A stretch of DNA of 35,550 nucleotides from Synergistaceae bacterium (lineage in GTDB: Bacteria; Synergistota; Synergistia; Synergistales; Aminobacteriaceae). Positions 1 through 35,550 of the stretch are shown one piece after another. Location of the stretch: assembly GCA_017448685.1 (NCBI GenBank), contig JAFSKY010000067.1:1-35550 (forward strand), read 5' to 3'. Positions within the stretch are counted from its first letter, which is position 1, and each line of letters opens with the position of its first letter. The notes under the pieces were generated by a model. The model was not told where the DNA came from. It saw only the letters and a list, made by a program, of their open reading frames with translations, and made no database searches. Position numbers and translations under genes: made by a program.

Positions 1-27
1 ACACCACACCACACCACACCACACCAC
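1..27. repeat. Pentanucleotide tandem repeat (ACACC)5 at window edge
   Basis: Five perfect copies of ACACC occupy positions 1-25, followed by a partial copy. The tract is open in the same reading frame as the downstream asparagine-synthase-like gene, where it would encode His, Thr and Pro residues. A five-base unit is not a multiple of three, so copy-number change would shift the frame. Because it sits exactly at the window edge, an assembly or contig-end artefact is a real alternative, and its true length is unknown. Confidence 0.75.
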
Positions 28-1867
28 TAATTTTTTCTCCCCACAAGACAATTTCTTCATCATTGACTCGGAACACCTTAGCGATGTAACAAGCAAGTTC
101 TACGGCTTCTCTGTGCAGGAGAGCGGAGTCTATGACCGACACAACATAACTCAAGAGGCTCTTGCCGGGCTTGATGGCACTGGGACATATGTCAGCATTG
201 AGCGTGCTGGAGATGAGATACTCATTCGGCAGGACTTCAACGGTTGCTATAGGCTGTACGTGTACCGCGATGGCGCACAGTTTGTCCTGAGCAATTCATT
301 CCTGTACCTTATGGAATACATGAGCAGGCGAGCGCGTCTCACGCTCAATAGGGATTACGCGAATCACTATCTCATTATGGGAGTCTGTTCGAGGGCTTAT
401 TCCGAGACATTCATCAATGAGATTGAGCTTCTTCCGCGTGATGTCGTTGTGAGGATTGATATACCTTCCGTTACATTAAGCACGGAGAAAATCAATTACG
501 GCGAAAATACCGTGAGGCTAAATTCAGCTGAGGGCATGAGGATTCTTGATGAGTGGTTCGCAAAATGGACGGGCATCATCAAGAATATCTGTGAGACGAC
601 TCCTAACATTGAAGCGGATTTGTCCGGGGGATTTGACAGCAGGATAGTTTTTGCTCTTCTCCGAAATTCGGGGGCTGATTTGAACAAGGTATACATACAC
701 ACAATTGAATACAAGGGCAAAGCATACACGCTTGAAGAGGATTACGCGATTGCCTCAGAGGTTGCCAAGCATTTTGGCTTCACGCTGAACAATGCAGACA
801 ACTTCACAGGGGGTAGACTGAATTACAGCCTTGACGATGTCATGAATACGAATTTCTATATCCGTATGCTTGGGCATACCCAGTTTCTGAGGCGTTCCTA
901 CAAGTATGAGTATAAGCATTTCCGCCTTACTGGGCATCATGGTGAAAGCATCAAAACTTATGTACACCCAGCTGACAGCTCATTCATGTACTTCCAAAAA
1001 GCTGGAGCAAACTTCTTTTCGCGTGCGTTGAAGAAAGAGCTTGCTGATTCTATGGAACGCATAGTAACACACATGCTTGATGAAATATGCAAGAAAACAG
1101 GCTCTACGCTTAGTGATGATATTGCGCCTCATTTTATGAGAGAGACAGACGGACGGCATCACCACGGCGCAGAGGAAGTTTTGTACGTCCCAGATAATGT
1201 ATATATGCTGAGTCCTCTTTCTGACGCTGGACTGAGTCGGCTGAAACTCGATGACGAGAATTGCAGGGACAAGAATCTTTTGATTGCGACGATTTTCACC
1301 CGTTACGCGCCTGAACTACTGAAGTTGCCGTTCATCAAAGCGAGGGTGCTTAGCCCTGACACGTTGAAATTCGCCGAGAAGATATGCGCTTCATTCCCGA
1401 AGCCGGAAATATCCCCAGCCACCCGTGATTTCTCATTCGTCCCAAGAGACCCGGAAGTTTCAGCCCTCCTTGAACACAACAACCCTCCGCTTGAATCCGA
1501 TGCTCATACCAAGTTCATCAAGAGCGTATACGCTTCCACAGCCACAAGAAAACTTTTCGCGACATGCTTCGACGAGGAAATATACATATACGCCGAGGAT
1601 TACGCAAAGAGGGTGGCTCATCATCCGCTGGGAAAATGTTTGACCATTATCGCTACTGCCGATGTCATCAAGCACATCATAATCAGCGAAGGGACTCAGG
1701 AACGGAGCATAGCTGACGATTTCAGGGAATTTGCCGAGTCAGAGTTCGTTTCAACCACAGACCGCAGAACGGGAAAACTCTTGCGCTTGTATAGATCGTG
1801 GCGCAGGCTTGCATCAATACCGGGCAGAGCAGTCCGCAAAATCATACGCATAATCCGCCGGAAATAG
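2..1867 (+). CDS. Asparagine-synthase-like amidotransferase, 5'-incomplete
   Basis: This is an asparagine synthase (PP-loop ATP pyrophosphatase) family protein of the kind found in surface-polysaccharide loci, where it may amidate a glycan or precursor; the substrate is unknown. The PP-loop motif SGGFDSR lies about 169 residues after the GTG at 113. Upstream is a glutamine-amidotransferase-like fold with QDFNGCYRLYVY and LSNSFLYL. The frame is open from position 2, and the residues before the GTG (FFIIDSEHLSDVTSKFYGF) read like genuine protein. No Shine-Dalgarno precedes the GTG at 113, which is the first in-frame start codon in the window, so I infer that the true start lies beyond the left edge, across the ACACC tract. 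The C terminus is strongly basic (RAVRKIIRIIRRK), suggesting membrane or nucleic-acid association. The gene runs convergently toward pssA. Confidence 0.8.
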   Translation, partial: HHTTPHHTTNFFSPQDNFFIIDSEHLSDVTSKFYGFSVQESGVYDRHNITQEALAGLDGTGTYVSIERAGDEILIRQDFNGCYRLYVYRDGAQFVLSNSFLYLMEYMSRRARLTLNRDYANHYLIMGVCSRAYSETFINEIELLPRDVVVRIDIPSVTLSTEKINYGENTVRLNSAEGMRILDEWFAKWTGIIKNICETTPNIEADLSGGFDSRIVFALLRNSGADLNKVYIHTIEYKGKAYTLEEDYAIASEVAKHFGFTLNNADNFTGGRLNYSLDDVMNTNFYIRMLGHTQFLRRSYKYEYKHFRLTGHHGESIKTYVHPADSSFMYFQKAGANFFSRALKKELADSMERIVTHMLDEICKKTGSTLSDDIAPHFMRETDGRHHHGAEEVLYVPDNVYMLSPLSDAGLSRLKLDDENCRDKNLLIATIFTRYAPELLKLPFIKARVLSPDTLKFAEKICASFPKPEISPATRDFSFVPRDPEVSALLEHNNPPLESDAHTKFIKSVYASTATRKLFATCFDEEIYIYAEDYAKRVAHHPLGKCLTIIATADVIKHIIISEGTQERSIADDFREFAESEFVSTTDRRTGKLLRLYRSWRRLASIPGRAVRKIIRIIRRK

Positions 1868-1874
1868 ACGCAAC

Positions 1875-1901
1875 AAAAAATCCCCGCCATCATGACGGGG
1901 A
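1875..1901 (-). terminator. Intrinsic terminator of the gyrA-psd-pssA operon
   Basis: On the minus strand, TCCCCG and CGGGGA form a 6 bp stem around a 9-base loop, followed directly by six T. It lies about 20 bases after the pssA stop codon. On the plus strand the hairpin is not followed by a T-rich tract, so it mainly serves the minus strand. Confidence 0.8.
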
Positions 1902-1921
1902 CTCTTCATTCACATTAAACG

Positions 1922-2683
1922 CTAATTCTTATGCTCTAACGCCTCATCACGTGCTTCAGGCTTCAATATCCATTGCCCCCAATCAAAACGCACAAGCCCG
2001 CTCACGATATACAGCGCAAACAGGAACATAGGCGCGGCACTCTTCATGAACACGAACGACAACACAAACATTGAGAACAGCGCAAGGCATTTCACTTTGT
2101 CGGCAGTCTTCTTCGTCAGCTTCTTCATGTTAGCGTAAGGAACGCTCGAAATCATCAGGAATCCCGTCAACGCCATCACACACGTCATCGCCCAAGCAGG
2201 AAGATTCACCCCCGCAATCACGAATGACGACACGAACAGCCCTCCCGCCGGGCATGGAAGACCCTGAAACGGTCCGGGAACATGCACGACATTGAAACGC
2301 GCCAACCTCAGAGCAACGCACAGCGCGAAGAAACTCGCTATTACCGCCCCGGAAATATGCAATCCCCTCAAAGCAACCTGATACAGCAGAATCGCAGGGG
2401 CAACTCCGAAGCTCACCAAGTCTGCGAGGCTGTCGAACTCAAGCCCAAACTGAGAGCCTCCGCCAAGCATACGAGCTACTTTGCCGTCAAAACCATCAAA
2501 TATTACCGCGAAAAACACAAGCCACGCCGCTGGAACATAACGGCCATGTAGAGTCAGTATCAGCGAGAACAATCCGCAGAGCAAATTACCACTCGTTACC
2601 ATGTTGGGCAGTATGTGCTTGATTTCCATAGGGCTTTTGCCTTTCCTCCCCATTATTCTCCGTATGCGCAAAAAATTCCTCAA
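1922..2683 (-). CDS. pssA: CDP-diacylglycerol-serine O-phosphatidyltransferase
   Basis: This integral membrane enzyme makes phosphatidylserine from CDP-diacylglycerol and serine. It carries the CDP-alcohol phosphotransferase signature DG-x2-AR-x8-G-x3-D-x3-D, visible as DGKVAR, then G, then FDSLAD, in the first third of the protein. Several hydrophobic helices follow. The TTG start at 2683 overlaps the psd stop (TTGA) and suits translational coupling. An internal ATG at 2629 has a strong GGGGAGGAAAGG Shine-Dalgarno about 10 bases upstream and would give a protein starting MEIKHILPNM; that start is equally credible. The product is the substrate of Psd, encoded immediately upstream, and its donor CDP-diacylglycerol comes from CdsA elsewhere in the window. 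Confidence 0.95.
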   Translation of the reverse strand: MRNFLRIRRIMGRKGKSPMEIKHILPNMVTSGNLLCGLFSLILTLHGRYVPAAWLVFFAVIFDGFDGKVARMLGGGSQFGLEFDSLADLVSFGVAPAILLYQVALRGLHISGAVIASFFALCVALRLARFNVVHVPGPFQGLPCPAGGLFVSSFVIAGVNLPAWAMTCVMALTGFLMISSVPYANMKKLTKKTADKVKCLALFSMFVLSFVFMKSAAPMFLFALYIVSGLVRFDWGQWILKPEARDEALEHKN

Positions 2684-3306
2684 ACTTTGATCACTCCTAT
2701 CAACGATATTCCGGCCTTCACCTTGTCGCCGGGCTTCACGCGAATTACTGTATCACACGGCATGTACAAATCAACCCTTGAGCCTAGCTTTATCATCCCA
2801 TAACGCTGGCCAGCGTCAAGAACATCTCCACGCTTCAGCCTGCACACAATACGCCGTGCCACAAGCCCAGCAATCTGTACCATCATGACAGCTCCCCATT
2901 GCGTTGACATTCCCACAAAATTACGCTCGTTTATCTCTGAGGCTTTTGGGGAAAATGCAGCTATCTTTTTGCCGGGGATATATTCGAGGTAGTCGACTCT
3001 TCCGGCACAAGGAGCGCGGTTTACGTGGACGCTAAATATGTTCATGAAGATTCCTACCTTCACGGCATGGCCTGCAAATTTGTGGTCGCACTCTGAAATC
3101 TCTACTATTTGTCCGTCAGCAGGGGAATAAAAACAGCCGTCCTTGTAGTCAGTAACGCGTTCAGGGTCGCGGAAAAACCATATTACGAGGCACAATAACA
3201 GCCCCATTATCACGGCGGGAATCCACGACAAAAACGCAAATGCCCCTGTGCAGAGTGCTAAGAATGTTACGGCGGGGATTCCGTCCCTAGCTATTCTCAT
3301 CTTCAT
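2680..3306 (-). CDS. psd: Phosphatidylserine decarboxylase
   Basis: This enzyme converts phosphatidylserine to phosphatidylethanolamine. The sequence has an N-terminal membrane segment ([20 protein letters not shown]), then FFRDPER and SPADGQIV, a [11 protein letters not shown] block typical of the family, and the self-cleavage site near the C terminus, KLGSRVD. Cleavage between Gly and Ser there generates the pyruvoyl group. The short length (about 208 residues) matches the compact Psd subfamily of many anaerobes. The frame is open to 3360, but that would overlap gyrA by 74 bases. I chose the ATG at 3306, which follows a GGTGA and overlaps the gyrA stop by 20 bases; the ATG at 3300 is an alternative. 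The stop overlaps the pssA start by two bases. Confidence 0.93.
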
Positions 3307-5836
3307 TCGTTTCACCATCATCAAACGGAATAGGCGCGGTTGTGTCATCGCTTTCGTCATCCTCAGTGCGAATCACGCTGCAATCTGCTAATGAGTCGCC
3401 CTCATCGAGCCTGAGTATGATATTCCCCACAGAATGACGCTTCATTACGGTGATGCCTTCAACGGGAATCCGAATCATTCTGCCCCTTGAGGAAATCGCT
3501 AGAACTTCATCGGAGTCTTTAACGGCGAGGCTTCCTGAGAGTCTGCCAGTTCTCTCGGTAAGCTCCATGAGGCAAACTCCGCCCGTATTCCTGTGATGAG
3601 GCATGAATGAGGCGAACTCTACGCGTTTCCCTATACCCATTTCGCTTATGGCTAGGATTGTGCGCTTGTCATCAACTACATCACAGCTCAATACGCGGTC
3701 ATTCCCTTTGAGCGTTAAGGCTATGACTCCTCTTGCTGTGCGTTTCAGGGGGCGGAACTCTGTCTCAGGGACTCTCAATGCTAATCCGTTGCGCGTAACT
3801 ATGAGCAAATCATTCTTGCCTGTAGTGAGTCTAACCTGCGCTATTTCGTCCCCATCATCGAGCTTCATGATACGTTTTGCACGGTTGGTGTATTCGAGTT
3901 CGTCAAACGGGATTCGCTTGGCTATACCCTTCCTAGTGATGAAGAATGCGTAATTGAACCTCTTTATGCCATCCCCGGCAATGTTCACGATTCTTTCACC
4001 TTCAGCCGCGTTCAATGGCAGGTAACGTGATACGGGCTTCCCCTTGCCTGATTTCGTTTCAGGAATCTCATACCCTTTAAGGCACATGATACGGCCTTTG
4101 TTCGTGAAGAAATATATCTCCCTGTGAGTATGAGTTACGCAGAGCATCTCTATGCTGTCGTCTTCCTGAATGGTAGCTCCGCGCTTGCCTTTTCCGCCTG
4201 TAGCCTGAAGCCTGTATACCGTAAGAGGCTGACGCTTTATGAGGCCATCCTTCGAGAGGGTAATGATAATATCCTCCTCCGGGATTAAATCTTCGTCAGC
4301 TGACTCTTCAACGTCATCAACAATAACAGTGCGTCTTTCATCGCCGAATCTCCCGGCAAGGTCAACAAGCTCTGCACGTATGACTCCGTCAAGCGTGTGT
4401 TTGTCGCCTAATATCCCGTTGTATGTGTCAATGTCGGCAAGAAGTTTCTGCTGTTCCTCATCGAGTTTATTCCGCTCAAGCCCCGTCAACCTCTGAAGCC
4501 TCATGTCAAGTATTGCCTGTGCTTGTGCCTCAGAGAATCCCAATACGGATTGAAGGCTGGCTTTTGCGTCCGTTGCGCTGTCAGTTGAACGTATTGTGCG
4601 TATTACCTGCTCAATATGAGTCAGAGCTTTCTTGAGTCCCTCTATGATGTGTTCGCGTGATTGTGCCTGCTTGAGACGGTATTCTGTCCTGCGTCTGACA
4701 ACCTCGCGCCTGTAGTTGAGGAATATCGCGAGAAGCTGCTTTATGCCGAGTATTTCGGGGTGTTGGTCGACGAGTGCAAGATTTATCACGCCGAATGTTG
4801 ATTGAAGCGAGGTATGTCGATATAGCTGACGCATGATGAGTTCCGGGTCTGCATCGCGTGAAAGGTCAACAACTATTCTCAAGCCATCGCGGTCTGACTC
4901 GTCGCGCATTTCCGAAACGCCTTCTATTTCTTTATCCTGCACAGCCTGCACCATAGCTTCAAGCATTATGGTTTTGTTGACGCTGTAAGGTATCTCCGTG
5001 ATGACTATGCTTTGCTTGCCACGCTTTGACTCTTCAACGTGCATTTTCCCGCGTACAGTGATTTTCCCGCGACCTGTGGTATATGCCTCAAGGATTCCTG
5101 AACGCCCTAGAATTTCTCCTCCAGTCGGGAAATCTGGCCCGGGCATTATGCGCATTATGTCAGCAAGTTCAGCGTCTTCAGGCTCTATGTTGTTGTCGAT
5201 GAGCCAGCAGAATACGTTGACGACCTCGCGCAAATTGTGAGGTGGCATGTTCGTTGCCATACCTACAGCTATACCCGTTGAGCCGTTCACGAGCAAATTC
5301 GGCAATACTGAAGGGAGCGTTAGAGGTTCTTTGAGTGATTCGTCAAAGTTCTGTCCCCATTCTACTGTGTCTTCGTCGAGGTTCGCGAGCATGAGTTCTC
5401 CCGCACGGCTGAGTCTGGCTTCCGTGTAACGCATGGCTGCGGGGCTGTCGCCGTCAACTGATCCGAAGTTGCCCTGACCGTCAACGAGCGTGTAGCGCAA
5501 ATTCCAGTTCTGCGCAAGCCTCACCATAGTGTCATATATCGCCGTGTCGCCGTGAGGGTGGTATTTACCCATCGTTTCACCGACAATCCTGGCTGATTTC
5601 TTGTAGGCGGTGTTGTGCTTGAGTCCTAATTCCGACATAGCGTAAAGCACTCTGCGTTGAACAGGTTTGAGGCCGTCCCTCGCGTCTGGTAATGCCCTTC
5701 CTACAATGACGCTCATTGCGTAATTGAGGTAGCTCGTTTTTATTTCGCCAACAAGGGGAAGCGTCAGTATGCGCTCTTGGTTGTCTGATTGGGCTTCGGG
5801 GTTATTGGGTGTGGTATTTGTGATTTCGTCAGGCAT
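3287..5836 (-). CDS. gyrA: DNA gyrase subunit A
   Basis: This is the breakage-reunion subunit of DNA gyrase. The catalytic tyrosine is in [11 protein letters not shown] (about residue 137). The quinolone-determining region reads [10 protein letters not shown], with Thr at the E. coli Ser83 position and Asp at the Asp87 position. The C-terminal beta-pinwheel contains a GyrA-box-like segment [12 protein letters not shown], a weak match to the QRRGGKG consensus. The protein ends in an acidic tail. The frame is open as far as 6136, but the true start is the ATG at 5836 (MPDEITN), preceded by AGGAGG about 13 bases upstream. The usual GyrA core motif [21 protein letters not shown] begins near residue 38. 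It heads an operon with psd and pssA, an unusual partnership. ParC is less likely because of the GyrA-box-like motif. Confidence 0.97.
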
Positions 5837-5882
5837 AAAAAATTTTGAGCCTCCTGTCTGAATTGTATTGTCTGAACGTGTA

Positions 5883-5891
5883 ATTTTAGCA
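5883..5891 (-). promoter_or_regulatory. Extended -10 promoter for gyrA-psd-pssA
   Basis: On the minus strand, TGC followed by TAAAAT forms an extended -10 about 45 bases before the gyrA start. No clear -35 is visible. It lies back-to-back with the promoter of the divergent glycosyltransferase, whose hexamers are within 35 bases. Confidence 0.5.
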
Positions 5892-5895
5892 TGGT

Positions 5896-5923
5896 TTGAG
5901 GGGGATGATGATTTTGCTATAAT
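5896..5923 (+). promoter_or_regulatory. Promoter of the GT8 glycosyltransferase
   Basis: TTGAGG (5896-5901) and a perfect TATAAT (5918-5923) are separated by 16 bases, and TG plus one base precedes the -10, making an extended element. The predicted transcript start near 5930 leaves a very short leader before the GGAG at 5944-5949. Confidence 0.65.
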
Positions 5924-5957
5924 ACAATGCAACAATCCATGAAAGGAGAGATTGACA

Positions 5958-7052
5958 TTGACGGGTAAAGACAGTACAATCGCCCAACGCCCAACGCCCA
6001 ACGCCCAACGCCTAGACTCATGCCCAAAATCAGATGACACAATCCACGTAGCACTATGTGTATATGATCCATCAGGGATGTATTCACAGCACGCGGGAGT
6101 CGTAATGACCTCGATATTCGAGAACACACACAGCAAAGTTACCGTTCATATTCTCCATGATGACACACTCACAGATGACAACAGAAGGAAGTTCCTGCGT
6201 ACAGCGGAAAAATATTCACAGACAGTTGAATTTTACGATGTTACGGAATGCATGAAGAAATACGCGGGAAGCCTTGAGGCTTTGAGACAGGCAACAGGCC
6301 ATTATTCTATAGGCACTTTGTACAGGCTGTTTCTTCCTGACATGCTGGACGGAATCAAAAAAGTTATATGGCTAGACTGTGATGTGCTTGTCAGTCTGGA
6401 TATAAAAGAGCTGTGGGAAATTGACATGAAAGGAAAAACCTTCGCGGGCGTTTTGGACATGGTAGCTATGAAATATTACGATAGCTTTTACCGTAACAGA
6501 ATGGATGCCCTGCTCAAAGGAATTCCTCCTGATGAATATATCAATGCTGGAGTTATGGTTATAGACTTGGAACGTATACGGGAAAAAGTCAGCTTCTCGG
6601 ATGTCGCAATGAAATGGATTATTGATATGGGTAATCTCGCCCCTTGTACCGACCAAGACGCAGTAAATTCAATCTTTGCGGGTGATATATGCCTGTTGGA
6701 CACCAAGTTTAACCAGCAAAATATTTCCTCTGACACTCAAGGCTGTATGCTTCACATGTACAGCGGTAAGCCTTGGGCCTCCATAAGGGGCTTCCCGTCT
6801 GAGCGACTCTACTGGAAACTATACCTGCGTTCCGCATGGGGGGAAAATGCTCAGCCTGAAGACATCATAGACAGCATAATTGATGCAGCCGAAAAACAGC
6901 GCAAACGTTCTTCCCCAGCCCGCAAACCAGAAAATACCTTACGCAGGTTCGCAAAGAAACTTGTTTACGACATACTCCCGATGAGGTCAGTGAAATATAT
7001 CATCATACATACAGTTCACCATATGAAGCGGAAATTATCACAGTGCAGATGA
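5958..7052 (+). CDS. GT8-family glycosyltransferase with repeat in 5' coding region
   Basis: This is a retaining glycosyltransferase of family GT8 (LPS galactosyl/glucosyltransferase type), expected to add a hexose to a surface glycan at the inner membrane. Diagnostic features are HVALCVYD near the N terminus, the metal-binding DxD in [21 protein letters not shown], and FNQQN. The C terminus is basic and hydrophobic, suggesting peripheral membrane binding. I chose TTG at 5958 because AGGAG sits 9 bases upstream; TTG at 5952 is too close. No start codon exists between the heptanucleotide tract and the conserved core, so translation must begin before the tract. With four copies the frame is open, meaning an ON state. 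The gene ends 15 bases inside the convergent folP. Confidence 0.93.
5981..6012. repeat. Heptanucleotide repeat (CGCCCAA)4 inside a glycosyltransferase gene
   Basis: Four perfect tandem copies of CGCCCAA occupy 5981-6008, followed by CGCC. They fall in codons 8-18 of the GT8 gene. Gain or loss of one unit shifts the frame by one base, as in slipped-strand contingency loci. On the minus strand the same tract reads GGG four times separated by CGTT, a sequence compatible with a G-quadruplex. Confidence 0.97.
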
Positions 7053-8231
7053 CTTCACACCCTCAGCAACCCTCAAAGCCCGCATATTCTCCCCCACGTC
7101 ATGAACGCGCATAAGACTCACCCTTCCCGCCATCAACGCCGTAACCCCTAGAGTCCCCGCGAGAGTCTTCCCCGTGAACCTCTTGCGGGAATGCCCAATC
7201 ATTAACGGCCTCCCGAAAACTGTCAGGCTCTCAATATCCCTCAATACCGCGAAATTATCCCCTGAGTTTTTCCCGAAACCTAGTCCCGGATCTATGATGA
7301 TGTTCTCACGTTTAAGCCCAGCGCGTTCAAGCTCATGAATCTTCCCGGAAAAATACGCGTTCATTTCGCCGAGTATGTCAGAATACGGCTCTGAGTCGGC
7401 CATGTCTTTTGGAGTCCCTTTGATGTGTGAGAGTACGTAAGGCACATTGAGTCCCGCTACAATCCCGGCCATGTCGGAATCGAAGCCGAAGCCGCTTATG
7501 TCGTTTATGATGTCAGCTCCCTCATCACATGCAAGCCTCGCGATTTCAGCCTTGTACGTGTCAACCGAGATTAACGCGTCAGGAAATTCACGCCGTAACG
7601 CCCTCAAAGCAGGAATGAGCCTCCCGGCCTCCTCACTTGCTGAAACTGGAGAAGCTCCCGGCCTCGTCGACTCCGCTCCAACGTCAAGGATATACGCTCC
7701 CTCATTCAGGAATCTCCCAGCGCATTCGATTATTCCGGCTTCGTCCGTCCTGCTGTCAGGGTAAAACGAGTCGGGAGTGAGGTTGATTATACCCATCAGC
7801 TTTGTGTGTGCGTCAAGAATGATTTTATGCCCAGCTGGTGAGGTCATTTCCCATTTGTGTATGTTTACGTTCCTCAATGCCTCGCATAATTCCTCGCGCA
7901 ATTCCTTTATCCCCCAAATATTCATGGCCTTCATCTTCTCCGTGAGGCTTCTCAGCTGTGAGGGATTGCCCATAATCAGAATGTCGCTGTAATCCGTTTT
8001 GCCGTCAATGACATGTTTTGCCACAGCAACATCACCGCCCCTTGCAAGCATCTCTTGCTTCAGGAAGCCTGCCGCCCTGTAATCTATATGCCCTGCGTAA
8101 ATGTGAAGGATATTCGCTTTTGGTGTGAGGTATGGAAGTGCTCCGGGGTCTGTACCTATTTTCGCGCAGAGTCTCTTCATGTCGTCATGGCCGGAAATGT
8201 TCACGGGATATACTGAGATATTATTTTGCAA
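7038..8231 (-). CDS. folP: Dihydropteroate synthase, long form
   Basis: This enzyme condenses 6-hydroxymethyl-dihydropterin pyrophosphate with p-aminobenzoate in folate synthesis. The catalytic TIM barrel occupies about residues 140-395 and shows MGIINLTPDSFY, GAYILDVGAESTRPG, ISVDTYKAE, INDISGF, IIDPGLGFGK and GHSRKRF. About 130 residues precede it, with no motif I recognise beyond an alpha/beta pattern; such N-terminal extensions occur in DHPS of several anaerobic lineages. The start is TTG at 8231, with AGGAGG eight bases upstream. The stop lies inside the convergent GT8 gene. ThyX in this window depends on reduced folate, so the two genes belong to the same metabolic branch. Confidence 0.95.
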   Translation of the reverse strand: MQNNISVYPVNISGHDDMKRLCAKIGTDPGALPYLTPKANILHIYAGHIDYRAAGFLKQEMLARGGDVAVAKHVIDGKTDYSDILIMGNPSQLRSLTEKMKAMNIWGIKELREELCEALRNVNIHKWEMTSPAGHKIILDAHTKLMGIINLTPDSFYPDSRTDEAGIIECAGRFLNEGAYILDVGAESTRPGASPVSASEEAGRLIPALRALRREFPDALISVDTYKAEIARLACDEGADIINDISGFGFDSDMAGIVAGLNVPYVLSHIKGTPKDMADSEPYSDILGEMNAYFSGKIHELERAGLKRENIIIDPGLGFGKNSGDNFAVLRDIESLTVFGRPLMIGHSRKRFTGKTLAGTLGVTALMAGRVSLMRVHDVGENMRALRVAEGVKSSAL

Positions 8232-8255
8232 TTTATACGCCTCCTACTGAAATTC

Positions 8256-8284
8256 ATTATGATATTTTATTATCACACAAGCAA
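8256..8284 (-). promoter_or_regulatory. Promoter of folP
   Basis: On the minus strand, TTGCTT (8279-8284) and CATAAT (8256-8261) are spaced by exactly 17 bases. The -10 lies about 25 bases before the TTG start, with AGGAGG in between. Confidence 0.5.
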
Positions 8285-8305
8285 TGAGCCTGTTAATATT
8301 GGCCG

Positions 8306-8314
8306 TGCTAAAAT
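8306..8314 (+). promoter_or_regulatory. Extended -10 promoter of the S9 peptidase gene
   Basis: TGC followed by TAAAAT forms an extended -10 with no obvious -35. It is the same nine bases as the proposed gyrA element. It lies 35 bases before the GTG start. Confidence 0.45.
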
Positions 8315-8348
8315 CACATACAAATTTCAGTGAAGGGAGATCCTTACC

Positions 8349-10232
8349 GTGAGAATACTATTTGTCCTTCTGGCGTTGTTCGTTGCAATGCCATGCGCCT
8401 GTGCTTTTGCCGCAATGCCCCCTCTTTTGCCGATGGAAGACTTTTTCCGCAACCCCAACAGCGCAGGATTCTCAATCTCGCCTGACGGAACACGACTCGC
8501 CTTCATGCGCCCATGGGAACACAGAATGAATATCTACGTCCGCGACATTGCCACAGGGGACGAAAAGCGAATCACCTCAGCAACTGAACGCGACATTGCC
8601 GGGTATTTCTGGAAGGGTAATGACAAAATCGTTTATGCCCAAGATGTTGGCGGGGATGAAAATTTCCATGTGTATATCACAGACATAAAAGGCTCAGGGC
8701 ATAGAGACTTGACTCCGTTCGACAAGGTTAGGGCGGGAATCGTTGATGACCTTGAAGATGATCCCATTCACATGTTGATAGACATGAATCACCGCAACCC
8801 AGAAATCTTTGACGTTTACCGCTGTAACATTGAGACAGGAGAGCTTGAGCTTGTCGGCGACAACCCCGGCAACATTACAGGATGGATGACAGACCATGAC
8901 GGAAAATTACGCGTGGCTTTCACAACTGACGGGGTAAACACAAGTTTTCTGTACAGGACGACGGAGAATGACAGCTTCAGGACTCTCATTACGACAAACT
9001 TCAAGGAGACATTTTCCCCGATAATTTTCGCGTATGACAACAAATTGATGTATGTCGCCAGCAACCTCAGTTCCGACAAAGCCGTAATATACACGTTTGA
9101 CCCGGAAGCAAATACAACGCTTGATTTCGTTTTCGGCCATGATGAAGTTGACGTTGGAAGCCTCTTGCACTCCAAGAAACGCAAGGTCATAACGGGTGTT
9201 ACATACACGACAGATAAGCGGCATTACAAGTTCTTTGACTCTGACAGGGAGGAATTGCAGAAATCTATTGATGAGTTTTTCCCGGGACTTGAAGCTGTTG
9301 TGTCAGACATGGACGATGACGAGAGGCGCGTTATCGTTCGCACATACAGTGATAGGACACGGGGCGCGTATTATCTCTTTGACCGTAAGGACAACTCAAT
9401 CTCAAAGCTGGCGGATTTGTCCACGTGGATAAAGCCTGAGCAAATGTCCCCAATGACCCCAATAACTTACACAGCCCGTGATGGCCTGACGATTCACGGA
9501 TATATAACCCTCCCCACCGGGATAGACTCGCATGACTTGCCGTTAGTCGTGATTCCTCACGGAGGCCCTAGCGCACGTGATGGATGGGGCTTTGACTCTG
9601 AGGCACAATTCCTCGCCAACAGGGGAATCGCTGTTTTGCAGGTAAACTTCCGTGGGTCAACTGGCTATGGTAGAGCATTCTGGGAGGCAGGCTTCAAGCA
9701 ATGGGGGCGTAAGATGCAGGATGATGTTACTGACGGCGTATTATGGGCGGTTGAACAGGGAATTGCGGACAAATCAAGGCTGGCGATTTACGGCGGGAGC
9801 TATGGAGGTTACGCGGCTTTAGCGGGAGCAACTTTCACGCCTGACCTTTACGCCTGCGCAGTGAGCTATGTCGGGCCTTCCAACATATTCACGTTGCTTG
9901 AGAGCATTCCGCCATACTGGAAACCGTTTATCGAAATGGAGCATGAAATGATAGGCGATCCGTCAGCGGACAAAGCTCTACTTGAGGCAGTCTCGCCAGT
10001 TTTCCACGCTGAAAATATCAGGATACCGCTTCTCGTGGCGCAAGGAGCTAATGACGTGAGAGTCAACAAGGCAGAGTCAGATCAGATTGTCGAGGCTGTG
10101 AGAAAGGCCGGAAAAGATGTTGTGTACATGGTGAAGGACAATGAAGGCCACGGATTTCACAATGAGGAGAACAGGTTTGACTTTTACCGGGCATTAGAGG
10201 AATTTTTCCGCAAACATTTAGGCTCAAGGTAA
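8349..10232 (+). CDS. Exported S9-family prolyl oligopeptidase-like peptidase
   Basis: This is a serine peptidase of family S9 (acylaminoacyl-peptidase/prolyl oligopeptidase type) that cleaves short peptides. A signal peptide is clear (residues 1-22: MRILFVLLALFVAMPCACAFA), so it acts in the periplasm or outside. A cysteine is present in the signal region but no convincing lipobox. Residues 40-350 form a WD/beta-propeller with repeats such as SISPDGTRLAFM and VYVRD-like strands. The alpha/beta hydrolase domain follows, with the nucleophile in GGSYGGYA (Ser about 483), Asp in GANDVRV (about 569) and His in EGHGF (about 601). The start is GTG at 8349, preceded by GGGAG. It appears monocistronic, ending in a hairpin terminator. 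Confidence 0.95.
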   Translation: MRILFVLLALFVAMPCACAFAAMPPLLPMEDFFRNPNSAGFSISPDGTRLAFMRPWEHRMNIYVRDIATGDEKRITSATERDIAGYFWKGNDKIVYAQDVGGDENFHVYITDIKGSGHRDLTPFDKVRAGIVDDLEDDPIHMLIDMNHRNPEIFDVYRCNIETGELELVGDNPGNITGWMTDHDGKLRVAFTTDGVNTSFLYRTTENDSFRTLITTNFKETFSPIIFAYDNKLMYVASNLSSDKAVIYTFDPEANTTLDFVFGHDEVDVGSLLHSKKRKVITGVTYTTDKRHYKFFDSDREELQKSIDEFFPGLEAVVSDMDDDERRVIVRTYSDRTRGAYYLFDRKDNSISKLADLSTWIKPEQMSPMTPITYTARDGLTIHGYITLPTGIDSHDLPLVVIPHGGPSARDGWGFDSEAQFLANRGIAVLQVNFRGSTGYGRAFWEAGFKQWGRKMQDDVTDGVLWAVEQGIADKSRLAIYGGSYGGYAALAGATFTPDLYACAVSYVGPSNIFTLLESIPPYWKPFIEMEHEMIGDPSADKALLEAVSPVFHAENIRIPLLVAQGANDVRVNKAESDQIVEAVRKAGKDVVYMVKDNEGHGFHNEENRFDFYRALEEFFRKHLGSR

Positions 10233-10236
10233 AAGA

Positions 10237-10271
10237 TAGTATGTAGTGGCTAGTGTGTAGTGATTAGTGGG
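10237..10271. repeat. Degenerate heptad array (TAGTNNN)5
   Basis: Five consecutive seven-base units all begin with TAGT: TAGTATG, TAGTGGC, TAGTGTG, TAGTGAT, TAGTGGG. The unit length matches that of the perfect heptanucleotide in the GT8 gene. The array lies between the S9 peptidase stop and a terminator, 56 bases upstream of the GT4 start. Confidence 0.7.
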
Positions 10272-10310
10272 CGGGTCTTGCGGCAAAACGTGAGACCTGC
10301 TATTTTTATT
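10271..10310 (+). terminator. Intrinsic terminator after the S9 peptidase gene
   Basis: GCGGGTCT (10271-10278) pairs with AGACCTGC (10293-10300), including one G-U pair, around a 14-base loop. TATTTTTATT follows. It lies between the peptidase gene and the GT4 gene. Confidence 0.7.
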
Positions 10311-10326
10311 GCCGGGTGAATAATGG

Positions 10327-11523
10327 TTGAAGATACTAATGCTCGGCAATACATATCAGGCGATATTCAAGCATAGAAGCGAAATTGTAGAAGCTCTCGT
10401 CAGTGAAGGCCATGAAGTAATCACATCATTCTCAAATGGTATGATGGGTTATGGTGAAGAGGCCACTGGAAAATATCATTGCAGGTTCGTTGAGATTCCC
10501 ATAAGCAGAAGGACAGCCAGAATCACGCAGGAGCTTGGGCTTTTGCGGAGGTATTACACTCTAATGCGCCGTGAGAAGCCTGATGCTGTACTGGCATATA
10601 CTGTGAAGTGTGATGTTTGGGGAGGAATTGCCGCGAGGATGCTCAACATTCCGTTTTTCCCGAATATCACAGGAATCGGAAAAGGACTCGACGAAAAAGG
10701 AATCGTGCAGAAAATATTGATACAGCTCTACAAACTTGCAGTCCGAAAAGCTGAGGCAATATTCTTCCAGAATCCTCATGACAGAGATTTTTTTGCCGGG
10801 CATGGGATAAAGTTCAAGAAGGGCATAATCATTCCCGGTTCAGGCGTAAACTTGGACAAATATCCCCCGTTTGATTACCCGCCTGAATCCCCCCTGCGTT
10901 TTTTATTCAACTCACGCATAATGACCGCAAAAGGAATAGAGCAATACATTGACGCGGCACACTTCATCAAGCAAAAATACCCATTCACGGAGTTCCATAT
11001 ATGCGGATATTTCGAGGATGACGCAAAAGCAGACTTTTACAGGCGAGTGATAAAAGCTGAGTCAGAGCGTGGAATTTTGGTTTATCATGACTTAGTGGAC
11101 GACATGCGAGAATATTACAGGATGTGCCATTGCGTTATATTGCCGAGCTACCATCCTGAAGGCGTATCGAACTCACTGCTTGAGGCGGCTTCATGCGCTA
11201 GACCCATAATCACCACAAATCACCCGGGCTGTTCTGATGCTGTTGATGATGGCTTAACGGGATTCCTCATTGAGCCGAGAAACAGTAGAGACCTTGCCGA
11301 CAAAATAGAGAGGTTCATTGCACTGACGAATGATGAGCGCAAAATGATGGGTATTCGTGGACGGCGAAAAATGGAGAATGAGTTTGACAGGCACATTGTG
11401 GTTGACGCATATTTGAGGGAGCTTAACGCGTTGAAGGAAGGCAAAAAATTTCCCCCAAGCCGTGAAAAGCAAGGGGGGATTTCTTTCACCGTATTAACTC
11501 CTCCAAAAATGGCGGCAAAATGA
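10327..11523 (+). CDS. GT4-family glycosyltransferase
   Basis: This is a GT-B glycosyltransferase of family 4, resembling the PglA/CapM group that adds a sugar to undecaprenyl-diphosphate-linked glycans; the exact sugar cannot be told. Visible features are MKILMLGNTYQ at the N terminus, NITGIGKGLDE in the middle, LFNSRIMTAKGIEQYIDAA starting the donor-binding half, and the E-x7-E motif in EGVSNSLLEAASCARPI. The start is TTG at 10327, with GGGTGA about 8 bases upstream; an ATG four bases earlier is out of frame. The last 25 or so residues are encoded by a terminator hairpin and the antisense of the speE end, so they look like an accidental extension after loss of a stop codon. Confidence 0.92.
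   Translation: MKILMLGNTYQAIFKHRSEIVEALVSEGHEVITSFSNGMMGYGEEATGKYHCRFVEIPISRRTARITQELGLLRRYYTLMRREKPDAVLAYTVKCDVWGGIAARMLNIPFFPNITGIGKGLDEKGIVQKILIQLYKLAVRKAEAIFFQNPHDRDFFAGHGIKFKKGIIIPGSGVNLDKYPPFDYPPESPLRFLFNSRIMTAKGIEQYIDAAHFIKQKYPFTEFHICGYFEDDAKADFYRRVIKAESERGILVYHDLVDDMREYYRMCHCVILPSYHPEGVSNSLLEAASCARPIITTNHPGCSDAVDDGLTGFLIEPRNSRDLADKIERFIALTNDERKMMGIRGRRKMENEFDRHIVVDAYLRELNALKEGKKFPPSREKQGGISFTVLTPPKMAAK
11445..11490. terminator. Bidirectional terminator between GT4 and speE, inside the GT4 frame
   Basis: CCCCC-AA-GC (11452-11460) and GC-AA-GGGGG (11469-11477) form a stem with a small internal loop and an eight-base loop. On plus it is followed by GATTTCTTTC; on minus by AAATTTTTT. It closely resembles the terminator after the Fe-ADH gene. 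It starts 8 bases beyond the speE stop, the usual place, but lies within the open GT4 frame. Confidence 0.75.
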
Positions 11524-12337
11524 AACTTGCCCGGTGAATATCATTCGTGTAATACCTTGTTGGCGCAACACTCCTCACAGGCTCGCATGAACTCTCACGC
11601 ATTGAGGCAAGTCCGTATGTCCACATCCCAGAAGGGTACGTAGGCACAACTCCCCAATACATTTTCACGCACGGAAACACTTTGCGCATCTCCCGAATCG
11701 CCTGAGTCATCAAATCAGTGTCAGTGAATGGCGACTCGGTTAATTCCGTCAACATGGCCGAGTCCGTCATGACCCGCTTCACGTCCTCATAGAATCCTGC
11801 CTGAAACAACCCCGCCGCAAAATCTACAGGGTCTGTGCTGTCAATGATTACGACATCATAGCGTTCATCAGTCTCACGGATATACTTCATAGCGTCCATA
11901 CATTTCACATCAGCCCTCGAATCACTGAATGAACATCCCGCGAACGGCATAAACTTTTTCGAGGACTCTATGACTCTCTCGTCTATGTCTATGAGTGTGC
12001 ATTTCCTCACGCACGAATGCTTCAGGACTTCACGCATTATTGCCCCGTCCCCGCCTCCTACAATCATAACGTTCTTGGGGTCAGGGTGTGCGCACAAAGG
12101 AATATGCGACATCATCTCGGAATACGTGAACTCATCGCGCTCCGTAAGCTGATACGCCCCGTCAAGCATAAGAGTCCGGCCATATTCGTATGTGTCAGCA
12201 ATCAGTAATTCCTGATAGGGTGTTTTCTCCGTGTGAATGAGATCCTTGACGCGCATTGAGAGCTTCAAGTTGTCGGTGCTGTACTCGGTCAACCAAAGCT
12301 CATTTTCGCGCTTCGGCCTCGTAACATACTCACTCAT
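11486..12337 (-). CDS. speE: Spermidine synthase
   Basis: This enzyme transfers aminopropyl from decarboxylated S-adenosylmethionine to putrescine. The length (283 residues) is typical. The cofactor motif GGGDGAIMREV is at 94-104, LIDID at 115-119, and the catalytic Asp in IDSTDP is about residue 166. The N-terminal beta-strand region contains LMLDGAYQLTERDEF, normal for the family. Its ATG overlaps the fprA stop in an ATGA, so the two genes are translationally coupled. No decarboxylase for S-adenosylmethionine is seen in the window. The 3' end overlaps the GT4 gene by 38 bases. Confidence 0.96.
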   Translation of the reverse strand: MSEYVTRPKRENELWLTEYSTDNLKLSMRVKDLIHTEKTPYQELLIADTYEYGRTLMLDGAYQLTERDEFTYSEMMSHIPLCAHPDPKNVMIVGGGDGAIMREVLKHSCVRKCTLIDIDERVIESSKKFMPFAGCSFSDSRADVKCMDAMKYIRETDERYDVVIIDSTDPVDFAAGLFQAGFYEDVKRVMTDSAMLTELTESPFTDTDLMTQAIREMRKVFPCVKMYWGVVPTYPSGMWTYGLASMRESSCEPVRSVAPTRYYTNDIHRASFILPPFLEELIR

Positions 12338-13524
12338 GAAATCGCTTCACCGAGATTTTTCCCCATCTCGCACAACTGCGCAAGGTCTTCAGGCGTTGGG
12401 GATGTGTATACTTCAACTTCAGGGCCGATAACTTCGAGTTTGCTCTTCTCCGCGTAATCTTTGAGAGCCGTCAACGCTCCCTTACTCCATGTGTAGCTTC
12501 CTGCGAGTCCGAGTACTTTGTTCTTTGGCATACGGCTGAGGAGCTTTGAGCAAAGAGCTTCCATAGGCGGAAATAGCAGAGTGTTATACGTGCAGGCCAT
12601 GAGCGCAAACGCCTTGAACCTCCATATGTCGCGCAAAATATATGAAGGGTCTGTGCGTGATACGTCATACAACCTCACGTCTTGAATTTTCGCTTCAGCA
12701 AGCCCAGAGCAAACAGCTTCAGCCATCTTCCTCGTGTTACCATACATTGAGCCGTAAACTACAACCGCTCCTTTGTCGCCTTCATGCTTGCTCCACTTGT
12801 CATAGAGGGAGATTACCTGCTTTATGTCCTTCCTGAAGAGTGTTCCGTGAGATGGGAATATGTTGGTTATTGGGAGACCGCCGAGTTTCTTCAACGCAAC
12901 CTGCACAATGTTTGAGTATTTTCCCACGATGCAGGCATAATATCTCAGCATTTCGTCCTGCCAGCGAGCCGGGTTCTTTTCGTCATCGAATATTCCGCCC
13001 TCATGCGCACCGAATCCGCCGAATGAATCGTTCGAGAACAATACGCCCGTTGTTGTGTCAAACGTAACCATGCTTTCAGGCCAATGCAGCATAGGCACGG
13101 TAAAGAACCTCAGCACATGGCCGCCAAGATCTAACGTATCACCATCCTTCACCGTGATAACGTCCTCAGTGATTCCGTGATAGCCTTTGAGCATGGGGAG
13201 AGTTTTTGCGTTCCCGATGAATTTCAGCGAAGGCCATATAGCTTTGAGCTGTGCTATCAATCCAGCGTGGTCAGGCTCCATGTGATTCACAACAAGGTAG
13301 TTCAGCGTCCTGTGTCCAAGCGCGGCTGTAAGTTTGCCGACATAGTCATCAAGGTATGGGCCTTTCACCGTGTCAATCGCGGCTGTTGCTGTCGTTCCTA
13401 TTACGGCGTAAGCGTTGTATGCGACTCCCTGTGGTAATGGCCAGAGGGACTCGAATAGGTCTGTTTCATGGTCATTCACGCCCAGCCAGTATGTTTCTTT
13501 GTTCGCAAGCACTGGTTTGTACAT
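12334..13524 (-). CDS. fprA: A-type flavoprotein (flavo-diiron oxygen/NO reductase)
   Basis: This cytoplasmic enzyme reduces O2 to water, or NO to N2O, and protects anaerobes. The N-terminal metallo-beta-lactamase-like domain (1-245) has the diiron ligands H81, E83, D85 (in NHMEPDHAG), H147 (LHWPES), D166 (SNDSFGGFG) and H226 (FPSHGTLF). The C-terminal flavodoxin domain starts near residue 252 with VVYGSMYGNTRKMAEAV, the FMN phosphate loop. There is no rubredoxin or flavin-reductase extension, so an external electron donor is needed. The ATG at 13524 follows AAAGGAGG about 13 bases away. It is the first gene of a two-gene unit with speE. Its presence supports an oxygen-exposed anaerobe. Confidence 0.96.
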   Translation of the reverse strand: MYKPVLANKETYWLGVNDHETDLFESLWPLPQGVAYNAYAVIGTTATAAIDTVKGPYLDDYVGKLTAALGHRTLNYLVVNHMEPDHAGLIAQLKAIWPSLKFIGNAKTLPMLKGYHGITEDVITVKDGDTLDLGGHVLRFFTVPMLHWPESMVTFDTTTGVLFSNDSFGGFGAHEGGIFDDEKNPARWQDEMLRYYACIVGKYSNIVQVALKKLGGLPITNIFPSHGTLFRKDIKQVISLYDKWSKHEGDKGAVVVYGSMYGNTRKMAEAVCSGLAEAKIQDVRLYDVSRTDPSYILRDIWRFKAFALMACTYNTLLFPPMEALCSKLLSRMPKNKVLGLAGSYTWSKGALTALKDYAEKSKLEVIGPEVEVYTSPTPEDLAQLCEMGKNLGEAIS

Positions 13525-13563
13525 GGAAAGATTCTTCCTCCTTTGCGGGATTTCGTGCCTGTC

Positions 13564-13572
13564 ATTGTATCA
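13564..13572 (-). promoter_or_regulatory. Extended -10 promoter of fprA-speE
   Basis: On the minus strand, TGA followed by TACAAT forms an extended -10 about 40 bases before the fprA start. No convincing -35 is visible. Confidence 0.4.
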
Positions 13573-13700
13573 TGTTCATTCTTGAATCCATGAGAATAAC
13601 GGGGCTTCCTCATGCAGGATTTATGACATTGAAGCGTGGCAGGTCATGAAGAATTTTTGCGGAGTAGGTGAGGCAGTTCATGCGGGGAAAACAAAACGCG

Positions 13701-13726
13701 ATTATTCCGCATAATGACTGTATAAT
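13701..13726 (+). promoter_or_regulatory. Promoter of uxaA with an inverted repeat upstream
   Basis: A perfect TATAAT lies at 13721-13726. Immediately upstream, ATTAT and ATAAT (13701-13705 and 13711-13715) form an inverted repeat with a five-base spacer, in the -35 region where a regulator of hexuronate genes could bind. The 237-base gap shared with divergent fprA holds nothing else that I recognise. Confidence 0.45.
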
Positions 13727-13761
13727 TAACTCATCCAAAATTTTCAGGGGGAAATCACAAA

Positions 13762-15249
13762 ATGAACGATCTGATTCGCATAAACGAGTCCGATTCTGTA
13801 GCTGTAGCTTTGCGTCCAATAAGCGCGGGCGAAATCATCACAGTTACGGGCGCGGGCGTTGATATGAAAGTCTGCGAAGACATCCCCATGGGCCACAAAA
13901 TAGCCCTTCACGACATCAAGAAAGGGAGTCCCATCATAAAATACGGCTTCCCAATAGGTTCAGCACTCTCAGACATTCCAGAAGGCTATCACGTTCACAC
14001 GCAGAACACTCACACGCTTTTGGCTGGCGCACACGATTACGAGTACCATCCGACTCACCCGTCGATCACATCAAACACTCCCGAAATATTCAGCGGATAT
14101 TCCCGCAAAAACGGCAGGGCAGGTGTACGCAATGAGTTATGGATCATTCCTACTGTAGGTTGCGTGAATGATATTGCCGTGTCCCTTGAGCGTGAAGCAA
14201 GAAGCCTCATCGGAGGAAGCGTTGAGAATGTCAGGGCGTTCACACATCCTTACGGCTGTTCACAGATGGCAGATGACCAAGAGAATACGCGCAAAGTTCT
14301 CGCCGATATTGCAACACATCCCAATGCAGGCGGAGTACTCATGCTCGGACTTGGCTGTGAGAATAGCGGAATTGACACGATAAAGCCCTACATGGGTGAA
14401 TTTGACACGGAACGCATTAGATTCCTCATATCACAGGACGCGGAGAACGAACACGAAGAAGGCATGAAGATTCTCCGTGAGCTTGCTGAACTCATGAGCC
14501 ATGACAAGCGCGAACCCTGCCCAACGTCAAAGCTGATTGTCGGCCTAAAATGCGGTGGCAGTGATGGACTCTCAGGGATAACGGCGAATCCCACAATCGG
14601 AGGCTTCTCTGACTTGCTCATTTCGCAGGGAGGCAGCACGATTTTGACGGAAGTCCCTGAAATGTTTGGTGCTGAGACTATTCTCATGAACAGGTGCAAG
14701 GATGAAGCGACCTACAACAAAACGGTGAACCTCATCAACGGCTTCAAGAACTATTACGCGTCATTTGGGCTTCCAGTATTCGAGAACCCCTCACCCGGCA
14801 ACAAAGCAGGCGGAATAACTACCCTTGAGGACAAAGCGTTAGGTTGCACACAGAAAAGCGGAACAGCTCCCGTGAATGACGTTCTCGCATATTCGGAGAA
14901 AGTTACGGTGCAGGGGCTTAACCTTCTTTCAGCACCCGGCAATGACCTTGTAGCCTCGACAGCTCTTGCGGCGGCAGGGGCTCAGATTGTGCTGTTCTCA
15001 ACGGGGCGCGGGACTCCTTTTGGCTGTCCTGTTCCTACGGTGAAGATTTCGAGCAACTCTAATCTTGCCTCACACAAAGCCAACTGGATAGACTTCAACG
15101 CAGGGACTCTCGTTGATGGAGGAACAATCCCGGAGAAGGCTCGTGAGCTGTTTGACTTCGTGTTGAGAGTCGCAAGTGGTGAAAAGACTCGCAACGAGAT
15201 TAACGGCTTTCAGGGTATGGCGATATTCAAGACTGGCGCGACATTGTAA
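13762..15249 (+). CDS. uxaA: Altronate dehydratase
   Basis: This enzyme dehydrates D-altronate to 2-keto-3-deoxygluconate in galacturonate catabolism. An N-terminal SAF domain (about residues 8-80: SVAVALRPISAGEII) is fused to the catalytic UxaA domain, with GYSRKNGRAGVRNELWIIPTVGC, THPYGCSQM, LGLGCENSGID, GLKCGGSDGLSG and STGRGTPFGCPVPTVKIS. Conserved cysteines suggest metal dependence. The length of 495 residues is normal for the single-chain form. The ATG at 13762 has AGGGGGAA about 10 bases upstream. It heads a plus-strand cluster with uxaC and an iron alcohol dehydrogenase. D-galactarate and D-arabinonate dehydratases are related, but the neighbouring uxaC favours altronate. Confidence 0.93.
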   Translation: MNDLIRINESDSVAVALRPISAGEIITVTGAGVDMKVCEDIPMGHKIALHDIKKGSPIIKYGFPIGSALSDIPEGYHVHTQNTHTLLAGAHDYEYHPTHPSITSNTPEIFSGYSRKNGRAGVRNELWIIPTVGCVNDIAVSLEREARSLIGGSVENVRAFTHPYGCSQMADDQENTRKVLADIATHPNAGGVLMLGLGCENSGIDTIKPYMGEFDTERIRFLISQDAENEHEEGMKILRELAELMSHDKREPCPTSKLIVGLKCGGSDGLSGITANPTIGGFSDLLISQGGSTILTEVPEMFGAETILMNRCKDEATYNKTVNLINGFKNYYASFGLPVFENPSPGNKAGGITTLEDKALGCTQKSGTAPVNDVLAYSEKVTVQGLNLLSAPGNDLVASTALAAAGAQIVLFSTGRGTPFGCPVPTVKISSNSNLASHKANWIDFNAGTLVDGGTIPEKARELFDFVLRVASGEKTRNEINGFQGMAIFKTGATL

Positions 15250-15250
15250 T

Positions 15251-15397
15251 ATGGTTGCTTTAACATTCACGCTTGAAGATTGCGATGCTTCTACAGATCC
15301 GTTTTACAGCCCGGCAAATATGGAACGCCTGAAGAAATCTGTCGCCCAGCTTAATGCAGGAAAAGGCACGGAACATAAACTCATAGAGGCGGATTAA
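15251..15397 (+). pseudogene. RelB/DinJ antitoxin relic, internally deleted but open frame
   Basis: The 48-codon frame starts MVALTFTLED and continues DPFYSPANMERLKKSV and GKGTEHKLIEAD. The end matches the toxin-binding C terminus of RelB/DinJ antitoxins that pair with Txe/YoeB. The usual start (a beta strand such as ATVTITLDD) is joined almost directly to this tail; the ribbon-helix-helix core of about 40 residues is missing. The ATG lies one base after the uxaA stop. The stop overlaps an ATG (TAATG), as in intact antitoxin-toxin pairs. The frame is uninterrupted, so a short peptide could still be made, although the Shine-Dalgarno is weak. Confidence 0.75.
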
Positions 15398-15405
15398 TGC
15401 GCAAA
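15296..15405 (+). repeat. Antitoxin-relic direct repeat, copy 1 of 2
   Basis: This 110-base block aligns without gaps to 17084-17193, with about 18 mismatches counted by eye (roughly 84% identity). It spans the antitoxin C-terminal coding region and the toxin start. Most differences are in third codon positions or give similar residues. Confidence 0.9.
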
Positions 15406-15521
15406 ATACACCCGGCATACTTTCGAATATGCGCACAGGCAACAAACACCGCATTGTGTTCAGGCTTCAAGACGGAGCTATAGAGATTGCACAGTGCGGT
15501 ACACACTACAGGGATAAATAA
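15397..15521 (+). pseudogene. Txe/YoeB toxin relic (first copy)
   Basis: The ATG overlapping the antitoxin stop begins MRK, the usual Txe/YoeB start, but this frame soon diverges and stops at 15480. A second frame, ending at 15521, encodes TGNKHRIVFRLQDGA and then EIAQCGTHYRDK, which is the unmistakable C-terminal third of a Txe/YoeB mRNA endonuclease, including the catalytic His-Tyr end. The middle of the gene has been deleted with a frame change, so no active toxin is possible. It lies directly upstream of uxaC. Confidence 0.8.
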
Positions 15522-15542
15522 CATTAAGGAGGATTTATCGCA

Positions 15543-16946
15543 ATGTCATTTTTGGACAAAGATTTTCTTCTCAACACAGACACAGCAAAAACACTCTTCC
15601 ACGAAACAGCCTCACATTGCCCCATCATCGATTACCACTGCCACATAAGCCCCAAAGAGATCTGGGAGGATCTCCACTATGACAGCATCACACAAGTCTG
15701 GCTCGGCGGAGATCACTACAAGTGGCGGCTGATGAGGTGCGCAGGGGTCAACGAGAGATTCATCACGGGGGATGCTGACCCTCACGACAAATTCATGAAG
15801 TGGGCTGAGGTTGTTGGACGCGCAATAGGGAATCCCCTCTACCACTGGAGCCACCTGGAATTACGCAGGTATTTCGGCTATCAGGGAGTCTTGAACGCAA
15901 AGACAGCCGAAGAAGTCTGGAAGCTCTGCAACGATACGCTTCACCGCCCGGAATTTGGTGTGCGTGGCCTAATCGGAATGAGCAACGTTGAGACAATCTG
16001 CACGACTGATGACCCAATCGACTCGCTTGAATGGCACGCAAAAATCGCAAGTGATGACAGCTTCAAGACTCGCGTATTGCCCGCATGGAGACCCGACAAG
16101 GCCATGAACATTGAGAAGCCGACATGGCCGGAATATCTTGCGCAACTGTCAGAAGTCTCAGGTGTGAAGATTGCAACATTCGCTGACCTCAAAGCAGCAC
16201 TCTCAAAGCGTATGGACTTCTTTGCGTCAAGAGGTTGCAAACTTAGCGACCATGCTTTGAACACCGTCAAATGCGCTCTAGCCTCAGAGCAGGAACTCGA
16301 AGCTATATTTGCCTCAAGGATGAACGGAAATATCCCGGATGAATCAGCTCAGGACAAATTCAAGACGGCGTTTATGATGTTTGTTGCGCATGAATACACC
16401 GTAAGAGGATGGGTAATGCAGATACATTACGGTTGCAGGAGGGACAACAACATACCGATGTTTGAGCGTCTTGGCCCTGACACAGGATATGACTGCATCA
16501 ACAACACAGCTTCAAGCGCAGAGACGGCAGAATTTCTCGGCGAGCTTCAGCGCACAGGCAGCCTCCCCAAGACAATACTCTACAGCCTTGACGGTAACGA
16601 CAACTCAGCAATTGACACCGTATGCGGATGCTTCCAGGATGATGACATTCCCGGAGTGTCGAAGATTCAGCACGGTTCAGCGTGGTGGTTCCAAGATCAT
16701 TTTGACGGCATGACCGCGCATATGAGATCACTTGCGAGCTTGGGCTATCTTCCTGGCTTCATCGGAATGCTGACTGACAGTAGGAGCTTCCTCAGCTACC
16801 CTCGCCATGAGTATTTCAGGCGCATACTGTGCAGGCTCATGGGGGAATGGGTACGTGATGGATTCTTCCCTGATGATATGGAGACATTGAGAGGGATTGT
16901 AAGCGGCATAAGCTACGGGAACGCGAAAAAGTACTTTAACTTTTAG
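15543..16946 (+). CDS. uxaC: Glucuronate/galacturonate (hexuronate) isomerase
   Basis: This enzyme interconverts D-glucuronate with D-fructuronate and D-galacturonate with D-tagaturonate, the first cytosolic step of hexuronate use. It is an amidohydrolase-fold TIM barrel of 467 residues, the normal size. Family blocks include CPIIDYHCHISPKEI near residue 30 with metal-binding histidines, CTTDDPIDSLEWH, RPDKAMNIEK, MQIHYGCRRDNN and MLTDSRSFLSYPRHEYFRRI. The ATG at 15543 follows a very good AAGGAGGA about 10 bases upstream. It sits between two toxin-antitoxin relics and feeds uxaA through tagaturonate and altronate. Confidence 0.97.
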   Translation: MSFLDKDFLLNTDTAKTLFHETASHCPIIDYHCHISPKEIWEDLHYDSITQVWLGGDHYKWRLMRCAGVNERFITGDADPHDKFMKWAEVVGRAIGNPLYHWSHLELRRYFGYQGVLNAKTAEEVWKLCNDTLHRPEFGVRGLIGMSNVETICTTDDPIDSLEWHAKIASDDSFKTRVLPAWRPDKAMNIEKPTWPEYLAQLSEVSGVKIATFADLKAALSKRMDFFASRGCKLSDHALNTVKCALASEQELEAIFASRMNGNIPDESAQDKFKTAFMMFVAHEYTVRGWVMQIHYGCRRDNNIPMFERLGPDTGYDCINNTASSAETAEFLGELQRTGSLPKTILYSLDGNDNSAIDTVCGCFQDDDIPGVSKIQHGSAWWFQDHFDGMTAHMRSLASLGYLPGFIGMLTDSRSFLSYPRHEYFRRILCRLMGEWVRDGFFPDDMETLRGIVSGISYGNAKKYFNF

Positions 16947-16960
16947 GGGGATTTGACCTT

Positions 16961-17000
16961 ATGCCGGGCGGGGATATGGATTAAGATTTCTGTCCGGCAT
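16961..17000. repeat. Inverted repeat after uxaC
   Basis: ATGCCGG (16961-16967) and CCGGCAT (16994-17000) form a 7 bp inverted repeat around a 26-base loop. There is no T tract, so it is not a typical terminator. It could be an mRNA hairpin or the remnant edge of an inserted module. Confidence 0.35.
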
Positions 17001-17032
17001 GATGAGATACTGCGCATGAAGGCGGTAAAGCA

Positions 17033-17185
17033 ATGGCGACTGTAACAATTACACTTGATGACAGCATGAAAGATGCCCTTGAAGATCCGTTTTACAGCAC
17101 GGCAAACATGGAACGTTTGAACAAATCCATAACCCAGCTAAACGCCAGAAAAGGCACGGAGCATGAGCTTATAGAGGCGGAATAA
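17033..17185 (+). pseudogene. RelB/DinJ antitoxin relic, second copy, open frame
   Basis: The 50-codon frame starts MATVTITLDDSMKDALE and goes straight to DPFYSTANMERL, QLNARKGTEHELIEAE. The first part is the canonical RelB N-terminal beta strand, the second the canonical toxin-binding tail; the helices of the DNA-binding domain between them are missing. As in copy 1, the junction keeps the frame and the stop overlaps an ATG (TAATG). A weak GGCGGT precedes the ATG. A short peptide with only the toxin-binding part could be produced. Confidence 0.75.
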
Positions 17186-17193
17186 TGCGCAAA
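17084..17193 (+). repeat. Antitoxin-relic direct repeat, copy 2 of 2
   Basis: This is the partner of 15296-15405, gap-free over 110 bases. Both copies lie in gaps between genes of the hexuronate cluster and in the same orientation. Confidence 0.9.
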
Positions 17194-17283
17194 CCTGAAA
17201 GATATAGACCGCAACGGCTATAATTGCGAGGGACATCCAGAACCTTTAAGCGTAAATGTGGTTCGCATTACAGGGACAAATGA
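17185..17283 (+). pseudogene. Txe/YoeB toxin relic (second copy)
   Basis: Three toxin pieces survive: MRK at the overlapping ATG, then in another frame LKDIDRNGYNCEGHPEPLS (the family's RNGY and GKPEPL region), then KRKCGSHYRDK ending at the TGA at 17281-17283. The first frame stops after 12 codons. At least two deletions separate the pieces. Copy 1 retains a stretch that copy 2 has lost, so the decay differs between the two. Confidence 0.8.
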
Positions 17284-17314
17284 CGCAACAACAAGTAAAC
17301 AAGGTGATAATGAC

Positions 17315-18481
17315 ATGCAAAATTTCACGTGGCACAACCCCACAGAATTAATTTTCGGAAAAGACACAGTAAAGGAACTCGCGCCAAGACTCAAAGCTGA
17401 CGGCATTAAAGGAGTCCTTCTCGTTTTCGGCGGCAAAGGAACATTCAAGAGTGGAGCATATGCACAGGCTACGGAGATGCTCAACTCTGCTGGAATATCA
17501 TTCTCAGAGGTCAACGATGTGAAATCGAATCCCCTCGTGGGAAAAGTCCGCGAAGGTATCCAGCGCGTTAAGGCGGGCGGAATTGACGCAATAATGCCTG
17601 TTGGAGGCGGGAGCGTTTTCGACACGGCAAAGGCAATCGCGGCAGGTTCGCTATATTCCGGCGATGTGTGGGACTTCTACAGCGGGAAGGCCAAAATGAC
17701 GAAAGCCCTCCCGATTTACGGAATACTTACGGCTTCAGCATCATCAAGCGAGGTCAATAACATATCCGTAATCACCAACCCTGAGACCGAAGACAAAATC
17801 TCAATGAGTGGCCCGGCGATTTACCCGCGAGTCTCTGTGATTGACCCGTCATTTCAGTTCACGTTGCCGGAAAAGCAGACGATTTACGGCGGAGTCGACA
17901 TAATAGCGCACATACTTGAACGCGTCCTTGATGGGAACGAGGAATGCGAGCTTGTTGACAGCCAGAGCTACGCACTCATACGCACGATGATGAACGTTAT
18001 CCCTGAGCTTATCGAGAACCCAAAAGATTATGACCTTCGCGCAGATTACGCATTGGCCGGTGCAATGGCTCATTCTGGATTTCTGTCAATAGGGCGCAAT
18101 CCTAGGGGTGATTTCTCCTCCCATAAACTTGGGCATTCAATCAGCCTTCTTTTTGGGGCAGCTCATGGGGCTACGTTGTCGGTGATTTTCCCGGCGTGGT
18201 CGCGTTATCTGTATGAGGATAATCCTGTACCTTTTGCGAGGCTTGGCGAGGAAGTGTTTGACATTTTCGACGGGTCAGACGAGGAAAAAGCTCTTGAGGC
18301 TATCGAGGCTCTTGAAGATTTCTTCAGGGACATAAAAGCCCCCACAACTTTGCGTGAATTAGGCGTGAAGGAAAATGATATAGAGCGTCTTGCGGATAAT
18401 GCGTGTAAGTTGCTTCCTTATGGCGTATTGAAGGAGCTTGAGCCGGAAGACGTACTAGAGATCTACAAGCTGGCGTATTAG
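17315..18481 (+). CDS. Iron-containing alcohol dehydrogenase
   Basis: This is an NAD(P)-dependent group III (iron-containing) alcohol dehydrogenase of the YqhD/BDH type, 388 residues. The nucleotide-binding GGGSVFDTAKA and metal ligands are visible: Asp and His in GGVDIIAHILE, His in SSHKLGHSISL, and His in GAAHGA. The frame extends upstream to 17258, but that part is toxin relic; the ATG at 17315 has AAGGTGA eight bases upstream and begins MQNFTWHNPTE, the usual family start. Substrate cannot be read from sequence. Position after uxaC makes a role as the missing tagaturonate or fructuronate reductase an attractive but unproven idea. A strong terminator follows. Confidence 0.93.
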   Translation: MQNFTWHNPTELIFGKDTVKELAPRLKADGIKGVLLVFGGKGTFKSGAYAQATEMLNSAGISFSEVNDVKSNPLVGKVREGIQRVKAGGIDAIMPVGGGSVFDTAKAIAAGSLYSGDVWDFYSGKAKMTKALPIYGILTASASSSEVNNISVITNPETEDKISMSGPAIYPRVSVIDPSFQFTLPEKQTIYGGVDIIAHILERVLDGNEECELVDSQSYALIRTMMNVIPELIENPKDYDLRADYALAGAMAHSGFLSIGRNPRGDFSSHKLGHSISLLFGAAHGATLSVIFPAWSRYLYEDNPVPFARLGEEVFDIFDGSDEEKALEAIEALEDFFRDIKAPTTLRELGVKENDIERLADNACKLLPYGVLKELEPEDVLEIYKLAY

Positions 18482-18493
18482 GTGAGAGATATT

Positions 18494-18527
18494 CCCCCGG
18501 GCTTTAAGGCTTGGGGGGATTTTTTTT
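18494..18527 (+). terminator. Strong intrinsic terminator of the hexuronate cluster
   Basis: CCCCCGGGC (18494-18502) pairs with GCTTGGGGG (18509-18517), including two G-U pairs, around a six-base loop. A run of eight T follows after GA. Confidence 0.92.
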
Positions 18528-18558
18528 GGGGGCAAATGAAAGAGGCACAAAGTATGCA

Positions 18559-18567
18559 TGATATAAT
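18559..18567 (+). promoter_or_regulatory. Extended -10 promoter of the GT2 gene
   Basis: TGA followed by a perfect TATAAT (18562-18567) lies 36 bases before the TTG start. No consensus -35 is visible. Confidence 0.55.
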
Positions 18568-18603
18568 CACGGCCAAATCACCCGGAAAGGACGCAATCAT
18601 ATA

Positions 18604-19659
18604 TTGCCGCTCGTATCAATAATCATTCCCGCCTACAACACAGCCTCATACATTCACCGCGCAATAGAATCATCACTCAGGCAGACTCACTCCAACATTG
18701 AAGCAATCGTGATAGATGACGGCTCAACGGATGACACATTGAGAGTCGCGCTGTCATACGCTGAGAGAGACTCACGAGTGAGGGTATACCATCAGACGAA
18801 CGCAGGAGTCTCAGTCGCTAGGAATCACGGAATGCGTGAGGCACATGGGGAGTACTTGATGTTTCTTGACTCCGATGACTGGCTTGAGGAGAATGCTGTG
18901 GAGTTTCTGCTCTCCGAACAGTTGTGGCATCCCGACATGATGATAGCGGCGGATGTTTTCAAAGCATACTTTGACGCAAAGAACAACGGTATACTACGCA
19001 GAAAACCCTATAGAGAGGTTTTGCCGACAAGACTATTTGACGTTGAAGGAACTCTTTATGCTTCAATCAAGTTCATGATGCTTAATTTTTATCCCAAGAT
19101 TTTTAGGCGTGATGTAATCGATGAGAACAATATCAGTTTTCACGAGGGCATTCATTACGGCGAAGATCAATTATTCGTGTTCAGTTATCTGGTTTGTATG
19201 AATGGAACAGCATTTTTCAGCAGGCCACTATTGAACTACCTGAAAAGGCCCGGAAGCGCAATGTCAACCCCACTCCCACAACGAAAATCAAACAGAGAAA
19301 ACCTCTACACGCTCATGATAAATAATCCCAAAAACACTCCCGCAATAAGGGAGGCACTGAAAAAATATCATGCTTCTCGCTCGCTAAGTCTAATATCACG
19401 TGCAATAAAACTAGGAGAAAGCGACAAATATATTCGGGATGTTCTGAGACGTGAGAGACCGTTTACACATTGCTTCTTGACACTTGATACTGTATCAGTT
19501 AAGGAGAAAATTTCGTACATAATCAAGATGTTTTTCCCAGTTCCGATTGTGAAGTACACTTTCAGAACATGGGAACGCATCAAGAGTTTTATGAAGATTT
19601 CACATGATGATATTGATGTTAATGATAGCGATGAAATAGTTGCAGACTGGCTACAGTGA
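18604..19659 (+). CDS. GT2-family glycosyltransferase
   Basis: This is an inverting GT-A glycosyltransferase of family 2, probably adding a sugar to a surface glycan. The N-terminal catalytic part reads VSIIIPAYNTASYIHRAIES, VIDDGSTDDTL, NAGVSVARNHGM and the DxD-type FLDSDDWLEE. The second half (about residues 110-351) is less conserved and ends in a moderately hydrophobic, basic region. The start is TTG at 18604, with AAAGGA about 13 bases upstream. The stop lies within the last codons of convergent dxr, a nine-base antisense overlap. It stands alone, flanked by unrelated genes. Confidence 0.93.
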   Translation: MPLVSIIIPAYNTASYIHRAIESSLRQTHSNIEAIVIDDGSTDDTLRVALSYAERDSRVRVYHQTNAGVSVARNHGMREAHGEYLMFLDSDDWLEENAVEFLLSEQLWHPDMMIAADVFKAYFDAKNNGILRRKPYREVLPTRLFDVEGTLYASIKFMMLNFYPKIFRRDVIDENNISFHEGIHYGEDQLFVFSYLVCMNGTAFFSRPLLNYLKRPGSAMSTPLPQRKSNRENLYTLMINNPKNTPAIREALKKYHASRSLSLISRAIKLGESDKYIRDVLRRERPFTHCFLTLDTVSVKEKISYIIKMFFPVPIVKYTFRTWERIKSFMKISHDDIDVNDSDEIVADWLQ

Positions 19660-20757
19660 ATAATTCCCTGCAAGCCTCAGAGCCTCACGCCGTCCCTCAT
19701 CTACCAGCGCAACAGCCTCATCAAGATTCGCAGGTTCATCCCATTTCCGCGACTCTAGCACCCTCCCCACGACTCCGGCAATATCCGTGAAGCCTATTCT
19801 CCCCTCAAGGAACATACTCACAGCAGACTCATCAGCCCCCACAAGCACAGCGGGATAACCTCCTTTGAGCCTCATGCATTCGCGGGCAATCCTCACAGCC
19901 GGGAATCTCTCAGCGTCAATCTCTTCAAATTTGACATCATGAAGCGGGTATTTCGGCCTGTGAAACTCAGGGCATGGGAAATTCCTCTCAGGCCAGAAAA
20001 GGCACGAGGCAGCCGGAAGTTTCATATCAGGTTCAGCAGCAAGCAACTTCACGCTACCGTCCTCAAACTCAATAAGTCCGTGAACGAATGACCCCGGCGA
20101 AATGAACGCATCAACCTGCGACTCATCAAGCCCAAAAAGGTACATTGCTTCAATCAGCTCAATTCCCTTGTTCATGAGGGTAGCACTGTCGATTGTGATT
20201 TTCGCGCCCATGTCCCACACAGGATGGCGCAAAGCCATTTCCAGCGTAACATTCCTCAGCTCATCACGCGTGAATTTCCTGAACGGCCCGCCCGAAGCTG
20301 TGAGATATATTTTGCGAACGAACGATTTATCCTCGCCATGAAGGCATTGCCATATAGCATTGTGTTCACTGTCAAGCGGTCGTAACTGGTCAGGGCGTTT
20401 AACGAGTGGCATAACCCATTTCCCAGCTACAACTATGCTTTCTTTGTTGGCGAGTGATACATTTTTCCCGGCCTCAAGAGCTAGGCACAAGGCTTTTATC
20501 GCTGATGTTCCTGATGACGCGAAGACTACATGCTCTATTTCCGGGTCAAGTGCTATGCGTTCGAGTCCTTCTTGGCCGTATTCCTCATAGGGGTACACGT
20601 TGCTGACGTTGAATTTTCCTGCGAGCTGAAACAGTTTTTCCGAACGATGATTAGCGGCGATTGCTTTCACTCTGATTTTATCCGGCCATGCCCCGCACAC
20701 AGCCATAACCGAGCTTCCTACACTCCCTGTTGCGCCAATAACGCCCACATTAATCAC
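19651..20757 (-). CDS. dxr: 1-deoxy-D-xylulose 5-phosphate reductoisomerase
   Basis: This enzyme commits DXP to isoprenoid synthesis by the MEP pathway using NADPH. Visible are the Rossmann start VGVIGATGSVGSS, LANKESIVVAG, DSEHNAIWQCL, the loop motif LRHPVWDMG, and DSATLMNKGIELIEA with metal and substrate ligands. One oddity: the very conserved HPQS segment reads SPGSFVHGLIEF, so the His of that motif is replaced by Ser. The rest is normal in length. The start overlaps the cdsA stop (20754-20757). It is the last gene of the long envelope operon, and its product leads to the substrate of UppS. Confidence 0.96.
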   Translation of the reverse strand: MINVGVIGATGSVGSSVMAVCGAWPDKIRVKAIAANHRSEKLFQLAGKFNVSNVYPYEEYGQEGLERIALDPEIEHVVFASSGTSAIKALCLALEAGKNVSLANKESIVVAGKWVMPLVKRPDQLRPLDSEHNAIWQCLHGEDKSFVRKIYLTASGGPFRKFTRDELRNVTLEMALRHPVWDMGAKITIDSATLMNKGIELIEAMYLFGLDESQVDAFISPGSFVHGLIEFEDGSVKLLAAEPDMKLPAASCLFWPERNFPCPEFHRPKYPLHDVKFEEIDAERFPAVRIARECMRLKGGYPAVLVGADESAVSMFLEGRIGFTDIAGVVGRVLESRKWDEPANLDEAVALVDEGRREALRLAGNYSL

Positions 20758-21584
20758 AGTATCACCCTCAGCATTAAGTATGTGAGAAGCCCGTTAAAGA
20801 GTATGCTATCGAAGCGGTCAAGCATTCCACCATGCCCGGGAATTAGATGGCCTGAATCCTTTTCGCCCGCCTCACGTTTGATGAGGGACTCTGCTAGATC
20901 TCCAAGCTGGCCAAATATCCCGCATATGAACCCTATCAGCATTAACGGGTAAGCAGGGAGGGCAAATACGTATGCAGATATTGCGTTGGCTATGAGGCTG
21001 CCTATTATGCCCGCAATGAATCCCTGAACAGTTTTGCCCGGGCTGACATGCTCACAGAGTTTCACAGTTCCGAACATTTTCCCGCCTATATACGCTCCGA
21101 CATCACAAGCCCATGTGCATACGAACAGCGTCAACAGGACTTGCCTCCCGAATGAGTAATCACGTAACATAATCATGCATGTCCACGGCACTGTAACATA
21201 CAGCACTCCAGAAACGACAGCCCCAGCGTTTGACATGGCCGAGCTTGTTCCCTTTGTCATTTGTCGCCTGAACACCTCAACGGCGAATACTGCACACACA
21301 CACAACGCCAGAATCATCCCAAGCACAATGGGCTGAGGGTTCTCGCGTTTTGCGGCAATGATGAAGGCCAGCGAGAATATGTAACCTACTCCGGCGGATA
21401 TTCTTGCGGTTTTCATGCGTGAGGCGAGGCGGTAATATTCAGCCAGCGACAAGAACGCAATAATCCCTGCGATGAGAGTCCATATGAGTCCGCCGTAATC
21501 GATTCCGAAGAAAATCACAATCACTATTCCCACGCTACTCAATGTGCGCAGGCGTAATTCATTGTCAGCTTTTAAGCCCGCCAT
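20754..21584 (-). CDS. cdsA: Phosphatidate cytidylyltransferase (CDP-diglyceride synthase)
   Basis: This polytopic inner-membrane enzyme makes CDP-diacylglycerol from phosphatidate and CTP. About seven or eight hydrophobic segments can be seen. The C-terminal family signature is clear: ESLIKREAGEKDSGHLIPGHGGMLDRFDS, split here as KREAGEKDSGHLIPGH followed by LDRFDS. The frame start at 21584 overlaps the uppS end by 20 bases. Its product supplies PssA at the left of the window. Confidence 0.96.
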   Translation of the reverse strand: MAGLKADNELRLRTLSSVGIVIVIFFGIDYGGLIWTLIAGIIAFLSLAEYYRLASRMKTARISAGVGYIFSLAFIIAAKRENPQPIVLGMILALCVCAVFAVEVFRRQMTKGTSSAMSNAGAVVSGVLYVTVPWTCMIMLRDYSFGRQVLLTLFVCTWACDVGAYIGGKMFGTVKLCEHVSPGKTVQGFIAGIIGSLIANAISAYVFALPAYPLMLIGFICGIFGQLGDLAESLIKREAGEKDSGHLIPGHGGMLDRFDSILFNGLLTYLMLRVIL

Positions 21585-22266
21585 AACGGCGCTCCCTCCC
21601 AGCGTAATCAGCTAATGCTTTCTTCAATTCTGCCTCGTCAAAATCTGGCCAGTGTATATCGGTGAAGTAATACTCACTGTATGCGCTCTCCCACAGCCAG
21701 AAGTTACTCAGCCGCAATTCCCCGCTTGTGCGTATGATTAAATCGGGGTCAGGCACATCAGGAAGGTAGAAATGTTTGCGGAGGTCATCTTCAGTTACGG
21801 GTGATTGTGGATTTGAGGCTATGAGGGAGTTGACAGCATCGAGGATTTCAGCGCGTCCACCGTAATTTATGCAGAGTATGAAGTCGAGAATTTTCTCATC
21901 CTTCGTGTAATCTTCAGCCCATTGCATTTGGCGCAACAGTTCTTCCGGGAGTCTGTCTTTTCTCCCGCAGAAACGTATTCTCGCACCTTCTGCTTTGACC
22001 TCATCAACCTTCCTGCGCAGGTAATACCCGAATAGCCTCATCAGCCCGGTAACTTCCATGATTGGCCTGTTCCAGTTTTCTGTGGAGAATGCGTACACGG
22101 AGAAATATCTTATGCCTTCACGCTTAACGAGCCTCACCATGTCTTCGAGCTTGCGCAATCCTGCACGATGTCCCATTAAGCGTGGGAGATTTCTGCGTTT
22201 TGCCCAGCGTCCATTGCCATCGAGGATTATTGCGAGGTGCTTGGGGATTCTGTTGTTGTCCGTCAT
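21565..22266 (-). CDS. uppS: Undecaprenyl diphosphate synthase (cis-prenyltransferase)
   Basis: This enzyme extends farnesyl diphosphate with isopentenyl units to the C55 lipid carrier for peptidoglycan and O-glycan precursors. The catalytic Asp is in ILDGNGRWAK (about residue 16). FSTENWNRP, CINYGGRAEI and RTSGELRLSNFWLWESAYSE are all family-typical. Size (233 residues) is normal. It starts four bases after the stop of the uracil-DNA glycosylase gene and is followed by cdsA and dxr, a gene order shared by many bacteria. Confidence 0.97.
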   Translation of the reverse strand: MTDNNRIPKHLAIILDGNGRWAKRRNLPRLMGHRAGLRKLEDMVRLVKREGIRYFSVYAFSTENWNRPIMEVTGLMRLFGYYLRRKVDEVKAEGARIRFCGRKDRLPEELLRQMQWAEDYTKDEKILDFILCINYGGRAEILDAVNSLIASNPQSPVTEDDLRKHFYLPDVPDPDLIIRTSGELRLSNFWLWESAYSEYYFTDIHWPDFDEAELKKALADYAGRERRYGGLKS

Positions 22267-22269
22267 GGT

Positions 22270-22878
22270 TCAATTGCCTTCTTTCTGTTGTGGTAATTTG
22301 TCGATTTCAACCTTGAGTGCTTTCACGTCCTGCCACGTTAAATGCTTTGGACTTCCTTCAGCGCGTGAATCATTCCGCAATAAATAGCTTGGATGGAACA
22401 TCGGAAACAGCCTAATTCCGCGCCAGTCAAACCACTGCCCCCGCAATGACGTTATCCCTTTTGATGTCATGAGTAGGTGTCGTGTAGGGATATTGCCGAG
22501 AGTTACGACTATATCCGGGCGCAAAAGCAACAATTGCGCTTCGAGGAAGTCAGAGCAGGCTGAAATTTCTTCTGGCTTAGGGTCTCTATTTTCTGGGGGG
22601 TGGCATTTTACGGTGTTGGTTATGTAAATGGTTTCGCGGGGGATTTTACCGCCGTTTTCGAGAATGCTCGTAAGGAGTTGGCCAGCCTTGCCGACAAAAG
22701 GACGACTATTTATGTCCTCATCTACACCAGGAGCCTCGCCTATAATCATGACTCGGCAATTCAATTCTGGGCCTTCTCCGAAAACTGTATTACGTCTCTT
22801 GTTGCAGAGGGCGCATTTGTGGCACTCATTAACCCTGCGCTTTAGTTCTTCCCATGCTGTATTTATGTCTATGCTCAT
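22270..22878 (-). CDS. Family 4 uracil-DNA glycosylase with Fe-S cluster
   Basis: This enzyme removes uracil from DNA to start base-excision repair. Motif A is GEAPGVDED and the second motif is FHPSYLLRN (His about 162). Cysteines at about 19, 22, 92 and 108 (CHKC, VKCHPP, ACSDF) match the four ligands of the [4Fe-4S] cluster in family 4 enzymes. The length of 202 residues is typical. The gene is a DNA-repair passenger between a P-loop/Asp23 gene and uppS in an envelope operon. Confidence 0.93.
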   Translation of the reverse strand: MSIDINTAWEELKRRVNECHKCALCNKRRNTVFGEGPELNCRVMIIGEAPGVDEDINSRPFVGKAGQLLTSILENGGKIPRETIYITNTVKCHPPENRDPKPEEISACSDFLEAQLLLLRPDIVVTLGNIPTRHLLMTSKGITSLRGQWFDWRGIRLFPMFHPSYLLRNDSRAEGSPKHLTWQDVKALKVEIDKLPQQKEGN

Positions 22879-22890
22879 GTCTCATAAAAC

Positions 22891-23712
22891 TCACAAAAAA
22901 ATTTCGTTCACTCTTATGTTGACCTGCTTAATTTCCATTCCCGTGAAATAGCTCAGTCCCATTCTTACCTTACGCTGAAGGGTTTTTGCTATTGCAAGGG
23001 CGCTTCTTCCTCCGAGATTGAGATCTATTGACGCGCTTAATGATATTTTGTCGTCATCGGTCTCAATGTCAATGCTTCGTATTTTCCGCACATGTCCGCG
23101 AAGCTCTAACAGTTTGCGGCTCATCTCTAATATCGCGTCAGAGCCTATTGTTACTTTTCCGTTGAAGCTGAACAGTGGTTTGACGATTGTATTGCGTTCC
23201 TCGTTTTTGTCCCTACCCTTGAACAGTCCGCGTATTTGGCTCACGAGTTTTCCCGCAAAATTGTGCTGAATCTGTGCTTTTGCCGCTGGAACAACGTGAA
23301 GTTTCTTGTCTCTGCGTTCACGTAATGCCGCTTCAATTTCCTCTGGGCTTGAAACGTCTTGAATGTGAATGATTTTTGCGGGGGGATTTAGTCCGAGACG
23401 GCTGGTGATTTTCTCCGCCATGCTATCAGATGTGGCAAGTATCATGAGCTTTGGGGGGGATTCGCGTTTGAGGCGGGAAATAACTTCGTCTCTGTGGTCG
23501 GGGTATTCAAATATGGCGCGTTTGATTGCACGAAGGCGATTGATTTCGGATTTCGCGCTTCTCCCGGCTAATATCCGGCCATGTGAGATTACGAGTCCGT
23601 CATCAATTATCACATCGATTCCATTTTGCCGGGCTATGTGTGTAGCTCTGTGGCTTTTGCCAGTTCCCGCCGGGCCAACAAACGCAGTAACCTCAATGTC
23701 AGACAAGCCCAT
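22891..23712 (-). CDS. P-loop NTPase fused to an Asp23/Gls24 domain
   Basis: The N-terminal part (residues 1-130) is a P-loop NTPase with Walker A GPAGTGKSHRA near residue 13 and a hydrophobic strand KLMILATSD that may hold the sensor or Walker B region. A charged linker follows. Residues from about 170 to the end resemble Asp23/Gls24 (YloU/AmaP) proteins: FNGKVTIGSDAILEMSRK at the start and GMEIKQVNIRVNEI at the end. Asp23 proteins are linked to envelope stress and membrane association, but the role of this fusion is unknown to me. ATG at 23712 lies 13 bases after the murA stop, with weak Shine-Dalgarno GGGCG. Confidence 0.8.
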   Translation of the reverse strand: MGLSDIEVTAFVGPAGTGKSHRATHIARQNGIDVIIDDGLVISHGRILAGRSAKSEINRLRAIKRAIFEYPDHRDEVISRLKRESPPKLMILATSDSMAEKITSRLGLNPPAKIIHIQDVSSPEEIEAALRERRDKKLHVVPAAKAQIQHNFAGKLVSQIRGLFKGRDKNEERNTIVKPLFSFNGKVTIGSDAILEMSRKLLELRGHVRKIRSIDIETDDDKISLSASIDLNLGGRSALAIAKTLQRKVRMGLSYFTGMEIKQVNIRVNEIFL

Positions 23713-23724
23713 TCAGTTCACGCC

Positions 23725-24984
23725 CTAAAGAAGCTCAACCCTCGCGCCTAACCCGCTTAATTTCTGGTCAATCGCCTCATATCCGCGCCAGACGTGTATC
23801 ATGTCTTCAACCCTCGTTTCACCTTTTGCCGCAAGTCCCGCGATAATCAATGCTGCCCCTGCCCGCAAATCTGTAGCTTTAACGCTCGCTCCTTGAAGGC
23901 CGTCAACGCCACGTATAATTGCAACATCCCGCGAAATCTGTATGTCAGCTCCCATACGATTCAATTCCTGCGCGTAAAGGAATCTCGCCTGAAACACGCT
24001 CTCTTCAACCGTGCTTACACCACGCGCAATTGAGAGTGCCGCGGCCATTTGAGGCTGTGAGTCTGTTGGGAATCCGGGATAAGGCATAGTTTTGACTGTG
24101 ATGGGATGAAGACGCTTCTTTGACGGGAAAATTTCAACCGTGCTTTTTCTGACAGTGAATTTTGCGCCAGCTTCCTCAAGTTTTGCCAGTATTGCATCAA
24201 TATGGGAAGGCACAAGGTCTTCAACCTTTATGTGTCCATTCGTCATTACCCCTGCGAGAATGTAAGTGCAAGCCTCGATTCTGTCAGGAATAACGCGCTC
24301 ATGGCCTGATTTAGCTCGGTCGATTCCTAGAATGCGGACTCCTCCAGCACCTTCAGTTTCAACGGTAACACCCACACACCGCAAAACCTGCGCGAGGTTG
24401 TCGATTTCAGGTTCACGCGCAACATTCTCAATGATAGTTTCACCCTGTGCAAGTGCCGCCGCCATCATCAAATTTTCGGTTGCTCCGACTGAGGGGAAAT
24501 CGAGATATAGCCTTCTTCCACGCAAACGACCTTTCACGCGGGCATGAACGACTCCATTCTGTATATCTATTTCCGCGCCCATTTGCTTTAAGCCTTTGAG
24601 GTGTAAATCTATGGGACGGCTACCGATTGAGCATCCTCCCGGCAAAGGCAACGAGACTCTTCCACAATTGGCGAGTAATGGCCCAAGTACGAGTGATGAT
24701 GCTCTCATTTTGCGAGCTAAAGCCTCTGAGACCTCCCATTTGAGTTCGTCAGGAGTTCGGAATATCATCTGAGATTTCCCGCCTTCCCTGCGTATCTCAA
24801 TCTCGACTCCCAATGCCCGCAGAAGCTCCACCATCGTGTTTATGTCGTAAAGGTCTGGCACATTGTCGAGCGTTAGAGTCTGCCCTCTGAGTAGCAAGCA
24901 TACGGCCATAACTGGCAAAGCGGCGTTCTTCGCACCTTGTGTTTTGACAGTTCCGCTTAATGGAATGCCACCGTTAATTTTCAT
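23725..24984 (-). CDS. murA: UDP-N-acetylglucosamine 1-carboxyvinyltransferase
   Basis: This cytosolic enzyme transfers enolpyruvate from PEP to UDP-GlcNAc, the first committed step of peptidoglycan synthesis. The fosfomycin-target Cys is present in LPGGCSIGSRPIDLH (about residue 118). GAKNAALP near the start, PSVGATENLMMAAA and YPGFPTDSQPQ are family blocks. The 419-residue length is standard. Its ATG overlaps the end of the ankyrin gene by 11 bases. It shares UDP-GlcNAc with WecA and WecB of the same operon. Confidence 0.97.
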   Translation of the reverse strand: MKINGGIPLSGTVKTQGAKNAALPVMAVCLLLRGQTLTLDNVPDLYDINTMVELLRALGVEIEIRREGGKSQMIFRTPDELKWEVSEALARKMRASSLVLGPLLANCGRVSLPLPGGCSIGSRPIDLHLKGLKQMGAEIDIQNGVVHARVKGRLRGRRLYLDFPSVGATENLMMAAALAQGETIIENVAREPEIDNLAQVLRCVGVTVETEGAGGVRILGIDRAKSGHERVIPDRIEACTYILAGVMTNGHIKVEDLVPSHIDAILAKLEEAGAKFTVRKSTVEIFPSKKRLHPITVKTMPYPGFPTDSQPQMAAALSIARGVSTVEESVFQARFLYAQELNRMGADIQISRDVAIIRGVDGLQGASVKATDLRAGAALIIAGLAAKGETRVEDMIHVWRGYEAIDQKLSGLGARVELL

Positions 24985-25918
24985 TACGTTCTTTGTCTCT
25001 ATGGTTAATCCCCCCTTGCTTGAGAATTTTCATGATTTCGTCCCCTACCTTTTTCATTTCCGCAATGTCAAGAGCCGTCAATCCCTCATCAGATTTCGCG
25101 CCAACCTCAGCCCCATAATCTATGAGGAGCTTCACGATTTCAGGAATGGGGTTACCAATTAACGCCCACATAAGCGGGGTAATTCCTTCGTCATCGCCTG
25201 TGTTCACGTCTGAACCTGCCTCAAGCAATGCCCGCGTAACATCAGGATTCGGATTATTGGCCGTCGCGAACATTAACGCTGTCCATTCACGTTTATCACG
25301 TGCGTGAACATCTGCGCTGTGGTTCAAGAGAAATTTTAGTGGGGCAGCTGTCTGAAAGTTTGCCCTGAAGTTTGATGCGGCATTCATGAGTGGGGTTAGT
25401 CCTTGCGTGTTTTTGCGGTTCACGTCAACTCCTGCGGCGATTAAGGCTTCGGCGATTTGGGGATTCACGTTCGAGGCAAGTGCTGCTACAAGTGGTGTAC
25501 GGCATTTGCTGTCTTCAGCGTACAAATTTGCTCCCGCACCTGTAAGAATACGAATGACTCGCGGGTCATCATGTAACATTGACGCGGTAATGAGGGCTGT
25601 TGCGCCGTTATCCGCCCTGTGATTCACGTCAGCTCCGGCATCAATGAGAAGCCTGAATGTTTCAGGGGGTGCGCTGTTTGCGGCGGCGATAATGAGGGCT
25701 GTTGCGCCGTAATCGTCCTTTATGTTCACGTCTGCGCTGGAGTCTATGAGATATTTGACCTGCTCAGGGTTTCTCACTGAATACATGAGGAATGTTCTGC
25801 CTTGTTTGCCGCGTAGGTTTATGTCGGCGGTGAAGAGAGTTTTGCCGTCATCGTCTACAACTTTTATCCCGGCTGATAATGACGCGAAAATTACTACCAG
25901 CGCAAATATTTTTCTCAT
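24974..25918 (-). CDS. Exported ankyrin-repeat protein (longer)
   Basis: A signal-like N terminus (MRKIFALVVIFASLSAG) is followed by about seven or eight ankyrin repeats of roughly 36 residues. Recurrent blocks are GATALIIAAAN, RLLIDAGADVN, ALLEAGSDVNTGDDEGITPLMWA and similar. The loop between the helices often has N-P-x-P, giving a slightly long repeat. Neighbouring repeats are similar at DNA level (for example around 25573 and 25687), suggesting recent repeat duplication. ATG at 25918 has AAGGA eight bases upstream. It would act as a periplasmic or secreted binding scaffold; the partner is unknown. It is paired with a shorter ankyrin gene upstream. Confidence 0.9.
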   Translation of the reverse strand: MRKIFALVVIFASLSAGIKVVDDDGKTLFTADINLRGKQGRTFLMYSVRNPEQVKYLIDSSADVNIKDDYGATALIIAAANSAPPETFRLLIDAGADVNHRADNGATALITASMLHDDPRVIRILTGAGANLYAEDSKCRTPLVAALASNVNPQIAEALIAAGVDVNRKNTQGLTPLMNAASNFRANFQTAAPLKFLLNHSADVHARDKREWTALMFATANNPNPDVTRALLEAGSDVNTGDDEGITPLMWALIGNPIPEIVKLLIDYGAEVGAKSDEGLTALDIAEMKKVGDEIMKILKQGGINHRDKERNEN

Positions 25919-25921
25919 GGC

Positions 25922-26431
25922 TCAATCCTTCCTCAATATGTCAGTGAAAATTTTGCGTATTTCGGGATTCGGGTTTTCGAGGGCGTAATCAGGTGCTGCC
26001 ATGCCGTTATTGTCCCTTGCGTTCATGTCCGCTCCAGCGTCAATAAGGAGTCTCACAATTTCCGGGTTGTTCATTCCTTTAGGAGCAAGCGCGACAATCA
26101 AAGCCGTGAAGCCTTCATCATCTTTTGCGTTCACATCTGCACCAGCCTCAAGAAGAAGCCTGACTATTTCGGGATTATTGCTTGCGCCAGTAGCCAGCAT
26201 CAGAAGCGTTACTCCGTATTCGCCTTTTGCGTTGATGTCTTCACCTGAATTAATCGCTAGTTTGATTCTGTCAGAGGTCATTATCCGGCTTGCTATTGTC
26301 GTCGCCTGACTAGCTGTTTTGCATGAACTCAGCGCGGTAATCATCTCGCCGAGCAAATCACTTACAGCCCCACCAAACGCAGACGGAACAAACACAATTA
26401 CCATCACAAGACATAACAGCAATCTCTTCAC
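25922..26431 (-). CDS. Exported ankyrin-repeat protein (shorter)
   Basis: A signal peptide (MKRLLLCLVMVIVFVPSAFGG) precedes a helical stretch and then three or four ankyrin repeats, for example GVTLLMLATGASNNPEIVRL, LLEAGADVNAKDDEGFTALI and IDAGADMNARDNNG. The start is GTG, overlapping the wecB stop (GTGA). It ends three bases before the longer ankyrin gene. The two are likely tandem paralogues; function is unknown. Their position inside a cell-wall precursor operon suggests an envelope role, which is inference only. Confidence 0.9.
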   Translation of the reverse strand: MKRLLLCLVMVIVFVPSAFGGAVSDLLGEMITALSSCKTASQATTIASRIMTSDRIKLAINSGEDINAKGEYGVTLLMLATGASNNPEIVRLLLEAGADVNAKDDEGFTALIVALAPKGMNNPEIVRLLIDAGADMNARDNNGMAAPDYALENPNPEIRKIFTDILRKD

Positions 26432-27552
26432 GGCTCAAAATACCCCCTCACAGCATCATGTATCTTCACACTCGCTGTACCATCCCCAAAAGGCTTTTTG
26501 TTCCCCGCAATTATCGCTTTCAACCTCTCAGGCTCATTCAGTATACTCAATGACTCACGCCTGATATTATCCCGCCCAGTTCCAACAAGAACACATGTTC
26601 CCTCAGTAACTGCTTCAGGACGCTCTGACACAGTCCGCATCACTAGCACGGGTTTATCCACCGCTGTAGCTTCCTCCTGAACCCCGCCACTGTCTGACAG
26701 AATGAACGCTGATTTGCTCATCGCGTACACAAACTCAGGGTAACTCAAAGGCTCGGTGAATATCACATTTTCCCCCAAACCATCAAGCTCACTCCGTATG
26801 ACATCCCTCACAGTTGGATTCTTGTGCAACGGAATCAGGAACACCACATCCCCGCGAACCTGGATAATGTCCTTCACAGCCCCGCATATTTCCAGCAGTG
26901 GAGTTCCCCATGACTCGCGCCTGTGAGCCGTCATAAGCACTAACGGACGGCCATGAATCCCCCGCATATATTCAGGCTCATTCATGCCCTTGCGCCGCCT
27001 CAATATGTAATACAGCGCGTCAATTACAGTATTTCCCGTGATATATATCCGTGAAGCGTCTGTACCCTCACGCAAAAGGTTCTCAGCAGCTCCCTTTGTG
27101 GGCGCAAAATACAATGAGGTTATACGGTCAGTGAGTAACCTGTTTGCCTCTTCTGGGAATGGAAGCGACAAATCATAGCTCCTCAAGCCCGCCTCAACAT
27201 GTCCAACTGGTATATGACGGTAAAACCCAGCAAGTGCCGCCGCAAATGTCGTTGAAGTGTCGCCGTGAACTAGAATCATGTCTTGCGGATTCGCGTCAAG
27301 GTATTCCCCAGTTCCCTGCAAAACACTCGCCGTTATGTGGTCAAGAGTCTGGCGGGGCTTCATGATGTTCAGGCTGTAATCTGACATTATCCCGAAATCG
27401 TCAAGAGCTTGGCGCAACATGTCGGTGTGCTGGCCTGTTGCTAGAACCTTCACCGAAATTTCCGAGTCCCTGCTTAGCTCCAATATCACGGGAGCCATCT
27501 TTATCGCTTCCGGCCTAGTGCCTACAACACATGTTATTTTCAGCGCGGCCAT
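26428..27552 (-). CDS. wecB: UDP-N-acetylglucosamine 2-epimerase (non-hydrolysing)
   Basis: This enzyme converts UDP-GlcNAc to UDP-ManNAc for surface glycans. The GT-B-like fold shows VVGTRPEAIKMAPV at the start, TGQHTDMLRQ, VHGDTSTTFAAAL, HVEAGLRSYDLSLPFPEE, TAHRRESWG and LSDSGGVQEEA, all diagnostic. The frame is open to 27687, but the upstream part is antisense to nothing conserved and overlaps wecA; the ATG at 27552 begins MAALKITCVVGTRPEA, the family start, overlapping the wecA end by 13 bases. Size is 374 residues. Confidence 0.96.
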   Translation of the reverse strand: MAALKITCVVGTRPEAIKMAPVILELSRDSEISVKVLATGQHTDMLRQALDDFGIMSDYSLNIMKPRQTLDHITASVLQGTGEYLDANPQDMILVHGDTSTTFAAALAGFYRHIPVGHVEAGLRSYDLSLPFPEEANRLLTDRITSLYFAPTKGAAENLLREGTDASRIYITGNTVIDALYYILRRRKGMNEPEYMRGIHGRPLVLMTAHRRESWGTPLLEICGAVKDIIQVRGDVVFLIPLHKNPTVRDVIRSELDGLGENVIFTEPLSYPEFVYAMSKSAFILSDSGGVQEEATAVDKPVLVMRTVSERPEAVTEGTCVLVGTGRDNIRRESLSILNEPERLKAIIAGNKKPFGDGTASVKIHDAVRGYFEP

Positions 27553-28418
27553 AATCTCATACCCCACGCAAGCATGAACAGTTGCAACGACAATATGATT
27601 GTTACGGTGATTACGTTTGAGCCAGTAAGGGAGATCAATATGTGATGGAGGTGCTTTTTGTCTGGGTAGAACGGAGATTTGCCGCAAAGTATGCGCCTCG
27701 TGAAAGCCGTCAACGTATCAATCACAGGGACTCCCCCGAAAAGCGCAAGTACTCCAAGCATCAAAGGCAGTGGCATTTGACTCAGATTATCCCCCGAAAC
27801 TGTCAGGAAATGTGCCGCGAACAAATACCCCAATAACGTGCTTCCACCATCGCCCAAAAACGTTTGCGCTGATGGGAAATTCCAGCACAAAACGCCAAGT
27901 GCCATAGCTCCCATGTAAATACCTGCGTATGAATGCCCGGTCATGAAAAGTGCTACTGACGAGGCTATGAATATCGATATGCAAAGGCCGTTCATGCCGT
28001 CTATCAGATTATATGCACTCGTTACCCCTGCTACCCACAGCACAGCTATAACGCTCGCCATAAATCCCAAATTCAACGGGACAACCACAAGCGCAGAGGC
28101 CATTATGTGAAGCGCAAGACGCAAATACGGCGATAACGAACACATATCATCAAGATAACCGCATAGGAATATCACTGTTGCTCCCGTTGCAATGAATCGC
28201 ATTGAGGGCGAAGAGTCAGACATTAGCACGGCCATCAACATATATCCGAGCCACAATCCAATACCCGCGCCACGTGGCATATTACCTGTATGAATCTTCC
28301 TCGCGTCAGGAACATCAATGATTCCGTAAATGCCAGCGAGCTTTATCGATATTGGAGCGGTTAGTCCGCCCCAGAAAAATCCCGCTAGCATGAACATGAA
28401 CAGCCTTACGTCTAGCAT
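27540..28418 (-). CDS. wecA: Undecaprenyl-phosphate GlcNAc-1-phosphate transferase (WecA/TagO-type)
   Basis: This polytopic membrane enzyme transfers GlcNAc-1-phosphate from UDP-GlcNAc to undecaprenyl phosphate and so starts synthesis of O-glycans or other wall polymers. The MraY/WecA family signatures are FLCGYLDDM (Asp-Asp), AYNLIDGMNGL, FLGDGGSTLLGY and the cytosolic histidine motif PDKKHLHHIL. About ten or eleven hydrophobic helices are visible. The ATG at 28418 follows the preceding stop by one base (TAACATG); an in-frame ATG-like start further upstream, at 28451, would lie inside the Upp coding region. It probably works with the scattered glycosyltransferases of this window. Confidence 0.94.
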   Translation of the reverse strand: MLDVRLFMFMLAGFFWGGLTAPISIKLAGIYGIIDVPDARKIHTGNMPRGAGIGLWLGYMLMAVLMSDSSPSMRFIATGATVIFLCGYLDDMCSLSPYLRLALHIMASALVVVPLNLGFMASVIAVLWVAGVTSAYNLIDGMNGLCISIFIASSVALFMTGHSYAGIYMGAMALGVLCWNFPSAQTFLGDGGSTLLGYLFAAHFLTVSGDNLSQMPLPLMLGVLALFGGVPVIDTLTAFTRRILCGKSPFYPDKKHLHHILISLTGSNVITVTIILSLQLFMLAWGMRLWPR

Positions 28419-28419
28419 G

Positions 28420-29514
28420 TTATTTCGTCCCAAAAAGACGGTCGCCAGCATCGCCGAGGCCAGGCACTATATACCCGTGTTCGTTCAGGTGTGAGTCAAG
28501 AGCCGCCGCGAATATTTCAACATCAGGGTGTTCACCGTGAACCTTCTCGATTCCTTCGGGAGCAGCTATCAGACATACAAGAGATATTCTCCGGCCTCCA
28601 CGTTTCTTGATGAGTGAGATTGCCGCTGATGATGAGCCTCCTGTCGCTAGCATTGGGTCAAGTACGTATATGTCGCGTTCCTCAATGTCAAACGGAAGCT
28701 TGCAGTAATATTCCACAGGCTTGAGGGTTTCAGGGTCGCGGTAAAGTCCTATGTGGCCGACTTTGGCATTTGGCACAATCTGAAGTATTCCGTCAACCAT
28801 TCCAAGCCCTGCACGCAACACAGGAACTATTGCCATCTTGCGACCGCCGATAGTCTTCACGATTGTCTTCTCTATGGGCGTGATTACCTCTTTGTCCTCA
28901 AGCGGTAATGTCCTCGTCATTTCGTACACCATGAGGCCGGTTATCTCCTGCAACAATTCGCGGAACTGCTTGACGCTCGTATTGACATCGCGGATTATTC
29001 CAACTTTGTGCTGTATCAGTGGATGATTGAAGATTGTTATCCGCCCGCCTCCATGCATGTGAATGTTCAGCATTGATTTTTCCGCCATAGCTATTTTGTT
29101 GATCCTGCGCAGGTGTCTTCCTCCCTCAAATGGAGTGTCAAGCCATGTGCCAAGTATTTCGGGTACTGACTCAGGCTTTACCGTGCGTCCTCCAAGTGAG
29201 ATAACGTTTATGTCGTTGTGGGCTTTTGCGATTCTTGCGTGTTCGGGAGTGTCGCATGATACTGCACGAATGCCGGGTACTTTGTTGGCGGCAATTGAGA
29301 TTCCGTAGCCAGTCCCGCAGAGGAGGACTCCTGCGTCCGCTTCTCCGTCAGCAACTGCCCCTCCAACCTTGAAGGCCGGGTCTGTGTAGCTGTCTTCCTC
29401 GTCAAGTACATATGCTCCGAGGTCAATCACTTCAATTTTCCTTGAACGGAGATAATCAATTGCGGCGCTCTTCAGCACGAAGCCAGCGTGGTCTGTTCCG
29501 ATTGCGATTCTCAT
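28420..29514 (-). CDS. Ribose-5-phosphate isomerase B fused to uracil phosphoribosyltransferase
   Basis: Residues 1-140 are RpiB: GTDHAG (6-11), the catalytic Cys66 in [14 protein letters not shown], and [13 protein letters not shown] (His99). Residues from about 158 to 364 are Upp: [15 protein letters not shown], the PRPP-binding loop [13 protein letters not shown] (286-298) and the uracil-binding end [18 protein letters not shown] linker of about 18 residues joins them with no stop codon. In many Firmicutes rpiB, glyA and upp are separate neighbours, so this looks like fusion after loss of the gene between. The two activities are linked by ribose-5-phosphate, the precursor of PRPP. ATG at 29514 heads the 11-gene operon. 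Confidence 0.95.
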
Positions 29515-29555
29515 TGTGAAGTTTCGAGCTCCTTTGCGGAAAATTTGTTGGCCAT

Positions 29556-29564
29556 ATTATAGCA
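29556..29564 (-). promoter_or_regulatory. Extended -10 promoter of the envelope operon
   Basis: On the minus strand, TGC followed by a perfect TATAAT lies about 42 bases before the rpiB-upp start. A T/A-rich tract upstream (29575-29590) could act as an UP element. No properly spaced -35 is present; a TTGACA occurs but 28 bases away. Confidence 0.55.
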
Positions 29565-29588
29565 ACAGGGATGAAAAATTTTTTTTTC

Positions 29589-29610
29589 TTGTCAAGTGTG
29601 CTAATATAAT
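29589..29610 (+). promoter_or_regulatory. Promoter region of rpsO-rpmE
   Basis: TGC followed by TAATATAAT offers overlapping -10 hexamers (29602-29607 or 29605-29610) with an extended TG. A T-rich run lies immediately upstream. TTGTCA at 29589 is too close to be a normal -35. The leader that follows is about 90 bases. Confidence 0.4.
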
Positions 29611-29704
29611 TTTTGCTTGCACTCAATGCTTAGAACAATGGCCTTGTGGATTGGCCTTGCTCCAGGCTTTGAAGTATTACACACAGGAGGTTAGCTCTTA
29701 ATCC
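29611..29704 (+). promoter_or_regulatory. rpsO leader, possible S15 autoregulatory RNA
   Basis: The untranslated leader contains two copies of GGCCTTG (near 29640 and 29655) and short stems such as GCCT/AGGC, followed by AGGAGG at about 29686. rpsO leaders in several bacteria bind S15 for feedback control. No match to a specific known S15 RNA class was established here. Confidence 0.3.
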
Positions 29705-29971
29705 ATGATAACGAAGGACAAAAAGCAGGAAGTAATCGCCCAATTCAAGACACACGACAACGACACAGGCTCACCAGAAGTACAGGTAGCAGTCCTCACC
29801 GAGCGCATAAGGGAACTCACAGAACACCTCAAGGTTCACAAAAAGGATTTCCACTCGCGCCGCGGCCTTCTCAAAATGGTAGGCTCACGCAGGAGGCTTC
29901 TGCGCTACCTCATGAAAAAGGACTTCAACCGCTACCGTTCGCTGATTGAGCGACTCGGCCTGAGACACTAG
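29705..29971 (+). CDS. rpsO: 30S ribosomal protein S15
   Basis: This small-subunit protein binds 16S rRNA early in assembly. At 88 residues it has the standard length, with [19 protein letters not shown], the [11 protein letters not shown] loop and [17 protein letters not shown] at 29705 follows an AGGAGG about 13 bases upstream. It is cotranscribed with rpmE, 15 bases downstream. Usually rpsO precedes pnp; here pnp is absent. Confidence 0.98.
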
Positions 29972-29986
29972 GAGGATTTTCACACC

Positions 29987-30214
29987 ATGAAGAAAGACAT
30001 TCACCCCGCATACCAAGAATGCAAAGTAACATGCGCCTGCGGAAATACATTCATGACCCGTTCAACCATGAAAGAGATCCGCGTGGGAGTCTGCTCAGCT
30101 TGCCACCCGTTTTACACGGGCAAGAGGGGACGCGTTTTGACGGAAGCAGGAAGGCTCGAAAAGTTCCAGCGCAAGTACAAAGGCGTGAACTACGGCCAGA
30201 AGACGGAAGTATAA
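29987..30214 (+). CDS. rpmE: 50S ribosomal protein L31, zinc-binding form
   Basis: This is the C+ (zinc-ribbon) form of L31: cysteines at 16, 18 and 36, 39 (TCACGN and CSACHP) bind zinc. MKKDIHP at the start and FYTGKRGRV are characteristic. The AGGAGG overlaps the rpsO stop (TAGGAGG), so translation is coupled. A hairpin terminator follows 18 bases after the stop. In many bacteria rpmE precedes DUF1385, prmC and prfA, as here. Confidence 0.98.
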
Positions 30215-30232
30215 CTCAGTCGAAGGAATATC

Positions 30233-30263
30233 ACGGGGGCTGTAACATGCTCCCGTTTTTGTT
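30233..30263 (+). terminator. Terminator after rpmE, abutting the thyX start codon
   Basis: ACGGGGGC (30233-30240) pairs with GCTCCCGT (30249-30256), including one G-U, around an eight-base loop, followed by TTTTTGTT. The T tract ends at the thyX ATG (30264). It probably ends rpsO-rpmE transcripts and attenuates thyX. Confidence 0.8.
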
Positions 30264-30953
30264 ATGGACGTAATTTTGTTGTCATATACCCCCAATCCTG
30301 ACGCACTCATAGCCGCCTCCGCAAGGATCTGCTACAGGGACATTACAGCTTCAGACCTCCTCAAGTCAGAGGAAGAGGCATTGTCGCGTAAGTTAATCGC
30401 CGAGCTTTTCGCCAGCGGTCATATGTCAGCGTTTGAGCATGTATCGTTCACATTCGGCATTGACGGTTTGAGCCGTGTAGCCTCTCACCAGCTTGTGAGG
30501 CATCGTGTAGCCAGCTTCAACCAGCAGAGTCAGCGATATGTGAGCATGACCCCTGACCCTGACGCCGTAATCATCCCCCCGGCCATAAAGGCAAATCCTG
30601 ACGCATTGAGGCTATATTCTGAGGCTGTGAGACATTCGCAGGAAACATACCGGGAATTGTGCGCTATTGGAATCCCAAAAGAGGACGCAAGGTTTATCCT
30701 TCCTCACGGGCATTCAACGAGGCTCGTTATGACCATGAACGCGAGGGAGCTTCATCACTTTTTCGGCCTGAGATTGTGCAGACGCGCTCAATGGGAGATT
30801 CGCGAGCTTGCGCGGAAAATGCTCGTATTATGCCGGGAAAAAGCACCCGTAATTTTCGACAAGGCCGGGCCTGGGTGTATTTTCGGGAAATGTGGCGAGG
30901 CTAGGACATGCGGTAATCCCTATAAGAATATGGAGGAATTATTGTTTGCTTGA
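30264..30953 (+). CDS. thyX: Flavin-dependent thymidylate synthase
   Basis: This FAD- and NADPH-dependent enzyme makes dTMP from dUMP with methylene-tetrahydrofolate. The ThyX signature RHRxxSxxxxSxRY is present at 79-92 (RHRVASFNQQSQRY). HGHSTRLVMTMNARELHHFF follows. The C terminus is unusual in having several cysteines (CIFGKCGEARTCG). The ATG at 30264 gives the usual family start (MDVILLSYTP), yet no Shine-Dalgarno precedes it, because a terminator T tract is directly upstream. Expression may depend on readthrough or a leaderless transcript. The gene overlaps the next start by eight bases. Confidence 0.96.
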   Translation: MDVILLSYTPNPDALIAASARICYRDITASDLLKSEEEALSRKLIAELFASGHMSAFEHVSFTFGIDGLSRVASHQLVRHRVASFNQQSQRYVSMTPDPDAVIIPPAIKANPDALRLYSEAVRHSQETYRELCAIGIPKEDARFILPHGHSTRLVMTMNARELHHFFGLRLCRRAQWEIRELARKMLVLCREKAPVIFDKAGPGCIFGKCGEARTCGNPYKNMEELLFA

Positions 30954-31875
30954 GAGATTGATTTTATCCGTAATCGCCGGGCTAAATCTTTTTGCTGAGA
31001 GCTTGAAGCCCAAAAAAATCCCTGTTGGCGGTCAAGCTGTAATAGAAGGCGTGTTGATGAAGGGAAAAAGTTTATGGGGACTTGCTGTGAGGAAACCTTC
31101 AGGGGAAATCTTCACGGAGTCATGGCCAAATTCCTCACGGACTGAGCGTATTCCCTGGAAGCTACCATTCATTCGCGGAGTCGTTGTGATGTGTGAGATG
31201 ATGGCTACGGGATTCAAAGCGTTGTCGCGTTCGGCTGAAGTCGCACTTGAGGAGTCTGGCGAGGAAATGACCTTTAAGGACGTTCTGTTGTCGATTGTGA
31301 TTGCTGTCGTGGCTGTTGGCGGATTGTTCATCGCGCTTCCTTTGTGGCTTGCCGGGAAAATTGCATCGGAGCAACTCTATGTGAATATCACTGAGGGCGT
31401 GTTGAGGGCGGTTATATTCGTGGGGTATGTCGCTGTAATTGGAATGTGGAAGGATATACGCGAGGTGTTCAGGTATCACGGTGCTGAACATAAAACCATC
31501 AACGCATACGAACGCGGACTCGAAATGACTCCCGAAAATATCATGACATGCTCAAGGATTCATCCTCGTTGCGGGACATCATTCCTCCTCATAGCCGTAA
31601 TCGTGAGCATAATCGTATTTTCCCCCGTAAAAGCCCTAATAGCAGGTGAGAGCTTCATCCTTCAGGTCATGGCAAGAATAATACTCATACCGCTCGTTAT
31701 AGGCATATCCTACGAGATAATCAGGCTGGCTTCAAATTCTGGCAGGCTAGGTTTGTGCATTATTGCCCCGTTTCTGACATTGCAATACCTCACCACAAGA
31801 GAGCCGGACATAAAACAGGCTGAAGTAGCTCTTGTATCACTCAGCACGGCCATGAAAGGAGTCCCCGCGCAATGA
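30946..31875 (+). CDS. DUF1385 membrane protein
   Basis: This belongs to the DUF1385 family of multi-pass membrane proteins of unknown function, usually found beside rpmE, prfA and prmC. Family blocks are [35 protein letters not shown] and [10 protein letters not shown], with conserved His, Glu and Cys that suggest a metal-binding or catalytic site. About four or five hydrophobic segments are visible. The frame opens at 30892, but TTG at 30946 has GGAGG nine bases upstream and slightly overlaps thyX, so I prefer it. The stop overlaps the prfA ATG. Confidence 0.92.
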
Positions 31876-32951
31876 ACATTGAGCCAAAATTACAGGCAAT
31901 AGAACAGGAATATGAAGACATTGGACGGAAATTATCTGACCCAAAAACAGCATCAGACCCCAAAGAATTACAGACGTTAGGCAAGAAACGCGCAAGACTT
32001 GAGCCTGTTGTAGCAAAATATGAGGAGTACAAATCAGCCGTCAAATCTGTAGCTGAGGCAAAAGAACTGTTGAAGGCTGGAGACCCTGAGCTTGAAGCCT
32101 TAGCACGTGAGGAAATCGCCGAGCTTGAACCGAAAATTGAGAGCTTCACACACGATTTAACCCTTCTGTTATTGCCGCAAGACCCCAACGATGATAAGAA
32201 CGTTATACTCGAAATCCGCGCCGGGACTGGTGGAGATGAAGCTACACTTTTTGCCGCTGACCTTTACCGAATGTACGTAAGATTCTGCGAGCGTCAAGGC
32301 TGGAAGGTTGAAATCATTGACAGCTCCACAAACACGGCTGGCATTGGAGGCTACAAGGAGATTGTATTCAGGATTGCGGGTACAGGAGCTTACAGCAAAA
32401 TGAAGTATGAGTCCGGCGTTCACAGAGTTCAGAGAGTCCCTGTAACGGAGGCAGGCGGGCGCATTCATACGAGTGCTGCTACTGTGGCGGTATTGCCTGA
32501 AGCTGATGATGTTGAAGTCGAAATCAGGCCGGAAGACCTCAAGATTGACACATACAGGTCAAGCGGGGCAGGCGGTCAGCACGTCAACATGACAGACTCA
32601 GCTGTGAGGATTACACACATTCCAACGGGGATTGTTGTTACGTGTCAGGATGAACGCTCACAGATAAAGAATAGAGCGCGGGCAATGTCTTACCTCAAGA
32701 CAAAACTCTTTGACCTCGAACAACAAAAGCAGGCCAGCGAACAAGCCAGTGAACGCCGCGGCATGATAGGTACAGGCGACAGGAGCGAGCGCATAAGGAC
32801 GTACAACTTCCCGCAGAACAGAATCACAGACCACAGAATCAACCTCACACTCTACAAGCTGGAAGCATATCTTGACGGCGATTTGTATGAGATGATTGAT
32901 GCTATGTTGTTGGCGGAACAAACGCAGAAATTGCAGGAAATTGACGGTTGA
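31872..32951 (+). CDS. prfA: Peptide chain release factor 1
   Basis: RF1 ends translation at UAA and UAG. The stop-codon-recognition motif P-x-T is PVT in [15 protein letters not shown], and the peptidyl-hydrolase motif is in [15 protein letters not shown] (Gln about 235). The 359-residue length is normal. No programmed frameshift is present (that would mark RF2). The ATG overlaps the DUF1385 stop (ATGA). PrmC, which methylates the GGQ glutamine, is encoded next, overlapping its end. Confidence 0.98.
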
Positions 32952-33750
32952 TGACGTTGTAACAGCCCTGAAACATTCCGGCATATCAAACGCAAATCAG
33001 GAAGCATTATGGCTCATGTCATATGCTATTGGCGTTGGGACGGCTGAAATATTTTCGCGCAAGGAATTTCCCCCCGATGAAAGCGCAAAGGTTGAGGCTG
33101 TAATCTCACGGCGCATTTCCGGCGAACCTCTGCAATATATCACGGGAGTCGCGGACTTTTACGGGCGCGATTTCAGAGTCGGGAAGGGCGTTTTGATTCC
33201 ACGTCATGACACAGAAACATTGATTGACGGCGTGAAAGAATGTTTTTGCCGTGATGGGGCGTTCAGATTCTTGGATTGGGGGACGGGTTCAGGCTGCTTA
33301 GGCGTTACGGTGCTGCTTGAGTTCCCGCGCTCATTCGGAGTCCTTCATGATGTCAGCAATGAGGCTCTGAGATATGCCCGCGAAAATGTGAGGTTTTTCG
33401 GCGTGGAAGAACGCACAGAGACTTCCGGGATTGTTGGAGAATTTGACGCGATAATCAGCAACCCTCCGTACATACCTTCATGCGAGATTGCCGGGCTAAT
33501 GCGTGATGTGAGGGACTTTGAGCCATTACTCGCACTTGATGGAGGCAATGACGGTATGAGATTTTACCGGGAAATCGTGAATCTTGCGGGCGTTGTTCTG
33601 AGGCAGGGAGGATATTTGATTCTTGAGGCGGGCAATATGATTCAACATGATGCGCTGAAATCGTGTAGGGGATTTTCGTTCGAGGGTGAAATCTTTGACG
33701 GCGGGAATTTCCCTCGTTGCGTGATTCTCAGGAAGGAGGGCAGAGCATGA
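32941..33750 (+). CDS. prmC: Release factor glutamine methyltransferase
   Basis: This SAM-dependent enzyme methylates the GGQ glutamine of RF1 and RF2. The catalytic NPPY is in [13 protein letters not shown], the SAM-binding block is [13 protein letters not shown], and the N-terminal part has [20 protein letters not shown] and [10 protein letters not shown]. The open frame begins at 32896, but I prefer TTG at 32941, which overlaps the last codons of prfA and begins at the normal N terminus ([13 protein letters not shown]). The stop overlaps the next ATG. Confidence 0.94.
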
Positions 33751-34067
33751 AACGCAGAAAAGGTGAAACACTCGTTGAGTTCATCATGGCAATGTATATT
33801 TTCGCTATGGTCATGACATGGGTTGTAGGGTTCATTACGGGACAAACTCAAACATTCGTGAACATAAAGAACAGGAGCGACATAATGTTTCGCGTTCGGC
33901 ATCTGATGAATGTTTCAGGCGACCACATAGCAAGCGGCCAGCATTATCCGTTCACGGCAGAAGCAATAAGCATAGACATTTCCGACAATGGCAAGACGCT
34001 TACAGCAACAAAGGGAACAGGCTCAAACGCAGCACAGATGACCTTCACAATAAAACCATCCCCCTGA
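33747..34067 (+). CDS. Small prepilin-like protein
   Basis: The 106-residue product has a type IV prepilin N terminus: a basic leader MKRRKG, cleavage after Gly, then ETLVEF with Glu at +5, followed by a hydrophobic helix (IMAMYIFAMVMTWVVGFITG). Glu replaces the usual Phe at +1. The globular part is short and rich in Thr, Ser and Asp. ATG at 33747 has GGAAGGAGGG seven bases upstream and overlaps the prmC stop (ATGA). The open frame starting 30 bases earlier is an artefact. It could be a minor pseudopilin of a type II secretion, competence or pilus system encoded elsewhere. Confidence 0.8.
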   Translation: MKRRKGETLVEFIMAMYIFAMVMTWVVGFITGQTQTFVNIKNRSDIMFRVRHLMNVSGDHIASGQHYPFTAEAISIDISDNGKTLTATKGTGSNAAQMTFTIKPSP

Positions 34068-34081
34068 AAACACGCAGGGGG
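34060..34081. terminator. Hairpin between convergent prepilin-like gene and cheV
   Basis: CCCCCTG (34060-34066) and CAGGGGG (34075-34081) form a 7 bp stem around an eight-base loop. On minus, GGTTTTATT follows a few bases on, a weak T tract, ending cheV. On plus no T-rich tract follows. The stem includes the stop codon of the prepilin-like gene. Confidence 0.6.
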
Positions 34082-34086
34082 TCTCA

Positions 34087-34998
34087 TCAATAATTCCGAC
34101 TCTTCTTGCACTCATGATATATCTTCATTACCGCCTCAACCAGCTTGTACACATCCGGCTTCAACACATGCGTAATCTTCAGGCGCTCAGCACGGTCTAA
34201 CAGTTCCTTCACCATTATGGACGAGAACAATATCACAGGCATATTCTCTGTCCTCGAATCCTGCCTCAATGTCTCAACAAGGCTCAATCCATCAAGCAAC
34301 GGCATCTCAATATCCGACACAAGAAGGTCGAAATTCTCCCCCTGGTCAAGCAATAACTTACGCGCTTCGACACCGTCCTTAACCGGGTAAATGCTCGTGA
34401 ACCCGGACTGCTTCAACACATCGCATGTCTGTTGACGCAATAACGGCGAGTCATCTGCAACAAGTATGTGAAAGTCCTCAACATGTCCGATTTGACGGTG
34501 ATATGTCTCTAGCTTGCCTTGGTCAAACATGTGTTCAGCAACCGCCGGAGCCGTCTCCTGTATTATTGCCTCATAATCGAGCAACAATATATTCCGCTCA
34601 TCACGCTTTATGATGTACAGTACCCACTTCAACGAAACTCCACGCATCTTTGAGCTGTCGAGATCCTCGGCGTTCACTTGGCGTATTCTCTCTACACCAT
34701 CAACGAGAAATCCTAGCTTTATGTCGTTGAACTCCACAACCATAACTTTTGTGTTCGCCATAGGTACAGTTGAGTTTATGCCCAAGAATATACGCAGGTC
34801 TATCAGTGGCAATAATGCATCGCGTAAGGTGGTTATGCCGATAAACGCAGGAGTCTTTGTTGGAACGGGCCGGCATCCTGTCCAGCGGAGAATTTCGCGA
34901 GTTTTGTTGACGTTTATGGCGAAAGCGTCTTTGCCGAGTGTGAACACAACGACTTCCCATTTTTTGCTGGCAGCCTCGACATTCCGTTTCTCTTCCAT
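34087..34998 (-). CDS. cheV: Chemotaxis protein CheV (CheW-receiver)
   Basis: CheV couples chemoreceptors to CheA and is tuned by phosphorylation. Residues 12-160 form a CheW-like domain (VVVFTLGKDAFAINV, FIGITTLRDALLPLIDLR). Residues 175-300 are a receiver domain with acidic pair D182/D183 (VADDSP), phosphoacceptor D229 in VSDIEMP, and Lys in VLKPD near 285. ATG at 34998 follows AAGGA about 11 bases upstream. No other chemotaxis gene is in the window, so the organism should be motile with a chemotaxis locus elsewhere. Confidence 0.96.
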   Translation of the reverse strand: MEEKRNVEAASKKWEVVVFTLGKDAFAINVNKTREILRWTGCRPVPTKTPAFIGITTLRDALLPLIDLRIFLGINSTVPMANTKVMVVEFNDIKLGFLVDGVERIRQVNAEDLDSSKMRGVSLKWVLYIIKRDERNILLLDYEAIIQETAPAVAEHMFDQGKLETYHRQIGHVEDFHILVADDSPLLRQQTCDVLKQSGFTSIYPVKDGVEARKLLLDQGENFDLLVSDIEMPLLDGLSLVETLRQDSRTENMPVILFSSIMVKELLDRAERLKITHVLKPDVYKLVEAVMKIYHECKKSRNY

Positions 34999-35040
34999 TA
35001 TGTGAATATCCTTCTTCCCTCATCGTTTGTGGATGGGAAA

Positions 35041-35046
35041 ATTATA
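35041..35046 (-). promoter_or_regulatory. -10 element of the cheV promoter
   Basis: On the minus strand a perfect TATAAT lies about 45 bases before the ATG of cheV. No consensus -35 or sigma-28 (FliA) pattern could be made out. The gap to the divergent gene (216 bases) holds nothing else that I recognise. Confidence 0.45.
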
Positions 35047-35169
35047 GCTTACTTTTCAGCTTTTGAGGGCGAATGAAACCACCTGCCTCAGCAGAATCAC
35101 AAAGGCGTTAAGGCGTTTGCATTCTCACAGCGCGTGAGGCCATGCGGTTATATTTCGTGCGTTTCAGGA

Positions 35170-35175
35170 TATAAT
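35170..35175 (+). promoter_or_regulatory. -10 element of the alpha-2-macroglobulin gene
   Basis: A perfect TATAAT lies 39 bases before the TTG start at 35215. The -35 position shows no good match. Confidence 0.45.
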
Positions 35176-35214
35176 TACAGCGATAATCCCATCAAAAGAA
35201 AGGAATGCTTAATC

Positions 35215-35550
35215 TTGTTCAAGGCCAAAAGATTCTTTTTGCCGCTCATCATTATGCTTCTGCTTATCCCATCCCCGGCCATGACAGCGCAATCACGCTC
35301 AGGAATGCCATCAGGAGTGAGGAGCTTTGCGCCAACAGGAACAGTTCCCGATAATGTCTCATTCAGGGCAGTGTTCACGAATGCTGTAGTAACACGCGCC
35401 CAAATGAACAAAGCCATTACCCCAGAAAACCCTTTGTTCCCCTTCAGCGTCAACCCTCCTTTACAGCTCGAAGGAAGATGGCAGAATGAACGCACATTCA
35501 CAGCCAGACTTCTCACGCCATTACGCAACGCAACGACATACACAGCGACA
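35215..35550 (+). CDS. Bacterial alpha-2-macroglobulin, N-terminal part (cut by window edge)
   Basis: The plus-strand frame from TTG at 35215 is open to the window end (112 codons). It begins with a signal peptide (MFKAKRFFLPLIIMLLLIPS) without a lipobox cysteine. The first mature domain reads SFAPTGTVPDN, VSFRAVFTNAVVT, PPLQLEGRWQNERTFTARL and then LTPLRNATTYTAT, the MG1-like Ig domain pattern of YfhM-type bacterial alpha-2-macroglobulins. These trap invading proteases in the periplasm. AAGGA precedes the TTG by about 10 bases. The frame has no early ATG, so it is easy to miss; the complementary-strand frame here is a shadow. A thioester region cannot be checked because the gene is cut. Confidence 0.75.
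   Translation, partial: MFKAKRFFLPLIIMLLLIPSPAMTAQSRSGMPSGVRSFAPTGTVPDNVSFRAVFTNAVVTRAQMNKAITPENPLFPFSVNPPLQLEGRWQNERTFTARLLTPLRNATTYTAT

Follow-up and report, generated by a model that had tools for sequence, protein, structure and literature searches.

The tandem heptanucleotide tract at the start of a GT8 glycosyltransferase gene in a 35,550-nucleotide stretch of Synergistaceae DNA (the window) is very probably a slipped-strand contingency locus from a set of phase-variable glycan genes that is spread over the genome and built on one module. The tract is not isolated: it is one of about fifteen look-alike modules, nearly all of which have an unexplained promoter-like sequence before the repeat. 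In order, the module comprises a putative extended −10 promoter (P1), a GGAG Shine–Dalgarno sequence, a second promoter-like element (P2, TTGACA-N17/18-TAYAAT) that overlaps the start-codon region, and a tract that abuts the −10 box of P2. Units would be gained or lost by slippage during replication, and each 7-nt step would shift the reading frame. This points to a large phase-variable repertoire in a single genome of uncultured ruminant-gut commensals, to which is added a leader-ORF form of the module in which an overlapping stop and start seem to control the following gene. No description of switches of this kind came up in a literature search that combined Synergistaceae with tandem repeats and glycosyltransferase.

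Table 1. Features of the module in front of the GT8 gene and of the repeat at the left end of the window
Feature	Position	Strand	Basis
Putative upstream promoter P1, TTGAGG-N16-TATAAT, extended TG (TGCTATAAT, 5915-5923)	5896..5923	+	Sequence match
Shine–Dalgarno sequence AAGGAG	5943..5948	+	Sequence match
Embedded sigma-70-like promoter P2, TTGACA-N17-TACAAT	5952..5980	+	11/12 consensus positions; −10 box abuts the tract
Likeliest start codon (TTG), 9 nt after GGAG	5958..5960	+	Homologues have ATG/GTG/TTG here
GT8 glycosyltransferase ORF, class I module, ON with four units	5958..7052	+	PF01501
Tandem tract (CGCCCAA)4 + CGCC	5981..6012	+	Direct inspection, repeat search
(ACACC)5.4 tract at contig end, in frame with ORF 2-1864	1..27	+	Repeat search

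The window tract and its GT8 gene

Inspection confirmed the four perfect CGCCCAA units that a sequence-only reading of the window had reported, and added a trailing partial unit, CGCC (Table 1). Perfect arrays of at least 25 nt did not occur in any of 60 dinucleotide-preserving shuffles of the window. The ORF that contains the tract matches Glyco_transf_8 (PF01501, E 1e-39), and its nearest solved structure by sequence is LgtC (1g9r, E 4e-13). Alignment revealed that the aspartates of its DXD motif (D140 and D142, DCD) are invariant in 12 homologues; the gene thus combines the Glyco_transf_8 domain with the DXD motif, as CAZy asks of family GT8. It is flanked on the left by gyrA (3287 to about 5836) and on the right by a dihydropteroate synthase-like gene (7038-8231), both on the minus strand.

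When the ORF was rebuilt with different numbers of units, it was full length at n = 1, 4 and 7 but reached only 9-35 amino acids with 2, 3, 5 or 6 units. This bears out the earlier proposals that every unit gained or lost breaks or restores the frame and that four copies represent the ON state. The same reading held that no alternative start exists between the tract and the GT8 core, which is correct for the core frame, where no start codon was found in this interval; an ATG at 6020 lies in a different frame and reads ATG CCC AAA ATC AGA TGA. Its TTG start with a good Shine–Dalgarno sequence is also present, AAGGAG included, although the assignment has to be refined, since two in-frame TTG codons occur (5952 and 5958). 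The second is favored, because its position is occupied by ATG, GTG or TTG in homologues. In an AlphaFold2 model of the enzyme, residues 1-25 have low confidence and the fold begins at about residue 28; the extension encoded by the tract is predicted to be disordered. Such an extension appears to be dispensable, because L019, a GT8 homologue beside gyrA with neither tract nor P2, keeps P1, the Shine–Dalgarno sequence and an ATG directly before the core.

Two further features of the window and its homologues were observed. Among GT8 paralogues and homologues, the first 60-75 residues past the tract are nearly identical (approximately 80% DNA identity) and the remainder is far more divergent; this conserved 5′ part (window 6042-6230) suggests recombination between GT8 paralogues. 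At the left end of the window, a 621-codon open frame with no Pfam match (ORF 2-1864) continues in frame from a perfect tract of ACACC pentamers, within which the contig starts, and the two are probably another phase-variable module, cut off by the assembly.

Reading frame and repeat turnover across the genus

In the window genome, 21 TTGACA-N15-19-TAYAAT sites were listed, 11 of which run straight into a tandem tract, and adding the window locus, contigs C229 and C31 and the left end of the window gives about 15 modules. Contig C229 carries a second GT8 gene, 47% identical to the first, with at least 11 CGCCCAA units, and begins inside that tract. GT8 homologues from other species of the genus have tracts at the same place with different units (CGACCAA, CGCACAT, CACGAGC, CACAAGC, GCAACGA, CAGGAAT, ACACGAC and one 8-mer). 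A search with GGAG-TTGACA-N15-19-TAYAAT returned up to a dozen matches per genome in 29 of the genus's 43 species; the reversed pattern, used as control, matched almost nowhere. Genomes from the rest of the order gave 0-3 matches each, these being counts of the promoter pattern and not of tracts. The module pattern therefore appears largely confined to this ruminant-gut genus of Synergistaceae. The relatives that have names are uncultured Synergistaceae; ruminants (goat, roe deer, red deer) predominate among their sources, and one is labelled Fretibacterium. A scan of viral contigs for a module with the unit CGCACAT gave no match, and hence no sign that the module is spread by phages.

The loci fetched contained 139 TTGACA/TAYAAT sites, 114 of them with a tract, and these 114 modules, a set selected on the promoter, were used for further analysis. 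These loci share ancestry; the counts therefore lack independence, and the evidence is weaker than the p values given suggest. Unit length is 7 nt in 102 modules, 5 nt in nine and 8 nt in three, and is never a multiple of three. When rotations are merged, there are 46 distinct units, none of which contains a stop in any forward frame; on the reverse strand, 15 of the 46 do. A start codon (ATG, GTG or TTG) lies 7-16 nt after GGAG in all 107 modules in which GGAG is close to TTGACA. The tract thus sits in a translated 5′ region with a unit that is not divisible by three, as in translational simple sequence repeat switches.

Two arrangements were found. In class I (57 loci, including the window), the tract runs directly into a long ORF and is fused to the enzyme, so that one phase in three would yield the product; 22 of these loci were assembled ON and 35 OFF. 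In class II (also 57 loci), the tract lies within a leader ORF of roughly 10-60 codons upstream of the next gene, and 10 loci are ON and 40 OFF, which is below one third and may reflect either a wrong choice of start codon or selection for OFF. Taken together, 32 of 107 assembled loci are ON by calls that rest on inferred, chosen start codons, a proportion that is indistinguishable from one third and fits the expectation for random phase.

Copy number, and with it the frame, differs between related loci: homologues in different species have between about 2 and 18 units, all counted in metagenome assemblies that are prone to break at the tract and with one genome per species. L030 and L080, for example, share 92% DNA identity after the tract but have 3.6 and 8.7 perfect units, respectively. 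The unit itself can also be swapped while its position and its length of seven are kept: AGCCAGA, CGCGACA and CGAACGC precede one type of GT4-like gene (75-77% DNA identity), and GCGAACA and CACGAGC precede one GT2-like gene (76% DNA identity). At least 13 contigs end on the tract side of a module, as against one on the opposite side, which is suggestive of variable tract length in the sampled populations or of repeat-induced assembly breaks.

This turnover between close homologues bears on the view that the tracts are stable or dead remnants, that is, ancient repeats of fixed copy number whose OFF copies are pseudogenes. A few loci (L043, L031 and L075) do have collapsed tracts or internal stops. 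However, perfect arrays are found in many unrelated units, out-of-frame loci mostly retain an otherwise intact open frame of 200-500 codons, and the ON share is close to 1 in 3, which makes remnants a highly improbable explanation. The frame-switching heptamer proposed from the window alone is instead supported by loci throughout the genus with tracts at the same place, varying copy number and a mixture of states, and phase variation at these loci is strongly supported by comparison of sequences, with states compared between loci and not within a population. In two GT8 homologues, L043 and L024, the tract is down to about one unit and is out of frame, and these could possibly be locked OFF; the conserved DPSG motif is altered in L043.

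The Pfam tally for class I comprises GT2, GT4, GT8, bacterial sugar transferase (Bac_transf), acyltransferase-3, CDP-glycerol transferase, GT61, pyruvyl transferase and DUF4422, and that for class II comprises MBOAT, methyltransferases, GT4, GT2, radical SAM, nitroreductase, LicD and cytidylyltransferase. Most of these targets point to envelope glycans, and variation of surface glycans could be of use, for example, against phages, protozoa or host immunity.

Leader ORFs and the promoter-like element

The start of the controlled gene could be placed in 51 of the 57 class II loci. In 49 of these, the frame that stays open longest beyond the tract has its stop between −8 and +11 nt of the gene start, with 24 exact ATGA overlaps of stop and start, versus 16.5% and 4.3%, respectively, in control genes; the other two frames usually stop well upstream. 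The Shine–Dalgarno sequence of the class II gene is also less often unpaired than in control genes (0.17 versus 0.37, p 2e-7, a value overstated by the relatedness of the loci). A leader stop near or overlapping the start codon and a sequestered downstream Shine–Dalgarno sequence are the features expected in silico of translational coupling. We infer a frame-gated coupling, which the stop positions fit: in one phase of three, ribosomes would reach a stop codon overlapping or next to the start of the following gene, and translation of the leader to this stop would free the paired Shine–Dalgarno sequence. A role for the tract as a length sensor through pairing with this Shine–Dalgarno sequence was considered and rejected, as pairing is mostly with flanking and coding sequence and the tract accounts for 7% of it. 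In two class II loci of the window genome, L126 and L137 (contigs C43 and C147), GCG replaces the leader start codon that relatives have as ATG, GTG or TTG at 9 nt after the beginning of TTGACA, and this may silence the leader.

Class II could instead work by attenuation of the kind described for the pil1 operon of Streptococcus gallolyticus, in which a longer leader peptide prevents formation of a premature transcription terminator. There, too, a leader ORF carries the repeat and unit number decides where this ORF stops (PMC3894217). However, a hairpin resembling an intrinsic terminator was absent between tract and gene in 46 of 46 class II loci, and the leader ends at the start codon, in many cases through an ATGA overlap. 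Attenuation is thus quite unlikely, although a rho-dependent variant may operate; translational coupling is the reading that we prefer.

A P1-like extended −10 precedes GGAG in 84 of 113 modules, versus 25 in shuffles. GGAG lies directly 5′ of TTGACA in 110 of 114 modules, most of which were fetched with a pattern requiring GGAG. In the window, the two boxes of P2 (TTGACA, 5952-5957; TACAAT, 5975-5980) are 17 nt apart; the spacer is 16-18 nt across the module set, and the tract begins 0-1 nt past the −10 box in 103 of the 114. An unselected check gave the same picture: among the 15 CGCCCAA tracts for which upstream sequence was available, 13 are directly preceded by boxes with no more than one mismatch to TTGACA/TATAAT, as opposed to 0.2% of random positions. 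One of the remaining two has three mismatches, and in the other, L074, two variant units lie between the tract and TTGACA-N17-TAAAAT. By match and conservation, P2 is promoter-like and resembles a sigma-70 promoter.

Conservation of TTGACA merely as a start codon followed by a threonine codon was rejected, since L015, L041 and L030 have an early stop in the TTG frame or a GTG start, and the start of the GGAGG family sits 9 nt further on. Relative to the start, the −10 box is found in each of the three frames, with frame 0 dominant (76, 25 and 6), and a partial coding contribution to its conservation is possible. Downstream of the tract, many modules of both classes have a motif resembling TAATTATGCCCNAAA (for example, window 6013-6030) in different frames; it is loosely conserved and shows weakly in the column consensus.

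P2 cannot give rise to a translatable class I message, as transcription from it is predicted to begin downstream of the start codon, and class II transcripts from P2 would be without the leader start. This raises the question of why the tract sits right after a consensus promoter that, in class I, makes no translatable mRNA of the gene. The tract might act on transcription or as a variable 5′ UTR, such that transcripts from P2 start within it and unit number tunes transcription or mRNA stability. This would be in keeping with the near-perfect sigma-70 promoter adjoining the tracts and with the separate downstream start of class II genes. It is difficult to reconcile with unit lengths that avoid multiples of three, with units that lack stops in every frame of the coding strand but not of the reverse strand, with class II stops located at the gene start, with the lack of an in-frame start between tract and core in the window gene, and with L019, where P1 and a Shine–Dalgarno sequence are enough; we give it very little chance of being correct. 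A more speculative role, which we consider unlikely, is that of a dedicated repeat generator, where RNA polymerase initiating or stalling at P2 promotes slippage and the repeated birth of 7-nt units. The predicted start site would lie approximately 7 nt past the −10 box, inside the first unit. Such a mechanism would explain why the tract abuts the −10 box, why unit length is nearly fixed and why units are exchanged between close homologues, all in genes whose expression P2 itself cannot drive, and would mean that the mutation rate of a contingency locus is set by transcription initiation at a dedicated element.

Comparison with known systems

Phase-variable LPS glycosyltransferases are familiar from lgtC of Neisseria and from the lic and lex2 loci of Haemophilus. 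The present modules resemble them in their GT8 enzymes of LgtC type, in other glycosyltransferases and in switching by slipped-strand repeats. They differ in having 7-nt units of many sequences on one shared promoter-leader module, whereas the LPS loci have units of 1-4 nt. The sequence-only reading had called heptamer units rare, which does not hold, as they are not rare among longer bacterial repeats (PMC4679880, reviewing earlier surveys). The intergenic TAACTGA heptamers of marine Beggiatoaceae resemble the present tracts in being direct repeats that precede, at short distance, many start codons of a single genome (PMC4679880). The Beggiatoaceae share one unit, proposed to be a post-transcriptional element, whereas here the unit varies by locus and follows a reading-frame logic.

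For class II, a close parallel is provided by the pil1 and pil3 leaders of S. gallolyticus, in which GCAGA repeats lie in a leader ORF and unit number sets the leader end (PMC3894217). Both have a repeat-bearing leader ORF upstream of the controlled gene; pil1 and pil3 use a terminator hairpin and control pili, whereas class II has no detected terminator, a leader stop at the start codon and glycan targets.

A close counterpart of the window locus is neuO of Escherichia coli K1 (phage CUS-3), where the gene for a capsule O-acetyltransferase has an AAGACTC heptamer in its 5′ coding part; judged by repeat number, 65.6% of 64 complete genomes are in the OFF state (PMC13001214). Our search of viral contigs for AAGACTC tracts yielded a single likely neuO copy whose upstream sequence is included (L252), as well as two contigs with an intergenic tract; a −35/−10 pair abutting the tract was absent from L252, the one copy inspected. 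The two loci are alike in the 7-nt unit, the 5′ coding position, the switching of frame and a glycan-modifying target, but neuO is a single locus for a different enzyme, a polysialic acid O-acetyltransferase in place of a GT8 glycosyltransferase.

Follow-up and report, generated by a model that had tools for sequence, protein, structure and literature searches.

The N-terminal fold of the antitoxin YefM, partner of the toxin YoeB, is other than the RelB/ribbon-helix-helix (RHH) fold. Solo antitoxins are reported to be common (PMC2701414), and chromosomal CcdA of Erwinia is reported to neutralise plasmid CcdB (PMC7354431). Both the solitary antitoxin and the concept of anti-addiction have thus been published. 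A literature search of titles and abstract openings returned no RHH-less RelB tail and no toxin-antitoxin (TA) pair in a uronate operon, which is no proof of absence in print. We describe here two relics of a RelB-Txe pair that occupy both gaps of a uronate operon in a gut bacterium and keep short open antitoxin frames.

The window, meaning the whole stretch of 35,550 nucleotides that was analysed, is contig C42 of a 2.44-Mb genome with a completeness of 89.7%. Judged by uxaC, its closest relatives with a name are metagenome-derived Synergistaceae/Synergistales genomes of goat and red deer origin. The genes uxaA and uxaC and an iron-type alcohol dehydrogenase gene (adh) lie on a common strand, and each of the two gaps between them holds a relB-txe relic, exactly where the first-pass annotation had placed them (Table 1).

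Table 1. Features of the operon in the window and Sel1-repeat genes in the uxaA-uxaC gap of two related loci
Feature	Locus	Coordinates	Strand	Details
uxaA, altronate dehydratase, upstream operon gene	Window	13762..15249	+	Pfam GD_AH_C 1e-98, GD_AH_second 3e-43, SAF 5e-7
Antitoxin relic 1	Window	15251..15397	+	48 aa; N-terminal strand joined to toxin-binding tail
txe relic 1	Window	15397..15521	+	Start codons, one large deletion, C-terminal third
uxaC, uronate isomerase	Window	15543..16946	+	Pfam UxaC 3e-195
Antitoxin relic 2	Window	17033..17185	+	50 aa; 17 N-terminal codons and toxin-binding tail
txe relic 2	Window	17185..17283	+	Start, middle piece LKDIDRNGYNCEGHPEPLS, last residues, deletions between
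adh, iron-containing alcohol dehydrogenase, downstream operon gene	Window	17315..18481	+	Pfam Fe-ADH 5.8e-40, ADH_Fe_C 1.4e-32
Sel1-repeat gene in uxaA-uxaC gap	L009 (G031)	5340-5972		
Sel1-repeat gene in uxaA-uxaC gap	L010	2498-5083		861 aa, 19 scored repeats

The relics were said to share a gap-free block of 110 bases at about 84% identity; the block was found at 111 nt and 84% (E = 7.7e-28), and the gap-free direct repeat between the relics measures 122 nt at 81% identity. In its own genome the block occurs at E ≤ 0.001 in two places only, relics 1 and 2, and a dispersed genomic repeat was rejected on this count. The relic peptide, searched in the same genome at E ≤ 10, has no places beyond the two relics. 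The proposed search of this genome for other frames with the tail and for an intact cognate pair thus ended with the two relics and no partner: in this genome, 89.7% complete, C227 carries a Txe paired with a different antitoxin, C191 carries another RelB-type pair, and the search turned up no intact partner that has a relic-type tail.

The in-frame loss of the RHH core, with frames of about 50 residues left open, was borne out. The ATG of the relic 1 antitoxin lies one base past the uxaA stop. Neither relic frame has a Pfam RelB/RHH match, and the full-length antitoxin of the related genome G002 matches PF04221 over residues 2 to 54. The NCBIfam YefM model aligns with both relic tails over its final 28 positions (56 to 83), at E values of 6.8e-5 and 0.0067, far under the model's curated cut-off. 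At the protein level the N-terminal strand scores 55 in relic 2, where 15 shuffles reached 38 at most, and 32 in relic 1, where the null (maximum 34 in 15 shuffles) is not beaten; at the DNA level the relic 1 strand has 24/33 identities with that of G002, and 0/20,000 shuffles were as good. The toxins are broken differently, as the annotation had it, with the C-terminal third left in relic 1 and the LKDIDRNGYNCEGHPEPLS piece and last residues in relic 2. Relic 1 has a frame shift near its deletion junction and matches PF06769 over positions 48 to 80 with 18 bits, where the cut-off is 27; the same search reported no relic 2 toxin. In both relics, as in the full-length relatives, the antitoxin tail stop overlaps the txe start, so that of a type II RelB-Txe pair they retain the tail upstream of and overlapping txe, and lack the RHH domain and the full-length toxin.

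Full-length pairs were sought in relatives with the relic 2 peptide, which found 72 places in 54 of 149 related genomes; since the query is the tail, this survey cannot pick up relics that have lost theirs. Of the 11 top-ranking places other than the window, eight lie at the uxaA-uxaC-adh operon. The adh neighbourhood was placed in 41 genomes (the window and 40 others, being the 43 genus genomes except for G018 and G033), some on contigs that end near adh (in G012 the adh start is missing), where absences carry little weight. Matches to relB or txe are present in 10 of the 41: the window, six genomes with full-length relB and txe (G003, G002, G016, G037, G032, and G017), G025, and relics in G022 and G030. 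The order uxaA-relB-txe-uxaC-adh is found in G016, G037, and G032, with about 30 nt between uxaA and relB in G037 and 1.0 to 1.3 kb in G032 and G016. G017 has the order relB-txe-uxaC-adh, with no uxaA match in 3.5 kb upstream. G003 and G002 have full-length relB-txe directly before adh, and txe is followed by what is left of the uxaC 3′ end; neither genome has a uxaC match at E ≤ 1e-50, and there is no uxaA match in 4.6 kb (G003) or 3.3 kb (G002) before relB. G025 has uxaA, an RHH-less 60-aa antitoxin (L105), a full-length txe frame, a second antitoxin-like copy, and adh. The N terminus of the 60-aa antitoxin is basic, and the second copy is 80% identical (L201, G025:C5 73500-81500). One relative was found among viral contigs and three among phages.

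Decay is graded among these genomes, from full-length homologues at the same operon site through the relics of G022 and G030 to bare 3′ ends in G040 and G013, as expected of decay relics. Among 24 genomes tested for txe 3′ ends, 0/2,000 shuffles were as good in G040 and 1/2,000 in G013, and G029 is marginal at 25/2,000; G013 keeps the relB 3′ end too (0/500 shuffles). In a separate observation on the uxaC-adh gap, an approximately 395-base stretch of L010 (7399-7794) is internally repetitive by eye.

The bases after txe match the uxaC 3′ end of G031 at 23/24 positions in G003 and 19/24 in G002, with 0/300 shuffles as good. The same test gave 0/300 in G030, G040, G009, and G028, 2 to 4/300 in G005, G029, and G001, and 2 and 5/300 in G039 and G042; the remaining 12 of 23 genomes were unremarkable. 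The first uxaC 18-mer came from G003/G030 sequence and is 18/18 there by construction, and the test was repeated with uxaC ends taken from ten uxaC-bearing genomes. G003, G002, G030, G040, G009, G028, G005, G029, and G001 form one adh clade with a support of 99, and G039 and G042 lie outside it. The uxaA 3′ end was recovered before relB in G022 (0/2,000 shuffles) and G003 (3/2,000); before relB of G002 it is not significant, with 992/2,000 shuffles as good. Three further remnants were considered and rejected: the uxaA 3′ end before relic 2 (891/2,000 shuffles as good), a uxaC 3′ remnant behind relic 2, seen by eye, that would have linked this relic to the G003 clade, which lacks uxaC (1,058 and 461/2,000), and a uxaC 3′ remnant in G013 (not above the null).

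Since a uxaC 3′ remnant follows txe in G003 and G002, uxaC appears to have been deleted from an ancestral uxaA-TA-uxaC-adh arrangement. The simplest history suggested by these sequences would be that the ancestral operon read uxaA-relB-txe-uxaC-adh and that piecemeal losses removed uxaC, uxaA, or the pair. Two facts run counter to a simple vertical history: G031, the nearest relative of the window and its adh sister, has no relB-txe match at the operon, and no pair lies between uxaC and adh in the relatives examined. In a tail tree of 10 sequences, G037, G016, G017, and G032 stand apart from the rest (support 94). The full-length pair persists in G003 (L197) and G002 (L198) although uxaC, and in G003 apparently uxaA, was deleted around it. 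An 18-nt piece of the uxaC 3′ end, AGCTATCATAACGCAAAA, starts 43 to 47 nt upstream of adh with 16 to 18 of 18 positions kept in G003, G002, G030, G040, G001, and G009; it might be part of the adh promoter (TATCAT-like).

The relics of the window are thus probably the product of recent decay of a pair long resident in this operon in the genus, composed of a RelB/DinJ-type RHH antitoxin with a YefM-like tail and a Txe/YoeB toxin. The first-pass annotation had offered decaying insertions as one reading; decay agrees with the full-length pairs and intermediates in operons of the same genus, and the word insertions needs revision, as the pair looks like an old resident of the operon. Each toxin would have been broken by separate deletions. 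The antitoxin core would have been lost before, after, or in parallel with the toxin, by a deletion between short codon-matched repeats that kept the frame open. For the second copy, a TA-uxaC unit could have been duplicated, or a uxaC-less relative could have supplied its TA-adh allele by recombination.

The way in which the frames remained open was read from the alignment by eye, which is the basis of all deletion edges and repeats given here. Relic 2 has 35 codons fewer than the 85-aa antitoxin of G002, and its loss runs from a Glu/Asp-type codon pair near codon 17 to the Glu-Asp codons before DPFYS. The loss in relic 1 amounts to 37 codons, and its edges differ slightly from those in relic 2. 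In G022 the core loss lies between GATGA-like and GAAGA-like bases, and in G030 the loss lies between two copies of CCGTTTTA (PFY...PFY), and uxaA is fused to relB. Because both copies of an edge repeat are translated alike and in one frame, a slip from one to the other would remove codons without shifting the frame, and we propose slippage on this footing as the probable deletion mechanism.

Loss of the core is not confined to the window. Tail loci were classified at 72 places, namely 71 of the 72 survey places (G011:C1 was left out) and the viral locus L118. No RHH core match was found in 17 of the 72, of which 15 have no N-terminal match and two, L120 and relic 2, have the strand only; four further loci keep a partial core. 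Partial cores are in frame with the tail in L095, L123, L130, and L249. Against a null of 15 shuffles per locus, a lone N-terminal strand rises above the null in 3 of the 21 loci that lack the core or keep only part of it (L120, L131, and relic 2), always in the tail frame; the strand of L121 is also above the null in the tail frame, with a null made unreliable by a run of N. No strand is above the null in a non-tail frame among these 21 loci. This in-frame pattern fits selection, and it also fits a codon-matched repeat mechanism. In three relatives (L101, L105, and L129) a short RHH-less antitoxin lies beside a stop-free full-length Txe frame, and in L248 a longer, different N-terminal part joined to the tail does so; the Txe of L117 has an internal stop. 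Core-less tails without a toxin match are found at L091, L119, L120, L124, L125, L126, L128, and L131. As a separate observation, L128 (G010:C4), L126 (G008:C4), and L248 (G074:C87) carry a similar tail on another N-terminal part, alike by eye, and a Pfam search of this part of L128 and L248 gave no confident match.

The first-pass annotation had suggested that the open frames are anti-addiction peptides, and had looked to synonymous versus nonsynonymous change between the copies for evidence. The relic tails differ from each other at 6/0/12 sites by codon position, with a dN/dS of about 0.1. As a control, the dead toxin pieces beside the tails were compared (19 to 33 codons for each tail or toxin piece), with the full-length relatives G003, G002, G037, and G017 as pN/pS references. 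The pN/pS of the tail is 0.16 to 0.25 in relic 1 and 0.20 to 0.34 in relic 2, and that of the dead toxin is 0.17 to 0.27 (relic 1 end, 23 codons past the junction) and 0.20 to 0.37 (relic 2 middle, 19 codons); the tails of the full-length pairs among themselves give 0.16 to 0.33. The low tail values overlap those of the dead toxin, frames that stay open are therefore no sign of function, and selection on the mini frames, as the relic-relic dN/dS had seemed to indicate, does not stand out against this control. The overlap implies that most of the constraint predates the decay and that the relics are young, and in young relics open tails are expected without selection. The 48- and 50-residue frames are therefore most likely passive leftovers.

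One comparison points the other way. The pN of the relic 1 toxin to G003 and G002 is 0.13 to 0.17, versus 0.05 between the G003 and G002 toxins, and that of its tail is 0.10 to 0.12, versus 0.20 between the G003 and G002 tails. The pN/pS control omits ten relic 1 toxin codons next to the junction, which are aligned across a one-base shift; with these included, the toxin dN is 0.24 to 0.38. The dead toxin of G030 shows no such rise in pN (0.05). On these small samples, the relic 1 toxin may be changing faster than its own tail.

That comparison bears on the possibility that the 48- and 50-aa frames are expressed mini-antitoxins which neutralise related plasmid-borne Txe without DNA-binding autoregulation. 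Resemblance of the relic tails to the C-terminal end of YefM would suit such a role, as would the raised pN in the relic 1 toxin and not in its tail, the short antitoxins beside full-length Txe at L101, L105, and L129 (L105 being in the same operon, in G025), and the recurrence of core-less tails without a toxin at eight loci (L091 to L131). Rumen bacteria would also contain suitable Txe targets, as a related full-length pair on plasmid pNP21 (tail 70% identical) shows at the sequence level. Relic 1 has no Shine-Dalgarno sequence (−1.5 kcal/mol); relic 2 has an SD-like AAGGCGG before its frame (−8.1), compared with −8.4 to −12.0 for full-length relB, −12.1 for the G022 mini frame, and −4.1 for adh of the window, a value by which a weak SD is no bar to translation. 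Against expressed mini-antitoxins stand the overlap of tail and dead-toxin pN/pS, the missing SD of relic 1, an own genome without an intact partner bearing a relic-type tail, and the unusual changes in the G030 relic tail itself. We regard this role as unlikely, and the anti-addiction proposal is not supported.

Another improbable account is that capture by the operon made autoregulation needless, so that a core-less antitoxin first existed beside a live toxin through one shared core deletion, was duplicated, and was left when the toxins later died. The G025 arrangement of a 60-aa RHH-less antitoxin and full-length txe with a second copy between uxaA and adh would be such a stage, the two relics lost nearly the same stretch (the kept parts differ by six nt), and the codon-position pattern and dN/dS of their tails agree with it. 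However, the relic 1 frame is shorter by two codons, and the last ones before DPFYS may equally be 3′ flank (EAPE), which would make it a different deletion, and the tail tree neither places relics 1 and 2 nor joins them with support. Every match to the G025 antitoxin outside G025 in the 149 genomes starts at residue 9 or later, so it is not a conserved type there. A broader version, in which operon capture frees the antitoxin of its DNA-binding half, tail-only antitoxins arise repeatedly, and the window peptides neutralise incoming gut plasmid Txe, is quite improbable; in it a tail-only antitoxin would begin next to a live toxin, for which G025 may be an example, and end up alone. Retention of the relics as spacers, a role raised in the first-pass annotation, or as RNA elements is very unlikely even though they fill both intergenic gaps, because the uxaC-adh gap is 10 to 14 nt in 7 of 9 relatives with the gap read (11 nt in G031) and no spacer is needed, the uxaA-uxaC gap varies and holds Sel1-repeat genes in the nearest relatives (L009 and L010), and a scan of the window gave no Rfam match at the gathering threshold, on which count a known RNA family in the gaps was rejected.

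The feature is real. Most likely it shows an operon site long occupied by a toxin-antitoxin pair whose ordinary decay has reached a late stage. The genus provides a natural series for one TA module at one operon site, which starts with the full-length pair and ends with bare 3′ ends. G003 and G002 belong to it; in both, the pair seems to have survived the loss of uxaC, and in G003 that of uxaA as well. The series makes the order of TA decay directly testable, including whether loss of the DNA-binding half precedes that of the toxin. It also carries a warning: low dN/dS in a mini-antitoxin frame that has stayed open is not evidence for function unless the neighbouring dead toxin serves as a control. 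The points of lasting value are the graded series and the core-less antitoxins that adjoin full-length toxins.

Among known systems, the pair WP_207649310.1/WP_073390270.1 on the Butyrivibrio fibrisolvens rumen plasmid pNP21 is like the relics in having the antitoxin first, an overlapping txe, and a toxin of the Txe/YoeB family, and its tail is 70% identical to the relic-type tail over 33 residues; the window copies differ in having no RHH core or intact toxin and in lying in a chromosomal catabolic operon. YefM-YoeB is approached by the relic tails, which match the end of the YefM model under its cut-off, and by the full-length G003 toxin, which matches solved YoeB at an E value of 1.2e-20, whereas the full-length relatives have an N-terminal domain of the RelB/RHH type, not the YefM fold. 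Like orphan and anti-addiction antitoxins, the window frames are antitoxin-derived and stand without a working toxin; unlike them, they keep only the strand and tail, and their activity is putative at most.
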